This document shows positions 1 through 64,000 of a DNA stretch of 64,000 nucleotides, in pieces (positions within the stretch are counted from its first letter, which is position 1; every line of letters starts with the position of its first letter). The notes under the pieces were generated by a model that saw only the letters and a program-made list of their open reading frames with translations, did not search any database and was not told where the DNA came from. A program made the position numbers and the translations under genes. Source of the DNA: Paludisphaera soli (lineage in GTDB: Bacteria > Planctomycetota > Planctomycetia > Isosphaerales > Isosphaeraceae); the NCBI RefSeq assembly GCF_011064595.1, contig NZ_JAALJI010000009.1:1-64000 (forward strand). The letters are read 5' to 3'.

Positions 1-222
1 TGTCATGCGGCCGTCGCCGCGGCCTTCGGCCTGGACGTCGACGAGGCCGTCGCGGACCGCGTCGAGCAGGCTCACCGCCGGGACGTCGACCTCGGCCTTG
101 GCCTCGGGGGCGTCGGGATTCGGCCTGGCTTGGGGCTCGTCGGCCCTGGCCGGGACGATCCAAACGCCCGAGAGAAGTAGGCCGCCGGCGAGGAGTCGGG
201 CTCTTAAACCGGTCTTGGACAT
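1..222 (-). CDS. Exported protein, C-terminus cut by window edge
   Basis: The reading frame begins at an ATG on the minus strand and runs off the left edge, leaving 74 codons. The N-terminus is a clear Sec signal peptide: basic residues, a Leu/Gly-rich core (LLAGGLLLSGVWIV) and a probable cleavage after PARA. It is followed by a Pro/Ala/Glu linker and the motif SLLDAVRDGLVDVQAEG. A purine-rich GGAAGG lies about 11 nt upstream of the start. The product is probably secreted or periplasmic. I do not recognise the family from this fragment, and the rest of the gene lies outside the window. Confidence 0.6.
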   Translation of the reverse strand, partial: MSKTGLRARLLAGGLLLSGVWIVPARADEPQARPNPDAPEAKAEVDVPAVSLLDAVRDGLVDVQAEGRGDGRMT

Positions 223-749
223 GATGGGGAAGGCCCTTCCGTTTCGAGATGCCGGGAGAAGCTCGCTGCAAGGCCGTCGACGCGATCGATGGGGGTGGGC
301 CGCCTGAAGAGGCGTTCGTGTCACCGGTCGCGGGCACGGCTCAGGTGGGTCGTCATCCCGGAGAGATCGTGTGGAAACCTCGCGATGGTCGATAACCGCG
401 ACAACCGGAAACGCCGTCGGCTCGGGATCGGCCGCGGCGGCCGGCCTCCTCGGGCGGTGGAATTCGGATTGAATCGAGGCTCTGCGTCTGCGCGATGGAG
501 ATCGGTTCGAGGAGCGGGGATCCGGGGCCTTCGAGGCCGTTGCCGATCCGCCTCATCACTTTCCAGTCTAACAGACGTTTTCCGGCCGGCCCCTATTCGG
601 GGCGAATCCGACGCGGCCCGGCGGCGGTTCTGACGCCGCGGGCGCGTGGGGCGGTGCGCGAGGCTCGACGGGTCGGGGAGTCGGGCCGGCGTGCGGGGGC
701 CGTGCGGGCGAGTCGACGGCCGTTCGGTGGGGCGGACGGGAGGCGGCGA
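223..749. other. Intergenic region without a supported gene
   Basis: This 527-bp gap separates the stop of efpL from the start of the truncated exported protein, both on the minus strand. The short ORFs on both strands show no recognisable protein features. On the minus strand, TGTTAGACT at about 565-573 could be an extended -10 for the exported protein, but no good -35 accompanies it. I see no RNA gene, repeat or terminator here. Confidence 0.5.
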
Positions 750-1319
750 TCAGCCGGCGCGGCCGAGGTACTCGCCGGTGCGGGTGTCGACCCGGACGAG
801 GGCGCCGGGCTCCATGTGCTCGGGGACCTGGACGACGTGGCCGGTCGCGAGCGTGGCCGGCTTGGTCCGGCCGGTCGCCGAGTTCCCCCGGACCCCCGGC
901 GCGGTGTCGGCGACGGTCATCTCGACGGTGTCCGGCAGGTCGATGGCGATGATCTCGTCGTCGACGACGAGCGCCTCGACCCCTTCCATGTTCTCGGTCA
1001 GGAACGGGAGCTGGTCGGCCAGTTCGTCGGCCCGAAAGGCGAACTGCGAGAAGTCGCCCGAGTCCATGAAGTGGAGCTCGTCGGCGTCGCGGTAGAGGTA
1101 CTGGATCGGCTTGCGCTCGAAGCTCGATTCGGGGAGCGAGTCGGTCCCGCGGTACGACTTCTCGAGCCGGTTCTTGGTCTTGAGGTTGCGGGCCTTGATC
1201 TTGTACAGCGTCGCCGCGCCTCGGGCCGACGGCGTCTGGACCTGGATGTGCTCGATCATGTGCGGGGCGCCGTCGATCTCGACGACCATCCGACGCTTGA
1301 AATCCTTGGCGGGCACCAC
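750..1319 (-). CDS. efpL: Elongation factor P-like protein EfpL (YeiP)
   Basis: This translation factor belongs to the EF-P family, whose members bind the ribosomal E site and relieve stalling at difficult peptide bonds. The protein is about 189 aa, the family's usual length. It has the N-terminal KOW-like domain (KDFKRRMVVEIDG), the signature QTPSARGAATLYK, and the C-terminal OB signature PGVRGNSATGRTKPATL. The central loop matches the YeiP/EfpL branch, with Arg at the tip, rather than classical EF-P with a modifiable Lys. The upstream in-frame ATG would add a Pro/Arg-rich, poorly conserved 25-residue tail. I prefer GTG at 1319 because GGGAG lies 10 nt upstream, although the adjacent GTG at 1316 is possible. 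It is divergent from ahcY. Confidence 0.88.
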   Translation of the reverse strand: MVPAKDFKRRMVVEIDGAPHMIEHIQVQTPSARGAATLYKIKARNLKTKNRLEKSYRGTDSLPESSFERKPIQYLYRDADELHFMDSGDFSQFAFRADELADQLPFLTENMEGVEALVVDDEIIAIDLPDTVEMTVADTAPGVRGNSATGRTKPATLATGHVVQVPEHMEPGALVRVDTRTGEYLGRAG

Positions 1320-1451
1320 GGCGGGCGGACTCCCTCGAATCGGGGGCTTGGGGGCGGAAGGCGGTCGTTCGCGCGACCGGCGACGGCCCGACATCTTACC
1401 CGGAAGCCGGGAAGCCGGTCAAAAGCGGCCGGGGAGACATGTCGCTTCGAC

Positions 1452-1481
1452 TTGTCCCGGGCGGGGGCGATCTGGTATAAA
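1452..1481 (+). promoter_or_regulatory. Sigma70-like promoter for ahcY
   Basis: A -35-like TTGTCC (1452-1457) and a -10-like TATAAA (1476-1481) are separated by 18 bp. Transcription would begin near 1488, about 57 nt before the SAH riboswitch, so the transcript would carry the whole riboswitch. No experimental data. Confidence 0.6.
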
Positions 1482-1514
1482 TCCCTATGCCCGGGAGCCG
1501 TCTCGGGTTCGGAG

Positions 1515-1534
1515 GCCCGTCTCCTCAGACGGGC
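1515..1534 (+). other. Perfect 8-bp hairpin in the ahcY leader
   Basis: GCCCGTCT (1515-1522) and AGACGGGC (1527-1534) are perfectly complementary around a CCTC loop. The hairpin lies between the predicted promoter and the riboswitch and has no following T-tract, so it is not a standard terminator. Its role is unknown; it may stabilise the 5' leader. Confidence 0.45.
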
Positions 1535-1544
1535 TGACGCCATC

Positions 1545-1627
1545 CCGTTGAGGGGCGCTGCGACGGTACGCACGAGCGTTCCTGCCAGGCTCGACGGGGC
1601 GGACCCTACTACCGTTCAACGGCGCCC
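1545..1627 (+). promoter_or_regulatory. S-adenosylhomocysteine (SAH) riboswitch
   Basis: The segment matches the SAH riboswitch layout directly upstream of ahcY. P1 pairs CCGUUGAG (1545-1552) with CUCGACGG (1590-1597). The conserved GGGCGCUG (1553-1560) forms an 8-bp pseudoknot with 1620-1627 (C plus GGCGCCC). An inner hairpin pairs 1565-1571 with 1576-1582 around ACGA. The family hallmarks GCGCUGCGAC, CCAGGCUCG and AACGGCGCCC are all present. SAH binding stabilises the pseudoknot in this family and turns expression on. Here the pseudoknot ends 13 nt before the ribosome-binding site GGAG (1641-1644), which fits translational control. Confidence 0.9.
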
Positions 1628-1653
1628 GTTCATCGTTTCCGGAGACTTTGAAC

Positions 1654-3075
<1,422 letters not shown>

Positions 3076-3132
3076 TCGGACCCGACGCGCGGCGGGGGGC
3101 CTCGTCCCCCGCCGGCTCGACCTGCCGGCTGG

Positions 3133-3168
3133 ACGCCCCGGGGCCGCGCTGCGGCGGCCGGGGCGTTT
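3133..3168 (+). terminator. Possible intrinsic terminator after ahcY
   Basis: ACGCCCCGG (3133-3141) pairs with CCGGGGCGT (3158-3166), with further imperfect pairing inside, and is followed by a short TTT. The U-tract is weak, so termination may be partial and the downstream DUF1015 gene may be co-transcribed. Confidence 0.45.
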
Positions 3169-3206
3169 CGCCTTCCCCCCCCACATCCCAGAGAAAGAGA
3201 ATTCCG

Positions 3207-4508
<1,302 letters not shown>

Positions 4509-4530
4509 CCGCCGGCCGGGCCGGAAACGC

Positions 4531-4573
4531 AAAAAGAGCCGGGCGCGCCCGCGAGGCGCCCGGCTCTTTCTTC
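4531..4573. terminator. Strong bidirectional intrinsic terminator
   Basis: GAGCCGGGCGC (4536-4546) and GCGCCCGGCTC (4556-4566) form an 11-bp perfect stem. It is flanked by AAAAA on the left and TTTCTT on the right, so it can terminate both the DUF1015 gene (plus) and the converging HEAT-repeat gene (minus). Confidence 0.88.
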
Positions 4574-4593
4574 GCGCCCTCGGAGCGATCGGC

Positions 4594-5670
4594 TCATCCC
4601 GGGATCGGCGACGGCGGCGGGGGCGGCACGCGGTCGCCTTCGACCTCGTAGGCGTTCACGTCGTCCGGGCCCTCCAGGGGGATGGCCTCGGTTTGGGGCG
4701 TCTTCGGCTTCCATTGGAGCGGCGCGGCCGGGCCGGGGGCGGGGGGATTCGGGATCGGCCGCCGGGTGCCGGCTCCGGTCGTCGACGTCGAGGAGATCCT
4801 CGTGCGCGGCTCGACCCGCGACTCGACGACGGTCTCGACGGCCGGCTGCGAGGCGACCACCGACGCCCCTCGGGCGCGGGCGACGTGCAGCGCGTGGGCG
4901 GCGGCGTCGCGGACGGCGTCCTTCTTCTCGTAGACGACGCAGCGGCCGAGGACGGCCTCGACCTCCGGCCCGCCGATCTGGCCGAGGGATTCGGCGGCGG
5001 CGACGCGGACGCTCGTGTTCCAGTCGTTCTTGAGGGCGTCGACCAGCGGCGGGATCCCGCGGGAGTCGCCCAGCAGGCCGAGCGACTCCGCCGCCTCGCG
5101 CCGGGTGCCGCCGTGCAGGCTTTGCAGCCGCTGGGCCGCGAGCGCGACCGGGTCGAGCGGGTCGACGGGCGCGACCACGACCGGCGGCTGCTCGACCACC
5201 ACCGTCGGCGGCGCGGCGACCACATAGCCCGGCTGGTCCACGACCATCACCGGCGGCGCGGCGACGACCACCTGACGGGGGGCCATGGCGTGGGCGATGG
5301 GCGCCGCCACGGCCGCCCCGGTCAGCGCGCCGAGCCCGAACGAAGCGAGCGGCGAGAGCCCCGACGAGCCGCGAGGCGGCCCGTACCAGCCCGGCGGCGG
5401 CCCATAGCGCGGCCCCGGCCCGCCGCCCCGGAATCCCGGCGCGGCCGAGGCCTGGACGCTGCGCTCCAGCGTGCCCCCCGGCCGGCTGACCGAGAGCTGT
5501 CGGCTGACCTGGCCCCCGCCCCGGCTGACGGAGAGGTTGCGTTGGAGCGTCCGCCCGCCGGGCCCGGTGACGGAGACGTTTCGCTCACGCTCGATCGACT
5601 GCGCGGTCGCGTCCCCCAGGGCCAACCAGCCGACGCATCCACCCAAAGCGAGATTCAGCCAGCGGCTCAA
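4594..5670 (-). CDS. Exported HEAT-repeat protein
   Basis: The product is exported and probably acts as a protein-interaction scaffold. From the TTG at 5670 it is 358 aa, with a signal peptide (RWLNLALGGCVGWLALG, cleavage near ATAQ). Next come short repeated SVSR(G/P)GG motifs, a Gly/Pro-rich stretch, a hydrophobic segment and a Val/Pro-rich linker with repeated VVVA(A/P)P. Two to three HEAT-like repeats follow at about residues 190-270 (HGGTRREAAESLGLLGD, NTSVRVAAAESLGQIGG). The tail is Pro-rich. AGGGAGG lies 6 nt upstream of TTG 5670 and starts the protein at the signal peptide. The alternative ATG at 5709 adds 13 residues and lacks a comparable site. Confidence 0.7.
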   Translation of the reverse strand: MSRWLNLALGGCVGWLALGDATAQSIERERNVSVTGPGGRTLQRNLSVSRGGGQVSRQLSVSRPGGTLERSVQASAAPGFRGGGPGPRYGPPPGWYGPPRGSSGLSPLASFGLGALTGAAVAAPIAHAMAPRQVVVAAPPVMVVDQPGYVVAAPPTVVVEQPPVVVAPVDPLDPVALAAQRLQSLHGGTRREAAESLGLLGDSRGIPPLVDALKNDWNTSVRVAAAESLGQIGGPEVEAVLGRCVVYEKKDAVRDAAAHALHVARARGASVVASQPAVETVVESRVEPRTRISSTSTTGAGTRRPIPNPPAPGPAAPLQWKPKTPQTEAIPLEGPDDVNAYEVEGDRVPPPPPSPIPG

Positions 5671-5823
5671 GACCCACCTCCCTGCTACCGGGGACGTCGC
5701 GGTCGACATCCCAATTCCATCGGCACGCCCCCGACTCTTTCCCGAGGGATTGTCGCCGGGGCGGCGATTTTGGGAAGTTCAAAACCCGACCCGGCGGCCC
5801 GCAGGCCCGGGAGGGCGGGCGGC

Positions 5824-8130
5824 TCAGCGCTTCTTCTTCGGCTTCTTCGCGGCCTTCGTCGGCTTCTTGGGCCTCGACTTGCTCGCCGAGGGGCGGGCTT
5901 CGCGGTCGTCGCCGGCCGGTCGCTCGGGGCGAGGGCCGCTCGGCCCGCCGGGTGGTCGGGCCGGGCCCCCGCCGCCGCGACGCTCGGGCATCCGGCCCGA
6001 CTTCGTCCGCGAGACGGGCGTGTCGGCCGTGACGAGGTCCAGCTCGCGACGGTCGACGTCCACGCGGGCGACGCGGACCTCGATGCGGTCGCCCAGCCGG
6101 TGGCGGGCGCCGCCGCGACGGCCGATCAGCGTGTGGGTGCCGGCCTCCAGGTAGTAGAAGTCGTCGGCCAGGCTGGTGACGTGCAGCAGCCCCTCGATGG
6201 GGAGCTCGACCAGGCGGCAGAAGAGGCCGAAGTCCTCGACGCCGACGACGATCGCGTGGAAGGCCTCGCCGATCCGCCCTTCCAGGTGGGTCAGCAGCTT
6301 CACCCGGATCAGCTCGCGCTCGGCGGTCTCGGCCCGGCGCTCGGTGCGGGTGCAGTGCTCGGCCAGCACCGCCAGCTCGTCCTCGTTGCTCCGGGGCTTC
6401 TTCCCCGCCAGCAGGGCCGTGATCTGGCGATGCACCTGCAGGTCGGGATAGCGGCGGATGGGCGAGGTGAAGTGGCAGTAGTCGTCGCTGGCCAGGGCGT
6501 AGTGGGTCTCGTGCTCGGGGGTGTAGACGGCCTGCTTCAGGCTCCGCAGGAGGCCGTAGTGGACGGCGTACTCCTCGGGCTTCCCCTTGGCCTCGTCGAG
6601 CACGCGCTGGAGTTCGAAGCGGCTCTGGGGGAGGTCGATGGCGAAGCCCAGCGTGCGGGCGAAGTCGGCGAATTCCGCGAGCTTGTTGGGCTCGGGGTCG
6701 GGGTGGACGCGCCGCAGGAAGCCGGCGTGGTTCTCGGTCAGGTAGGAAGCTGCCGCCTCGTTCGCGGCCAGCATGAAGTCCTCGATGACCTGGTGGCTCT
6801 CGTCGTTCACCGCCAGGTGGGCGCCGGCGACCTTGCCCAGGTCGTCCAGCTCGATCTCGACCTCGGGGAGGCTGAGTTCGAGCGCCCCCCGGGCGAAGCG
6901 CCGGCGGCGGAGGATCATCGCCAGCTCCAGCATCTCGACGACCATCTTGACGACCTCGGGCGCGACCCCCTCGTGCTCGCCCGTGGGGTCGCGCATGACG
7001 GCGTAGGCCTGCTCGTAGGCGAAGCGGTGGTCGACCCGGATCGCCGTCCGGGCGAACCGCTTCGAGGTCAGGACCCCCTCGGGCGTGTAGTCGAGGAAGG
7101 CGCTGACGGTGTAGCGGGTGTGGTGGGCCTGGAGGCTGGCGAGGCTGTTGGAGAGGATCTCCGGCAGCATCGGGATCACGCGGTCGGGCAGGTAGACGCT
7201 CGTCCCGCGCTTGCGGGCGGTGTCGTCGATCTCGGAGCCGGGGCGGACGAAGTGGGAGACGTCGGCGATGTGGACGGCCAGCGACCAGTGGCCGTTCTCG
7301 TCGCGGGAGAGCGAGATGGCGTCGTCGAAGTCGCGGGCGGTGGCCGGGTCGATGGTGACCGTCAAGAGGCCGCGGACGTCCTCGCGGCCGGCGACGTCGT
7401 CGTCGTGGAACTGCTTCGCCAGCTCGCGGGCCTCCTCGAGGACCGACTCGGGGAAGACGTCCGGGATGTTGAAGGCGCGGATGACCGTGAGGGTGTCGAC
7501 GCCGGGGGCCCCGCGCTCGCCGAGGATCTCGGTGACGACCCCCTCGCCTTCCATGTAGGGGGTGGGGTAGCGGACGATCTCGATGGCGACCTTGTCGCCG
7601 GGCTTGGCGCCCTTCGCGCCGGGGTCGCCGACGTAGACGAGGTCGTGGAAGTTGGTGCCGTCGACCTTGACGTAGCCCGCGCCCCCTTCGATCTGGTAGG
7701 TGCCGACGAACCCCGCGCTGGCGCGGGCGACGATCTGGACGATCCGGCCCTCGACGTTCATCCCCTCGCGGCGGGACTTCTTGACGATCTTGACGGCCAC
7801 CTCGTCGCCGCTGGAGGCGTCGCCCGCCGCCTCGGCCGGGATGTAGATCGCGTCCTCCTTCGCCTTCAGGCCGTGGGGCCGGACGAAGCCGAAGCCCTTG
7901 GGCGAGCGCCGGAAGACGCCGATGATCGCCCCCGAGGTCTCGGGCTTCGTCAGGGTCTTGTCGCGGCCGACCTCCAGCTTGCCCTCGCGGATGAGCCCCT
8001 TGATCTCGCCCCGGAACGCGGCGTAGTCGTCCGGCCCGATCTGGAAGTGCCGGGAGAGGGCCTTGATCGTCCGTGGCTTGTACGACGGCTCGGCCACGAG
8101 CTGGAGCACGCGATCGGTGAAGCTGGACAT
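5824..8130 (-). CDS. rnr: Ribonuclease R (RNase II/RNB family exoribonuclease)
   Basis: This cytosolic 3'-to-5' exoribonuclease degrades structured RNA. The 768-aa protein has the full RNase R order: an N-terminal helix-turn-helix-like region (about 1-60), cold-shock OB domains with GFGFVRPHG (about 80-210), and the RNB catalytic domain (about 245-590). Metal-binding aspartates sit in TIDPATARDFDDAISL, and HFTSPIRRYPDL is also seen. An S1 domain covers about 630-710. The C-terminal 40 residues are Arg/Gly/Pro- then Lys-rich, as in many RNase R proteins. It is divergent from the HtrA-like gene; TGGTATCAT just upstream on the minus strand could be an extended -10. Confidence 0.94.
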   Translation of the reverse strand: MSSFTDRVLQLVAEPSYKPRTIKALSRHFQIGPDDYAAFRGEIKGLIREGKLEVGRDKTLTKPETSGAIIGVFRRSPKGFGFVRPHGLKAKEDAIYIPAEAAGDASSGDEVAVKIVKKSRREGMNVEGRIVQIVARASAGFVGTYQIEGGAGYVKVDGTNFHDLVYVGDPGAKGAKPGDKVAIEIVRYPTPYMEGEGVVTEILGERGAPGVDTLTVIRAFNIPDVFPESVLEEARELAKQFHDDDVAGREDVRGLLTVTIDPATARDFDDAISLSRDENGHWSLAVHIADVSHFVRPGSEIDDTARKRGTSVYLPDRVIPMLPEILSNSLASLQAHHTRYTVSAFLDYTPEGVLTSKRFARTAIRVDHRFAYEQAYAVMRDPTGEHEGVAPEVVKMVVEMLELAMILRRRRFARGALELSLPEVEIELDDLGKVAGAHLAVNDESHQVIEDFMLAANEAAASYLTENHAGFLRRVHPDPEPNKLAEFADFARTLGFAIDLPQSRFELQRVLDEAKGKPEEYAVHYGLLRSLKQAVYTPEHETHYALASDDYCHFTSPIRRYPDLQVHRQITALLAGKKPRSNEDELAVLAEHCTRTERRAETAERELIRVKLLTHLEGRIGEAFHAIVVGVEDFGLFCRLVELPIEGLLHVTSLADDFYYLEAGTHTLIGRRGGARHRLGDRIEVRVARVDVDRRELDLVTADTPVSRTKSGRMPERRGGGGPARPPGGPSGPRPERPAGDDREARPSASKSRPKKPTKAAKKPKKKR

Positions 8131-8405
8131 GGGACGCCCTCGGAGCGCGATCGGATCGGAGAGGATCAGGGGGACTTCATTCTATGATACCACCCGAGGG
8201 CCGCGTGCGCCGCCGAACGCGGGCCGCCCGCCAGCCCCCGCCGCGGGTCTCGGCCGGGCGAGGGCTCGGATTGGCGATGAAATCGGGACTTTGCGGGAAA
8301 TTTCTTGACGTGACTGCGGCTTCGTGCCACAAAAGGCGATCCTATCGGCCTCGCTCCCACGGTCGCGCGGAAGACCGCCCTTCGCCTCCTCGCCGGAGTC
8401 TCGCC

Positions 8406-9896
8406 GTGCCTTCACGCCGCCGTCGCCTGCCCGCCGTGGCCCTCGTGCTCTCGATCGTCGGGACCGCGTCGGCCGCGCCGCCGGAGGATTCCGTGGTCCG
8501 GGTCTTCGCGACCCTGCGGCTCCCCAACCCGATGCGGCCCTGGGCCAAGCAGGACGCCGTCGAGGTGTCCGGCGCGGGCGTGGTGCTGGACGACAGGACC
8601 GTCCTGACCAACGCGCACGTCGTCGCCTACGCCGGGAGCGTGTCGGTGCAGGGGCGGCGGGGGGGCGACCGCCACGACGCGAAGGTGGCCTCGATCGGGA
8701 CGGGCATCGACCTCGCGACGCTCACGCTCGACGACGACGAGTTCTTCAAGTCCGCCCCGCCGATGCCCCGGGCCGAGGCCCGCCCGGCGGCCAACGCGGC
8801 GGTCGAGGTCTATGGGTTCCCGGTCGGCGGCGTCGGCATGGCGGTGACTCGCGGGGTGGTCTCGCGGATCGACTACGCGCCCTACGAGGACGGCGTGGAG
8901 GGCTTCCGCATCCAGGTGGACGCGGCGGTCAATCCGGGGAGCAGCGGCGGCCCCGCCCTGGTGGACGGCCGGATGGTCGGCCTCACCTTCGGCCAGCTCG
9001 GCATGGCCGAGAACGTCGGCTACGTCGTCCCGAACGAGGAGATCGACGCCTTCCTGGCCGACATGAAGGACGGCAAGTACGACGGCAAGCCCCGCGTCCT
9101 CGACCGCTTCCAGACCCTGGAGAACGAGGCCCTCCGCGCCAAGCTGGGGATCGAACGATCGGTCCGGGGCATCATGATCCGCGAGCCCCGGAGCGCCGCC
9201 GCCGACTACCCCCTGCGCGAGTCCGACGTGCTCACGCACGTCGGCGGGACGCCGCTCGACAACGAGGGCTTCGTCGACGCGGCGGGTCTGCGGCTTCCGT
9301 TCACCTCCATCGTCCCCGCCCTCGCCGAGGCGGGCCCGATCGCCGCGAAGGTCGTCCGCGACGGGAAGGTCGTCGAGACCGAGCTGCCCGTGTCGCGGGA
9401 GGACCTCGGCGTGCTGAAGGAGTATCGCGGCGGCTACCCCAGCTACTTCGTCCACGGCCCCCTGGTCTTCTCGCCGGCCTACTCCGAGGCGGTCGCCCTC
9501 TACGCCCGCGCGAACCCGCTCTGCATGCTCGGCAGCCCGATGTTCGCGCGTCGCGGCGACGACGCGGCCTTCCCCGGCGAGGAGCTGGTCGTCGTCACCG
9601 CCCCGACCATGGCGACCAAACTCGTCAAGGGCTACGACGACCACTTCGGGCTGGTCGTCAAGGACGTGGACGGCGTGGCGGTCCGCAACCTCCTCCACCT
9701 GGTCGAGCTGATCCGGGACGCCCAGGGGGAGTACCTCACGCTGCGATTCCACGGCACCCTCGCCGAGACCATGGTCTTCCGCCGCAAGGAGCTGGACGAG
9801 GCCACGGCCGACCTCATGAACGACAACGGCGTGCCCCGTCGCGGTTCCCCCGACGCCCTGGCCGTCTGGGAACGCCGCGAGCCGGCGGGGAAGTGA
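8406..9896 (+). CDS. Exported HtrA/DegP-like trypsin-fold serine protease
   Basis: This envelope protease, or protease-like quality-control protein, is 496 aa. It has an N-terminal signal peptide (LPAVALVLSIVGTASA). The trypsin-like domain carries all three catalytic positions: His in LTNAHVV, Asp in GTGIDLATL and Ser in NPGSSGGPAL. Two PDZ-like regions follow, at about 245-340 and 390-480 (VVKDVDGVAVRNLLHLVELI). I chose GTG 8406 because GGAG lies 7 nt upstream and the signal peptide begins there; the frame stays open upstream without coding character. The nearby TTGACG at 8305 has no convincing -10 partner. Substrates cannot be told from sequence. Confidence 0.85.
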   Translation: MPSRRRRLPAVALVLSIVGTASAAPPEDSVVRVFATLRLPNPMRPWAKQDAVEVSGAGVVLDDRTVLTNAHVVAYAGSVSVQGRRGGDRHDAKVASIGTGIDLATLTLDDDEFFKSAPPMPRAEARPAANAAVEVYGFPVGGVGMAVTRGVVSRIDYAPYEDGVEGFRIQVDAAVNPGSSGGPALVDGRMVGLTFGQLGMAENVGYVVPNEEIDAFLADMKDGKYDGKPRVLDRFQTLENEALRAKLGIERSVRGIMIREPRSAAADYPLRESDVLTHVGGTPLDNEGFVDAAGLRLPFTSIVPALAEAGPIAAKVVRDGKVVETELPVSREDLGVLKEYRGGYPSYFVHGPLVFSPAYSEAVALYARANPLCMLGSPMFARRGDDAAFPGEELVVVTAPTMATKLVKGYDDHFGLVVKDVDGVAVRNLLHLVELIRDAQGEYLTLRFHGTLAETMVFRRKELDEATADLMNDNGVPRRGSPDALAVWERREPAGK

Positions 9897-9932
9897 TCGC
9901 GAGTCGAGGCCAGGGGGCGGCGGTCCGGCGGG

Positions 9933-9961
9933 TTGCATGGAAGCCCCGCGCCGATTACAAC
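9933..9961 (+). promoter_or_regulatory. Sigma70-like promoter for ceramidase-like gene
   Basis: TTGCAT (9933-9938) and TACAAC (9956-9961) are separated by 17 bp and lie 62 bp before the ATG of the downstream gene. Confidence 0.5.
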
Positions 9962-10023
9962 GGCCCTCGGCCTCCCGAGCCGCCCTCGCTCCCGCCCCCC
10001 CCTTCGGATCCAGGACCAGACTC

Positions 10024-11481
10024 ATGACGATCGCGAAGACGACGGCGATGTTCCACGCGGGCCTGCTGGCCCTCGCCGCCCTGGCGAGCGGGCCCGCCCC
10101 GGCGGCGGGCGCGAGCGAGCTGCACGCCGGGGCCGCGACGGTCTCGATCACGCCCGACCGCCCGGTCGCCCTCTCCGGCCAGATGCACACGCGGGTCTCG
10201 CGCGGGGTGCGGAGCCCCGTGACGGCGTCGGCCCTGGCGCTGGAGTCCCGCGACGGCGAGAAGGTCCTGGATCAGGCCTTGCTGGTCTCGTGCGACCTGG
10301 TGGCGATCCCCCGCTCCGTCCTCGAACGGGTCCGCGAACTCGTCCGCGAGCGGATCCCCGGTCTCGACGCGGCCAAGCTGATCCTGAGCGCCACCCACAC
10401 CCACACGGCGCCCGTGCTGGAGGAGGGATTCTACGAGATCCCCAAGGAAGGCGTGATGCAGCCCGGCGAGTACGCCGCGTTCCTCGCCGACCGGGTCGCC
10501 GACGCGGCGGCCGCGGCGTGGGAGGCGCGCAAGCCCTCGAAGGTCGGCTGGGGCCTGGGGCACGCCGTCGTCGCCCAGAACCGCCGGTCCGTCTACGCCG
10601 ACGGGCGTGCGCAGATGTACGGCCCGACCGATCGCCCCGACTTCCGGGGCATCGAAGGCCCCGAGGACCAGGGGGTCGAGGTGCTGTTCGTCTGGGACGC
10701 GGAGGGGAACCTCCGGGCGACGGCGGTCAACGTCGCGTGCCCTTCCCAGGAGGTCGAGGGCGAATCGACCGTCGACGCCGACTTCTGGCACGAGGTCCGC
10801 GAGTCCCTGAAGGCCCGCCACGGCGCGGGCCTGGTCGTGCTGGGATGGACGGGCGCGGCCGGCGACCAGTCGCCGCACCTGATGTATCGCAAGCGGGCCG
10901 AGGAGCGGATGCGGTCCCTCCGCAAGCGGACCCGGCTGCAGGAGCTGGCCGATCGGATCGTCGCCGCCTGGGAGGAGGCGTACCAGGGCGCGCGTCAGGA
11001 GCAGGTCTCCGGGGCGACGTTGGCGCACCGGGCCGAGACGCTGGAACTCCCCCCCCGGATCGTCTCCGAGGCCGACGCCGCCTCCGCCGCGGCCAAGGTC
11101 GAGGAACTCTCGAAGGACCCGGCGAATCGGCGGATCGTGCTCTGGCATCAGGCGGTCGTCGACCGACGCGCGAAGCAGGAGTCCGGCGGGGCCGACCCGG
11201 TGCCGATCGAGCTGCACGTCCTGCGGTTGGGGGACGTCGCCATCGCGACCAACCCGTTCGAGCTGTACACCCAGTTCGGCATCCAGATGAAGGCACGCAG
11301 CCGCGCCCTCCAGACGTTCCTGATCCAGCTCGCCGGGCCGGGCTCGTACCTCCCCACCGCTCCCGCCGTCCACGGCGGCGGCTACAGCGCGATCGCCGAG
11401 AGCAACGAGGTGGGCCCGGAGGGGGGCCAGGTCCTCGTGGACCGGACGGTCGAGCTGATCGACGCGCTCTGGCCCGAGTGA
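10024..11481 (+). CDS. Secreted neutral/alkaline ceramidase-like protein
   Basis: The 485-aa exported protein has a signal peptide (FHAGLLALAALASGPAPAAGA). Its body resembles the N-terminal catalytic domain of neutral ceramidases: GAATVSITPDRPV near the start, SATHTHTAP at about residue 123 (the family's zinc-site histidines) and TGAAGDQSPHL at about 280, near the catalytic serine of that family. The C-terminal immunoglobulin-like domain of true ceramidases is missing or very short, so the substrate may differ from ceramide. The chosen ATG starts at the signal peptide. It probably works outside the cytoplasm. Planctomycetes carry many paralogues of unknown substrate. Confidence 0.72.
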   Translation: MTIAKTTAMFHAGLLALAALASGPAPAAGASELHAGAATVSITPDRPVALSGQMHTRVSRGVRSPVTASALALESRDGEKVLDQALLVSCDLVAIPRSVLERVRELVRERIPGLDAAKLILSATHTHTAPVLEEGFYEIPKEGVMQPGEYAAFLADRVADAAAAAWEARKPSKVGWGLGHAVVAQNRRSVYADGRAQMYGPTDRPDFRGIEGPEDQGVEVLFVWDAEGNLRATAVNVACPSQEVEGESTVDADFWHEVRESLKARHGAGLVVLGWTGAAGDQSPHLMYRKRAEERMRSLRKRTRLQELADRIVAAWEEAYQGARQEQVSGATLAHRAETLELPPRIVSEADAASAAAKVEELSKDPANRRIVLWHQAVVDRRAKQESGGADPVPIELHVLRLGDVAIATNPFELYTQFGIQMKARSRALQTFLIQLAGPGSYLPTAPAVHGGGYSAIAESNEVGPEGGQVLVDRTVELIDALWPE

Positions 11482-11509
11482 GGATCCGAGGCATCGGCCG
11501 AAGACTTCC

Positions 11510-11538
11510 TTGACGGGCCTCGAATCGCCATCTATAGA
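11510..11538 (+). promoter_or_regulatory. Sigma70-like promoter for ten-repeat protein
   Basis: TTGACG (11510-11515) and TATAGA (11533-11538) are separated by 17 bp. Transcription would start near 11545, about 70 nt before the ATG at 11613. Confidence 0.68.
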
Positions 11539-11612
11539 ACTTCGCGAGGTTGCGCCGCGCGACGGCCGTTCCGGCCGTCGGCGGCCCCTCTTCCTCGCGA
11601 AGAGACGCCGCC

Positions 11613-13976
11613 ATGCGCCGACCCCCCTCCCCGACTCGACGCCGCCGGCGTCCGGCCTGCGACTTCCTGGAGACCCGGTCGATGCTGTCGACGGCCTCGG
11701 CCGGCGCGATCGTGCCGGGGAACCACGGCTACATCCGCCGCAGCCAGTTCCAGCACGACGGCTTCGGCGAGCTGGGCCTCCAGTGGCGCGAGGTGTCCGT
11801 CGGCGGACCGGTCTCGATCCGCGAGGTCCGCAACGGCGGCGCCTCTCCCCCGCCGAGCCTCCCGGGCTCCGCGTCGAACACCGGGAACATCCTCGATTCC
11901 CAGTTCAACCCGAAGGGCTTCTCCCACGTCGGCTCGCAGCTCCGGCGAGTGGACGTGCGCGGGGGAGTGGCGATCGACGTCTTCGACGACACGCCCGCCG
12001 AGGCCGGCGCCGGCGGCGGGCTCCTCGGTTCCCCGACCAATTCGGGCGATGTCGAGCACTCCCAGTTCAACGACAGCGGGTTTGGCGCCGTGGGCCTGCA
12101 ATGGCTCCACGCCCGGCTCGGCGGCGACCTGCTGGTCGGCACGCGGACGTCCTTCACCCCCGTCGGCGGGGCGGCCGGGGCGGAGGCGCCGAGCCTTTCG
12201 GACGGGCGCGGCCCGGCGTCGACCAACACCGGCCTGATCCGCGATTCCCAGTTCAACGACGGCGGCTTCGGCGACGTGGGCCTCCAGTTCCGGGGCGTCC
12301 GCGTGAAGGGGTCGGTCGGCGTCTCGATGGTGCGGCGGTTGTATGAATCCCCCCAGGCCTCCGCGGTCGGCGCGAGCCCGTCCGGCGGCCTCGGGCGGGG
12401 GTCGGCCGACGCCACGAACACGGGCGTGATCCGCGACTCCCAGTTCAGCGACGGCGGCTTCGGCGACGTCGGCTTCCAGTGGTGGAACGTGGCCGTGGGG
12501 CGTTCGGTCGCCACCTCCACCAACATCCTGAACGTCCAGCCCCGGAGCGACGGCGACGGGCCGATCGACGTGGGGGGGATCGTCTTCGCCTCGGAGTGGC
12601 CGACGCCCGACTCGGGCTCCTACGTCGGCGGATCGGTCGGGACGGGCGCAGTCGGCTTGGCGGCGACGGCGGGTCCCGGCGGCGTCGCCGCCGGCGCGAC
12701 GACCGACGCCACGAACAGCGGGCTCGTCCGCAAGACGCAGTTCAGCGACGGCGGCTTCGGCGACGTGGGCCTCCAGTGGCGCGACGTGCGGATCGGCGGC
12801 GGGGTGGGGGTCGTCCACAACTCGCTCTCGATCCAGCCCGAGAACGCCGGCCAAGGCCTCATCACGGTCCGCGACGTCGCGTTCCCGTCCGACCCGTCGC
12901 CGATGCCGGCGCCCCGCACCGGCCCCGGCGGCCGGCTCGCGCCGACGCCGCCGATCATCGTCCAGGACGGGAGCCGGGTGACCAGCCCCCTGCCGCGCCG
13001 GACCCGGCCGTTCGATCGGGACCTGGAATCGGACTCCGCCACCAACAGCGGGAACGTGGTCGGCTCGCAGTTCAGCGACGGCGGGTTCGGCGACGTCGGG
13101 ATGCAGTGGCGGGACGTGGACGTGCGCGGGGACGTCCGGATCATCCACAATTCGCTCTCCGTCCATCCCGAAGGCTCGAACCTGGCGGGGGTGGTCGTGG
13201 CGAACGTCGCGTTCGGCCGACCGGGCGCGGCCGGGGCGACGACGGTCGCCCAAACTTCCGCCGGCCGGGACGACGGCGATCGGTCGGGGCCGGGCAACGA
13301 CCGGATCCTGCTCTACCGCCAGTTCACCGACTCAACCCAGGCGGACGTCTTCCTCCAGTGGGACGGCGTAGCGCGGGGCTACGGGGTGGTGATCGTCAAC
13401 AACGTGATCCAGGTCGATTCCAACGCCACGGTCACGCTCGAGGACGTGACGTTCCCCGAGGAGACCGCGCCCGGCCGGTCGGCCGCCGTCGCGCCGAGGC
13501 TCGCGGAAGCCGGCCGCCGGATCCTCGGCGCGGCCACGAACAGCGGGATCATCCGGGGCGGCCAGTTCAGCGACGGCGGGTTCGGCGACGTGGGCCTGCA
13601 GTGGCGGAACGTCCGCGTCGACGGGACGGTCGCGGTGGTCCACAACACGCTCTCGGTCGACGTCACCGGGAGCGGCGTCGGGCCGATCGCGATCTCCAAC
13701 GTCGTCTTCGCCAGCGGCGCCCTCGACCCCGCGACGACCGCCGGGCCCGGGTCGCGGACCCGGTCGGGACGGGCGTCGGAGTCGGGCGATCACGCGACGA
13801 ACGGCGGGATCATCGTGGGCGGGCAGTTCGCGGCGGGGGGCCTGGGCCACATCTTCACGCAATGGCGCGGCGTCCGCATCCGAGGGCCGGTGACGATCCT
13901 CGACAACGTGCTGTCGGTCGAGGTCGCCGACCCGGCCGCCGGGCCGATCACGATCTCGCACGTACGCTATGGTTGA
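11613..13976 (+). CDS. Exported protein with about ten GGFGDVGLQW repeats
   Basis: I do not recognise a named family. The 787-aa protein starts with an Arg-rich segment and FLETRSMLS, resembling the LEPR-xLL N-terminal motif of planctomycete exported proteins. It then carries about ten copies of a unit built on SQFxDGGFGDVGLQW, usually preceded by TN(S/T)G and followed by a short valine-rich strand such as VxVxGxVxVxxNxLSV. The first, second, eighth and tenth copies are degenerate. Units are about 65-95 residues apart, joined by variable Gly/Ala/Pro-rich linkers. The pattern suggests a repetitive beta-structure, perhaps a surface protein. ATG 11613 fits the promoter at 11510. Confidence 0.75.
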   Translation: MRRPPSPTRRRRRPACDFLETRSMLSTASAGAIVPGNHGYIRRSQFQHDGFGELGLQWREVSVGGPVSIREVRNGGASPPPSLPGSASNTGNILDSQFNPKGFSHVGSQLRRVDVRGGVAIDVFDDTPAEAGAGGGLLGSPTNSGDVEHSQFNDSGFGAVGLQWLHARLGGDLLVGTRTSFTPVGGAAGAEAPSLSDGRGPASTNTGLIRDSQFNDGGFGDVGLQFRGVRVKGSVGVSMVRRLYESPQASAVGASPSGGLGRGSADATNTGVIRDSQFSDGGFGDVGFQWWNVAVGRSVATSTNILNVQPRSDGDGPIDVGGIVFASEWPTPDSGSYVGGSVGTGAVGLAATAGPGGVAAGATTDATNSGLVRKTQFSDGGFGDVGLQWRDVRIGGGVGVVHNSLSIQPENAGQGLITVRDVAFPSDPSPMPAPRTGPGGRLAPTPPIIVQDGSRVTSPLPRRTRPFDRDLESDSATNSGNVVGSQFSDGGFGDVGMQWRDVDVRGDVRIIHNSLSVHPEGSNLAGVVVANVAFGRPGAAGATTVAQTSAGRDDGDRSGPGNDRILLYRQFTDSTQADVFLQWDGVARGYGVVIVNNVIQVDSNATVTLEDVTFPEETAPGRSAAVAPRLAEAGRRILGAATNSGIIRGGQFSDGGFGDVGLQWRNVRVDGTVAVVHNTLSVDVTGSGVGPIAISNVVFASGALDPATTAGPGSRTRSGRASESGDHATNGGIIVGGQFAAGGLGHIFTQWRGVRIRGPVTILDNVLSVEVADPAAGPITISHVRYG

Positions 13977-14003
13977 GGCCGATTGTGGCGGAAGGGCCGG
14001 GGC

Positions 14004-15002
14004 TCAGGCCTCGGCCTCGTCGTCGCCCGCGCCCCGCGTCGGGGCCCCCTTGAAGAGTCGCCGGCCGAGGCTCTGCTGGAAGGGGGTCCAGGTGGACTCG
14101 CGGACGGGGTCGTCGCGGATTTCGCGGCCGTAGGTGTGGATCTTGGCGTCGAGGTTGTCCAGGTAGTGCAGGGCCACGGCTTCCAGGGTCATCGGCAGCT
14201 TGGGGCTGCCGTACTCCAGGGCGCCGTGGTGGCTGACGATCATGTGCTTGAGCCGGAGGAGCAGTTCCTTGGGGAAGGGCTCGCCGGTCAGGTCCTGGGT
14301 GCGCTCGACCTTGTCGCGGAGGAGTTCCACGCCCATGACGAGGTGGCCGACGAGCTGGCCCTCGTCGGTGTAGGCGAAGGCGCGCTCGTACGACAGCTCG
14401 TCGATCTTGCCGATGTCGTGCAGGAAGACGCCGGTCAGGAGGAGGTCGCGGTCGACCTCGGGGTAGAACTCCAGGATCCGGTCGGCCACGTTGAGGATCG
14501 TGACGACGTGCTCCAGCAGGCCCCCCTGGTAGGCGTGGTGGTTCTTGATGCCGGCGGGGGCGGCGGTGAACTTCGCCACGAACTCCTCGTCGATCAGGAA
14601 GCACTCGACCAGGGCGCGGAGGTGGGGCTCGTGCATCCCCAGCAGGACCTCGCGGAGGCGGGCGAACAGCTTGGCGACGTTCTGCGAGCTTTGGGGCAGG
14701 AAGTCCTCGGGCTCCACCCGGGCGGAGTCGAGGACGTCGAGGTGGGTGAGGATGATCTGGAGCGACCCCTGGAAGATCTGGGTCTTGCCGCGGACCTGCA
14801 GGAAGTCGCCGGGCTCGAAGGTGCGGGCGAGTTCCTCGGTGGCGTTCCAGAGCCGCGCGCCGACGCTGCCGGTCTTGTCGCGGAGTTCGAGCTGGAGGTA
14901 CAGGTTCCCCTGGCGGTTGGCGCGCAGTTGCTTGTCCGCGACCAGGAACGCCTCGTCCACCGAATCCCCATGCGACAGTTGATTGACGTAGCGACGGCTC
15001 AT
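14004..15002 (-). CDS. yhaM: YhaM-like 3'-5' exoribonuclease (OB fold plus HD domain)
   Basis: The 332-aa cytosolic protein has an N-terminal OB-fold nucleic-acid-binding domain (about 1-110; GNLYLQLELRDKTGSVGARLW) and a metal-dependent HD domain (about 150-300). The metal ligands are seen in NHHAYQGGLLEHVV, FLHDIGKI and MIVSHHGALEYGSP. This architecture and length match Bacillus YhaM and related exonucleases. The ATG opens at MSRRYVNQL, typical for the family. It converges with the ten-repeat gene (27 bp apart). The C-terminus ends in a short acidic tail. Confidence 0.88.
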   Translation of the reverse strand: MSRRYVNQLSHGDSVDEAFLVADKQLRANRQGNLYLQLELRDKTGSVGARLWNATEELARTFEPGDFLQVRGKTQIFQGSLQIILTHLDVLDSARVEPEDFLPQSSQNVAKLFARLREVLLGMHEPHLRALVECFLIDEEFVAKFTAAPAGIKNHHAYQGGLLEHVVTILNVADRILEFYPEVDRDLLLTGVFLHDIGKIDELSYERAFAYTDEGQLVGHLVMGVELLRDKVERTQDLTGEPFPKELLLRLKHMIVSHHGALEYGSPKLPMTLEAVALHYLDNLDAKIHTYGREIRDDPVRESTWTPFQQSLGRRLFKGAPTRGAGDDEAEA

Positions 15003-15148
15003 GGGATGGATCGGCTCGGCTTCGATGGGGCGGGGCGATGGGGAACGACGGGCGGGGCGGGGCGCCGCGACACGGCGTCGATTCTAGGAGCGGCGGCGGA
15101 GCGGGGTCAAGGGAGGCTCGCCCCCCGCCCCGCCCCGCCCTCGCGGGC

Positions 15149-16276
15149 TCAGACGATGCCGATCGGGGCGCCGTCCGGCGGGTACTGGAAGTCGAACGCG
15201 CCCGGCGTCGAGACCACCCCGGTCGGCGAGAGGCCGCTCGAGTTGGTCGCGACCCGCTGGACCAGCTCCAGTCGGTTGGCCGGCTGGTTCGGCAGGTTGA
15301 GCTTGTTGTACGGGTCGATGACGATGCCGAGGTAGTACAGGTTCGGGCTGGTCGGCAGCGCGACGTTGGCCCCCTGGATGGTCACGACGTTCGACCGGGG
15401 CGTGATGATGTTGTTGCGCTGGAGGGCGCGGAAGCCCCGGCCGTGGCGGGCGGAGTTGGGGAGCGGGACCGAACTGAGCCCGTTCACGCCGCCGCCGATC
15501 GTGTAGATCGAGACGATCGAGCTGCCCAGGTTGAAGTCCGGCGTGGTCGAGGCGACCACGGCCACCTCCACGTCCGACGTGAGCGGCGCCGCGCCCAGGT
15601 TGGCGATCTGGATGTAGGGGGCGATGACGTCGCCGGGGGCGAGGCCGCCGGGGACGTCGAAGGTGATCGCGCGGAGCGCGGGGGTCGCCGGGGTGGGCGT
15701 GAGCTGGACGTTCAGCGGCGGGCTGACGTTGTTCCGGTAGTTGGACTCCAGCACCGTGCGATCGGCGTTGGCGACCAGCCGGACGGTGAAGGCGCCCGAG
15801 GCCGGGAAGCCCGCGGGACGCTCGGGGAGCGTGATCGTGGCCTCGAACTGCTCGATGTTGTTCTGCGTCAGGTAGGGCGCCTCGATGGTCCCCACCTGGA
15901 TCCCGCCCGCGAGGCCCCGACCGCGGGGGACGAGGAAGACGGCGACCGTGGTCTCGGGCGCGTCGGCCTGGCTGGGCGTGTAATACGAGGGGACGACCGT
16001 CCCGTCGGGGCCGATCTCGACCTGGGTCGTCGGCACCAGCGAGGTCGGCTCGACGATCGTGCTGGCCCCGAGGTTCTGGAGCCGGACCTGCACGGTCAGC
16101 GGCCCCCCCCAGCTCGCGGTCGGGGCCGACTCGCCGGTGACGGCCAGGTCGGCGAGCGAGAACCCCAGGGAGCTGTACGCCATCAACTGCCGGTCTTCGA
16201 GCCGCTCGGGGGCGGCCAGCCCGGTGCGTCGCGCCCGACGAGCCTGCCGCGCGCGGAGTGAATCCCTTGACACCAC
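15149..16276 (-). CDS. Exported CARDB-like protein with LEPR-xLL-type motif
   Basis: The 375-aa product starts with an Arg/Ala-rich stretch and RLEDRQLMA at about residues 24-32, the N-terminal motif shared by many planctomycete exported proteins. Two beta-rich segments of about 120 residues follow, with CARDB-like character (LTVQVRLQNLGAST, VLESNYRNNVSPPLNV; APYIQIANLGAAPL). CARDB is a cell-adhesion-related bacterial domain, so a surface or adhesion role is possible but inferred. GTG at 16276 has GGAGG 6 nt upstream. No catalytic motif is visible. Confidence 0.68.
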   Translation of the reverse strand: MVSRDSLRARQARRARRTGLAAPERLEDRQLMAYSSLGFSLADLAVTGESAPTASWGGPLTVQVRLQNLGASTIVEPTSLVPTTQVEIGPDGTVVPSYYTPSQADAPETTVAVFLVPRGRGLAGGIQVGTIEAPYLTQNNIEQFEATITLPERPAGFPASGAFTVRLVANADRTVLESNYRNNVSPPLNVQLTPTPATPALRAITFDVPGGLAPGDVIAPYIQIANLGAAPLTSDVEVAVVASTTPDFNLGSSIVSIYTIGGGVNGLSSVPLPNSARHGRGFRALQRNNIITPRSNVVTIQGANVALPTSPNLYYLGIVIDPYNKLNLPNQPANRLELVQRVATNSSGLSPTGVVSTPGAFDFQYPPDGAPIGIV

Positions 16277-16717
16277 CGAACACCTCCCTGGCGGCCGGGA
16301 GCGGACCGGGGCCCGATGGTTCGGGACCCTCGCCGCGCCTCGGCCTTTTCATCTCGGTTGAACCGTCGCGGGGCACGGAAAAAATACGGTCGGACCGGAT
16401 CGCGGACCCCCCGCGCCGGGCGCGGCCGCGGGCCGAGCGAACCTCTCGATGGTCTAAACATCGTCGCCGGGCCCCCGCCCCATCCCCGGGAAATCTGCGT
16501 TCGAACCGCCCCGAGTTCGCGTCGCAACCGTCGCTCCGTCCGCCCCGAACGGCCGAGTCGCGCCGGCTGGTCCTGTTCGTCCGCGAACGCCGTGCGCGAC
16601 GGGGGGCGGTGGTTGCCGCGATCGAACTGGTGTGGGTGGGATCGATCGCTACAATGGCGTGGGCACGAACCAGTCGGTCTCGACCGGCCACCTCAGCCCG
16701 AGAGGGGCTACGCTGTC
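16277..16717. other. Intergenic region between divergent genes
   Basis: This 441-bp gap lies between the CARDB-like gene (minus) and the vapD-like gene (plus). TACAAT at 16650-16655 is a plausible -10 for vapD, but no clear -35 precedes it. I see no convincing coding region, RNA gene or repeat. Confidence 0.45.
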
Positions 16718-17062
16718 ATGACTCCCCAGGCACTCGCCAAGCAGCTGGTCCCCCAGCGCCTACAAGAGGTCCCGACGATCCCGCCGAAGGGGAGAAAGGT
16801 GTACGCGATCTCGCTCGATATGGAAATCGAGTCGCTCAGGCTGAACTACGGCGACCCTTACAACAACGCCTATGCCGAGATCCGCAAGGTCCTCCAGCGC
16901 CAGGGCTTCAAATGGCAGCAGGGGAGCGTCTACTTCGGCGGCGAGAACATCAACGACGTCACCTGCGTCCTGGCGGCGATCGAGCTGGCCCGGGTCCTCC
17001 CGTGGTTCGCCGCCTCCGTCCGAGACATCCGGATGCTGCGGATCGAAGAATTCAACGACTGA
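16718..17062 (+). CDS. vapD: VapD-like protein (Cas2-fold RNase family)
   Basis: The 114-aa protein matches the VapD family, small Cas2-like endoribonucleases that act as toxins in several bacteria. From residue 28 it shows VYAISLDME, then NNAYAEIRKVLQRQGFKW, QGSVYFGG and the family C-terminus FAASVRDIRMLRIEEFND. It differs from Haemophilus-type VapD in a 27-residue N-terminal extension containing PQALAKQLVPQRLQEVP. GAGGGG lies about 11 nt before the ATG. No VapX-like antitoxin gene is recognisable beside it; the next gene on the strand encodes a membrane protein. Its partner, if any, is unknown. Confidence 0.78.
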   Translation: MTPQALAKQLVPQRLQEVPTIPPKGRKVYAISLDMEIESLRLNYGDPYNNAYAEIRKVLQRQGFKWQQGSVYFGGENINDVTCVLAAIELARVLPWFAASVRDIRMLRIEEFND

Positions 17063-17128
17063 TGCCGGCCGTCCAGCAGGCGGCGCCCGACGCCTGAAAG
17101 GCATCGAGGGTCTTGCGGGTGTGACCCC

Positions 17129-17551
17129 ATGACAGCAACACGACCGACCGTCGCGATCGCTCTCGGGGTCTTCGGCGTCGCCTACGGGTCCTTCCTCGCG
17201 GCCTCGGCCTTCGTCCTCGGCGGGGGGGGCCATGGCTGGTGCTCGCCGATTCTCTCTTCCATCGGCGTCTTCCTGGTACCCGCCTTCGGGGTCGCCCTGG
17301 CTTACCCTCCAGAGCGTCGCAGACCCATGATCAAGATGATCGCGGCGGTCGTAATCCTGACGGACTTGCTGCTCGTGATTGCGAGTTGGCAGGAGGGAGC
17401 GTCGTACATCGCCAAGGTTTGGTCGACCATCCCCCGGCTGGTCGTCATCTGGGCGATCCTCTGGGCGAGCTGGCAGCTCGCACTCCTGGCAGTTCTGGTA
17501 CTGGACGCATCCCGTCCCGCACGCCTTGGATCGCGTTCGGAAGCGACATGA
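17129..17551 (+). CDS. Small four-helix membrane protein, unknown function
   Basis: The 140-aa protein has four probable transmembrane helices: about residues 8-31, 43-60, 66-85 and 102-125. It has no recognisable motif. It begins 66 bp after the vapD-like gene on the same strand and precedes proS by 126 bp, so co-transcription with vapD is possible. I see no reason to assign a function. Confidence 0.62.
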   Translation: MTATRPTVAIALGVFGVAYGSFLAASAFVLGGGGHGWCSPILSSIGVFLVPAFGVALAYPPERRRPMIKMIAAVVILTDLLLVIASWQEGASYIAKVWSTIPRLVVIWAILWASWQLALLAVLVLDASRPARLGSRSEAT

Positions 17552-17616
17552 CGCCATCGACGTTTCGTGGCGCCGCTGCAGCGAGCCGAACCCGTCTCTC
17601 CTCCCCCGGCTCCATC

Positions 17617-17625
17617 TGGTAGACT
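17617..17625 (+). promoter_or_regulatory. Extended -10 promoter for proS
   Basis: TGGTAGACT has the TGn extension and a near-consensus TAGACT hexamer, 52 bp before the GTG start. No good -35 is visible, as expected for extended -10 promoters. Confidence 0.45.
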
Positions 17626-17677
17626 GCTCGGGACGATTTCGCCCCCCAGCCCGCCCGAATCCCGGAGGAACGCCCCC

Positions 17678-19456
17678 GTGCGGTGGTCCAGCGCCCTGAT
17701 CCCGACGCTCAAGGAAACCCCGGCCGACGCCGTCGCGCCCAGCCACGTCTTGCTCCTGCGGGCCGGCATGATCCGCCAGCTGGGGGCCGGGGCCTACACC
17801 TACCTGCCGCTGGGGCTCCGCGTCCTCCGCAAGGCCGAGGCCCTGATCCGCGAGGAGATGGACGCCGCCGGGGCCTTCGAGCTGCTGATGCCCGCCCTCC
17901 AGCCCGTCGAGCTGTGGAAGGAGTCGGGCCGGTTCGAGACCTTCGGCGACCTGCTGATGAAGCTGACCATCAGCGGCGGCCACCACATGGCCCTCGGCCC
18001 CACGCATGAAGAGGTCATCACGGACCTCGTCCGCGACCTCATCAGCTCGTACAAGCAGCTGCCGATCACGCTCTATCAGATCCAGACCAAGTTCCGCGAC
18101 GAGCCCAGGCCGCGGTTCGGGATCCTCCGGACCCGCGAGTTCCTGATGAAGGACGCGTACAGCTTCGACGCCGACGTCGACCAGCTCAACGGCAGCTACG
18201 ACGCGATGTTCGAGGCGTATTGCCGGATCTTCGACCGCTGCGGCCTCCCCTACGTCGTCGTCGAGGCCGAGTCCGGCCCGATCGGCGGCGACGCCTCGCA
18301 CGAGTTCATGGTCCCCTGCTCGACCGGCGAGGACAAGGTGATCCAGTGCGTCGCCTGCGGCTACGCGGCCAACCAGGAGAAGGCCGAGGTCGGCGAGTCC
18401 CCCGAGGCCGCCCCCCCCGCCCGCTCGGCCGACGCCCCGGCGTTCGAGGCCGTCCGCACCCCGGGTCAGAAGACCATCCGCGACGTCTGCAACTTCCTCA
18501 AGGTCGACGAGAAGACCTCGGGCAAGCTCCTCGTCTACCTGGCCGACGGCAAGCCCGTCGCCGTCCTGCTGCGCGGTGACCACGAGGCCAACGAGGGCAA
18601 GGTCCGCCGGGCCTTCGGCGCGGCGACGCTCGCCCCGGCCGACCCGGACGCCATCCTCAAGGCGACCGGCGCGCCGATCGGCTTCCTCGGTCCGGTCGAC
18701 ATCAAGATCCCGATGATCGTCGACAAGGCGGTCGCGGCGATGGAGACGGTCGTCGTCGGCGGCAACGAGGTCGACGTCCACATCACCGGCGTCGTCCCCG
18801 GCCGCGACTTCAAGCTCGATCGCACGGCCGACATCCGCAACGCCGACGAGGGGGACCCCTGCCCCCGCTGCGGCGCGGCGATGGTGGTCAAGGCGGGGCT
18901 GGAGATCGGCCACGTCTTCAAGCTGGGGACGAAGTACTCCAAGGCGATGGGCGCGACCTATCTGGATGAGAAGGGGACCGAAATCCCGGTCATCATGGGG
19001 TGCTACGGCATCGGCGTGAACCGGATCGTCGCGGCGGCCGTCGAGGCCGGCCACGACGCCAACGGCATCATCTGGCCGCTGAACCTCGCGCCGTACCAGG
19101 TCGCCGTCGTGCCGCTCCAGGTCAAGCCGGGGCCGGTCATGGAGGCCGCCGAGGCGATCGAGAAGAAGCTCGCCGAGGCCGGCTACGACGTGATCCTCGA
19201 CGACCGCGACCAGCGCCCGGGCTTCAAGTTCAAGGACGTCGACCTGATCGGCTTCCCGCTGCGGGTGGTCGTCGGCGAGCGCGGGCTCAAGGAAGGCCAG
19301 ATCGAGATCAAGTGGCGGCACGAGGCCGAGGCCCAGACGGTCCCGCTGGCCACCGCCGCCGACTCGATCCTCGCCGAGTTGAAGGCCGCCGAGGAGAAGC
19401 TCCACAACGCCTGCCTCGTCAACCGCTCGAAGCGGCAGGCGGCGAAGTCCTCATGA
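17678..19456 (+). CDS. proS: Prolyl-tRNA synthetase, bacterial type with editing domain
   Basis: The enzyme charges tRNA-Pro with proline in the cytosol. The 592-aa protein has the class II catalytic core: motif 1 around GLRVLRKAEALIREEMD, motif 2 around QTKFRDEPRPRFGILRTREF, and motif 3 around IMGCYGIGVNR. The long bacterial INS editing insertion lies between motifs 2 and 3 (about 220-400; VCNFLKVDEKT, LRGDHEANEGKVRR). The C-terminal anticodon-binding domain starts near APYQVAVVPLQ. GTG 17678 has GGAGG 9 nt upstream and begins at the conserved family N-terminus (SSALIPTLKE). The next gene overlaps its stop by 4 bp. Confidence 0.96.
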   Translation: MRWSSALIPTLKETPADAVAPSHVLLLRAGMIRQLGAGAYTYLPLGLRVLRKAEALIREEMDAAGAFELLMPALQPVELWKESGRFETFGDLLMKLTISGGHHMALGPTHEEVITDLVRDLISSYKQLPITLYQIQTKFRDEPRPRFGILRTREFLMKDAYSFDADVDQLNGSYDAMFEAYCRIFDRCGLPYVVVEAESGPIGGDASHEFMVPCSTGEDKVIQCVACGYAANQEKAEVGESPEAAPPARSADAPAFEAVRTPGQKTIRDVCNFLKVDEKTSGKLLVYLADGKPVAVLLRGDHEANEGKVRRAFGAATLAPADPDAILKATGAPIGFLGPVDIKIPMIVDKAVAAMETVVVGGNEVDVHITGVVPGRDFKLDRTADIRNADEGDPCPRCGAAMVVKAGLEIGHVFKLGTKYSKAMGATYLDEKGTEIPVIMGCYGIGVNRIVAAAVEAGHDANGIIWPLNLAPYQVAVVPLQVKPGPVMEAAEAIEKKLAEAGYDVILDDRDQRPGFKFKDVDLIGFPLRVVVGERGLKEGQIEIKWRHEAEAQTVPLATAADSILAELKAAEEKLHNACLVNRSKRQAAKSS

Positions 19457-19746
19457 ACGGGCCGGAGCCGACCCCGGACCGTCCGCCCACGCCGGTTTCG
19501 AAGGCCGCCTACGTCTTGCTGGGCCTCATGACCGTGGTGTCGTTCGGCGGGCCGTTCGGGATCGCCCTGATCCTGCATGGCGGCGAACGCACCGGCTGGC
19601 CCCCCGACCGCACCGCGGAGTGGGTCGGCATGGGTGGCGTCCTGGCCCTCTTCATCGTCTGCTTCGTCGCCTGCCTGACGGCCCGCGTCTGGATGGCCCG
19701 GGCTTCCGGCGAGGGGAGGGCGCGAAACCCTCGACATCGAATCTAA
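19453..19746 (+). CDS. Small two-helix membrane protein coupled to proS
   Basis: This 97-aa protein is translated from an ATG overlapping the proS stop (ATGA), which suggests translational coupling. It has a Pro-rich N-terminus, two hydrophobic helices (about residues 20-42 and 60-83) and a basic tail. No family is recognised. A REP-like repeat follows directly. Confidence 0.6.
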   Translation: MNGPEPTPDRPPTPVSKAAYVLLGLMTVVSFGGPFGIALILHGGERTGWPPDRTAEWVGMGGVLALFIVCFVACLTARVWMARASGEGRARNPRHRI

Positions 19747-19770
19747 TGAGAATCCGCCGTCGCGAATCGT

Positions 19771-19909
19771 CCTTCTCCCCTCGTGGGAGAAGGTGGCCGA
19801 AGGCCGGATGAGGGGGGCGTTCCGAGAAGCCGTCGCTCATCCGCGTCGTCCGCCTTGATGGTCCCCCTCATCCGGCCCTCCGGGCCACCTTCCCCCACCA
19901 GGGGGAAGG
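19771..19909. repeat. REP-like inverted-repeat doublet
   Basis: Two copies of a roughly 45-bp unit lie head-to-head, at 19771-19815 and, inverted, at 19864-19909, with 48 bp between. Each copy contains smaller palindromes (CCTTCTCCC/GGGAGAAGG and GGCCgaaGGCC) and ends in GGATGAGGGG. The layout is that of a bacterial interspersed REP pair or a small non-autonomous element. A diverged relative lies at 56057-56102. The transcript would fold into a long hairpin. Confidence 0.8.
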
Positions 19910-19936
19910 GAAGATGCTCGACAATCCCGGTGGCCC

Positions 19937-21139
19937 ATGCCCGACGACCTTCGGTTGCTCCTGACGTTCGGCTCGGCCCTCGCGGCGGCGGCCTTCGCGC
20001 TCTGCGTCCTCTTCGGCGGGATCGCCCGGCGGATGGCGCCGCGATGGGGGCTGCTGGACCGTCCCGGCGGCCACAAGGGGCACGCGGCGCCGGTCCCGCT
20101 GGGCGGGGGCGTGGCGATCTGGCTGTCGGTCGTGCTGGTCCTGGGCGTCTGCGGCGCGGCGGTGCTGCTCGCGGGCGACCGGCTCCCCGAGGGGGTGACG
20201 CGACACGTCGGCGGGCTCCAGGCGAAGGCGGGGGAGCTGGCCCTGATCCTCGGCCTGGCGACGGTCATGATGGTCATGGGCTTCCTCGACGACCGCCTGA
20301 GCCTGAGCTGGAAGCCCCGGCTGGCGGTCCAGTTCGCCTGCGCGGCGGCCGTGGCGGCGGCGGGCGTGCGGGTGACGCTCTTCGGGCCGTTCACCCACCC
20401 CCTGATCGGCGGCGCGGTCACGACGCTCTGGATCGTGGCCATGACCAACGCCTTCAACATGCTGGACAACATGGACGGCCTGTCGGCGAGCGTCGGGCTG
20501 ATCGCGGCCCTGCTCTTCGGCGCGGCGCAGGCGGCGGTCGGTGGGCTGTTCTCTCCGGCCTTGCTGATGATCCTGGTGGGGGCGTTGGCCGGGTTCCTGG
20601 TCCACAACCACTCCCCCGCCCGGCTTTACATGGGGGACGCCGGGAGTAACTTCCTGGGCTTCCTGCTGGGCTCCTTGACGGTGGCGGGGAACTTCTTCCA
20701 GCAGGGGCAGGCGTCGCCGTTCGGGGTGCTCACCCCCCTGCTCGTCATGGCGGTGCCGCTGTACGACATGACCTCGGTGATCCTGATCCGGCTGAGCGAG
20801 GGGCGGAGCCCGTTCCAGCCTGATCGCCGCCATTTCTCGCACCGGCTGGTCGGCCGCGGCTTGACGCCGCCGCAGGCGGTCTGGACGATTGACCTGGTCA
20901 CCCTGGCGTGCGGCCTGGGGGCGCTTCTGCTCCACCGGCTCGACGCCTGGGGCGCGGGGGTCGTGCTGGGGCAGACCGCCTGTTTGCTGGGGATCGTCGC
21001 GATCCTGGAGCTGTCGGGGACGGGCACGAGAACGGAGCGGACTCTTGGCCAGGCGCGGCTCGAAACCGCCGGCTCCCTCGCGGGAGGGACGGGGCGAACG
21101 CCGGGAGGGGTCGACGGCGACCCTTCGGAACGAACCTGA
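19937..21139 (+). CDS. Undecaprenyl-phosphate GlcNAc-1-phosphate transferase-like protein (MraY/WecA family)
   Basis: The 400-aa polytopic membrane enzyme probably transfers a sugar-1-phosphate from a UDP-sugar to undecaprenyl phosphate, the first step of a surface-polysaccharide pathway. It has about ten transmembrane helices and the family motifs PLGGGVAIW, MGFLDDRLSLSWKPRL (aspartates), AFNMLDNMDGLSA and ARLYMGDAGSNFLGF, plus a terminal HFSHRL. These features fit WecA/TagO-type enzymes better than MraY. The cytosolic tail after about residue 360 is low-complexity. Its last 95 bp overlap the start of the O-antigen-ligase-like gene, which suggests one operon. Confidence 0.87.
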   Translation: MPDDLRLLLTFGSALAAAAFALCVLFGGIARRMAPRWGLLDRPGGHKGHAAPVPLGGGVAIWLSVVLVLGVCGAAVLLAGDRLPEGVTRHVGGLQAKAGELALILGLATVMMVMGFLDDRLSLSWKPRLAVQFACAAAVAAAGVRVTLFGPFTHPLIGGAVTTLWIVAMTNAFNMLDNMDGLSASVGLIAALLFGAAQAAVGGLFSPALLMILVGALAGFLVHNHSPARLYMGDAGSNFLGFLLGSLTVAGNFFQQGQASPFGVLTPLLVMAVPLYDMTSVILIRLSEGRSPFQPDRRHFSHRLVGRGLTPPQAVWTIDLVTLACGLGALLLHRLDAWGAGVVLGQTACLLGIVAILELSGTGTRTERTLGQARLETAGSLAGGTGRTPGGVDGDPSERT

Positions 21140-23423
21140 GTACGCGGACTTCGAGTCCGAGGCCGCCCGATGGGCCGAGCGCCTGCGAAGGCTGGCCCTG
21201 GGCCTGCTCGCGGCCCTGATCGCCGCGCGCGCCTACTGGCCGAGCGAGCCGGCCCCCCGCGAAGGGGCCTCGGCCGGGCTGGGCTGGGACCTGGCCGTCT
21301 TCCTCGTCGCCGCCATCGCGCTGGCGCCGTCGTTCCTGACCGGCCGGTTCGCCTTCCGCTTCGCCTGGACCGACGCCGCCGTGGTCGCCCTCATGTTCCT
21401 GACCGCCCTGAGCGCGCGGCGGTCCGTGGACTGGCGGATCGGCGTGAACCTCGCCTGGGAATGGGCCGCGATGGGGACCGCCTACCTCCTTCTGCGATGG
21501 CTTCCCAGGACGAAGGGGGAGACGGGCGTGCTGGCCCTGGGGATGGCGGCGACGGCCTCGGCGGTCGCGGCTTATGGCATCTTCCAGGGGGCCGTCGAGA
21601 TCCCCCAGCTCCAGGAGGCCTACCGCCGCGACCCGCAGGCGGTGGCCCGGCAGATGGGCGCCCAGGCGACGCAGGCCCAGGACGACCCGAGGCGGCAGGC
21701 GCTGGAGAACCGGCTCCTGCAATCGAACGAGGTCTTCGGGACTTTCGGCCTGGCGAACTCCCTGGCCGGGTTCCTCGTCGCCCCGCTCCTCCTGGTGCTT
21801 GCGATGGGGCTGCGGAACCTGGCCCGGCGGCGCGAGCCCGACGCCTCGCCCTGGCCGGCGATGCTGGCGGCGACGGTCCCCGGGCTGCTCCTGCTGGCCT
21901 GCCTGGTCCTGACAAAGAGCCGGAGCGCCTGGCTCGGGGCGATGTTCGCCGCGGCGCTCCTCGCGTGGCACGCGCGCCGGCTGGTCCCGCGTCGAGTGCT
22001 CCTCGGCCTGGTCGCGGCCGGCGCGGTCGCCCTCGGCGGCCTGGTCGCGGCGGGGCTGGCGACGGGCCGACTGGACCTGGAGGTCCTGACCCAGTCGCGG
22101 CTGTCGATGGGTTACCGGCTCCAGTACTGGAAATCGACCTGGGCCATGATCACCGAAGGGGCCGGTTCCGCCGGCAAGGCGCTCCAGGCCGGCAACTTCT
22201 GGAGCGGGGTCGGCCCGGGGGCGTTCGGGTCGCACTACCTCCTGTACAAGCTCCCCGACGCCAGCGAGGAGATCCAGGACCCCCACAACCTGTTCCTGGA
22301 AGTCTGGTCGACGGCCGGCTTCTGGGCGTTCCTGGCGCTGGTCGTCGCGATCGGCTCCGGGATCGGGATGCTGCTCACGAGCCGGCACGAGCCCGACGAG
22401 CCTCCGGCCGACCGACCCGGCTGGCTGCTCGCGGCGTCGGCCCTGGGGCTGGTGATGGTGCTGGTCCTGGGGCGGATGAACCTGTTCGTGGAGGATCTGC
22501 TCTCCCGGTGGCTGATCCTGACGGTCTTCTGGGGCCTCTCGGCGGCCCTCCTGCTCCCGCTCTGGCGGCGCGTCTCGGCGTCGGCCTTCGGGATGGGGGC
22601 GGCGACGACGGCGCTGGCGATCCACCTGCTCGCCGCCGGGGGCATCGCCTTCCCGGCGATCGCGATGGGCCTCTGGGGCCACCTGGCGTTGGGGCTGAAC
22701 CTCCGCGAAGGGGCCGGCTCCGGCCGGCTGCGGACGGTCGAGAGCCGACTCCCCGGCGCGGGGATGGCGGTCGCGTGGGCGGCCCTCGTCGGCTCGTTCC
22801 TGGGGGCGACGATCCCGTTCTGGAAGTCGGAAGCGGCCGTCGCCCGGGCCGAGGCCGCGCTGGAGCGGATGCCCCCCGACCTGGAACGCGCCGAGGCTGC
22901 CTACACCCTGGCCGAGCGGCTCGATCGCTACAACGTCCGGCCCTGGCTGGGCCACGCCTACCTCCAGTACCTGGCCTGGGAGTCCCGCGGCGCGAAACCC
23001 GAAGACCTGCGCTGGAAGACGATCCCCACCCTGCTGCTGAAGGCCGCCTCGCCCCCGAGGAGCCCCGACGCCTGGTCCCTCCACGCCGAGCGGGCCGAGG
23101 TCACGCGCGACCTCCTCCGCCGGGTCGGCCCCGGCCTCTCGCCGCGCGACGCGGTCAGCCTGCGTGGGAGCATCGTCGAGGCGAACAGGACGGCCTCGCG
23201 GCTCTATCCCACCAATGCGACCCTCCACGCCCGACTCGCCGAGGCCAGCGCCGAGCTTTCCCTGCTCCCGGACGCCATCCAGGAGGCCCGGGAGGCCCTC
23301 CGCCTCGACGCCCTCACCCCCCACCCCGACAAGAAGCTCGCCCCCTCCGTCCGGGCCCGACTCCAGGAGAGCCTCCCGAAATGGACCGCCCAGGCCGGCG
23401 AGGCGGCCCCGCCGGCCCCCTGA
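21045..23423 (+). CDS. O-antigen ligase/Wzy-like membrane protein with C-terminal TPR-like region
   Basis: The 792-aa protein has about 12-14 membrane helices. A large loop carries GFLVAPLLLVL, LTKSRSAWLGA and GVGPGAFGSHYL...DPHNLFLEVWSTAG, typical of the Wzy/WaaL O-antigen ligase or polymerase superfamily. About 180 hydrophilic residues with TPR-like helices follow (AEAALERMPPDLERAEAAYTLAE; LPDAIQEAREALRLD). The start is uncertain. TTG 21045 has GGAG 7 nt upstream and lies inside the preceding gene; no ATG/GTG sits near the first helix at EAARWAERLRRLALG. It likely polymerises or transfers lipid-linked glycan at the membrane. Confidence 0.77.
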   Translation: MARRGSKPPAPSREGRGERREGSTATLRNEPEYADFESEAARWAERLRRLALGLLAALIAARAYWPSEPAPREGASAGLGWDLAVFLVAAIALAPSFLTGRFAFRFAWTDAAVVALMFLTALSARRSVDWRIGVNLAWEWAAMGTAYLLLRWLPRTKGETGVLALGMAATASAVAAYGIFQGAVEIPQLQEAYRRDPQAVARQMGAQATQAQDDPRRQALENRLLQSNEVFGTFGLANSLAGFLVAPLLLVLAMGLRNLARRREPDASPWPAMLAATVPGLLLLACLVLTKSRSAWLGAMFAAALLAWHARRLVPRRVLLGLVAAGAVALGGLVAAGLATGRLDLEVLTQSRLSMGYRLQYWKSTWAMITEGAGSAGKALQAGNFWSGVGPGAFGSHYLLYKLPDASEEIQDPHNLFLEVWSTAGFWAFLALVVAIGSGIGMLLTSRHEPDEPPADRPGWLLAASALGLVMVLVLGRMNLFVEDLLSRWLILTVFWGLSAALLLPLWRRVSASAFGMGAATTALAIHLLAAGGIAFPAIAMGLWGHLALGLNLREGAGSGRLRTVESRLPGAGMAVAWAALVGSFLGATIPFWKSEAAVARAEAALERMPPDLERAEAAYTLAERLDRYNVRPWLGHAYLQYLAWESRGAKPEDLRWKTIPTLLLKAASPPRSPDAWSLHAERAEVTRDLLRRVGPGLSPRDAVSLRGSIVEANRTASRLYPTNATLHARLAEASAELSLLPDAIQEAREALRLDALTPHPDKKLAPSVRARLQESLPKWTAQAGEAAPPAP

Positions 23424-23776
23424 CGCGACCGCCCCGAAATTGGGTTCGTTCGGCCACCCAGCAAACGAACCCGTCGGACGCAAACATTTGACAAAGAACA
23501 AGTTGGCATCGATTTGCGGCCCCCGGATTTGGGTTCGTTCGGCGCGCTTTCACCGTCTCTTCACGCGGCTCCTCACTCGTTGCGAGATGGCTTACCGGAC
23601 GCGGAGGCCGCCAGCCTGACCTCTCGCACGTCCTATAGGGATTATGGGACCGGCCGATCGATCCGAAGCGATCGCCCGGGAAATCCGCCGGAGCCGCCCG
23701 ACAATCGGGACGCGCCGGGGGGCTTGAGCCCATAACTTCATGACGGGCGAGGGTCGTACGGTCGGGAGCCTTCGGG
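23424..23776. other. Intergenic region carrying a repeated GGGTTCGTTCGG motif
   Basis: This 353-bp gap holds two direct copies of TTGGGTTCGTTCGGC and a hairpin (see the repeat entry). The remainder shows no supported gene. TATAGG near 23632 is not matched by a clear -35. Confidence 0.5.
23441..23543. repeat. Direct and inverted repeat around GGGTTCGTTCGG
   Basis: GGGTTCGTT occurs at 23442-23450 and again at 23531-23539, each within TTGGGTTCGTTCGGC. The inverted AACGAACCC at 23464-23472 can pair with the first copy (9 bp, 13-nt loop). The small ORFs made by these repeats read as WVRSA/LGSFG-type peptides, so they are not counted as genes. Confidence 0.6.
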
Positions 23777-26749
23777 ATGAGCAGGCCAGCGGCGGATCGG
23801 ACGGCCCGGAGGATTCAGGGGCTCTGCGACTCGGGGATGTTGGGAGCCTGGAGCGACGGCCGCTTGCTGGGCCGATTCGCCGACGGCGAGGGGGTCGAGC
23901 GCGAGGACGCCTTCGCGGCCCTCGTGCTGCGCCACGGGCCGATGGTCCTGGGGGTCTGCCGGCGGATGCTCGGCGGGGGGGCCGACGCCGACGACGCCTT
24001 CCAGGCGGTCTTCCTCGTCCTGGCACGCAAGGCGGGCTCGCTCCGGGACGCCGAGTGTGTCGGAGCCTGGCTCCGCGTCGCGGCCGTGCGCACCGCCCGA
24101 GAATGCCGACGGCACCTGCTGCGGCTCCGGGACCGCGAGGGGGCACCGCTCGATGATCGCCCCGCGGCGAACTTCGACGCCGATCGGTTCGAACTCCGGG
24201 CGATGCTGGACGAGGAGCTGGGGCGGCTGCCCGGGCGATATCGCGAGGCGATCCAGCTTTGCGAGCTGGACGGCGTCCCCCGCCGCGAGGCCGCCTCGCG
24301 CCTGGGCCTCGCCGAGGGGACCCTGTCGAGCCGCCTCGCCCGGGGCCGTTCGCTCCTGCGCGACCGGCTCGCCCGCCGGGGCCTGGCCGTCGGCGGCCTG
24401 GGAGTCGTCATGACGCCCGACGCCCGCTCCGCAACCTTGCCCGACGCCGCCCTACGCCTCGCCTTGAACGCCATCCCGACGCGTGCGGCCACCGGGACGG
24501 TCTCGGAGGCCGTCGCCTCCCTGGCCGAAGGAGTCCTCGCCATGCTCGCCCTTTCCCGCTGGATGTCGCTCGTCAAGACCGGCGCCCTGCTCGCCTCGCT
24601 CGCCCTCGGGGCCGGTCTGGCCTGGGGATACTCGGGGCTCGGAACTCCTCCGACCGCGGCCGCCCTTCCTCCGGCACCCTCCGCCTCGTCGGGCCCGGAA
24701 ATCGCCCGGGGCATGGTCGTCGGCGAGGCCGGCGAGCCGGTGGCCGGGGCTCGCGTGCTGATCAACGCCTATTCTCCAACGGAGATCCGGGGTGCGACGG
24801 CTCCGGACGGTTCGTTCGCCATCGAGACGGAGGATCGCGTGGTCGACGGACGTTCGATCCTGGTCCAGGCCGACGACGGTCGCGTCGGGGCCTTCGCCTA
24901 CGGCGACGACGTGCCACGGGCCCGCGCTTCGGAGTCGGTCCGGATCGTGGTGAAACCGGGCCGGGCGATCCGCGCCCGGGTGGCCGACGCGAGCGGCGAG
25001 CCGGTCGCGGGGGCCGGCGTGGAGGTTGTCGCCCGTCAAAGGATCGTGGCCCACGCCGAGACCGGGGCCGACGGCGTCGCCCGGCTGATCGTGCCCGAAG
25101 CCGACGAAGTGCGCTGGATCGTCGCCCAGAAGGCGGCGACCGGGCTCGACTACGCCGAGTTCGGCGACCACGACTACAAGGCCGTCCGCCCCGCCGGCCT
25201 CGTCGTCCAGGAGCTGCCCGAACAGGTGTCGCTCCGCCTCGCCCCGCCCCAGACGTTTCAGGTCCAGGTGGTCGACCCGGGCGGCAAACCGGCGGCCGGG
25301 GTCGGGTTCCAGGTCCAGGGCCTTTGGATCCCAGGCCGACGAACCGCCGTCCGTTACCCGAGCCGAATGCTGGAGGCGGCTTCGACGCCGGACGGGGTCG
25401 TTCGTTTCGACTGGCTCCCGGCGACATTGCAGGGAGCGGGCGTCATCCCTTCCGATCCTGGCGACGGCTACGGCACCGTCAGCCTCTCGTCCGATCCGTC
25501 CGTGCCCGTGGTGGCGAGGCCGACGCCTCGGGCCGAACTCGGCGGACGAATCCAACTGCCCGACGGTTCGCCCGCGATCGACGTCCGCGTCTCCGCGAAG
25601 TCCTGGATGGCAGGGTCGATGGTCGCGATTTTCGCGACACGGAGCCGGGGGGATGGGACCTATTCGATCCGGGTGCCGGCAGGGGAACGCTACTCGGTCT
25701 GGGTCGAAGACGAGGACTGGGCCGCCGCTTCCCGCATGGACGTCGTCCCCGAAACGGGGCCTCCACCGGCCCGGATCGACTTCACGCTCACGAAGGGGAT
25801 TCTCCTCCGGGGCGTCGTCACGGCCGGGCCGGAGCGTCGGCCGCAGCTGGGTGCCCGCATCTCGATCGTCGAACGGGGACAGACGCGCCCCGCCGCCCAG
25901 GCCGTACCCGCTCCGCCAGGCGCGACGGAGATGGAATTCGCGCCGGTCGGGATACCTCGCGAGGCGAGGCTGGCCTCCTTGCAAGCCACTCAACGGTCCT
26001 GGCTCAAGCGGACCGACGCCGAGGGCCGGTATGAGTTCCGGCTCGGCCCTGGTTCCTATGATCTGATCAGCGACACGAATCCGAGGGGCGAGACCATGAC
26101 CCTCGGCCTCGAACAGAACGAGGTCGTCCGCGACTTCCACGCCGCCCGACCTTCGGAGCGGCGGCTCGTCGGTCGGGTCGTGGACCAGCGGGGCGTGGCC
26201 GTGCCCGGGTCGCGCGTGGAGGTCGCGAGCAGCGACGGCGCGGCGGCGTATCGACCTCTCCTTACAGACGCCGAAGGCCGATTTCGGCTCGATTGCCGGA
26301 CGATACCGCTGGGCGTCGAAGTGGTGAGCGCCGACGGCGCCGCCGGTGGGTTCGTCGAGGTCGGCCCCGACGCCGACGAGGTCCTGATCACCCTGGAGCC
26401 GACCGCCAAGGCGACGGGTGTCCTCCTGGACGAGGAGAATCGGCCGCGACCGCGGCAGGTCCTGAGTTGGCTGCGAGTCCTCGCTATCGACTCGCGGCCG
26501 ATCTCAACCAATTCGATGAGTGACGCCTTGTCGATCACCGACGATGTCGGCCGATTCACCTCGCCGCCGCTGTTCGTCGGCCGGGTCTACCGTGCCGAGC
26601 TGCTCCCCCAGTCGTCGACCCCGCCGGCCTTCGCCAGCTACGGGATCGGGCTGGTCGAGCCTCGGGGGCCGGGGATCCTCGACCTCGGCGAGATCCGCGT
26701 CGACGTGCTACCCCACAGTCGAACGACGGCGGGCCTGAATCGACGCTGA
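23777..26749 (+). CDS. ECF sigma factor fused to a membrane helix and carboxypeptidase-regulatory-like repeats
   Basis: This 990-aa fusion has three parts. Residues about 45-115 are sigma-70 region 2 (FAALVLRHGPMVLGVCRRML, DADDAFQAVFLVLARKAGSL). About 140-200 is region 4 with its helix-turn-helix (YREAIQLCELDGVPRREAASRLGLAEGTLSSRL). Residues about 266-287 form one transmembrane helix. The remaining roughly 700 residues hold several carboxypeptidase-regulatory-like beta-domains (e.g. GMVVGEAGEPVAGARVLI, GRVVDQRGVAVPGSRVEV). Planctomycetes are known to have ECF groups with long C-terminal extensions. I infer an extracytoplasmic sensor tethering the sigma domain. GGGAG lies 8 nt before the ATG. 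No anti-sigma gene is adjacent. Confidence 0.82.
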   Translation: MSRPAADRTARRIQGLCDSGMLGAWSDGRLLGRFADGEGVEREDAFAALVLRHGPMVLGVCRRMLGGGADADDAFQAVFLVLARKAGSLRDAECVGAWLRVAAVRTARECRRHLLRLRDREGAPLDDRPAANFDADRFELRAMLDEELGRLPGRYREAIQLCELDGVPRREAASRLGLAEGTLSSRLARGRSLLRDRLARRGLAVGGLGVVMTPDARSATLPDAALRLALNAIPTRAATGTVSEAVASLAEGVLAMLALSRWMSLVKTGALLASLALGAGLAWGYSGLGTPPTAAALPPAPSASSGPEIARGMVVGEAGEPVAGARVLINAYSPTEIRGATAPDGSFAIETEDRVVDGRSILVQADDGRVGAFAYGDDVPRARASESVRIVVKPGRAIRARVADASGEPVAGAGVEVVARQRIVAHAETGADGVARLIVPEADEVRWIVAQKAATGLDYAEFGDHDYKAVRPAGLVVQELPEQVSLRLAPPQTFQVQVVDPGGKPAAGVGFQVQGLWIPGRRTAVRYPSRMLEAASTPDGVVRFDWLPATLQGAGVIPSDPGDGYGTVSLSSDPSVPVVARPTPRAELGGRIQLPDGSPAIDVRVSAKSWMAGSMVAIFATRSRGDGTYSIRVPAGERYSVWVEDEDWAAASRMDVVPETGPPPARIDFTLTKGILLRGVVTAGPERRPQLGARISIVERGQTRPAAQAVPAPPGATEMEFAPVGIPREARLASLQATQRSWLKRTDAEGRYEFRLGPGSYDLISDTNPRGETMTLGLEQNEVVRDFHAARPSERRLVGRVVDQRGVAVPGSRVEVASSDGAAAYRPLLTDAEGRFRLDCRTIPLGVEVVSADGAAGGFVEVGPDADEVLITLEPTAKATGVLLDEENRPRPRQVLSWLRVLAIDSRPISTNSMSDALSITDDVGRFTSPPLFVGRVYRAELLPQSSTPPAFASYGIGLVEPRGPGILDLGEIRVDVLPHSRTTAGLNRR

Positions 26750-26780
26750 CCCCGGCGAGCTTGCAAAGTCCCGAACGCGA

Positions 26781-26822
26781 AAAGGCCGCCGGCGCGACGT
26801 GGGTCGCTCCGACGGCCTTTCC
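26781..26822. terminator. Bidirectional terminator between sigma fusion and rpsG
   Basis: AAAGGCCG at the left and CGGCCTTT at the right (ending 26820) form the base of an interrupted hairpin with A-rich and T-rich flanks. It sits between the converging sigma-fusion and rpsG genes. Confidence 0.7.
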
Positions 26823-26842
26823 TCATCTCGATCGCCCGGGGA

Positions 26843-27316
26843 TTACCAGGCGAAGTGGGCGAAGGCCTTGTTGGCCTCGGCCATGCGGTGGACGTTCTCG
26901 CGGCGGGTGACGGCGGCGCCTTCGCGGTTGTAGGCGGCCATCAGCTCGTCGGCGAGCTTGATCGCCATCGGGCGGCCCTTCTTCTCGCGGGCGGCCATGA
27001 GGACCCAGCGGATGGCCAGGGTCTGCTGGCGGGTCTTGTTGACCTGCATCGGCACCTGGTAGGTGGCGCCGCCGACTCGCTTGGAGCGGACCTCGATGAG
27101 CGGCTTGACGTTCTCGATGGCGCGGGTGAAGACGTCGATCGGCTCGTCGTTGGGGAGCCGCTTGTGGATCAGCTCCATCGCATCGTAGAAGATGCGGATG
27201 GCGACGCTCTTCTTGCCGTCGTGCATCACGCAGTTGATGAACTTGCCGGCCAGCTTCGATCCGTATCGGGGATCGGGCCGGAGGTGGGTCTTGCTCGCCG
27301 TGAACTTGCGGGCCAT
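26843..27316 (-). CDS. rpsG: Ribosomal protein S7
   Basis: This 30S head protein binds 16S rRNA and lines the E-site mRNA exit. The 157-aa sequence is canonical, with [29 protein letters not shown], the [12 protein letters not shown] region and the basic [16 protein letters not shown] end. It follows rpsL by 112 bp on the same strand. fusA and tuf, which usually complete the str operon, are absent downstream; the operon ends at the terminator near 26800. Confidence 0.98.
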
Positions 27317-27428
27317 GAATGTCGATCCTGCGGGGATAAGGGCACGTGGATTCGGGGAGAACCACCGCCCCCGGCGCGAGCCTGCGGGTCATCGCGGCTC
27401 GGAGCGGGCCGGGGTCGGCTCGACCGGC

Positions 27429-27833
27429 TTACTTCTTCTTGGCGGCACCCTTCGCGGGGGCGGCCTTCTTCTTCTGCGCCCCGTACTTGGAGCGGGCCTG
27501 GCGACGGTCGCCGACGCCCTGGCAGTCGAGCACGCCGCGGACGATGTGGTAGCGGACGCCCGGGAGGTCGCGGACGCGGCCGCCCCGGATCAGCACGATC
27601 GAGTGCTCCTGGAGGTTGTGCCCCTCGCCGCCGATGTAGGCGGTGATCTCCTTGCCGTTGGAGAGCCGGACGCGGGCCACCTTGCGGAGGGCCGAGTTCG
27701 GCTTCTTCGGGGTCATCGTCTTGACCTGCAGGCAGACGCCCCGCTTGAACGGGCAACCCTCGAGCACCGGCGACTTCGTCTTGTACTGGACGGGCCGGCG
27801 CGGCTTGCGAACGAGCTGATTGATGGTCGGCAT
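27429..27833 (-). CDS. rpsL: Ribosomal protein S12
   Basis: This decoding-centre protein of the 30S subunit is 134 aa. It has [26 protein letters not shown] and [18 protein letters not shown]. Lys43 of the PKKPNS loop is retained. Position 88, normally Lys in GRVKDLPG, is Arg here (codon CGC on the minus strand, 27570-27572). The same substitution is a known streptomycin-resistance allele in other bacteria. A Lys/Ala-rich extension ([14 protein letters not shown]) lengthens the C-terminus. It is the first gene of a two-gene operon with rpsG. Confidence 0.98.
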
Positions 27834-28016
27834 GTTCTCGTCGTTTCCCTGTCGTCCTTATCGTGTCCTGGTCGCGGCCATGAGTCGGCCACGGCGGCCA
27901 GGAGATCGCCGCGAGGCGGGCAGCTCCCTCGGAACCCGCGTCGCGTCGGCCCGAAGCAACTTTCGGACGACGCTCCCCGGTCGGATTCTGGCGGTCTATC
28001 CCGAGCCAAAGCATTT

Positions 28017-28044
28017 AGTGTACCGGGCCGGCCAGTCCTGTCAA
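28017..28044 (-). promoter_or_regulatory. Sigma70 promoter for rpsL-rpsG
   Basis: On the minus strand TTGACA (28044-28039) and TACACT (28022-28017) are separated by 16 bp. Transcription would start near 28010, giving rpsL an unusually long leader of about 175 nt. Confidence 0.75.
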
Positions 28045-28049
28045 GGATG

Positions 28050-28078
28050 TTGACACCGCGATTCCCCGCCCCTACCAT
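28050..28078 (+). promoter_or_regulatory. Sigma70 promoter for the GT1 glycosyltransferase
   Basis: A perfect -35 TTGACA (28050-28055), a 17-bp spacer and TACCAT (28073-28078) lie 35 bp before the ATG. The -35 is only 5 bp from the oppositely oriented rpsL promoter -35. Confidence 0.75.
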
Positions 28079-28112
28079 CGCCCGAGACGGAACGCCCCCC
28101 CGCCTCGGAACG

Positions 28113-29249
28113 ATGGAGCGTCGCTTGATCCGGGTCGCCTGGCTGTACGACATGAACGCCTGCTACGCGCCCACCGGGGTCACCCGGCACGCGCTGGCGC
28201 AGCTCGAACGCCTGGCCGCCCGCGACGACGTCGACCTGAACGTCGTCTCCGGCAAGATCGACCATCCCGACGGCCGGGCCTACTGGCGACGGCTGGGCGA
28301 CGCCCCCCGTCGCGAGCTTCCCGTGCGCACCCGCGACCTCCTGCGATGGTGGCGGCTGGCCCCCCTGCCCCCGTTCGAATGGCTCGCCGGGCCGGCCGAC
28401 TGGGTCTACTGCCCGGCCGAGTTCCGCGTCCGGACGCGCCGGGCGAAGGTCGCCGTCACCAGCCACGACGTCCTGCAGGGCTTCCGGTTTGGCTCCGAGC
28501 GGCTCCGGCGCAACGTCGCGAACGCCTTCCTCCACGCCGACCTCATCCTCTCGGTCTCGGAGTTCAATACGGACGAGCTCTTGGAGGCCTCGCCGGAACT
28601 TCGGGGGAAGGTCGCCTACGTGCCGAACGCGGCCGAGGACCTCTTTTTCGAGCCCTGCCCCGCCGCCGACCGCGAGAGCATCCGCGCCGACCTGGGGCTG
28701 CCGGCCGGCCTTCCTTATTTATTGTCCGTGGCCAACTTTCAGGAGCGGAAGAACCTGATCCGCCTGATCCGCGCCGCCGCGACCCTCCCGGAGGTGGCCG
28801 CCGGCGAGCTGGCCCTGGTCCTGCTGGGCTCGGGCGCCCCCGAGGAGGAGCGCGGCCTGCGCGAGGCGATCGCCGCCGTCGGCCCGAAGGCCGTCGTCCG
28901 CCTCCCCGGCTATCGCCAGGCCGAGTCCCTCCGCGCCGCCTACGCCGAGGCGACGGCCCTGGTCTTCCCGTCGCTCTGCGAGAGCTTCGGCATACCCGCC
29001 GTCGAGGCCATGGCCCAGGGGACTCCCGTCGCGCTCGCCGACTCCACCGCCCTCCCCGAGATCGGCGGCGAGGCCGGCTGGTACTTCGACCCCACTCAGG
29101 AAGAAGCGATCGCCGGGGCCCTCCGCGACCTCCTCGACCGCGGCGACGAGCGGGCCCGCCGCGTCGAACTCGGCCGGACGATCGCCGGCCGATACCGCTG
29201 GCAGGCGGCCAATGACCTGCTGGTGGCGGCGCTCTCGGCTCACGGCTGA
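28113..29249 (+). CDS. Glycosyltransferase family 1 (GT-B fold)
   Basis: The 378-aa enzyme probably adds a sugar from a nucleotide-sugar donor in surface-glycan synthesis. The C-terminal Glycos_transf_1 domain is clear: YLLSVANFQERKNLIRLIRA, LPGYRQAESLRAAYAEATALVFPSLCESFGIPAVEAMAQGTPV, then LPEIGGEAGWYFDP. Its E-x7-E donor-site motif lies within that stretch. The N-terminal half (about 1-180) is the acceptor domain. The in-frame ORF extends far upstream, but the promoter at 28050 and MERRLIRVAWLYDMN mark the start. Its 3' end overlaps the converging LPS-kinase-like gene by 10 bp, placing it in a glycan neighbourhood. Confidence 0.87.
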   Translation: MERRLIRVAWLYDMNACYAPTGVTRHALAQLERLAARDDVDLNVVSGKIDHPDGRAYWRRLGDAPRRELPVRTRDLLRWWRLAPLPPFEWLAGPADWVYCPAEFRVRTRRAKVAVTSHDVLQGFRFGSERLRRNVANAFLHADLILSVSEFNTDELLEASPELRGKVAYVPNAAEDLFFEPCPAADRESIRADLGLPAGLPYLLSVANFQERKNLIRLIRAAATLPEVAAGELALVLLGSGAPEEERGLREAIAAVGPKAVVRLPGYRQAESLRAAYAEATALVFPSLCESFGIPAVEAMAQGTPVALADSTALPEIGGEAGWYFDPTQEEAIAGALRDLLDRGDERARRVELGRTIAGRYRWQAANDLLVAALSAHG

Positions 29250-30025
29250 GGGGTTCCCAGGAGGGTTTCGAGTTCCCGGAGGCGTCCTTCGCCGGGCGTC
29301 GCTTGCGCCCGATGATGGGCCGCCCGGTGGAACATCCCCCGTGCAACGAGGCCCCGGAGGAACGCCCAGGTCTCGGGGCCGTCATACGCCCCGGCCACGA
29401 TGTCGAAGACGACCGGGGCGGGCGCGTCGGGGAGCAAGGCGAACGCCGACGCGAGCAGGGCCCGGAGGTCGTCGGCGTGCCGCGCGACGGCTGGGAGACC
29501 GGGGGCGTGGACGGTGTCGAAGTCGTACCAGCGGGCGGTCCCGGTCGACGGATCGTAGGCGACGTTGTGCAGCGTGGCGTCGCCGTGGCTGAACAGGCCC
29601 TCGCCGCCCTCGGGGAGGCGGAGGGTCACGCGGTGCGCCTCGCGGAGGGCGAGCGTCGCGGCCTCCAGGCCCCGGAGCCGCCCCTCGGGGGTCGACCGGC
29701 CGTCTCCCGCATACTCGGCGAGGGGGAGGCCGGGCCAGCGCGGCATCAAGAGCCATCCCCCCGCCTCGCTGCGGCATCCGACGCCGTGCAGATGCCGGTT
29801 CGCCTCGCGTTCCCAGGCGTGCCACAGGCGATCCCCCGGCACGCGGACCCCGGCCCGGCTGAGGTTCAGATAGACGTTGGCGAGGGCGATGATCGGCCGC
29901 GCGAAGCGGCGGTGCCGCTTGGCGATCCAAGGCGTCCCGTCGGGGCCGCGGCGCGGCTCGACCTCGTTCAGCCTCAGGCAAGCCAGCCGCCGAAGCAGCC
30001 GGCTCGCCGGCCCGCCGTCGTTCAC
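29240..30025 (-). CDS. LPS-kinase-like/APH-fold small-molecule kinase
   Basis: The 261-aa soluble protein has the atypical kinase pattern seen in lipopolysaccharide-core and aminoglycoside-type phosphotransferases. It has a Lys in TPWIAKRH, the catalytic loop FSHGDATLHNVAYD and the metal-binding WYDFDTVH. It is the last gene of the five-gene minus-strand operon, and its GTG start overlaps the GT2 stop (GTGA). I infer phosphorylation of a sugar or lipid glycan made by its neighbours; the real substrate is unknown. The C-terminal Arg/His-rich segment is unremarkable. Confidence 0.68.
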   Translation of the reverse strand: MNDGGPASRLLRRLACLRLNEVEPRRGPDGTPWIAKRHRRFARPIIALANVYLNLSRAGVRVPGDRLWHAWEREANRHLHGVGCRSEAGGWLLMPRWPGLPLAEYAGDGRSTPEGRLRGLEAATLALREAHRVTLRLPEGGEGLFSHGDATLHNVAYDPSTGTARWYDFDTVHAPGLPAVARHADDLRALLASAFALLPDAPAPVVFDIVAGAYDGPETWAFLRGLVARGMFHRAAHHRAQATPGEGRLRELETLLGTPQP

Positions 30026-30822
30026 GACGACCCCCCGGACGCCCGCCGGTCGAACGATTCCGCGATCGATCCGGGGGGATGGCGAATGCGGTCACAATAG
30101 TGGACCCGGCCCCGAAAGCTCACGATCGCCCATCCGTACTTGGCCAGCGTCCGGACGTAGCCGAAAGGCTGCAGCTCCATGCGACGGCCGGAGCTGAGCG
30201 CCACGAGGGTGCGATCATAGATCAGCCGGCGGCGGCGTGAGCGGTAGAGCCCAGCCAGAATCGGCCACTCCTCGCCGATGGCGACCCGCTCGTCGAACGG
30301 CCCGAACTCCTCGAATGCCGCGCGGGTGCAGAACATGCAGGCGGGCATCGCCTTGGCCCGCGCCAGCGGGAGGCGGCGGACGGCGTTCCAGAAGGCCCAC
30401 CAAGCCCTCGCGGTCAGGCCGCCGTCGAGCGCCCCCAGCCGGGTGAAGCCGGCCTCGAAGCGGCCGAGGCGGCAGTGGGCGACGACCCGGCGGATCGCCT
30501 CCGGGGGGAGGTGGGTGTCGGCGTCCAGGAACAGGAGGATGTCGCCCCGGGCCGCCCGCGCGCCGAGGTTCCGAGCGTGCGCCGCGCCCCTGGGGGCGCA
30601 GGTCAGCCGGCGCACGCCGACCGACTCGGCGTAGAGGCGAAGGATCTCCGGGGTGCGATCGGTGCTGGCGTTGTCGACCACCAGGATCTCGACCGCGTCC
30701 CCGGGCCCGGCCGCCGCTTCGAAGACGGCGCACGAGCGGAGGATCGATTCCAGGGTGGACCCGATGAGCGCCTCCTCGTTGCGGGCCGGGACGACGACGC
30801 TGACCGCCGGGACGCGACTCAT
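30022..30822 (-). CDS. Glycosyltransferase family 2 (GT-A fold)
   Basis: The 266-aa enzyme has the GT2 core: SVVVPARNEEALIGSTLESIL, VEILVVDNASTDRTPEIL, the donor-site DADTHLPPEAIRR (DxD) and GEEWPILAGLYR near the catalytic base. It lacks strong membrane helices, so it is cytosolic or membrane-associated. The ATG overlaps the stop of the preceding methyltransferase gene (ATGA), and its stop overlaps the next start. The frame is open upstream, but that part is low-complexity and overlaps the methyltransferase gene. It likely adds one sugar to a lipid-linked glycan. Confidence 0.87.
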   Translation of the reverse strand: MSRVPAVSVVVPARNEEALIGSTLESILRSCAVFEAAAGPGDAVEILVVDNASTDRTPEILRLYAESVGVRRLTCAPRGAAHARNLGARAARGDILLFLDADTHLPPEAIRRVVAHCRLGRFEAGFTRLGALDGGLTARAWWAFWNAVRRLPLARAKAMPACMFCTRAAFEEFGPFDERVAIGEEWPILAGLYRSRRRRLIYDRTLVALSSGRRMELQPFGYVRTLAKYGWAIVSFRGRVHYCDRIRHPPGSIAESFDRRASGGSS

Positions 30823-31469
30823 GCCCGCGAGCCTCGGTCGCGGTCGCGGCCGGGGGGATGTTCGAGGATCAGCAAATCGCGACTCGCGGCCCCGCCGAGG
30901 CCGGGTTCCGCCTCGATCGACCGGACGACCAAACCGGATTCGGCGACGACCCTGAGGAGCCGCCCCCGGGTGAAGCGGCGCCGGGGCCGCAGCGGATCCG
31001 CCGCGGGGGGGATCAGCCCGAACGCCCGGCAGGCCCGGAAGGCCAGCGTCCCCTGCAACGCCCCCCGGAGCCCCAGGGCGGCGCGGCCCCAGGCCCCCCG
31101 GTGGGTCGACTGGACGAGCACCACGCCCCGAGACGCCACCCGGCCGGCCTCGCGGAGCAGGGTCGACGGGTCGTCGGCGTAGGTTAAGACGTGAAGAACC
31201 AGGCACATGTCGAATTCATCGCGATGGAAAGGGAGTCGGACTCCGTCGAACAGTGCGGGCCCGGGGCCGACGACGTGGAAGTCGACCACGTCGACCTCGC
31301 GGCACGAGCCTCCCGCGAGCCGCTCCAGGGCCCTCGCATTATGGCCCGTCCCCGAGCCGACGTCGAGCAGGCGGGGGGACGCGGGGAGGTGGGGCGCGAG
31401 GCGCCGGGCCAGGGCGTCGGCCCGCCGTCGCAGCCGGTCGTCGAACAGCCTCCGGATCGCGGCGTTCAC
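30819..31469 (-). CDS. SAM-dependent class I methyltransferase
   Basis: The 216-aa Rossmann-fold methyltransferase has motif I RLLDVGSGTGHNARALERL (about 35-53), motif II around CREVDVVDFH, and a motif IV-like FDMCLVLHVLTYADDPSTLLRE. This is the Methyltransf_11 type. GTG 31469 overlaps the preceding gene's stop (GTGA), which fixes the start despite an open upstream frame. In this operon it probably methylates a sugar or lipid intermediate; the acceptor cannot be read from sequence. Confidence 0.82.
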   Translation of the reverse strand: MNAAIRRLFDDRLRRRADALARRLAPHLPASPRLLDVGSGTGHNARALERLAGGSCREVDVVDFHVVGPGPALFDGVRLPFHRDEFDMCLVLHVLTYADDPSTLLREAGRVASRGVVLVQSTHRGAWGRAALGLRGALQGTLAFRACRAFGLIPPAADPLRPRRRFTRGRLLRVVAESGLVVRSIEAEPGLGGAASRDLLILEHPPGRDRDRGSRA

Positions 31470-32221
31470 GGCGGCGGCCCCCCCGCCCGGGCGGCGCCCG
31501 GCTCCGCGAGCAGGACCGGCGTACGGCCCCGCCCGATCAGCCGCTCGACCACGCGGACGGCCCGCGGGAGGAGGCCCCGCCCCGCGTCGGCCGGGTGGAG
31601 CACGACGCAGGGCAGCGAGCCCGGCCGCAGGCGGTGCAGCGCATCGCCGAGCCGCGCGCCGGCCGGTCCCAGCGGTGCGAGCACGCCCCAGTCCCACGAC
31701 CAGGTCGCCAGCCCGATCGGCGGGGCGTCGACGAATTCGAGCGAGGAGAACCCGGCCCGGAACCGGAATCCGTGGCGGGCCAGCTCGGCCATCCCGGCCC
31801 GACCCGACCGCCAGGCGGGGGGGACGAAGCCCTCGACGGGCCGGCCGAGACGCCGATCGAGGATCGCCCGCCCCGCCTCCAGGCGCCGCCGGGTCTCGTC
31901 GAGCGACAGCCCGTCCAGCTCGTTCGACCGCCCGGAGAGCATCGCGATCGGGCCGAGTCGATCCTGACGATGGGCGAATCCGTGCATCAGGAAGGCCCCG
32001 GCCGATCGTTCCAGGACGCGGAGGAAGCGCGCGTCGCGGCGGCCGGCCCCCAGCGCGGCGCCGTGCCAGCAGGGGACGACCGCGGCGGAGAGGCGGTCGC
32101 CGACCAGCGGTGCGATCGCCCGCCGGACGTCGGCGAGGTGTTCGGCGAGCGCCGGGGCGACGTCGTGCACGACGACGGCGAAGCTCGACGAGACTTCGGC
32201 GGGGGCGGCGGTCGTGCTCAC
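31466..32221 (-). CDS. Polysaccharide-deacetylase-like protein (DUF2334/NodB-like)
   Basis: The 251-aa protein begins with FAVVVHDVAPALAEHL, whose Asp matches the NodB catalytic base. It has HGFAH (HxxxH, metal ligands) at about residue 90, then GFVPPAWRSGR and late TWSWDWGVLAPLG and CVVLHPAD. This pattern fits DUF2334-type deacetylases that act on N-acetylated or O-acetylated glycans. There is no signal peptide, so it may act in the cytosol on lipid-linked intermediates. GTG 32221 overlaps the upstream stop (GTGA), with GGAG 8 nt before it. It is the second gene of the operon. Confidence 0.74.
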   Translation of the reverse strand: MSTTAAPAEVSSSFAVVVHDVAPALAEHLADVRRAIAPLVGDRLSAAVVPCWHGAALGAGRRDARFLRVLERSAGAFLMHGFAHRQDRLGPIAMLSGRSNELDGLSLDETRRRLEAGRAILDRRLGRPVEGFVPPAWRSGRAGMAELARHGFRFRAGFSSLEFVDAPPIGLATWSWDWGVLAPLGPAGARLGDALHRLRPGSLPCVVLHPADAGRGLLPRAVRVVERLIGRGRTPVLLAEPGAARAGGPPP

Positions 32222-35200
32222 ACCTCGCTCTCCACCCGTTCGGCGTCGGGGCGGTCGGACCACCAGGAGGAGGCGGCGTCGGAGTCGACGATGCGGGAGG
32301 AAGGGGGTTCGGCGGGCTCGGGGTCCTCGTAGCCGCCGAGGGACCAGACCAGCTCGCAGTTGTGGTGGACGTCGAGCATGGTCAGGGTCTGCACGGCGCG
32401 GAGGATCAGGATCTGGTCGCTCCAGAGGTCGGTCTTGAGGAGGACGTCGTGCAGCCGGGCGCGGACCTCGGCCCAGGGGTCGGCCCCCCCCTGCCCCAGG
32501 ACGACGCGGAACCAGCCCCGGGTCACGCGGCGGTGGCGCCGCAGGAAGGTCGTGATCCGCTTCCGCGCGGCGGCGTCGAAGCGGGCGAACTGGGGGAGGT
32601 CGAAAAGGCGGCGCCACGGCGGGACCTTGCGCGGCACCGGCCGCCAGATCCGCCGGGGGTTGAGGATCGGGTCGGGGAGCCCGGTGGGGAGCTTCCTGAG
32701 GTTGGACGTGGGCGAGGCGGCGTAGTCGGCCAGGATCGTCAGGGCCTCGATCGAGAGGGCCAGCGTGGCGACGTCGTCGTGATCGAGCGCGCAGGCGGCG
32801 ACCAGGGCGCGGAGGGCCTCGCCGGCGCGGTTCGCCAGGTAGGGGGTCTCGGCGGCGAGGAACGCCGGCAGGTCTTCGAGCGTCCAGCCGAAGCGGCGGA
32901 GCCAGCGGGCCGTCCAGGCCAGCCGCCGCTGATGGTCGCGGCGGATCTGGTCGGCGATGATCCGGTCCTTGCGCGAGGCGCCGATGAAGTCTAGGTCGGA
33001 TTCCATCGTCGAGTCGAACGCGAGAGAGGCCGGCGCGGAGGGGAGGCGGAGGCCCAGGTACTCCACGTCGAGCCGCGCGCGGAGCCAGAGCGAGCCCATG
33101 AACACCGGCTTGCGCATCCGATGGATCTTGCGATGGGCGGCGGCGTAGGAGTCGGCCGGGACGTCCTTGTCGCGGCTCACGCGGGGGTTGAGGATGTGGT
33201 GGACCCCCTGGTAGACGCCGCGGACGGCGATCCAGGCGCTGCGGAAGATCGCGGCGGAGACGACGAGCGGGAAGAGGGCGATCCGGCCGCCCGAGAGTCG
33301 GGCCTCATAGAACGTGTAAGGGTTGATGGTCCGCTGGGCCGGAGGCAGGTCCTGGAGCGGGAAGCTGCGGAACGCCCGGCGGACGTTCTGCTGGCGGTCC
33401 TTGCGGACGAGTTCCGCGACCTGGGGGCCGAAGCGGCCGAGGATCTCGGCGTCACGCTCCGGCTCGTCGGCGAGGAAGTCCATGGCGGTGAACTCCACCG
33501 TCTCCAGGAACGCGGCGGCCTCGTGGCGCCTCGGGGCCCTGGGGGGGAGCGGGGCGGGGTCGCGGACCTCCAACGGCTCCGGGACGTTGGGCGCGGGGAG
33601 GCGGACCTCGTCCGGGTCGATCCTCAGCCGCTCGGCCAGCCAGACCTGGAAGGCGCGCCGGCGTTCGGGGGGCGAGCAGGCCAGGCGGTCGAGCGGCACG
33701 GCGTTGGCGTTGTAGTCCAGGAGCAGGACGGCCGTCTCCTGGACGATGATCCGGGTGATGTAGTTGAACCAGAGGTACGGGCCCCCCAGCAGCCCCCCCG
33801 CCCGGCTCAGGTCGAGCTTGCCCAGGGCCCGGCTCTCGCGGAGCACGAAGTCGAGCCGGCTGCGGCGCAGGTTGGCGAGGGCCAGGTTCCCCAGCAGCTG
33901 GACCGAGGTCTTCACGTCGCTGCGGTGGAAGGGCGAGCCGTCCAGGTAGTCCTGGTAGAGCAGCCGGATGTTGCGCAGGAAGGTCAGCTCGCGGTTGGCG
34001 AAGCGGGTCTGGGGCCCGGCGAACAGGGCCTCGACGTCGGCGGCGGCGGTCGGGCGGTCGGAGTAGAGTTCGGGCTGGTGGTCGTCGGCGGCCCGCATGG
34101 CCAGCTCGGGGTCGACGACCCGTTCGGCCAGGAACCGGGCGTCCTGCTCGCTGCGACGGGCCTTGAAGGTCTTGGTCTGCGAGGCGAACTGGGCCTCGAC
34201 GATCCGCTCGCTGAAGTCGGCCGACTGGTTGGCGATCTTGCGGAGCCACGAGCCGAGCGACCAGATCGCCAGGCAGATGGCGCCGAGGACGATCACCGGC
34301 CACCCCAGCCGCCTCTGCACCGCGTCGACGAACGGCCGGAAGACGCTCAGGAAGGTGATGAGGTTCACCACCAGGAAGAGCACCAGGAACGCGGTCCCCA
34401 GCCAGAGCAGGCGCTTGGCCGGGGTGCGGGTGGCGTTGACCAGCGTCAGCCCCAGGCGATCCAGGAAGATGGCCGGCGAGAGCGTGGCCTGGAGGTCGGC
34501 CAGGAAGTAGATCACGTCCAGCCCGCGCTGGATCGCGTAGCCGACGTAGTTCGCCGCCAGCGTGACGGCCTCGGCCGGCGACTTCTCGCGGTGGGCGACC
34601 AGGCTGCGGATCAGGGGGAGCCGCCGCACGAGGGGGACGTCGAGGACCCGGATGTAGGCGTCCACCGAGTTGACGAACCCCTGACCCATGCGGTCGACGA
34701 GGGTCTCGGGCGTGAGCTGGATCAGCCGCTCGACCAGGGCTTCGACGGGGATTTCGCGGTCGTCGCGGTGCTCGCTCAGGGGCTCGATGTGGCGGTCGGG
34801 GAGGAATTCGAGCCGCACGGCGAGGTCCGCGAGCCGTCGCGACGCCAGGGCGTCCTGCTGGTCGCGATGGAGGCGGCGGCCGACGGCGGCCTCGACGGAT
34901 TGGAGGTCGGCGCGGAGCGACGCCAGGCGGTGCCGGTCGCCCGACTCGGCGCGGTGCTCGCGGCTGGGCTCGAACAGGAGGATGTTGCGGTTCAGCAGCC
35001 CGGCGTTCCGGCGCACCAGGCGGTCGCTCAGCCGGAGTGCGAACAGGACCAGTCGCATCAGCCGGACGACCGGGATCGCCAGCCGGAGCAGCTCCAGGAT
35101 GCGGGCGAGCCGCAGGTAGCGCAGGAGCCAGAGCGTCTCCTCGCCCCGGGTCGTGAGGTGCTCGTCCAGCGCGTAGGCCAGGAAGCCGAACGGCAGCGAC

Positions 35201-36636
35201 GCCAGGAAATCGACGGCGAAATGGCGGACGAGATACCGTCCCTTCGCCGGCGCGAGGATCAGCCGCAGGGTGAATTCGGCGAGCAGGCCCGAGCAGACGA
35301 ACAGGTCGAGCCAGGCGAACAGCTCGCGGCGTCCGGGCGAGAGCCCGCCGGAGCGGTCGAGGAACGTCTCGGTCACGATCAGGAGCGAGAGCGCGACGAT
35401 CAGGAGCAGGACGACGTTCTCCAGCCACGACGCGACGCGGGCCCCGAGCAGGTTGCGGAGCCGGAGCGTCAGAAGCTTCTCCTGCCACTCCGACCCGACG
35501 TTGCGGCGGAGCCCGCGGACCCCGACGAGGGCCTCGTCGAGCCGTCGGACGTCGTCCGGCGAGAGTCGCCGGCCCTCGGGGGCGCGTCGGCCGGCGCGGC
35601 GGGTCGCCCGGATGCCGTCGGCGAGCCGGTCCAGGTCCTCCCCCGCCGTCTCCAGGCGGAGGACGGCCCGGCGGAGGGGGGCGTCCTGGAGGAAGGCGAT
35701 CATCTCGGCCAGCTCGTCGCGGGCGCCCTGCACGATCCGCTCGCAGGACCGCGCCGCCTCGGCCGGCGGCAGGGCCAGGAGGCTGGCGTCGAGCCGCTCG
35801 GCGACCTCTTCGCGGCGGGCGGCCAGGGCCTTCGTCCAGGCCTCGGGGTCGTCGCCGGGCCGCTCGACGTCGGGGGCGATCGAGGACTCGTCCTCGACGT
35901 CCGTCGCGGCCTCGGCCTCGTCGACCGACTCCAGGGCGCCGACGCGGGCCTGGAGCCGCGAGAGCTTGTTGCGCACGGAGGCCAGCCGCTCGGGCGTGGA
36001 GTCCTCGTAGGCCGCGTCCAGCTCCTTGCGGACCCGACGCTCCAGGAGGATCCCCCGCATCCGCTCGCAACGGGCGCGCAGGGCCTCGCGGCGGGCGCGG
36101 GCCTTGGGCGAGGGCCGGGGCTCGGCTTCGAGCAGGTGCCGCACCTTCGCCAGCTCGACCTCCAGCCAGGCGGCCGGCCCCGGCCCCGGCGCCCCTTCCA
36201 GGCGGTCCAGGAGGTGGGCGAACCATTCGAGGTCGCCGCGCGCGGCGTCGAGCGCCAGCAGGCGGCGGAGGGCGTCGGGGTGGGCCTGGGTCGCCTCGGC
36301 CTGCAAGGCGGCGCGTTCGCGGATGGTCCATCGGCGGAGCCGCGACGCCATCAGCCGACGGGCGTCGCCCTCGGGCTCGGCCGCGGCCAGCAGGTCGTCG
36401 ACGGCCCGCTTCAGCTCGGCCAGGCCTCGGACCACGGCGCGGCGGAGTCGCTCGGTCCCCGCGTCGGGCGGGTGGGCGTCGAGCCCGGCGCGGATCTTCC
36501 AGCCGGCCTCGACGTGCGCCAGCAGCCTCCCCAGCCGCGACGCGCGGGCGTGGTCGTCCGAGGGGTCCTCGACCTTGCGGGCCAGGCCGCGGGCCTGCTC
36601 GCACCACGCGCGCTCGTTCCAAGTGATCTCGGCCAC
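32218..36636 (-). CDS. 1472-aa membrane protein with pore-less voltage-sensor-like domain
   Basis: I do not recognise the full-length family. Residues 1-400 are charged, helical and probably cytosolic. Residues about 404-543 look like an ion-channel voltage sensor. S1 is 404-425, S2 437-462 with Glu454 in LLAEFTLRL, and S3 471-489 with Asp476 in HFAVDFLASLPFG. S4 is about 504-543, with Arg at 506, 509, 512, 518, 525, 528, 535 and 539. No pore helix or TVGYG-like filter follows. Two more helices lie at about 742-768 and 779-799. The last 670 residues are soluble with conserved-looking blocks (NPYTFYEARL, KPVFMGSLWLRARLDVEYLGLRLP). GTG 36636 has GGAG 9 nt upstream. It heads the overlapping glycan operon. 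Confidence 0.8.
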   Translation of the reverse strand: MAEITWNERAWCEQARGLARKVEDPSDDHARASRLGRLLAHVEAGWKIRAGLDAHPPDAGTERLRRAVVRGLAELKRAVDDLLAAAEPEGDARRLMASRLRRWTIRERAALQAEATQAHPDALRRLLALDAARGDLEWFAHLLDRLEGAPGPGPAAWLEVELAKVRHLLEAEPRPSPKARARREALRARCERMRGILLERRVRKELDAAYEDSTPERLASVRNKLSRLQARVGALESVDEAEAATDVEDESSIAPDVERPGDDPEAWTKALAARREEVAERLDASLLALPPAEAARSCERIVQGARDELAEMIAFLQDAPLRRAVLRLETAGEDLDRLADGIRATRRAGRRAPEGRRLSPDDVRRLDEALVGVRGLRRNVGSEWQEKLLTLRLRNLLGARVASWLENVVLLLIVALSLLIVTETFLDRSGGLSPGRRELFAWLDLFVCSGLLAEFTLRLILAPAKGRYLVRHFAVDFLASLPFGFLAYALDEHLTTRGEETLWLLRYLRLARILELLRLAIPVVRLMRLVLFALRLSDRLVRRNAGLLNRNILLFEPSREHRAESGDRHRLASLRADLQSVEAAVGRRLHRDQQDALASRRLADLAVRLEFLPDRHIEPLSEHRDDREIPVEALVERLIQLTPETLVDRMGQGFVNSVDAYIRVLDVPLVRRLPLIRSLVAHREKSPAEAVTLAANYVGYAIQRGLDVIYFLADLQATLSPAIFLDRLGLTLVNATRTPAKRLLWLGTAFLVLFLVVNLITFLSVFRPFVDAVQRRLGWPVIVLGAICLAIWSLGSWLRKIANQSADFSERIVEAQFASQTKTFKARRSEQDARFLAERVVDPELAMRAADDHQPELYSDRPTAAADVEALFAGPQTRFANRELTFLRNIRLLYQDYLDGSPFHRSDVKTSVQLLGNLALANLRRSRLDFVLRESRALGKLDLSRAGGLLGGPYLWFNYITRIIVQETAVLLLDYNANAVPLDRLACSPPERRRAFQVWLAERLRIDPDEVRLPAPNVPEPLEVRDPAPLPPRAPRRHEAAAFLETVEFTAMDFLADEPERDAEILGRFGPQVAELVRKDRQQNVRRAFRSFPLQDLPPAQRTINPYTFYEARLSGGRIALFPLVVSAAIFRSAWIAVRGVYQGVHHILNPRVSRDKDVPADSYAAAHRKIHRMRKPVFMGSLWLRARLDVEYLGLRLPSAPASLAFDSTMESDLDFIGASRKDRIIADQIRRDHQRRLAWTARWLRRFGWTLEDLPAFLAAETPYLANRAGEALRALVAACALDHDDVATLALSIEALTILADYAASPTSNLRKLPTGLPDPILNPRRIWRPVPRKVPPWRRLFDLPQFARFDAAARKRITTFLRRHRRVTRGWFRVVLGQGGADPWAEVRARLHDVLLKTDLWSDQILILRAVQTLTMLDVHHNCELVWSLGGYEDPEPAEPPSSRIVDSDAASSWWSDRPDAERVESEV

Positions 36637-36725
36637 CGATGGTCGCTCCGCCCGCGGGGATCGGACCCGTCACGCCGATCGATCATAACAAGATTCGGCG
36701 GCCGAGTCGGGCCGATCGGGGCGGA

Positions 36726-37820
36726 TCAGGCCGGCAGGTGCTCGCGGAAGAACCGCAGCCAGTTGCCGTGGAAGACGGCGTCGATCGCGTCGTCGGCGTA
36801 GCCGCGGGCGGCGAGGTAGCCGTCGAGCTTCTGGAGGTCGGAGATCCGGTCCAGCCCCTTCGGCGTCTGCTCGGTGCCGAAGCCGCCGTCGAGGTCGCTG
36901 CCGATCGCGACGTGGCGGTCGCTCCCGGCGAGCTGGCAGATGTGGTCGACGTGGTCGACCAGGGCTTCGAGGCCGACGACCTCGCGCGAGGTCTTCCCCC
37001 GGACCCAGCCGGGATGCATCATCCAGGCGTCGAGCGCCACGCCGATCACGGCGTCGCGCTCGATCAGGAGCCGGATCTGCTCGTCGGAGAACTGACGCTG
37101 GGCGGGCACGAGGGCGCGACAGTTGTTGTGGCTGGCGAGGATCGGGCCCGAGAAGGCGTCGAACGCCTGGAAGAAGCCCTCGTCCGAGAGGTGGGTGACG
37201 TCCAGGATCAGGCCCAGACGCTCGAACTCGCGGAGGAGTTCCCGGCCCGCCGGGGTCAGCGGGCCCTCCTCGCCGGTGCCGACGGCGTAGCGGCTCGGGC
37301 CGTAGTGGGCGAGGTTCGCGGTGCGGAGGCCCAGGTCCCACCAGGCCTCGGCGTGATCGGGCGCGACGATCGGGTCGGAGCCCTCCATCGCCAGGATGTA
37401 GCCGATGGGCGTCGAACCGGGGGCGGCCTCCCACTTCGCCCAGTGGTCGTCCAGCTCGCCACGGGTGCGGATGGGCCGCAGGAGGCCGCGGCGCTCCAGC
37501 AATTCATAGTAGGCGAGCTGCCCCCGGGCGGCGGCCGAGGCGGCGTCCTGCGTCCGCCAGTCGAGGTTGGCGCGGGGCGGGCCCTGGGCGAATTCGTCCC
37601 ATCGGCTGACGACCTTGGCGCGGGCGAGGAGCGTCGCCTGGCAGATCGCGACGCCCCCCCGGCGCATCTCGGGGAGGCTGGTGGTGGCCCTGCCCCGCCC
37701 GGGGTGGTCGGTCAGTCCCGCCTCCTGAGCGTTCATGGCGTCCAGGTCGAGCGTGAGGTCGCGGTTCCAGCCCAGGGCGTTCCAGGCCAGGTCCAGGTGG
37801 CCGTCGATCAGGCGTCGCAT
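36726..37820 (-). CDS. Membrane dipeptidase (peptidase M19)
   Basis: The 364-aa zinc enzyme resembles renal dipeptidase and hydrolyses dipeptides, including D-residue-containing ones in related families. The dinuclear zinc motifs are present: DGHLDLAW (HxD), EGSDPIV (bridging Glu), LDVTHLSDEGF, ILASHNNCRAL and GSDLDGGFG. No signal peptide is visible, so this member is probably cytosolic. It follows the small membrane-protein gene by 30 bp on the same strand and is likely co-transcribed with it. The length is normal. Confidence 0.93.
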   Translation of the reverse strand: MRRLIDGHLDLAWNALGWNRDLTLDLDAMNAQEAGLTDHPGRGRATTSLPEMRRGGVAICQATLLARAKVVSRWDEFAQGPPRANLDWRTQDAASAAARGQLAYYELLERRGLLRPIRTRGELDDHWAKWEAAPGSTPIGYILAMEGSDPIVAPDHAEAWWDLGLRTANLAHYGPSRYAVGTGEEGPLTPAGRELLREFERLGLILDVTHLSDEGFFQAFDAFSGPILASHNNCRALVPAQRQFSDEQIRLLIERDAVIGVALDAWMMHPGWVRGKTSREVVGLEALVDHVDHICQLAGSDRHVAIGSDLDGGFGTEQTPKGLDRISDLQKLDGYLAARGYADDAIDAVFHGNWLRFFREHLPA

Positions 37821-37850
37821 CGTGGCGGGTCGCTCCGTGTCGGCCTCGGC

Positions 37851-38345
37851 TCAGCGGCGTCGCGGCTGACGGGGGCGCTCGGCGGCGCCCCAGTAGCTGT
37901 GCGACGAGTTCATGTAGTTGTCGACGAGGTACCTCGCCCCGAAGATGGCCGCGATGTTCAGCAGGACGACGAGGTACGTCTCCCACTTCGAGAGCTCGAA
38001 CATCCAGAAGAAGCCGACGACCATGACCGCCAGCTCGGCCATAATGCTGAAGAACGGGAGCGGCACCCAGGTGCCCACCCCTTCGGCCAGGACCATGATC
38101 CCGGCGAGCTTGAGCATGACGACCGAGAGCGGGCCGAAGTCGCACTCGATCAGCTTCGAGGCGACGATCACCGCCACGATCCCGGCGGGGATCTGGATCA
38201 GGAGCTTCTGGAGCGAGCCCTTCACGGCGTACTGCGCCGCGTCCGGCCCGGCGGAGAGGTAGGCCTCCCCCCCGATCAGGGCCAGGCCCACGAGGAGCAT
38301 CATGAAGGGGGCGCTGCGGTGCGACCCCGAGCGAAGCAGCGACAT
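37851..38345 (-). CDS. Four-helix membrane protein, unknown function
   Basis: The 164-aa protein has four to five hydrophobic helices: about residues 14-31, 45-63, 70-88, 95-115 and 120-135. The C-terminus is short, polar and Arg/Pro-rich. I see no named domain. It lies immediately upstream of the dipeptidase gene and divergent from zwf. Confidence 0.68.
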   Translation of the reverse strand: MSLLRSGSHRSAPFMMLLVGLALIGGEAYLSAGPDAAQYAVKGSLQKLLIQIPAGIVAVIVASKLIECDFGPLSVVMLKLAGIMVLAEGVGTWVPLPFFSIMAELAVMVVGFFWMFELSKWETYLVVLLNIAAIFGARYLVDNYMNSSHSYWGAAERPRQPRRR

Positions 38346-38458
38346 CGGTGTTTCACTTCCGGTTGGGGGTGAATCGGCCCATCCCTCGGTGCAGCCAATT
38401 TGCCAGAGCCCGCGCCTCCCCGCAATGGCGGGCCGAGCGTTCGCGGCGGTTCGGTCCC

Positions 38459-38487
38459 TTGAAGGCTCCGGGGAGGGTTCCTAGAAT
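38459..38487 (+). promoter_or_regulatory. Sigma70-like promoter for zwf
   Basis: TTGAAG (38459-38464) and TAGAAT (38482-38487) are separated by 17 bp. The start site would be near 38494, about 76 nt before the zwf ATG. Confidence 0.65.
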
Positions 38488-38569
38488 CGGACGGTCCGAG
38501 GGGTCTCGGCGATCGCGAACCCTCCCCTGCCCGACCGACCGACCGAAGCCTCGCGCGAGAACCCAACCG

Positions 38570-40126
38570 ATGGCCGAGCCCGACGCCGCGACCGACTCGA
38601 ACCCGCTCCGTCAGGGGCTCCCCCGGGCCCAGGCCCCGCAGCCCTGCGCGATCGTCCTGTTCGGGGCGACGGGCGACCTGGCCCATCGCAAGCTCATGCC
38701 GGCCCTCTACAGCCTGTATCACCGGGGGAACCTCCCCACCGAGTGCGCCGTGGTCTGCTTCGCCCGCCGCGATTGGACCGACGAGGACCTCCGGCGCGAG
38801 TTCGAGAAGTCGATGACCGAGGAGGAGAAGGGGGACGACTTCAAGCAGGTCTGGCCCCAGTTCGCCTCGCGGCTGGTCTTCGCGCCCGGGACCTTCGACG
38901 ACCCCGAAGCCTTCCAGAATCTCAAGGCGAAGCTGGAGGAACTGGACCAGACCCACGGCACGCGCGGCAATCGGGTCTTCTACCTGGCCGTCGCGCCGGA
39001 ATTCTTCAGCCCGATCATCGAGCAGCTGGGCAAGGCGGATCTCGTCTACCCCTGGCAGCAGGAGAGCCCCTGGAGCCGGGTCGTGATCGAGAAGCCGTTC
39101 GGCCACGACCTGGAGAGCGCCCGGGCGTTGAGCCTGGACGCCTCGCGCGTGCTGGACGAGAGCCAGATCTACCGGATCGACCACTACCTGGGCAAGGAGA
39201 CGGTCCAGAACATCCTGGCCTTCCGGTTCGGCAACAGCCTGTTCGAGCCCGTCTGGGACCGTCGCCTCGTCTCCTCGGTGCAGATCACCGTGGCCGAGGA
39301 AGTCGGCATGCCCGGCAATCGCGGGTCGTATTACGACTCCGCCGGCGCGATCCGGGACATGGTGCAGAACCACATGCTCCAGCTCCTCTGCCTGGTGGCG
39401 ATGGAGCCCCCGGTGGACCTCTCGGCCGACGCCGTCCGCAACGAGAAGGTCAAGGTGCTGAAGGCCCTGCCCAGCTGGAGCCCGGCCGAGGTCTACGAGA
39501 ACGTCGTCCGCGCGCAGTACACCGCCGGCTCGATCGAGGGGGAGGACGTGCCGGGCTACGTCCAGGAGAAGGGGGTCGCGCCCGACTCGAAGACCGCCCC
39601 GTACGTCGCCATCCGGCTCACGCTGAACACCTGGCGTTGGGCCGGCGTCCCCTTCTTCCTGCGGACCGGCAAGCGGCTCCCCAAGCGGGCCACCGAGATC
39701 GCCATCCAGTTCCGCCGGCCCCCGACCCAGCTCTTCGACGTGGAGCACGACGGGCCATCGGCCGGCAACCAACTGGTCCTGCGGATCCAGCCCAACGAGG
39801 GGGCGAGTCTCACGTTCGAGGCCAAGATCCCCGGCTCGCGAAGGCGCCTGCAGGAGGTCAGGATGGACTTCCGCTACGGCACCGCCTTCGCCGCCCCCCC
39901 GCCGGAGGCCTACGAGCGGCTCCTCCTCGACGTGATGCTCGGCGACCCGACGCTCTTCACCCGCACCGACGAGGTCGAGAACGCCTGGCGGTTCATCACC
40001 TCGATCCTCGACGCCTGGGACCGGCCCGACGCCCCCGCCCCGGCCGAGTACCCCGCCGGCACCTGGGGGCCCGCCGAGGCCGACGAGCTGGTCCGTCGCG
40101 ATGGGGCCCGCTGGCGGCGGCTCTGA
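38570..40126 (+). CDS. zwf: Glucose-6-phosphate 1-dehydrogenase
   Basis: The enzyme oxidises glucose-6-phosphate to 6-phosphogluconolactone with NADP, the entry to the oxidative pentose-phosphate pathway. The 518-aa protein has the N-terminal dinucleotide-binding IVLFGATGDLAHRKLMPALY, the EKPFGHDL segment, and the substrate-site signature RIDHYLGKETVQNI. It also has EVGMPGNRGSYYDSAGAIRDM and a C-terminal domain around FFLRTGKRLPKR. The ATG begins a 25-residue polar leader before the Rossmann strand. No partner gene such as pgl or gnd is adjacent. Confidence 0.96.
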   Translation: MAEPDAATDSNPLRQGLPRAQAPQPCAIVLFGATGDLAHRKLMPALYSLYHRGNLPTECAVVCFARRDWTDEDLRREFEKSMTEEEKGDDFKQVWPQFASRLVFAPGTFDDPEAFQNLKAKLEELDQTHGTRGNRVFYLAVAPEFFSPIIEQLGKADLVYPWQQESPWSRVVIEKPFGHDLESARALSLDASRVLDESQIYRIDHYLGKETVQNILAFRFGNSLFEPVWDRRLVSSVQITVAEEVGMPGNRGSYYDSAGAIRDMVQNHMLQLLCLVAMEPPVDLSADAVRNEKVKVLKALPSWSPAEVYENVVRAQYTAGSIEGEDVPGYVQEKGVAPDSKTAPYVAIRLTLNTWRWAGVPFFLRTGKRLPKRATEIAIQFRRPPTQLFDVEHDGPSAGNQLVLRIQPNEGASLTFEAKIPGSRRRLQEVRMDFRYGTAFAAPPPEAYERLLLDVMLGDPTLFTRTDEVENAWRFITSILDAWDRPDAPAPAEYPAGTWGPAEADELVRRDGARWRRL

Positions 40127-40245
40127 TCACGGCGCCGGGGTTTCCCGTGGAACCGCCGGCTCGCACGCGGTCGAGGCCCTGGTAAGATCGGGACTCGTCT
40201 CCCGAGTGTTCATCCTCGATCCGTCCCACCCAGGCGGAGGTCCGC

Positions 40246-41199
40246 ATGTCGGTCGCCCTGTACGTCGATCGTCGGATGCTCGAACACCGGCCCCCCGAGC
40301 GGCATCCGGAGAAACCCGAGCGGCTGGAGGCGGTCCTCCGCCACCTGAAGCGTACCGGGCTCCTGGACGCCTGCCCCGCCGGGACCGTCCGCGAGGCGAC
40401 CGACGAGGAGCTGCGACGGGTCCACTCGGAAGCGTATCTCGCCTCGCTCCTGGACGTCGACCGCCGGGGCGGCGGGGCGCTTGAGGCCGACACCTGGATG
40501 TCGCCGGGCTCGCTCACGGCCGCCCGGCTGGCCGCCGGCGCGGCGATCGAGGCGGTCGGCGACGTGCTCGGCGGGAAGCATCGCCGGGCCATGGGGCTGG
40601 TCCGGCCGCCGGGGCATCACGCAGTCCCCGGCGGGGCGATGGGGTTCTGCCTCTACGCCAACGTCGCGGTCGCGGCGCGCGAGGCCCTGTCCCGCCACCA
40701 GGTCGACCGGATCCTGATCGTCGACTTCGACGTCCATCACGGCAACGGCACGCAGGACGTCTTCTACGAATCCGGCGAGGTCGCCTTCCTCTCCGTCCAC
40801 CGCCACCCGTTCTATCCCGGCACCGGCATGAAGGATGAGACCGGCTCGGGGCCGGGACTGGGACTGACGACCAACATCCCCCTCCCCTTCAACACACCCC
40901 CCCGAGAGTTCCGAGCGGCGTTCCGCGCCGGGCTGCACGCCCTGGCGGACAGGCATCGGCCCGAACTGGTCCTCGTCAGCGCGGGGTTTGACGCGATGGC
41001 CGAGGACCCGGTGGGGGGACTGGGGCTCGACTTCGAGGACTTCGAAGCGATCACCCGCGACGTGGTCGACGTGGCGGAGGCCCATGCGCAAGGGCGGATC
41101 GTCAGCGTCCTGGAAGGAGGCTACAACCCGTCGCTCCTGGCCGGCTGCGTCGAGACTCATTTGAAGGCCCTGGGGGCGGGCCCGACGGCGAAGCCGTGA
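40246..41199 (+). CDS. Histone deacetylase-like amidohydrolase (AcuC/HDAC superfamily)
   Basis: The 317-aa zinc-dependent amidohydrolase belongs to the superfamily that includes eukaryotic histone deacetylases, AcuC and polyamine deacetylases. Its substrate cannot be told from sequence. All key motifs are present: HPEKPERL near the N-terminus, RPPGHHAVPGGAMGFCLYAN (catalytic histidines), VDFDVHHGNGTQDVFY (zinc Asp and His), SAGFDAMAEDP (second zinc Asp) and VLEGGYNPSLLA (the loop that in HDACs carries the transition-state Tyr). An extended -10 candidate, TGGTAAGAT, lies at 40180-40188. The length is normal. Confidence 0.9.
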   Translation: MSVALYVDRRMLEHRPPERHPEKPERLEAVLRHLKRTGLLDACPAGTVREATDEELRRVHSEAYLASLLDVDRRGGGALEADTWMSPGSLTAARLAAGAAIEAVGDVLGGKHRRAMGLVRPPGHHAVPGGAMGFCLYANVAVAAREALSRHQVDRILIVDFDVHHGNGTQDVFYESGEVAFLSVHRHPFYPGTGMKDETGSGPGLGLTTNIPLPFNTPPREFRAAFRAGLHALADRHRPELVLVSAGFDAMAEDPVGGLGLDFEDFEAITRDVVDVAEAHAQGRIVSVLEGGYNPSLLAGCVETHLKALGAGPTAKP

Positions 41200-41233
41200 A
41201 GGGGAGCGAAGCGGAGCGAAGAGGCGGGAGGAA

Positions 41234-41305
41234 TGACCCCGACGGGAGTCGAACCCGTGCTGCATGCGTGAAAGGCATGTGTCCTAACCACTAGACGACG
41301 GGGCC
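41234..41305 (-). tRNA. tRNA-Glu (anticodon UUC)
   Basis: On the minus strand a full cloverleaf runs from GGCCCCG to CGGGGTC with discriminator A. The anticodon stem CATGC/GCATG holds the loop CTTTCAC, anticodon TTC. The T-arm carries GGTTCGACTCC. CCA is not encoded. The gene lies between the HDAC-like gene and the PfpI gene. Confidence 0.95.
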
Positions 41306-41537
41306 GTCGTACCGGACAGGGACCAATGTAGCGACTCGCTCCCGGGGAGGTCAACCCGAACTCGCGGCCTGTTCCAGCCGGTGCCGCGAAAGCGCTCGGA
41401 CCGCCCCGAGAGAACGCCGATCGCCGACGAATCGAGGGAGCACGCCGAGGTCTTGCAACCCGACCCGCGGGTCGTTACTTTCTCGCAAACGGGCCGCACG
41501 CGACGGACGACGTGCCTCGGATCCCCGGAAGGGTGCG

Positions 41538-42092
41538 ATGGTCAAGATCTTGATGATCGCCGGAGACGCCGCCGAGGCCCTCGAAGTCTTCTACCCGAAG
41601 GCTCGGCTCGAGGAGGAGGGCTGGACCGTCGAGATCGCCGCCCCCGAGAGGCGCGCGATCCAGACCGTGGTCCACGATTTCGAGCCCGGCTTCGGCACCT
41701 ACACCGAGAAGCGCGGGTATCGCCTCGAAGCCGACCTGGCGATCGAGGCGATCGAGGCGGGGCGGTACGACGCCCTGGTCTTGCCCGGAGGGCGGGCGCC
41801 GGAGTATCTCCGGAACCTGGACCGGGTGCTCGACGTGACGCGTCGGTTCCTGGAAGGGGGCAAGCCGATCGCCGCCACCTGCCATGCGCCGCTGATCCTC
41901 GCGGCGGCGGGGTTGATCAAGGGGCGCATCCTGACCTGCTACCCGGAGCTGGCGAGGGACGTCCGCGCCGCGGGGGGAGAGTTCGTGGATCGCGAAGTCG
42001 TCGTCGACGGCAATCTCGTGACCGCCCGGGCCTGGCCCGACAACGGGCCCTGGATGCGGGAGTTCGTCAAGCTGCTGAAGTCGCGGGGCTAG
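41538..42092 (+). CDS. PfpI/DJ-1 superfamily protein (class I glutamine-amidotransferase-like)
   Basis: The 184-aa cytosolic protein belongs to the PfpI/DJ-1 superfamily, whose members act as deglycases, glyoxalases or chaperones. It opens with ILMIAGDAAEALEVFYPKARLEEEG, has LVLPGGRAPEYL, and carries the nucleophile elbow AATCHAPLILAAAGL, with Cys followed by His as in PfpI. It ends near NLVTARAWPDNGPWMREF. The length matches the family. No operon partner is evident. The exact reaction is uncertain because superfamily members differ. Confidence 0.88.
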   Translation: MVKILMIAGDAAEALEVFYPKARLEEEGWTVEIAAPERRAIQTVVHDFEPGFGTYTEKRGYRLEADLAIEAIEAGRYDALVLPGGRAPEYLRNLDRVLDVTRRFLEGGKPIAATCHAPLILAAAGLIKGRILTCYPELARDVRAAGGEFVDREVVVDGNLVTARAWPDNGPWMREFVKLLKSRG

Positions 42093-42148
42093 TCGCCTGA
42101 TGATCGATCGGGAGGCTTCTCGGGTGTGACCCGCGCCGGGGGATCGGG

Positions 42149-42352
42149 TCAGGGATTGACGGTTCGGGTGCCCTGGTCTTCCGACCGGGCCTGATTCTGG
42201 ATCGCTTCGTAGACCTCGCGCCGATGGACGGTGACGTCCTTCGGGGCCTCGATCCCGATCCTCACCTTGTCGCCTCGGATCTCGATCACCGTCAGCGTGA
42301 TGCTGTCGTTGATGATGATCTGCTCGTTCTTCTTGCGGGAGAGAACCAGCAT
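42149..42352 (-). CDS. csrA: Carbon storage regulator CsrA
   Basis: CsrA is a dimeric RNA-binding protein that controls translation and mRNA stability through GGA motifs in 5' leaders. The 67-aa protein has MLVLSRKKNEQIIINDSI, VRIGIEAPKDVTVHRREVYEAI and a short polar tail; the Arg44-equivalent in VHRREV is retained. The ATG at 42352 has AGGAG about 6 nt upstream; the longer ORF start is not credible. No fliW gene, the usual CsrA antagonist in some bacteria, is visible nearby. Confidence 0.96.
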   Translation of the reverse strand: MLVLSRKKNEQIIINDSITLTVIEIRGDKVRIGIEAPKDVTVHRREVYEAIQNQARSEDQGTRTVNP

Positions 42353-42597
42353 CGCCGCTCCTCTCTGGTGCCTATCGCGCGGGGCGCGAACCATCCGATG
42401 TCAGGACCAGAACGCCGTGAAGAAGGCGACTGCATGGTAAGACCAAGCACGATCCTTCTTTAAAACAACTGTACATGCGGAAGATGGGTGGTCAAGGGGA
42501 CGCGGGAATTTTCATCGCGGCCGGTAAAACCGTGGAAACCGGCGATCCCCTCGCGTGCCCACCCCCGCCCCGTCCAACCCTTTGGCGAGCAACGGGT

Positions 42598-43314
42598 TCA
42601 GTGCTCGGCGCCGGTGGTGTACCGGCGGTAGAGCCGGCCCAGGCCGAGGTCGTGGATCTCGGCCTCGACGTCGGCGTTGTCGGTAGGATGGATGGTCTCT
42701 TTCAGTTCGACCACCAGCAATTCGATGAATTTGGCGCGGGCCCGCTGCAAATTCTTGCGGAAGGCCTCCGGGGTGACCGGCGCGCCGACGATCGCGGTCA
42801 GCTGCTCGGCGATCTCCTCGATGGAGGCCTTGGGGTTGTCGCGGCGGAGCTGCAGGACGGTCGCGTAGCGGTTCTTGGGGGTGGTGGCCTGATAGGTCTC
42901 CAGCCGGGACCAGACCCGGTTGAGGACCGCCTCGCGCCAGACGCGGTCGAAGTCCTCATCGGGCTGGGAGGCGTCGAGGAGGTCGCCGGGGGGGAGGGCG
43001 TGGAGCTTCCGGGTGCGGAAGTGGTCGATGATAAGCCGGTGCAGGACGGTGCGCAGGTAATCGCGGAACCGGCCCTTGGTCTTGTCGGCCCCGGCGAGCT
43101 TGCCGGTCAGGAGCTTTGTCCAGAACTCCTGGAGCACCTCGTCGGCGAGGTGGCGGTCGCGGACCTTGAGGTGGATGTAGCGGGTCAGGGCGTCGTGGTA
43201 GCGGCCGACCAGCTGGCCCATGGCCTGCTGGCTGTTAGGGCCGGCGCCGTGGGCGCTGGTGATGGTGGTCCAGTTGGTCTGGATCTCGGTCAGCCGTTCT
43301 TCGGGCGTAGGCAT
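42598..43314 (-). CDS. Sigma-70-like (ECF-type) factor
   Basis: The 238-aa protein shows sigma region 2 (MGQLVGRYHDALTRYIHLKV, DRHLADEVLQEFWTKLL, then FRDYLRTVLHRLIIDHFRTRK) at about residues 30-115. A more divergent region 4 follows at about 145-215 (PKASIEEIAEQLTAIVGAPVTPEAFRKNL), in which the helix-turn-helix is interrupted compared with classical ECF factors. Such planctomycete sigma-like proteins are common. No anti-sigma or sensor gene lies beside it; csrA is 245 bp downstream on the same strand. Its target promoters are unknown. Confidence 0.8.
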   Translation of the reverse strand: MPTPEERLTEIQTNWTTITSAHGAGPNSQQAMGQLVGRYHDALTRYIHLKVRDRHLADEVLQEFWTKLLTGKLAGADKTKGRFRDYLRTVLHRLIIDHFRTRKLHALPPGDLLDASQPDEDFDRVWREAVLNRVWSRLETYQATTPKNRYATVLQLRRDNPKASIEEIAEQLTAIVGAPVTPEAFRKNLQRARAKFIELLVVELKETIHPTDNADVEAEIHDLGLGRLYRRYTTGAEH

Positions 43315-43565
43315 CGAAGGCGTCCCATGGGGCCGTGTCGGCCGTCGCTCGCGACCCGCCTGGACCCGGCCGACGGCGGGTTTCACGGGAAACCGCCGCG
43401 GGGGCCGTCGGGCCGCCTCCGTCCACTCCTCTTCCTTCAATCAATCTACGATACGGACTCCACGGCCGTGCGGGACGCCCTCCGAATTCGGGCGACGCCG
43501 ACGGCGGCCGAGCCGACTCGGCCTCGCTCCTACGCGGCCCGCGCGGGGCTTGGGTCGCGGACGGA

Positions 43566-43639
43566 TACGCCCGGCAGGACTCGAACCTGCGACCGACGGT
43601 TTAGAAAACCGTTGCTCTATCCGCCTGAGCTACGGGCGC
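43566..43639 (-). tRNA. tRNA-Arg (anticodon UCU)
   Basis: On the minus strand the gene runs from GCGCCCG to CGGGCGT plus discriminator A. The anticodon arm ACGGT-TTTCTAA-ACCGT carries anticodon TCT, and the T-arm has GGTTCGAGTCC. CCA is not encoded. It resembles the bacterial Arg isoacceptor decoding AGA. Confidence 0.95.
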
Positions 43640-43717
43640 GTGTGGGGGGTGGACGGGCCGCGCTACGCGACGGTCCGGCCGGCCCTCGTCGGCCGGTCCG
43701 ATCGGTCGTCTCGCGGA

Positions 43718-43791
43718 TGCGCCCGGCAGGATTCGAACCTGCGGCCTGCGGTTTAGGAAACCGCCGCTCTATCCACCTGAGCTACGGGCGC
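43718..43791 (-). tRNA. tRNA-Arg (anticodon CCU)
   Basis: On the minus strand a 7-bp perfect acceptor stem (GCGCCCG/CGGGCGC), an anticodon arm GCGGT-TTCCTAA-ACCGC with anticodon CCT, and a T-arm with GGTTCGAATCC. Discriminator A; CCA is not encoded. It lies 78 bp from the UCU isoacceptor and is probably a diverged duplicate of it. Confidence 0.95.
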
Positions 43792-43970
43792 CACGTCGTT
43801 CCGGACCGATTCTCGTCTGCCGCCCCTTCCCTGTCAACCGACCCTCGGCAGCGAGCCGCCCTGGGCATCCGCCTCGCCGGTCGCGTATCATGTCCACAGC
43901 GAGGGCCCGCCCGGCTCGATCGGGGGCCGGTCGATCGTCGCCTGGGGCGTAGGGCGTTTCGAGGGGCAGC

Positions 43971-46900
43971 ATGGCCGAGGCCGGATCGAGCAGCCAGGAA
44001 CCTTACCGGTTCCGGATCGGCAGCTACGGGATCATCCACCCCCTGGGATCGGGGGGGATGAGCTCGGTCTTCCGCGCCGCGCACCTGGAGACCGGGCACG
44101 AGGTCGCGCTCAAGGTGCTCCCGTCTTACATGGCGCGGAACTCGACGATCCTGAAGCGGTTCGTGGCCGAGGTCCGCAGCGCCGAGTCGCTGGAGCACCC
44201 TAACATCGTCTCGATCTACGACCGGGGGAGCGACGAGGGCCGCTACTACCTGGTCCTGGAGTACGTCCAGGGGGGGGACCTCCACGACTACGTCCAGAAT
44301 CGAGGCCCGCTCGACCCGGACGAGGCGATCGGCCTCATCGCCCAGGCGGCGCGGGGGCTCGAATATGCGATGTCGCGCGGGGTGATTCACCGCGACGTGA
44401 AGCCCTCCAACCTGCTGCGGACCCCTCTGGGGGAGCTGAAGATCACCGACCTCGGGCTGGCCGTCCGCCCCGAGTCCGAGGACGAGCGCGTCACCCGCGA
44501 GGGGACCACCGTCGGCACCGTGGACTACATGGCCCCCGAGCAGGCCCGGGACAGCCGGGCGACGAGCTTCCAGAGCGACGTCTATTCGCTGGGGTGCACG
44601 CTGTATTACCTGCTGGCGGCCCAGCCCCCCTTCCCCGGCGGCGACATCACCGAGAAGCTGACGAATCACGCCCGGACCCCGCCGCCCGACGTCCGCGACC
44701 TGCGGCCCGACCTCCCGCCGGCCCTGGCGGACCTGATCCGTCGGATGCTGGCGAAGCGCCCCGAGGACCGCTTCGCCAGCTATCGCGACCTGCTCGCCGC
44801 GCTCGGCGCCCTGGGCGGCGACGAATCGAGCGTGGCGCTCGTGCCGATCGACGACGAGCCGACGCCCCTGCGGCTCGTCCGCGATCGCCCGGCCGCGCGG
44901 GTCGCGGCGGCCCCGGACCGCGTCCCCGAGCCGCGGCCCACCTCGTCGCTCCCGGAGATCTCGCTCTCCGCGCTCGGCCCCGAGCTGCTGGCGGATGCCG
45001 CGCCTCCGAGGCCCGCGTTGGCGGGCCCGGGCCCCGCCCTGTTGAGCCTCCCCGTCTCCACCCCGCCGGGGGCCGTCGCGCCGGGGCCCCGGCAGTCGGC
45101 GCCGGTCTCGGAGGACGCCTGGATCATCCGCTGCGTGGTGCTCGGCGCGATCGTGATCGTCGCGGTCATCGGGCTGGACCTCATCCTGCGGCCGTTCCCC
45201 GACCCGGCCTCCCTGCGCTTCCCCGAGTCGCCCGACTCCGGCTTGCACCGAGTCCGCGAGATCCAGCCCGATCAGCCCGAAGTCGTCGCGGCGGCGGTGC
45301 CGCCGCCGGCGGTCGAGGCCGAGCCGGTCGAGACGGCCCCCGCGGAGCCGGAGTGGGTCGAACCGACGGACGTTCCGGAGGCCGACCGCCCGCCCAAGGT
45401 GTACCCGCCGGCGGTCCTCTCGGCCTACCTCCCCTCGTGGGCGCTGACTCCGGTCCGCGCCGAGGCTGACGGCCCGACCACCGTGGTCCGCCGGGCGGCC
45501 GACGGCCGGGACTCCGGAGAGGTCGCCTCTCTCCGGCAGGCGCTCGACGTCCCCCGGGGGACGGTCGAGCTGGCGGACGTCGGCCCGTTCGTCATCGACG
45601 ACCTGAGGGTCGCCGGCGAGTCGCGGGTGATTCGCTCGCGGCCGGGATATCGCGCCACGGTGCTCGTCGAGGGGCCGAAGATCGAGGCCGTGCGGGCGCT
45701 CCCCGGCGTGTTCACCCTCGACGGCCGTGAGCTGACGCTGGACTCGCTGGACCTGGTGGTCAACGTCCGCGCCTTGGCGATCAACCAGCGGGCGCTCTTC
45801 CACGGCTCGGGCTTCCGGCTGACCCTGAAGAATTGCACGGTGACGATCTACAACCCGAACCGCGCGCCGTTCGCTTTCCTCCGCACGGAGGAAGGGGCCA
45901 GGGCGTCGACCGTGCGGATCGAGGACAGCCTGATCCGGGGCGACGTGGCCACGCTGTTCGAGCTGAACCGGGGCGAGCCGGCGGAGATCGTCGCCGCGCG
46001 GTCGATCCTGGCCTCCGAGGGCCCCCTGCTCCGGACGCCCGACGTCTCGCCGAAAGGCGAGAACCAGCTGTATCTGCTGGGTTGCGCGGTCGGGTCGCGA
46101 GGGCCGATGATCGACCTGGGGGGCGGGAAGGCGGACGCCCCCGGCCGCCGGCTCCGCGTCCGCGCGTTCGACAGCGTGTTCGGCCGGTTCGCCGGCGCCG
46201 GCGTCGCCAGCCTCACGTCGAGCGATCGCCCCGACGCGGTCGTCGGCCGGCAGCTCGATTGGATGGGGGCGAACAACCAGTTCGCCGGCTGGGTCGGCTA
46301 CCACTCCGCGGGGCCCGATCACGCGATCACCAAGCGGACGCTCGCCGCGTTCAGTTCCACGTGGAATGCGGCGGGCGTCGCCTCGCGCGAGATCGTCAAC
46401 GAGTGGCCCGAGACCCGCTGGGTCGCCGACCTGACGCCAGGCGCCCTCACGCCCTTCCTGCCGGGCTGGGAGCCGCTCGTCGAGGACGTGGCCCAGCCCC
46501 GACCCTTCCTGAAATATCGCACGGTCCTCAACTTCCCCGCGCCTGAGACGCCCCGAATCGTCCCGGCGACCGGACCGGCGCCGCCCGGCGCGGTCGAATT
46601 GACGTTCGACGCCGACGCCCCCCAGCCGTGGAACGGCGACCTGGGCGCCTTCCTCCGCGACCGCGGCGGCGAGCCCCGGGGCCGTTTGAGGGTCCGCGTG
46701 GTGGGCTCCGGGGCGAAGCGGATGTCGCCCGTCCGGCTGCCCGAGGGGTCGACCGTCGAGATCCGCGTGGAGCACCCGGCGGACCCGGAGGCCCTCCCGC
46801 TCGTCTTCTCGCCCGCCTCCGACGCCGAGGGAGAACCCCTGATCGCGGCGACGGGGGGCGTGCTGAGCCTCTCCGGACTCCGCCTGCTGGTCGAGCAGGA

Positions 46901-47765
46901 TTGTCGGCTCCCCACCCTGATCCGGGTGGACGACGGTTCGCTGGCGCTGGACCGTTGCGAGCTGTCGATTCCCGTCGCGCTGGAACATCCGCCGGCGCTC
47001 GTTTCGTTCCGCGCCCCGACGACCCGCCCCCGCCTCGTGTCGGACCCGCCTTCGCCGATCGCGGAAGCGTCGGATCGGCCGGTCTGCGTCGTGGCCGATT
47101 CCGTCCTGATCACGACCGGCGACGCGCTTCGCGCCGAGGTGGGGCGCGGCCTGGTGGCGGTCTCGCGATGCATCGTGGCCGCGAAGGGAGACGCCTTCAC
47201 CCTGACGCCGGCCCGCGTGGCCCGGTCGCGATTCCTGGCCGACCTGCGGCTCGACCGCTGCACGGTCGCCGTCGGCGGGGCCGCCGTCCGGATGTCGGCC
47301 TGGAGCGGCGAGGCGCCAGGGCCTGATCGCCCCTGGCTGGTCACCAGCGGCAACACGGCGTACCTCGACTTCTCGGACCGCCCCCCCCGGAAGAGCGTCC
47401 TCTGCCGGGCCGACGCCGACTGCTTCGCGCAGGGCCAGATCTTCTGGAGCCAGGGGAACGACGCGATCGAGGTCTACGGCTTCGCCGCGGCCGGGGACGC
47501 CCCGCCGCCGAACCGCACCCGCGACGTGGTGGCCCAGTGGGTCGACCTCTGGGGCCCCGGCCACGTCAAGGACGTCACCGGGCCCCGGGCCGGCGTGGCC
47601 TCGCCGAGCGTCCGGCTCCAGGCTCGCCCTCGCAACGGCCGGATCACGCCGGACGAGCTGCTGCTGGACCCGAACCATCACGTCGGCCGCTCCCGGCTCG
47701 ACGTCGGCGCCAGTCCCGAAGTCCTGCTCCTCGGGAGGGCTCCGCCCCTCGGCCGCAAGCGCTGA
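43971..47765 (+). CDS. Transmembrane Ser/Thr protein kinase with very large extracytoplasmic region
   Basis: The 1264-aa protein has an N-terminal Hanks-type kinase domain (about 17-285). It contains a glycine loop (LGSGGMSSVFRA), VALKVL with the catalytic Lys, HRDVKPSN, the DLG in place of DFG (ITDLGLAV), the APE motif MAPEQARD and SDVYSLGCTLYYLL. A Pro/Ala-rich juxtamembrane segment and one helix (about 386-406, CVVLGAIVIVAVIGLDLIL) follow. About 850 residues lie outside the cytoplasm, with beta-strand-rich segments such as LTLDSLDLVVNVRAL and LSGLRLLVEQDCR that suggest right-handed parallel beta-helix repeats. The ligand is unknown. GAGGGG precedes the ATG. Confidence 0.86.
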   Translation: MAEAGSSSQEPYRFRIGSYGIIHPLGSGGMSSVFRAAHLETGHEVALKVLPSYMARNSTILKRFVAEVRSAESLEHPNIVSIYDRGSDEGRYYLVLEYVQGGDLHDYVQNRGPLDPDEAIGLIAQAARGLEYAMSRGVIHRDVKPSNLLRTPLGELKITDLGLAVRPESEDERVTREGTTVGTVDYMAPEQARDSRATSFQSDVYSLGCTLYYLLAAQPPFPGGDITEKLTNHARTPPPDVRDLRPDLPPALADLIRRMLAKRPEDRFASYRDLLAALGALGGDESSVALVPIDDEPTPLRLVRDRPAARVAAAPDRVPEPRPTSSLPEISLSALGPELLADAAPPRPALAGPGPALLSLPVSTPPGAVAPGPRQSAPVSEDAWIIRCVVLGAIVIVAVIGLDLILRPFPDPASLRFPESPDSGLHRVREIQPDQPEVVAAAVPPPAVEAEPVETAPAEPEWVEPTDVPEADRPPKVYPPAVLSAYLPSWALTPVRAEADGPTTVVRRAADGRDSGEVASLRQALDVPRGTVELADVGPFVIDDLRVAGESRVIRSRPGYRATVLVEGPKIEAVRALPGVFTLDGRELTLDSLDLVVNVRALAINQRALFHGSGFRLTLKNCTVTIYNPNRAPFAFLRTEEGARASTVRIEDSLIRGDVATLFELNRGEPAEIVAARSILASEGPLLRTPDVSPKGENQLYLLGCAVGSRGPMIDLGGGKADAPGRRLRVRAFDSVFGRFAGAGVASLTSSDRPDAVVGRQLDWMGANNQFAGWVGYHSAGPDHAITKRTLAAFSSTWNAAGVASREIVNEWPETRWVADLTPGALTPFLPGWEPLVEDVAQPRPFLKYRTVLNFPAPETPRIVPATGPAPPGAVELTFDADAPQPWNGDLGAFLRDRGGEPRGRLRVRVVGSGAKRMSPVRLPEGSTVEIRVEHPADPEALPLVFSPASDAEGEPLIAATGGVLSLSGLRLLVEQDCRLPTLIRVDDGSLALDRCELSIPVALEHPPALVSFRAPTTRPRLVSDPPSPIAEASDRPVCVVADSVLITTGDALRAEVGRGLVAVSRCIVAAKGDAFTLTPARVARSRFLADLRLDRCTVAVGGAAVRMSAWSGEAPGPDRPWLVTSGNTAYLDFSDRPPRKSVLCRADADCFAQGQIFWSQGNDAIEVYGFAAAGDAPPPNRTRDVVAQWVDLWGPGHVKDVTGPRAGVASPSVRLQARPRNGRITPDELLLDPNHHVGRSRLDVGASPEVLLLGRAPPLGRKR

Positions 47766-47802
47766 GGCCTCGCGGCCTCGCCGCTCCGTCGCGGAAGCGC
47801 TG

Positions 47803-47830
47803 TTGCCCGGCGGTCCGCGTCGGGGATAAT
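47803..47830 (+). promoter_or_regulatory. Sigma70-like promoter for TPR gene
   Basis: TTGCCC (47803-47808) and GATAAT (47825-47830) are separated by 16 bp, 49 bp before the ATG. Confidence 0.5.
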
Positions 47831-47879
47831 GGGATGAACCCTTCTCCGACGATTCGCGCCCCAGGGAGGACCGGACGCC

Positions 47880-48800
47880 ATGGCCAGGATCGAGCTACTC
47901 GGGGCGTTCCTCGCGTCGGGCCTCTTCGCAGCGGCCGACCCGCCGGTCGCGACGGCCCAGGCGACCGGCTCGGGAGCCTCGGCGGCCCCGGCGCCGGCCG
48001 GGAAGGACGGCGAAGGCTCGGGCGGCGACCCGACCAAGGTCCCCGCGGCGGCCTCCTCGGGTTGGGGATGGTGGGGGTATCGGCCGTACGTCGTCGTTCG
48101 GGGCACGCCGAATGGGTCGGTCGCGACCATCCACTCGCCGCTCGGCGGGATGAGCGGCGGCTTCGGGTTCTGGACGCAGCCCCCTTCCGCCGGCCCGGCG
48201 GCTCCCGCCCCGCCGCCGGGGCTGGTCCGCCCGGCCGCGATGTCCCGCCCGACGATCAAGATCAAGCAGGCCGACCTGGATCGGGCCGATCGGCTCGTGA
48301 CCTACGGCGATCGGCTCTTCCGGGTGGCCAACCTCAAGCGCGCCGAGGAACGCTACGAGCAGGCGATCCGCCTCAACCCCCACTGGGCGACTCCGCGACT
48401 CCGCCTGGCGCAGATCGCCCTGGTGCGGGGGCGGTACACCCTTGCTGCCGACCTGCTCCGCGAGGCTGAGACCGCCGAGCCCGGCTGGATCGTCACCGCG
48501 AAGGACGTGCAGGCCCTCTACTCCGAGCCCGCCGAGTTCGCCCGGCACGTCTCCAGGCTGGAGGAGCACCTGCACCAGCACCCCGAGGACCGCGACGCCT
48601 GGCTGGTGCTGGGCGCCCAGTGGTTCCTCTCGCGACGCGAGAACAAGGCGGCCGACGTCTTCCTCCGCCTGGACGACCCACGACGCAAGCCCGACGTGGC
48701 CCTGGCCGCCTTCCTCGACGCGGCCCGCCTGCGCGAGGCGCCGAGGACCGACCCCGACCCCGGGCCGGGCCGCGACCCGCTCGCGCCGCCGGCCCCCTGA
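47880..48800 (+). CDS. Exported TPR protein
   Basis: The 306-aa protein has a short signal-like N-terminus (IELLGAFLASGLFAAADPPVATA) and a low-complexity Ala/Gly/Pro region with WGWWGYRPYVVVRG. From about residue 130 come three to four TPR-like helical repeats (ADRLVTYGDRLFRVANLKRAEERYEQAI, PRLRLAQIALVRGRYTLAADLL, DRDAWLVLGAQWFLSRRENKAADVF). TPRs mediate protein interactions. The downstream nitrilase-family gene starts 28 bp after its stop and may be co-transcribed. No specific partner can be named. Confidence 0.72.
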   Translation: MARIELLGAFLASGLFAAADPPVATAQATGSGASAAPAPAGKDGEGSGGDPTKVPAAASSGWGWWGYRPYVVVRGTPNGSVATIHSPLGGMSGGFGFWTQPPSAGPAAPAPPPGLVRPAAMSRPTIKIKQADLDRADRLVTYGDRLFRVANLKRAEERYEQAIRLNPHWATPRLRLAQIALVRGRYTLAADLLREAETAEPGWIVTAKDVQALYSEPAEFARHVSRLEEHLHQHPEDRDAWLVLGAQWFLSRRENKAADVFLRLDDPRRKPDVALAAFLDAARLREAPRTDPDPGPGRDPLAPPAP

Positions 48801-48828
48801 GCCGCGACGACACCCACGGACCCAAGAC

Positions 48829-49755
48829 GTGACATCGCGATACTACGCCGCCGCCTGCCAGACCGACCTGCCCTGCCCCCGCTCGCGCGACGAGATCGCC
48901 GGCCGGGTCGGGCACATGCTGGGCATGGTGGATCGCGCGGTCGTCGGCTACGGGCCGTTCTTCGACGTCCGCCTCGTCGTCTTCCCCGAGTTCGCTCACG
49001 CCGTCCCGATCTACGAGACCGTCGACGAACTGGCCGACCGGCTCGCGGTCCCGATCCCCAACGACCACACGGACCGCTACGCGGCCAAGGCGAAGGAGCG
49101 CGGGGTCTACATCCAGACCGGGTCGTTCCTGGAGGTCGACGCCCGATACCCGGGGTCGGTCTTCAACACGACATGCCTGATCGGCCCCGACGGCCTCCTG
49201 AGCCGCTACCGCAAGGTGAACCCCTGGCTGCCGTGGGAACTCCACGCCAGCCCCCACGACCTGCCGGGCTACGACGAGCCGCTGTTCCCGGTGGTCGAGA
49301 CCGAGATCGGCCGCCTCGGCGCGGCGATCTGCTACGACTGGCTCTTCCCCGAGGCGATCCGCGCGCTGGCGCTCGCCGGCGCCGAGGTCCTGATCCGGGT
49401 CTCCGCGTACATGGACCCCTGGGGGGCGACCCCGCCCATGGACTGGTGGACGCTGTTCAACCGGGCGCGGGCCGTGGAGAACCTGGCGTTCGTGGTGGCT
49501 TCCAACCAGGGGGCCTCGGCGGCGAACTACCCGCCGTTCTCGTGGCCGGGCGGGAGCATGGTCGTCGATTTCGACGGCCGGATCCTCGCCCAGGCCGACC
49601 CGGGCCCCGGCGAGAAGATCGTCGTGGCGCCGATCGACCTGGCCGCGCTGCGGGCCGAGCGCGACCGCCGGCGCGGCCATCAGATGCTGTCGCAGTTGCG
49701 CACCGAAGCCTATACTGACCTCTACGCCCGGCCGATTCACCGCCGACCGGGCTGA
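48829..49755 (+). CDS. Carbon-nitrogen hydrolase (nitrilase superfamily)
   Basis: The 308-aa amidohydrolase has the Glu-Lys-Cys triad: VVFPEFAHAVP (Glu), LSRYRKVNPWLPWE (Lys) and GAAICYDWLFPEAIRAL (Cys). It also has VVASNQG and PGGSMVVDFDGRILAQ, typical of aliphatic amidase or N-carbamoylase-like branches. The start is GTG 48829, the first start codon after the TPR gene; the longer ORF reading upstream is a shadow of that gene. The natural substrate is unknown. Cytosolic; no signal peptide. Confidence 0.87.
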   Translation: MTSRYYAAACQTDLPCPRSRDEIAGRVGHMLGMVDRAVVGYGPFFDVRLVVFPEFAHAVPIYETVDELADRLAVPIPNDHTDRYAAKAKERGVYIQTGSFLEVDARYPGSVFNTTCLIGPDGLLSRYRKVNPWLPWELHASPHDLPGYDEPLFPVVETEIGRLGAAICYDWLFPEAIRALALAGAEVLIRVSAYMDPWGATPPMDWWTLFNRARAVENLAFVVASNQGASAANYPPFSWPGGSMVVDFDGRILAQADPGPGEKIVVAPIDLAALRAERDRRRGHQMLSQLRTEAYTDLYARPIHRRPG

Positions 49756-49777
49756 TCCGCTCGCGAGGAACTCCTTG

Positions 49778-49975
49778 ATGCACCTCGGGTCCCCCCTCCG
49801 CCGCCGCCTGCTCGGCTTCCTTGCCGCGGCCCTGGCCCTGATCCCCTTCCTCCTCGCGACCCCCGGCTGCGGAAGTCCCGAGGAGCCCTCCGAGGTCCCG
49901 GCTTCTCCGCCGCCGGGCAAGGGGCTGCCGAAATTCGCCGAGGCGGCGAGCCTCCCGCCGCGATCGCTCGGCTGA
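49778..49975 (+). CDS. Small lipoprotein, unknown function
   Basis: The 65-aa protein has a lipoprotein signal peptide: basic residues, LLGFLAAALALIPFLL, then the lipobox-like ATPGC with Cys as the first mature residue. The mature peptide is about 34 residues and Pro/Ser-rich. AGGA lies 8 nt before the ATG. It sits between the nitrilase gene and the CRTAC1 lipoprotein gene, 62 bp upstream of the latter, and may be co-expressed with it. Confidence 0.6.
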   Translation: MHLGSPLRRRLLGFLAAALALIPFLLATPGCGSPEEPSEVPASPPPGKGLPKFAEAASLPPRSLG

Positions 49976-50037
49976 CGCGCTCGTCGTCGAAGCGCGGCCT
50001 TCCTCCGAAGCTGGACACCCTCCCGAGGTCGCATCCC

Positions 50038-53000
50038 ATGGGCGTTGCATCCTTCCGGTTCGGACTCCTCTCGACGGTCCTCGGCCTCGCGGCCGGCTGC
50101 GGCGGGCCCTCAGCCCCCGCGCCCGAATCGACTCCGACGGTCCCGCCCCCGAAGGTCGCCGCCGAGCCCCCCCGGGACGAGATCCCGGCGGATCGGATCG
50201 ACGCCGTCCTGGCCGCCCGGCTCCGGGGCCTGGGGCTGATGGAGCAGTACGAGTACCGCAAGGCGGCCGAGGCCTTCCGCGAGGTCCGCAAGCTGGCCCC
50301 CGGCTGGTCCGACGGCGCGATCGACCTGGCCATCGCCCTGCTCAACGACTCCGGCGAGCAGGCCGAGGAGGCGAAGAAGGCCGGCGGCGAGAAGCCCCCC
50401 TCAAACTACGACGAGGCCCTCGCCCTCCTCGACGAGGTCCTCGAACGCAAGCCCAAAGACCCCCGCGCCCTCTTCTGCAAGGGGCTGATCGCGGCCGACC
50501 AGGGGGACGCGGCCGGGGCCCACAAGCTCTTCAGGAAGGTCGCCGAGGTCGACCCCCTCGACGCCGCGTCGTGGCTCTGGGCCGCGAAGACGGTCACGAA
50601 CGCGCAGGACCCGAACCGGCCGCCCGCCCCGGCCGAGGCCCCGCTCAGGATCGAGCTGCTCAACAAGGCCCTCGCGATCGACCCCTACCTGTCGTCCGCC
50701 CTGTATCCCCTGGCCTTCGCCTACCGGGACATCGGCCGGGCGGACAAGCAGCGCGAGATCCTGAAGCGCTGGCAGCAGCTCGACCGCAACCGCTCCGGCC
50801 CCGTGCCGGGCCCGGGGAACGTGGTCGAGACGACCTACGGCGAAATGGGCCGTTACGGCATGATCGCCCCGCCCGGCCCCGTCGCCGGCGCCCTCGACCC
50901 CGCGCCCGCCCCGAGGTTCGACGCCCCCGCGCCGTTGCACGTGAAACTGGCCGAAGGGGAACGCTGGGCGACGCCCGCGGACTTCACCGGCGACAAGGCC
51001 GTGATCGAACGGGTCCGGGCCCGCTTCGGCGCGGGGGTCGCCGCCTTCGACGCCGACGGCGACGGCAGTCTCGACCTCTACCTGACGGCGGCCGTCGTCG
51101 GCCCCCAGGGCCCGCACGACGCACTTTTGCTGAACAAGGGGGAAGGCGGGTTCGAGGACGCCTCGGCCGCGTTCGGGCTCGCAGCCGATCGCGCCAGCAC
51201 GGGCGTCGCCGCCGCCGACTTCGACGCCGACCGCCGCGTCGACGTCTACCTGACCGGCATGGGGGGCGACCGGCTCCTCCGCAACGTGGACGGCAAGGCG
51301 TTCGAGGACCTGACCGAATCCCTGAAGCCCGAAGGGCCCCCCGCGTTGTCGCTGACCGCCCGCTGGCTAGACCTCGACCAGGACGGGGATTTGGACCTGT
51401 ACGTCGTGAACTATACGTCCGCCGAGCACGCCGAGTCCGCGTTACTCGAAGGCCGGGACGCCCCCCCGGGCCTGCCGAACGCCGCTTTCCGCAACAACGG
51501 CCGGGCCCCGGCGCTGCCCGGCAAGCCCGAGCCCGCGTGGGCCCCGCTGGCGACCGCCGACAACGTGACGACCACCGGCGGCCTCTCGCTCGCCCTCGTC
51601 CCCTGGACGGGCGAGGAGGCGCTTCGGGACGAGCCTCGACGTCACACCGGCATCGCTCTGGCCGACTTCGACGGCGACCGCGACCTGGACCTGATCCTGA
51701 CCTCGGACGACGCGCCCCCGGTCGTCGTCCTGAACGAGCGGTTGGGCCGATTCCGATCGGCGGCCCCGAAGGGCCTGGACGAGGCCGTCGGGACCACCGG
51801 GCTGCTCGTCGCGGACCTCGACGCCGACGGCCGGCCCGACCTGGCGGCGCCCTCGGGCGACGGCCCGCTCCGGGCCTGGAAGAACGTCACCGCCAGGGCG
51901 GAGTCCGCGGACCTGGTCCCGAGCTTCGAGCCGTTCCCGAACAACGCCCGGGGCTGGCGCGTCGCCGCCGCCGCCGACCTGGACCTCGACGGCCGGTTCG
52001 ACCTGATCGGGCTTCGCACGCGACCGGCCCCCGGCGCGAGCCCGGAGCCGCCCATCGCCTGGCTCCGCAACGAGGGGGTCAGGCTGGCGACTCAGGAGCC
52101 GCCCGCGCTCGCCGAGCCCGGCGACGGGTTCATCCTCGCCGACTTGGCGGGCGACGCGCTGCCGGACCTCCTGCTGGTCCCGGCGGGGGGCCCGCCGGTG
52201 CTGGCTCGGAACCTGGGGAACGGCAACCGCTGGCTGGCGGTCGAGCTGGGGGGACGATGGCGGGTCCAGCCCGAGCTGATGCGGACGAACCCCCACGCGA
52301 TCGGCGCGCGAGTGACGGTCCAGGCCCGGGGCGTCGACGCTTCGTATGATCACACGACTCCCGTCGCGGGCCTCGGATCGGCGGTCGGCCCGGTGGTGAT
52401 CGGCCTGAAGGACCGGCCGGCGGCGGACGTAATCCACGTCCTCTGGCCCGACGGCGTGATGCAGGCCGAGCTGAACGTGGCCGCCGACGAGAAGCTGGCG
52501 CTCGCCGAGCGGAACCGCAAGACGGGGAGCTGCCCGGTCCTTTTCACGTGGAACGGCGAGCGGTTCGTCTGCCTCGGCGATTTCCTGGGGGGCGGCGGCC
52601 TGGGCTATCTCGTCGCGCCCGGCGTCTACGGCCAGCCGGATCGCGACGAGGCCGTGGCCATCGCCGACGATCAGCTGACGCCGGAGCAGGGGGCGTATCG
52701 TATCTCGATCACCGAGCCGATGGACGAGGTCGCGTACCTGGATCACATCGCCCTGGAGGTCGTCGACCGTCCCCCGGGCGTCTCCGTGGCCCTCGACGAG
52801 CGGTTCGCCCCGACCGGGCCGAGGCCGACGGGCGAGCTTCGGGCCTGGCGGACGGCGGTCGAGCCCGTTCGGGCGACCGACCTGAAGGGCGCGGACGTGA
52901 CCGAGAGGCTGAGGCGGTGGGACCGGGACACGGTCGACGGCTTCGCCAGGCGTCCCGGCTGGATCGGCTACGCGGAGGAGCACGGGATCGTGCTGGACTT

Positions 53001-53841
53001 CGGCGACCGGCTGGCGAACTACGGGCCCGACGATCGCCTCGTCCTGGCGCTCGCGGGCTGGGTGGAGTATCCCTACTCGCAGACGAACTACGCCGCCGCG
53101 ACGGCCGGCGTGGAGCTGGCGCCGCCGGTGATCGAGCGGCTCCGCGAGGACGGGTCGTGGGAAGTCATCGAGCCCCACGCCGGCTATCCCGCGGGGCTGC
53201 CGCGGATGACCACGCTCGACCTCTCGGGGAAGCTCGCCGGCCCGCGCTGCGTGCTGCGGATCCGGACCAACATGGAGTGCTACTACGACCAGGCGTTCGT
53301 CGCGGTGCGCGACGCCGAGGCCGAGCGTTCGCTCCGCACGACCAGCCTACCCGCGGCCCGCGCCACGCTGGGCCCGCGCGGCTACACCCGCGAGGTCTCG
53401 CCCGACGGCCGCCTCCCCCTGGTCTACGACTACGACTATGTCGACCCCGCGCCGCTGGCGCGGATGTCGGGCTCGCTCACGCGGTACGGCGACGTGGCGG
53501 CCCTGCTCCGGGCCGACGACGATCGGCTCTGCGTGGTGGGCCCCGGCGACGAGGCCCGGATCGAATTCGAGGCCGACGCCCTGCCCCCCTTGCCCGCCGG
53601 CTGGAGCCGGAGCTTCGTGCTGCGGTCGGTCGGCTATTGCAAGGACGCCGACCCGTTCACGGCGGGGAGCGACTCCGTGGGCCCGCTCCCCTGGCGCGGC
53701 ATGCCCGAGTATCCGTTCGCCGATCCGGCCGCCCGCCGGCCCGCGGACGCCGCCTACGCCGACTACCTGCGGACCTTCCAGACCCGCCCGGCCGGGGGGC
53801 CGGCCGGCCTTCGCGCTGATTCCGGCGGCGGAAGCCGTTAA
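50038..53841 (+). CDS. CRTAC1-type lipoprotein with TPR, VCBS/FG-GAP and ASPIC-UnbV domains
   Basis: The 1267-aa lipoprotein starts with a signal peptide and lipobox LGLAAGC (Cys at about residue 21). TPR-like helices cover about 60-270 (YEYRKAAEAFREVRKLAP). FG-GAP/VCBS-like calcium-binding repeats of the DxDxDGxxDL type follow at about 335-720 (AAFDADGDGSLDLYL, WLDLDQDGDLDLYVV, ADLDADGRPDL). The ASPIC-UnbV module is at about 725-825 (AIGARVTVQ, HVLWPDGVMQAEL). The last 430 residues (from CPVLFTWNGERFVCLGDFLGG) form a separate region I cannot assign. It is probably anchored in the cell envelope facing outwards. No enzymatic motif is visible. Confidence 0.84.
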   Translation: MGVASFRFGLLSTVLGLAAGCGGPSAPAPESTPTVPPPKVAAEPPRDEIPADRIDAVLAARLRGLGLMEQYEYRKAAEAFREVRKLAPGWSDGAIDLAIALLNDSGEQAEEAKKAGGEKPPSNYDEALALLDEVLERKPKDPRALFCKGLIAADQGDAAGAHKLFRKVAEVDPLDAASWLWAAKTVTNAQDPNRPPAPAEAPLRIELLNKALAIDPYLSSALYPLAFAYRDIGRADKQREILKRWQQLDRNRSGPVPGPGNVVETTYGEMGRYGMIAPPGPVAGALDPAPAPRFDAPAPLHVKLAEGERWATPADFTGDKAVIERVRARFGAGVAAFDADGDGSLDLYLTAAVVGPQGPHDALLLNKGEGGFEDASAAFGLAADRASTGVAAADFDADRRVDVYLTGMGGDRLLRNVDGKAFEDLTESLKPEGPPALSLTARWLDLDQDGDLDLYVVNYTSAEHAESALLEGRDAPPGLPNAAFRNNGRAPALPGKPEPAWAPLATADNVTTTGGLSLALVPWTGEEALRDEPRRHTGIALADFDGDRDLDLILTSDDAPPVVVLNERLGRFRSAAPKGLDEAVGTTGLLVADLDADGRPDLAAPSGDGPLRAWKNVTARAESADLVPSFEPFPNNARGWRVAAAADLDLDGRFDLIGLRTRPAPGASPEPPIAWLRNEGVRLATQEPPALAEPGDGFILADLAGDALPDLLLVPAGGPPVLARNLGNGNRWLAVELGGRWRVQPELMRTNPHAIGARVTVQARGVDASYDHTTPVAGLGSAVGPVVIGLKDRPAADVIHVLWPDGVMQAELNVAADEKLALAERNRKTGSCPVLFTWNGERFVCLGDFLGGGGLGYLVAPGVYGQPDRDEAVAIADDQLTPEQGAYRISITEPMDEVAYLDHIALEVVDRPPGVSVALDERFAPTGPRPTGELRAWRTAVEPVRATDLKGADVTERLRRWDRDTVDGFARRPGWIGYAEEHGIVLDFGDRLANYGPDDRLVLALAGWVEYPYSQTNYAAATAGVELAPPVIERLREDGSWEVIEPHAGYPAGLPRMTTLDLSGKLAGPRCVLRIRTNMECYYDQAFVAVRDAEAERSLRTTSLPAARATLGPRGYTREVSPDGRLPLVYDYDYVDPAPLARMSGSLTRYGDVAALLRADDDRLCVVGPGDEARIEFEADALPPLPAGWSRSFVLRSVGYCKDADPFTAGSDSVGPLPWRGMPEYPFADPAARRPADAAYADYLRTFQTRPAGGPAGLRADSGGGSR

Positions 53842-53905
53842 GCTGGAAGGCCACGCCGCGGTCGTCCGGACCGCGTCCACACCCCGAGCGCGGAACGAGA
53901 CGATC

Positions 53906-56029
53906 ATGGCCAGCGACGACGTCACCACGACCCTACGCCGGATTCGCAACATCGGGATCATCGCCCACATCGACGCCGGCAAGACGACGACCACCGAGCG
54001 GATCCTGTACTACACGGGCGAGATCCACCGGATGGGCGACGTCGACAAGGGGAACACCACGACCGACTACCTGGAGGAGGAGCGCGAGCGCGGGATCACC
54101 ATCGTCGCCGCCGCGATCACCTGCCACTGGAAGGACGCCCAGGGCGACCCCACGACGATCAACATCATCGACACGCCCGGCCACGTCGACTTCACCGCCG
54201 AGGTCGAGCGCTCGCTCCGCGTGCTCGACGGCGCGGTGGTGATCTTCTCGGGCGTGGAAGGTGTCGAGGCCCAGAGCGAGACGGTCTGGCGGCAGGCGGG
54301 CAAGTACCACGTCCCCCGGATCTGCTTCATCAACAAGATGGACCGGATCGGCGCCGAGTTCGAGCGGGTCTACGAGGAGATCAGCAACCGGCTCGACAGC
54401 CACCCGATCCCGCTCCAGATCCCGATCGGTGCCGGGCCCGAGGGCTCGATGGGCGCCTTCCAGGGGCTGATCGACCTGATCTCGATGAAGGCCCTGTTCT
54501 TCAAGACCGAGGACCTGGGCTCCACGTTCTCCGTCCAGGAGATCCCCGAGGACCTGCGGCTCGACGCCGACGCCTGGCGCGAGACCATGCTGAATTCGCT
54601 GTCCGAATACGACGAGACGTTCGCCGAGCAGTACATGGCCCATCTCGACGGGGCCGACCTGACGGTCCAGATGATCCACGACGCCCTCCGCCGGGCCACG
54701 CTGACCGGCGGGGCGCAGCCGGTGCTCTGCGGGTCCAGCTTCAAGTACGTCGGCGTGCAGCAGCTCCTGGACGCCGTCTCGTACTACCTGCCGAGCCCGC
54801 TGGACAAGCCGCCGGTCCAGGGGCTCCACCCCAAGAAGGGGACGGAGCTTTCTCGCAAGCCGAGCCCGGACGAGCCGTTCTGCGGCCTGGTCTTCAAGAT
54901 CACCAACGACGCCCACGGCGACCTCTCGTTCGTCCGGGTCTACTCGGGCGTCCTCAAGGCCGGCAGCCGCGCGTACAACCCGGGCCGCGAGGAGAAGGAG
55001 AACTGCTCGCGGCTCTACCACATCCGCGCCGACGATCGCGAGCAGGTGTCCGAGGCCATGGCCGGCGACATCGTGGGCGTGGTGGGCCTGAAGAAGGCCG
55101 TCACCGGCGACACGCTCTGCGACGCCACCCACCCGATCCTGCTGGAGCGGATCGAGTTCCCCGAGACCGTCATCAGCATGTCGATCGAGCCCGTCAGCTC
55201 GGCCGACAAGGGGAAGCTCTCCGACACGCTCAACGCCCTGGCCCGCGAGGACCCCACGTTCCTCTTCAAGGTGAACGAGGAGACCGGCCAGACCCTGATC
55301 TCGGGCATGGGCGAGCTGCACCTGGAGATCCTCAAGAACCGGATGACGCGCGACTTCAAGCTCAAGGTCCACGTCGGCCGGCCTCGCGTCAGCTACCGCG
55401 AGACCATCAAGAAGGCGGTGAAGCGCGTCGAGGGGGCCTGCGTCCGCCAGACGGGCGGCACCGGGCTTTACGCCAAGATCAAGATCGACGTCGAGCCCGA
55501 GGTCCAGCCCAAGGGCGCGCCGGTCATGCACTTCGCCAACAAGATGAAGGGGGGCGTGATCCCCAGCGAATTCATCCCGGCGATCGAGTCGGGCCTGCGC
55601 GAGGAGGCCAAGTCCGGCGGCAAGACCGGCTACCCGCTCGTCGACCTGAAGGTCACCCTCGTCGACGGCGACCACCACGACGTCGACTCTTCCGACCTGG
55701 CCTTCCGGTTCGCCGCGTCCGACGCCCTCCGCAACGCCATCGAGGAAGCCGGGCCCGTCTTGCTGGAGCCGATCATGCGCCTCGAGGTCGTCACCCCCGA
55801 GGACTACCTGGGCAACATCACCGCCGACCTCGCCAGCCGCCGCGCCCTGATCGAACGGACGTCGACCCGGGGCAAGCTCATGGTGATCGACGCCCGCGCC
55901 CCGCTGAAGGAGATGTTCGGCTACTCCACGGCCGTTCGAAGCCTCTCGCAGGGACGAGCCAGCTACACCATGGAGCCGCTCGAATACGCCGCCGCCCCCG
56001 AGAGCATGCTCGAAGCCCTCACGGGCTGA
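53906..56029 (+). CDS. fusA: Elongation factor G
   Basis: This translational GTPase moves tRNAs and mRNA through the ribosome or helps recycle subunits. The 707-aa protein carries the G1 loop AHIDAGKTTTTERIL, switch region EERERGITI, G3 DTPGHVDF, G4 NKMD, then domain II, domain III (GMGELHLEIL) and domains IV-V (GGVIPSEFIPAI, ending MEPLEY). Switch and domain details (GNTTTDYLEEE) look more like EF-G variants of spirochaetes, planctomycetes and organelles than the E. coli str-operon type. It lies far from rpsL/rpsG, so a second EF-G gene may exist elsewhere. The ATG start is consistent with the family. Confidence 0.93.
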   Translation: MASDDVTTTLRRIRNIGIIAHIDAGKTTTTERILYYTGEIHRMGDVDKGNTTTDYLEEERERGITIVAAAITCHWKDAQGDPTTINIIDTPGHVDFTAEVERSLRVLDGAVVIFSGVEGVEAQSETVWRQAGKYHVPRICFINKMDRIGAEFERVYEEISNRLDSHPIPLQIPIGAGPEGSMGAFQGLIDLISMKALFFKTEDLGSTFSVQEIPEDLRLDADAWRETMLNSLSEYDETFAEQYMAHLDGADLTVQMIHDALRRATLTGGAQPVLCGSSFKYVGVQQLLDAVSYYLPSPLDKPPVQGLHPKKGTELSRKPSPDEPFCGLVFKITNDAHGDLSFVRVYSGVLKAGSRAYNPGREEKENCSRLYHIRADDREQVSEAMAGDIVGVVGLKKAVTGDTLCDATHPILLERIEFPETVISMSIEPVSSADKGKLSDTLNALAREDPTFLFKVNEETGQTLISGMGELHLEILKNRMTRDFKLKVHVGRPRVSYRETIKKAVKRVEGACVRQTGGTGLYAKIKIDVEPEVQPKGAPVMHFANKMKGGVIPSEFIPAIESGLREEAKSGGKTGYPLVDLKVTLVDGDHHDVDSSDLAFRFAASDALRNAIEEAGPVLLEPIMRLEVVTPEDYLGNITADLASRRALIERTSTRGKLMVIDARAPLKEMFGYSTAVRSLSQGRASYTMEPLEYAAAPESMLEALTG

Positions 56030-56056
56030 GGCCGGCCCGAGTCGAGCGGTCTCGGT

Positions 56057-56102
56057 CCCCCTCGTCCGGCCATCGGCCACCTTCCCTCACCAAAGGTGGA
56101 GG
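56057..56102. repeat. Diverged REP-like unit
   Basis: This segment resembles the right-hand unit of the doublet at 19864-19909: CCCCTCGTCCGGCC, then GGCCACCTTCC, then a CACC/GGTGG tail. It lies alone between fusA and the GH42-like gene, so it is a degenerate or solo copy. Confidence 0.6.
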
Positions 56103-56134
56103 CAGGGACGCGTCGGCCTATCCTGAGGTGCGCC

Positions 56135-58759
56135 ATGATGCATCGTCGCGTGTGTTCGCTTGCGTCGTTCTCCTTGCTCTGCCTGGCGGCCTCCGCCTCG
56201 GCGCTCACCGTGCGCGTCGAGGTCCGCAACGGGGTGCCGCAACTCGTGGTCGACGGCCGGCCGGTGCGGGCGCGGATGTTCTTCGGGATCCCGGGCTCCG
56301 CGCCGGTCGCGGCGGGTCCGGAGGCGAAGCCGGTCCGATTCGCGTTCGTCGCGGCGGAGTCGGCCGAAAACGGCACGATGCACATCCGCTGCGGGGCGAA
56401 GCCCGGCGAGGTGGACATCGATGACCTGAAGGTCGTCGATCAGGAGGACGGCCGCGAGGTGATCCCGCTCCAGGATTTCGAGGCCGGCCCCGATTCATTC
56501 GCCCGCTCCTGGACGTTCTGGCCGACGGGCGAGGCGAACACGGTCGGCTCGGCGAGCGTCCACCCGGGGGCGGGCCAGGGGGGATCGGCGGGGCTCCGGA
56601 TCGCGCTCAGGGCCCCGGCGGGCGGCGGCGACTGGCCCGACTTCCACGTCTTCCACCAGACGCGGCTGAAGCTCGAAAAAGGCAAGAGCTACGAGGCGAC
56701 GTTCTGGGTGCGGTCGAGCGTGCCGCGTGAGCTGAGCGTGGCCTTCTATCGTCCCGGTTCGTCCTACGTCTACCTCGGCGGGCCGCCGGGCCCGTATGAG
56801 ACCGAGATCAAGCTCGCCGCCGACGTGGGGGTGGACTTCGTCAGCTTCCCGATGGATCTCCCCTGGCCCGAACCCGGCCGGAACGCCGACTGGTCGTCCG
56901 TCGATTCCGCCTGCGAGCAGGTGCTGCGCGTGAGCCCGAAGGCGCTGCTGCTCCCTCGGGTGGGCCTCTACCCGCCCGCCTGGTGGACGGCGAAACATCC
57001 CGGCGAGGCCATGCGATGGGACGACGGGAAGTCCGGCAACGCCGTGCCCGCCTCGCCCCGGTTCCGCGAGGACGCCGCCGCCAGGCTTCGCGAGCTGGTG
57101 GAGCACGTCGAGGCGAAATACGGCGAGCACGTCGTCGGCTACCACCCGACCGGCCAGAACACCGGCGAATGGTTCTACCAGGAGACCTGGGGCAAGGCCC
57201 TCAACGGCTACGCCCCGGCCGACCTGGCCGCCTGGCGGGCGTGGCTCCGCGATCGCTACCCGAGCGACGACGAGCTGCGTCGAGCCTGGAACGATCCGCA
57301 GGCGAGCCTCGACACCGCGGCCGTGCCGTCGCCGAGGTCGCGCCGCGAGGCCCCGTACGGGATCTTCCGCGACCCGAAGTTCGAGCGGCCCGTGCTCGAT
57401 TGGTCGACCTTCCAGCAGGAGGCGATGGCCGACTGCGTCCTGGCGCTGGCGAAGGCCGTTCGCGAGGGGTCGGCGGGCAAGAAGCTCTCGGTCGTCTTCT
57501 ACGGCTACGTCTTCGAGTTCGGCGCGGTCCAGCTCGGCCCGGCGATCTCCGGGCATTACGCCCTGCGTCGCGTGCTGGATTCGCCGGACGTGGACGTGCT
57601 CTGCTCGCCGATCTCCTACTTCGATCGCGGCCTGGGGGAGTCCGCCCCGACGATGACCGCCGCCGAGAGCGTGGCCCTCGCGGGCAAGATGTGGCTCGTC
57701 GAGGACGACACCCGGACCTACCTGGCCGGCGGCAGCACGTTCCCCGGCGCGGAGGCCGGGGCCGACACTCTGGAAGACACGAACAGGATGCTCCTCCGCA
57801 ACGTCGGCCAGCAGGCCGTACGGAACTTCGCGACCTGGTGGATGGACCTCGGCGCGACCGGCTGGTTCAACGACCCTCGCCTCTGGGAGCAGATGAAACG
57901 CCTGGAAACCATCGACCTCCCTCTGCTCGGCGACCCCGTCGCGTACCGGCCCGAGATCGCCGCCGTGATCGACGAGGCGAGCCTGACGCGGATCGCGGCC
58001 GGCGGCCAGGTCGTCAGCCGTCCGGCGGTGTACGAGGCCCGTCGGGCGCTCGGACGCTGCGGAGCTCCGTACGGCCAGTATCTGCTCGACGACGTGATCG
58101 CCGGCAAGGTGGACGCCCGGCTGTACGTGATCCTGAACGCCTGGAGCCTCACCGCCGAGCAACGCGCCGGGCTACGCTGGGCGACGCGGGGCAAGGGGGT
58201 GGTCTGGAGTTACGCCCCCGGCTGGTACGACGGCGAGTCCCCCTCGCCCGAGTCGATGCGCGAGCTGACCGGCTTCAAGCTCGAGCGCAGCCTGGCCGCG
58301 AAGGCCTGGGCCGAGCCGACGGCGGCCGGGCGATCGCTCGGCCTCTCCAGGCCCTTCGGCGTCGACGCCCACGTCCGCCCCACGTTCGCGGCGACCGACG
58401 CGACGGCGGAGGAGATCCTGGCCCGCTACCCGGACGGCTCGGCGGCCGTCGCGCTCCGGGGCGACCCCGGGGCTCCGGAGTTCTCCCTCTTCGCCGGCCC
58501 GCCGGGGCTGACCTCGGAACTCGTCCGGCTGGCGGCGAAACGGGCGGGGGTCCATCTCTACACGGACTCCGATTGCAACGTCTACGCGAACGACCGCTTC
58601 GTCGTCCTCCACGCGAGCCAGGACGGCCCGGTCGCGCTGCGGCTGCCGAAGGGCCGCGACGCGATCGTCGACGCCCTGACCGGCGAGGCCGTCCCCGACG
58701 GCGCGTCGCCCACGTTTCCCATGAAACGAGGCGACACCCGGATCCTGCGTTTCCCGTGA
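56135..58759 (+). CDS. Exported GH42-like glycoside hydrolase (beta-galactosidase fold)
   Basis: The 874-aa exported protein has a signal peptide (SLASFSLLCLAASASA) and an N-terminal beta-rich region (about 20-240) of carbohydrate-binding type (VDIDDLKVVDQEDGREV...FEAGPDSF). The catalytic region, resembling GH42/GH5-like TIM barrels, covers about 245-620. GYHPTGQNTGEWFYQ carries a candidate acid/base Glu, and CSPISYFDRGLGE and LAGKMWLVEDDTRTYL a candidate nucleophile Glu. About 250 further residues resemble the trimerisation domain of GH42 (VIDEASLTRI, LYVILNAWSL). It likely digests external galactosides or related glycans; specificity is unproven. GAGG lies 6 nt before the ATG. Confidence 0.73.
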   Translation: MMHRRVCSLASFSLLCLAASASALTVRVEVRNGVPQLVVDGRPVRARMFFGIPGSAPVAAGPEAKPVRFAFVAAESAENGTMHIRCGAKPGEVDIDDLKVVDQEDGREVIPLQDFEAGPDSFARSWTFWPTGEANTVGSASVHPGAGQGGSAGLRIALRAPAGGGDWPDFHVFHQTRLKLEKGKSYEATFWVRSSVPRELSVAFYRPGSSYVYLGGPPGPYETEIKLAADVGVDFVSFPMDLPWPEPGRNADWSSVDSACEQVLRVSPKALLLPRVGLYPPAWWTAKHPGEAMRWDDGKSGNAVPASPRFREDAAARLRELVEHVEAKYGEHVVGYHPTGQNTGEWFYQETWGKALNGYAPADLAAWRAWLRDRYPSDDELRRAWNDPQASLDTAAVPSPRSRREAPYGIFRDPKFERPVLDWSTFQQEAMADCVLALAKAVREGSAGKKLSVVFYGYVFEFGAVQLGPAISGHYALRRVLDSPDVDVLCSPISYFDRGLGESAPTMTAAESVALAGKMWLVEDDTRTYLAGGSTFPGAEAGADTLEDTNRMLLRNVGQQAVRNFATWWMDLGATGWFNDPRLWEQMKRLETIDLPLLGDPVAYRPEIAAVIDEASLTRIAAGGQVVSRPAVYEARRALGRCGAPYGQYLLDDVIAGKVDARLYVILNAWSLTAEQRAGLRWATRGKGVVWSYAPGWYDGESPSPESMRELTGFKLERSLAAKAWAEPTAAGRSLGLSRPFGVDAHVRPTFAATDATAEEILARYPDGSAAVALRGDPGAPEFSLFAGPPGLTSELVRLAAKRAGVHLYTDSDCNVYANDRFVVLHASQDGPVALRLPKGRDAIVDALTGEAVPDGASPTFPMKRGDTRILRFP

Positions 58760-58771
58760 AACCGTCGCGGA

Positions 58772-59239
58772 TCAGGCTGCGGGACCGGGGGGCGAATTCG
58801 AGACGACCTGGATCAGGTATCGCGGATACCTGTCGGCCCCCTCGCATCGTCGGCCGTCGCGCGTCAGGCCTTCTGGAGCGAGCCGCACCTCGAAGATCCC
58901 CGGCCGGCGGGGGACCCTCATCGTCACAGTGAAAGCGACGGTGCCCGGATGGCCCTCGATCGGCGTCGGCTCGCCGATCTGCTGGCCGTAGGTCACGCCG
59001 TCCTGAACGATGTCCACGCGGACGTTTCGGGGGAGGGCGCCGTCGGCCTCGGGCTCGGCCCGGATCGAACCCATGACGACCATCCGGGCGTTCTCGACGT
59101 AGCTCACCTGTCGAGCATTCCTCGCCGAGACGACGATCGTGAGCCCGCCGACCTCGGCGCGATGCTCGGTGAAGGGAGGGAGGGCCGCCGGAGGGATCGC
59201 GAGGAGCCACCACGTCAACGTCGTCAGGATCACGCTCAT
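58772..59239 (-). CDS. Exported protein of unknown function
   Basis: The 155-aa protein has a signal-like N-terminus (SVILTTLTWWLLAIPPAALP) and a beta-rich body (GGLTIVVSARN, NARMVVMGSI, VAFTVTMRVPRRPGIFEVRL) like small immunoglobulin-type adhesion or binding domains. The family is not recognised. ATG 59239 has AGGAGA about 7 nt upstream. It lies 40 bp downstream of the DUF1559 gene on the same strand and is probably co-transcribed with it. It converges with the GH42-like gene (12 bp apart). Confidence 0.62.
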   Translation of the reverse strand: MSVILTTLTWWLLAIPPAALPPFTEHRAEVGGLTIVVSARNARQVSYVENARMVVMGSIRAEPEADGALPRNVRVDIVQDGVTYGQQIGEPTPIEGHPGTVAFTVTMRVPRRPGIFEVRLAPEGLTRDGRRCEGADRYPRYLIQVVSNSPPGPAA

Positions 59240-59279
59240 GGCCGAATCTCCTGGAGGTGTGGTCGAAACTCCTGGACCG

Positions 59280-60185
59280 TCAGTAGGCCTCGCCGCCGAT
59301 CGTCTCGCCGCCGGCGCGGGTGCCGAGCGCCCGCCAGACGGCGGGGTCGACGGTGTTCTTGATGAATCGGACCGTGCCATCGAGGAAGAGGACGTTGCCC
59401 CCGTCGCCGTGGAGGCTGCCGGCGGTGATCGCGTTCAGGTCCGGAACTGCGCGGCAGGAGGGCCGGCCGGGGGGCAGGGCGTGGGTGTAGAGCGAGTGGC
59501 CCAACCGGCCCCGGAACCAGTACGAGCCCTTGAACGGGAGGGAGCCCGGACCCGTCGGCGAGCCGTCGTGGGCTGCGCAGGCCCGACCGAAATCCTCCCT
59601 GCCGTGGGGCGAGTCGGCGAAGGCGGCGTCGAGGGCGAAGATCGATCCCAGCCGGGAGGGCCGCGCTTCGTGGCCCGTCCCCACGATCCATTCGGCGATC
59701 GCCGCGGTCCGGCTAAGCCCGTCCGTGACGTCGTGCGGGGCCACCTCCGCGTCGAGGAAGGCGCCCTCCCAGCCGGAGACCGGCTCGCGGCCGAACAGCC
59801 CGGCGTTGCCGGCGTAGCTGGTCGCGTATTTCGAAAGCGGCGCAGTCCGGGCGGCGTCGGACGGGCAGAGGAAGGTTCCCGGGATCGGCACCGCCGCCGT
59901 CTTGTCGTCGATCGCCGACGGGAACAGGGCGTCCTGATCCAGGGACGGGAGGAGCTTCCAGAGCAAGGAACGCGGCCCGGCTCCCGCCGGGAACGCGCCG
60001 CGGCTCTCCTGATGCTGGTGCAGGGCGATCCCGAGGCCGTGCAGGTTGGACGTGCATTGCGTCCGACGGGCGGATTCACGGGCCCGCATCACGGCCGGCA
60101 CGAGGAGCGCGAACATGAGGCCGGCGAGGCCGACGACGATCAGCAGCTCGACGAGTGTGAGGCCGCGGCCCGCGTCGCGAAGCAT
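59280..60185 (-). CDS. DUF1559 pseudopilin-like protein
   Basis: The 301-aa protein belongs to the DUF1559 family, which is hugely expanded in planctomycetes. It begins with a type IV pilin-like signal, GLTLVELLIVVGLAGLMFALLVPAV, with the Glu after the methylation site, then RARESARRTQCTSNLHGLGIALH. It ends with the family motif HGDGGNVLFLDGTVRFIKN. Function is not established; the prepilin-type N-terminus suggests export by a type II secretion or type IV pilus system. ATG 60185 has GGAG 9 nt upstream. Confidence 0.88.
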   Translation of the reverse strand: MLRDAGRGLTLVELLIVVGLAGLMFALLVPAVMRARESARRTQCTSNLHGLGIALHQHQESRGAFPAGAGPRSLLWKLLPSLDQDALFPSAIDDKTAAVPIPGTFLCPSDAARTAPLSKYATSYAGNAGLFGREPVSGWEGAFLDAEVAPHDVTDGLSRTAAIAEWIVGTGHEARPSRLGSIFALDAAFADSPHGREDFGRACAAHDGSPTGPGSLPFKGSYWFRGRLGHSLYTHALPPGRPSCRAVPDLNAITAGSLHGDGGNVLFLDGTVRFIKNTVDPAVWRALGTRAGGETIGGEAY

Positions 60186-60406
60186 GTCGAGAAACTCCAG
60201 GTCCGAGCCGGCCGCCGGAGGGCCGCCCCGATCGGAGAGGCCTCGTCCCGGCGCGATCGAGCGACGTGGTTGCGCCATCCGCCATCATGACGCAAAGGCC
60301 CCCGGAGCGAAACCCCGCCGACGCGGCCGGCCTCGGACGAAGGGCGCCGCGAGCGGGGCCGGCGCCCGCCGAGGATTGACCCGGGGGCGCGGGGAGGGGC
60401 GGGGGA

Positions 60407-60415
60407 TGCTAGAAT
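60407..60415 (+). promoter_or_regulatory. Extended -10 promoter for M16 peptidase gene
   Basis: TGCTAGAAT carries the TGn extension and a near-consensus TAGAAT. It lies 130 bp before the ATG, which implies a long leader. Confidence 0.45.
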
Positions 60416-60545
60416 GGAGTGCGTCCTCGGGCCGGGGCGGGCCCCTCATCCGGTCCCGCCGCGCCGGGACGTGCTGACGGAGCCTGGGCTCCTCGACGTC
60501 AACCCCTCAATCCTCCGATCGAAGGATGGAAAGGGTCGCACCGAA

Positions 60546-63242
60546 ATGGCTCGACGGCTCAAGTCGCATTCCACCCCCGCGAAGGTGGGCTCCCAGCCCG
60601 TTTTCGAACGGGTCCTGGACAACGGCCTGAAGGTCCTGGTCCTGCCTCGCAAGGGGGTCCGGATCGTGGTCTGCGACCTGTTCTATCCGGTCGGCTCCTT
60701 CGACGAGCCGCCGGGCAAGTCGGGGATCGCCCACTTCCTGGAGCATATGCTCTTCAAGGGGACCGAGCGGTTCCCCAAGGGCAGCATCGACCAGATGGCG
60801 TTCGTCGCCGGCGGCCAGGCCAACGCCGACACCGGCGAGGACCGCACCCACTACTGGTTCTCGCTCCCCGCCGACCGCTGGGAGCTGGCCCTGGAGATCG
60901 AGGCCGACCGCATGACCTCGGCCCGGTTCGACCCCCGCGAGGTCGAGGCCGAGCGTCAGGTGGTGGGCGAAGAACGCGCGCGGGACGCGGAGTCGGCCCT
61001 GGCTCGGCTGGAGCAGAACCACCAGGCGCTCTCCTACTTGCGGCACCCGTATCGGAACCCGGTGCTGGGCTGGCCGCGCGACCTGGCGTCGATCACGGTG
61101 GACGACCTGGAGGCGTTCTACCGCCGCCATTACCGCCCCGACGGCGCGGTCGTCGTCTTCGCCGGCGACCTGGATCCCGAGCGGGCCCTGGATCGGGTCG
61201 AGGAGCGATTCGGGCCCATCCCCCCGGGCGCGACGCCCCGCCTCCGCGCCGACGGCGACGAGTCGCCCCAATCCGGCCGTCGGGACTTCGTCCTTGCGGA
61301 GGCCGACGCGCTGCCGCGCGGGATCTTCGGATGGCACACGGTCCCCTCGCACCACGCCGACGCCCCGGCGCTCGACGTCCTGGCCGACGTCCTCTCGGCC
61401 GGCCGCCGTTCTCGCCTCTGGCGCTCCCTGGTCGAGGACGTGCACCTGGCGGGATGGGTGGAGGCCCTCCACGGGCCGGGGAGGCAGGGGGGGCAGTTCC
61501 TCGTCCAGGTCGAGGCGACCGACGAGCGCATCGACGCGGACGAGGTGGAAGGCGCGATTCTCGACATCCTGGACGACCTGACCGCCCGCGGGCCGACCGA
61601 CGAGGAGATGTCCCGCGTCCGCAACCGCTTCGAGGCCGGCTGGCGCTGGGATCAGGAGGACCTTCTGGCCCTGGCCTGCGGCGTGGGCGAGGCCGCCCTT
61701 TGGGGTGACTGGCGGGACTGGCAGGCCGACCACGCCGCCGCCCTGGCCGTCGACGCGGACGCCGTGAAGAAGGCGGCGGGGAAGTATCTCGTCGAGGACC
61801 GACTCACCGCCGGTTGGCTCCTGCGCTCGTGCACCGACGACGTCCCCCCGCCGAGGATCGAGGTTGCCGCGCGACGGCCCGCGCCCGCCGGCAAGCCCGC
61901 GCGGGCCGAGCCCGAGCCACTGGTCCTCCCGGCTGACCTGCCGGCCTGGGTCGGGCGGACCCGGCCCAAGCTGGTGGACTACCGCCCGCGGCGGTTCACG
62001 CTGGCCAACGGCCTGCGCGTGATCCACGAGCGGCGTGCGGGCGTCGGCGTGGCGGCGGTCGACTTCTACGTCGAGGGGGGCTGGGTCCGCGAGGCCGCGC
62101 CGGGCGCGGCGGCCTTGACGAGCCGGATGATGGAGGAGGGGAGCGAGTCCCGCACGGCTCAGCAGGTCGCCGCGGCGATCGAGGACGTGGGGGGCTCGCT
62201 GGAACTCAGCTCCGCCTGGAGCGCCCTCCGGGCCCGCTCCGAGGACCTGGGCCTGGGCCTGGAGATCCTCGCCGACGTGTCGCGGCGGCCCGCCTTCCCG
62301 GCCGACGCGCTGGAGTGGACCAAGCAGCGGCTGGTCGCCGAGCTGAAGAGCGACCTGGAGGACCCGGCCTTCCGGGCCGAGCAGGAGTTCCGCCGGCTGG
62401 TCTACGGCGACCACCCCCTGGGTCGGGACTATCGCGGAGGGCTCCGCGAGCTGCGCCGGCTCACCCGCGACGACGTGGTCGCGCATCATCGGCGCCACTT
62501 CGCCCCCGAGAACGCCTTCCTCGTCGTCGTCGGCGAATTCGACCCGGGGGAGCTGAAGCGGCAGGTCCGGGCTCATTTCGGCGACTGGGAGCGGGGCGGG
62601 GCGCCCCCCCCGGCCTGGCCGGAGCTCGGCGAGGTCGGCCCCCCCCGATCGCGGCGGATCTCCTGCCCGGGAGAGCAGGTCCACATCGTCATGGGCCATC
62701 GCGGCATCGCCCGGCACGACCCGGACTACGACGCGCTCCTGATCCTGGACCACATCCTCGGCAGCGGCCCCGGCTTCTCCGATCGGCTGGGGCGGATCGT
62801 CCGCGACGAGATGGGGCTCGTGTACAGCATCGGCGGCGGGGCGACCGACTCGGCCGACGTGCTGCCGGGCGTCTTCCGGATCTACGCCGGGACCATGCCG
62901 GAGGAGGCCGACCGGGTGGTCGAGGCCGTCGCGCAGCAGATCCGGGCCATGCACGACGGCGACTTCTCCGACGACGAGGTGGCGCGAGTCCAGCGCTACC
63001 TGGCGGGGGCGTCGCTGTTCGAACTCCAGACGGTCGAGCAGCGGGCCGAGCGTCTGGTGGAGCTGGAGCGCCTGGGCCTGCCGCTGGACGAGCCGAGGAC
63101 CTGGCCGGGCCGGATCGCGGCCGTGACCCCTGCCCGGGTGCGCGACGCCGCCCGCCGCCGGCTGAGGCCCGAGGGGCTGTTTCGCGTGGAACTCGGCCCG
63201 GCCGCCCGCACGGCGCGCCGGTCGCCCTCGCGGCGCCGTTGA
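60546..63242 (+). CDS. Peptidase M16 (insulinase/pitrilysin family), fused active and inactive halves
   Basis: The 898-aa protein joins two M16 halves. The first (about 1-460) has the inverted zinc motif HFLEHMLFKG and a downstream third ligand in EVEAERQVVGEE, so it is catalytic. The second (about 480-898) lacks HxxEH and has the noncatalytic M16 fold (VIHERRAGVGVAAVDFYVEGG, QVHIVMGHRGIA). Such one-chain enzymes degrade peptides in a closed chamber. No signal peptide is visible, so it is probably cytosolic or periplasm-associated by other means. It ends shortly before the plsX promoter. Confidence 0.9.
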   Translation: MARRLKSHSTPAKVGSQPVFERVLDNGLKVLVLPRKGVRIVVCDLFYPVGSFDEPPGKSGIAHFLEHMLFKGTERFPKGSIDQMAFVAGGQANADTGEDRTHYWFSLPADRWELALEIEADRMTSARFDPREVEAERQVVGEERARDAESALARLEQNHQALSYLRHPYRNPVLGWPRDLASITVDDLEAFYRRHYRPDGAVVVFAGDLDPERALDRVEERFGPIPPGATPRLRADGDESPQSGRRDFVLAEADALPRGIFGWHTVPSHHADAPALDVLADVLSAGRRSRLWRSLVEDVHLAGWVEALHGPGRQGGQFLVQVEATDERIDADEVEGAILDILDDLTARGPTDEEMSRVRNRFEAGWRWDQEDLLALACGVGEAALWGDWRDWQADHAAALAVDADAVKKAAGKYLVEDRLTAGWLLRSCTDDVPPPRIEVAARRPAPAGKPARAEPEPLVLPADLPAWVGRTRPKLVDYRPRRFTLANGLRVIHERRAGVGVAAVDFYVEGGWVREAAPGAAALTSRMMEEGSESRTAQQVAAAIEDVGGSLELSSAWSALRARSEDLGLGLEILADVSRRPAFPADALEWTKQRLVAELKSDLEDPAFRAEQEFRRLVYGDHPLGRDYRGGLRELRRLTRDDVVAHHRRHFAPENAFLVVVGEFDPGELKRQVRAHFGDWERGGAPPPAWPELGEVGPPRSRRISCPGEQVHIVMGHRGIARHDPDYDALLILDHILGSGPGFSDRLGRIVRDEMGLVYSIGGGATDSADVLPGVFRIYAGTMPEEADRVVEAVAQQIRAMHDGDFSDDEVARVQRYLAGASLFELQTVEQRAERLVELERLGLPLDEPRTWPGRIAAVTPARVRDAARRRLRPEGLFRVELGPAARTARRSPSRRR

Positions 63243-63248
63243 CCTCGC

Positions 63249-63277
63249 TTGACAGCCGCCCGGCGGTCTTCTACGAT
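63249..63277 (+). promoter_or_regulatory. Sigma70 promoter for plsX
   Basis: A perfect TTGACA (63249-63254), 17-bp spacer and TACGAT (63272-63277) begin just after the M16 stop. The predicted leader to the plsX ATG is about 200 nt. No rpmF gene, the common plsX neighbour, is present in it. Confidence 0.75.
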
Positions 63278-63484
63278 GGGGCCGCTTTATTTGCGATTGC
63301 TGATGCATCCGACGCGCGCCGCGTCGGTTCGCGTCCGCCGAGGGCCTCGGGACGCTTTTTCGGGATGCGGACTGGGCGAAGCTCCCCGGTCCCGCATCCC
63401 TTCGTCGTTTACCCGACGGCCGGGTCGAGGGCGGCGGGCGGCCTTCGGGCGGTTCATGACGCTGGGAAGATCGGGAGATCGACG

Positions 63485-64000
63485 ATGCGGATAGCCCTGG
63501 ACGCGATGGGAGGCGACTTCGCCCCCGGACCGATCGTCGCGGGCGCGGTGGAGGCGGCGCTCGACCAGGATGGGCTGATCACGGTGCTCGTCGGCGATCG
63601 CGAGCGGATCGAGGCCGAGCTGGCCAGGTTCCCCGACGCCCCTCGCGACCGGCTGCCGATCGTCCACGCCGCCGAGTCCATCGGCATGGACGAGAAGCCC
63701 GTCGAGGCCCTCCGCAAGAAGCGCGACAACTCCATCTCCCGGAGCTGGGCGTTGATGGCCGCGGGCGAGGTCCAGGCGATCGTCTCCGCCGGCAACACCG
63801 GGGCGATGGTGGCCTCGGCCCTGTTCGCCGGCGCCCACGCCAAGATGTTCCTCCCGGGGGTGCGCCGCCCCGGAATCGCCGCCATCTTCCCCTCGCACCA
63901 GGGCCCGATCGTCATCATCGACGTCGGCGCCAACATGGCCCCCAAGCCCGAGGACCTGTACCAGTACGGGCTGATGGGCTCGATCTACGCCGAGGAGATC
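63485..64000 (+). CDS. plsX: Phosphate acyltransferase PlsX, cut by window end
   Basis: PlsX converts acyl-ACP to acyl-phosphate for phospholipid synthesis. The visible 172 residues start with IALDAMGGDFAPGPIVAGA and include LVGDRERIEAEL, IGMDEKPVEALRKKRDNSI, VSAGNTGAMVASALF and IDVGANMAPKPEDLYQYG, all typical of the family. GGGAG precedes the ATG. The C-terminal half lies beyond the window. Confidence 0.96.
   Translation, partial: MRIALDAMGGDFAPGPIVAGAVEAALDQDGLITVLVGDRERIEAELARFPDAPRDRLPIVHAAESIGMDEKPVEALRKKRDNSISRSWALMAAGEVQAIVSAGNTGAMVASALFAGAHAKMFLPGVRRPGIAAIFPSHQGPIVIIDVGANMAPKPEDLYQYGLMGSIYAEEI

Follow-up and report, generated by a model that had tools for sequence, protein, structure and literature searches.

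A family of planctomycete proteins joining a pore-less voltage-sensing domain to a conserved candidate effector region

An open reading frame in the 64,000-nucleotide stretch of Paludisphaera soli DNA analysed here (the window) raises the question of whether a bacterial protein can carry a voltage sensor without a pore, and what such a sensor might act upon. A 2023 review holds that every known prokaryotic voltage-sensing domain has an accompanying pore (PMC10377628). The pore-less sensors found in reviews are Hv1, the voltage-sensing phosphatases, TMEM266 and SLC9C1 (PMC13095418); the first-pass annotation of this locus had rightly named proton channels and phosphatases and had left out the other two. 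A search of open-licence papers for voltage sensors in Planctomycetes returned nothing relevant, and earlier notice elsewhere is possible.

The gene lies at 32218-36636 on the minus strand, as do all the features of it given below, starts with GTG and encodes 1472 amino acids without an internal stop; its codon-position GC of 0.76/0.48/0.96 is typical of real genes in the window, whose GC is 72% (host assembly, 8.0 Mb). It is present in 19 of 59 genomes searched, the host included. A wider search of the phylum found matches in 69 of 392 sampled Planctomycetota genomes, 56 of them full relatives, defined by a best E of 5.2e-50 or lower; the remaining 13 matches are short and fall, for the most part, on the sensor region within reading frames of ordinary size. 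Scanning all species for the pattern brought up planctomycetes or unclassified bins only, the named relatives being mostly Isosphaeraceae, and a plasmid search with the gene gave zero matches.

The part of the protein that recalls a voltage sensor comprises residues 395-535 (35032-35454). Pfam Ion_trans (PF00520) matches residues 403-535 with 29.1 bits, over the cut-off of 25; this is the sole Ion_trans match of the whole host genome, and the same family is matched in 29 of 34 diverse family members, among which no other Pfam family recurs. PDB matches, whether of the protein itself (phmmer) or of a 34-member profile, fall on channel S1-S4 regions only. Residues 376-1440 were modelled with AF2 (mean pLDDT 62.9, S4 confidence lower); the top structural match of the model is the isolated voltage sensor of KvAP, at Z 11.7 over 132/132 residues and rmsd 3.2, unrelated vinculin rows standing about 3.4 lower in the same comparison, at Z 8.3; Foldseek gave zero matches to this model below E 0.001. 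The four-helix S1-S4 fold of the voltage-gated cation channel superfamily is thus present, with S4 modelled at low pLDDT. Both the PF00520 search and the comparison with known sensors had been proposed as checks on the first-pass reading of a voltage-sensing domain in this protein, and both bear it out: by sequence and fold, the region is almost certainly such a domain.

We counted the charges of the domain over a 52-sequence family alignment. An S1 acid is kept at position 423 in 51/52 members (E/D) and another at 406 in 51/51. S2 (35263-35307) has D444 in 52/52, an acid at 454 in 52/52 (E/D; Glu in the window copy) and a basic residue at 458 in 52/52 (K/R); S3 (35176-35223) has an acid at 476 (D/E) and P482, each in 52/52. 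E454 and D476 are the S2 glutamate and S3 aspartate that had been picked out from the window sequence. D444 is 10 residues from E454 and E454 is 22 from D476, a spacing that we take to resemble that of Shaker E283, E293 and D316 (10 and 23). At position 451, where the charge-transfer centre has its aromatic residue, 33/52 members carry Phe and 19/52 Leu, the window copy being one of the latter: the centre, made up of an S2 aromatic, an S2 acid and an S3 acid, is recognizable, with its aromatic in only 33 of 52.

S4 (35047-35127) holds R506, R509, R512 and R518, followed by P522, R525 and R528. Eight arginines had been claimed for it, and eight there are in the S4 region (R506, R509, R512, R518, R525, R528, R535, R539); their description as mostly three residues apart was generous, for only the first four stand in strict three-residue register; E515 falls within their series, and P522 breaks it. 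R512 is kept in 49/52 members, R518 in 47/52, R525 in 49/52 and R528 in 52/52. Within positions 503-521 across the 52 members, Arg or Lys fills 226 of the 346 cells in register, against 9 of 597 elsewhere (6/299 + 3/298). The S1-S4 pattern, conserved over the whole alignment and with the S4 Arg/Lys in one phase, exceeds chance.

An arginine at every third S4 residue is a feature of the family at large, weaker in the window's own family. In distant homologues as many as eight S4 arginines stand in register, and 17 of 28 such homologues keep five or six of the six register sites, whereas among the 17 nearest ones the number is two to four. The window copy keeps four, some sister genera only two or three; loss of S4 arginines in close homologues, which had been named beforehand as grounds against the sensor reading, has thus partly occurred. 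Since the charges are down to 2-4 of six sites there, sensing in the window's own family may be weak; the functional sensor TMEM266 has three S4 arginines (PMC6392501). S1-S4 could instead be a voltage-insensitive membrane anchor or ligand-binding bundle in the style of TRP-type channels, its S4 charges vestigial, as might be thought from the mere two in-register arginines in 7 of the 17 near homologues and from Leu451. We judge this unlikely, because an anchor would need neither countercharges nor in-register arginines, and the family has kept all the former in 51-52 of 52 members and, in distant members, as many as eight of the latter. Voltage sensing by the domain is, on this evidence, probable.

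What follows S4 is not a pore. The Ion_trans match spans positions 2-124 of the 241-position profile, that is, S1-S4 only, whereas the same search applied to true channels in related genomes reaches profile positions 230-239, so that the search method does not account for the absence of the pore half. A soluble, helical stretch of some 200 residues (536-735, including the post-S4 linker; 34432-35031), with D538, G651, R671 and D714 invariant, separates S4 from the first of two later transmembrane helices. These helices, at about 743-767 and 780-800 by hydrophobicity, form a hairpin (residues 743-800; 34237-34410) which is among the best conserved segments of the protein (G785, C788, G795, W797), and whose connecting loop, of about 12 residues in the window copy, is 11-12 residues long over aligned columns in 52/52 members, a few of which carry an insertion immediately before the loop stretch. 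A motif scan of the 52 loops found no K or Na selectivity filter, and there is no S5-P-S6 pore domain of the kind that defines a voltage-gated ion channel. The claim that no pore follows S4 thus stands, as does that of two further helices, to which should be added a third hydrophobic stretch that had been missed (residues 1116-1145; 33202-33291), with a family mean Kyte-Doolittle value of 1.61 at residue 1128, which may be a membrane-associated or a transmembrane helix.

The strong conservation of the hairpin leaves some room for an unusual channel or transporter, in which the hairpin and the stretch near 1128 make up a conduction path in an oligomer, gated by the sensor; with so short a loop, no filter motif in 52 members and a distance from S4 to the first hairpin helix unlike that of channels, we hold this to be quite improbable. 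Conduction of protons through S1-S4 itself, as in Hv1, with the remainder regulatory, appears more improbable still: the conserved S1 acids at 423 and 406 do recall the S1 Asp of Hv1, but the Hv1 S4 tryptophan is not conserved in the 52 members, and there would be no call for so large a conserved effector.

That remainder is far from uniform. The N-terminal region (residues 1-382; 35491-36636) is charged and weakly conserved, with a mean majority frequency of 0.28 and a single column at or above 90%; the only hit of a PADLOC search for a defence system was a weak DndD match in it (13.8 bits), and this candidate was rejected, as was PspB, whose NCBIfam match fell far under its cut-off. Conservation is densest in the hairpin and in residues 881-1115 and 1146-1230. 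Accordingly we delimit, by its density of invariant columns, an effector core at residues 881-1230 (32947-33996), more strongly conserved than the sensor, in which W956, Y975, D1080, R1081, R1086, R1102, N1105, Y1110, R1169, R1173, M1174, R1186, D1190, E1192, Y1193 and D1214 are invariant or nearly so. Behind the core lies a helical subdomain (residues 1231-1440; 32317-32946) modelled in part with high pLDDT (80-92) in two AF2 models.

The first-pass annotation had recognized no family outside the sensor, and neither did profile searches: across 34 members Pfam yielded zero recurrent families beside Ion_trans and NCBIfam zero matches, and a profile of residues 880-1440 found nothing in the PDB even at E 10. 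The core has no recognizable known catalytic motif. It is not confidently folded in either AF2 model, and zero VIA-align matches to the model of 880-1440 (pLDDT 55.8) show only that the model is poor; low AF2 confidence and absent profile matches do not make the effector fold a new one. Sensor and effector travel together: split or contig-end pieces aside, no intact member without a sensor occurs among the phylum matches, and pairwise identities in the two parts correlate (r 0.67).

The gene neighbourhood varies by group across the phylum, with no common partner. Upstream of the window copy, and on its strand, lies an M19 membrane dipeptidase gene (PF01244; 36726-37820, minus strand). Such a gene is adjacent in about 11 distinct Isosphaeraceae-type loci, the window included, but not in deeper relatives, and no other neighbour recurs within the window's own family. 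One group has a MazG-like gene as neighbour. In a distant planctomycete group (L099 12546-16426, related L085 and L088) secretin and GspE-type ATPase genes, which are type II secretion genes, stand immediately upstream of the gene. The glycosyltransferase genes near the window copy are kept alongside in few relatives only; with neighbours differing so across the phylum, the tie to envelope glycan synthesis that had been proposed is not supported. Elsewhere in the window, on the plus strand, are reading frames for a 990-aa protein in which ECF-type sigma factor regions 2 and 4 are fused to several carboxypeptidase-regulatory/Ig-like repeats (23777-26749), a Ser/Thr protein kinase of 1264 aa whose long extension lies outside listed families (43971-47765), and a protein of 1267 aa that combines TPR and FG-GAP repeats with an UnbV/ASPIC domain (50038-53841).

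A different arrangement came to light in five related Isosphaeraceae genomes, in reading frames of 579-664 aa (L103 in G031, L104 in G014, L105 in G019, L106 in G020, and one in G033) with an Ion_trans match over S1-S4 only. In the four that were read, S4 is followed by two transmembrane helices flanking a soluble loop and then by a domain of the class III cyclases, matched by Guanylate_cyc with 34.3 bits against a cut-off of 21.9; S4 has up to nine in-register arginines, its sequence in L103 being RAVRFVRGFRILRILRGLRILRALR. Such proteins appear to be bacterial voltage-sensor cyclases of class III (adenylate/guanylate). The arrangement is absent from the window's genome, and a search of the phylum for the fusion at E 1e-20, in a sample hardly including genomes that hold it, found none. 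Protozoan cyclases combine a sensor with a K+ pore (PMC10651576). A second pore-less sensor arrangement within Isosphaeraceae makes voltage-coupled effectors in this family more credible.

On balance, then, we favour a membrane protein whose effector is not a channel and is under the control of a voltage-sensing domain from the voltage-gated cation channel superfamily. We infer that on a change of membrane potential the S4 arginines would pass the charge-transfer centre (position 451, E454, D476), with E423 and D444 as their outer partners; the conserved post-S4 stretch (P522, R525, R528, R535, D538) could transmit the S4 movement to the cytosolic helical linker, to the hairpin and to the module of residues 881-1230, which is probably located at the inner face of the membrane. 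Given the predominance of Arg, Asp, Tyr and Asn among its invariant residues, this module would most likely act, as enzyme or as regulator, on a lipid or a phosphate-bearing substrate, an assignment that we offer as a guess with rather less than even prospects.

A pore-less bacterial voltage-sensing domain is new against the reviewed prokaryotic sensors, all pore-bearing, and a family of them spanning a bacterial phylum changes the view that prokaryotic sensors always carry a pore. As reviews list pore-less sensors only from eukaryotes, bacteria too may couple membrane voltage to a non-channel output, and the family suggests that they read membrane potential for purposes beyond ion flow. The broader proposition of bacterial voltage-gated enzymes or regulators, with a pore-less sensor driving an undescribed effector across Planctomycetota and a sensor-cyclase arrangement in the same bacterial family, we put forward tentatively, at slightly under even chances. 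The family provides a compact system in which to study how voltage is coupled to an effector, and the activity of its effector, a conserved region outside listed families, can now be sought.

Among known systems, KvAP and other prokaryotic voltage-gated channels share the S1-S4 fold and residue pattern with the planctomycete protein, which differs in having neither pore domain nor selectivity filter. Hv1 and TMEM266 are likewise pore-less, with a charge-transfer centre and few S4 arginines, but both are small and contain a coiled coil, whereas the planctomycete protein has about 900 further conserved residues, and lacks a conserved S4 Trp as in Hv1 (52 members). Ci-VSP also has a pore-less S1-S4 sensor with a cytosolic effector linked after S4; Pfam, NCBIfam and the C-terminal PDB profile revealed no PTEN-like phosphatase domain in the planctomycete protein, which is bacterial and has in addition the transmembrane hairpin and the long N-terminal region. 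SLC9C1 likewise couples a sensor to a non-channel membrane module in one chain; the exchanger and cyclic-nucleotide-binding domains that mark it are absent from the Pfam matches of 34 members, and in the planctomycete protein the sensor comes before the other module.
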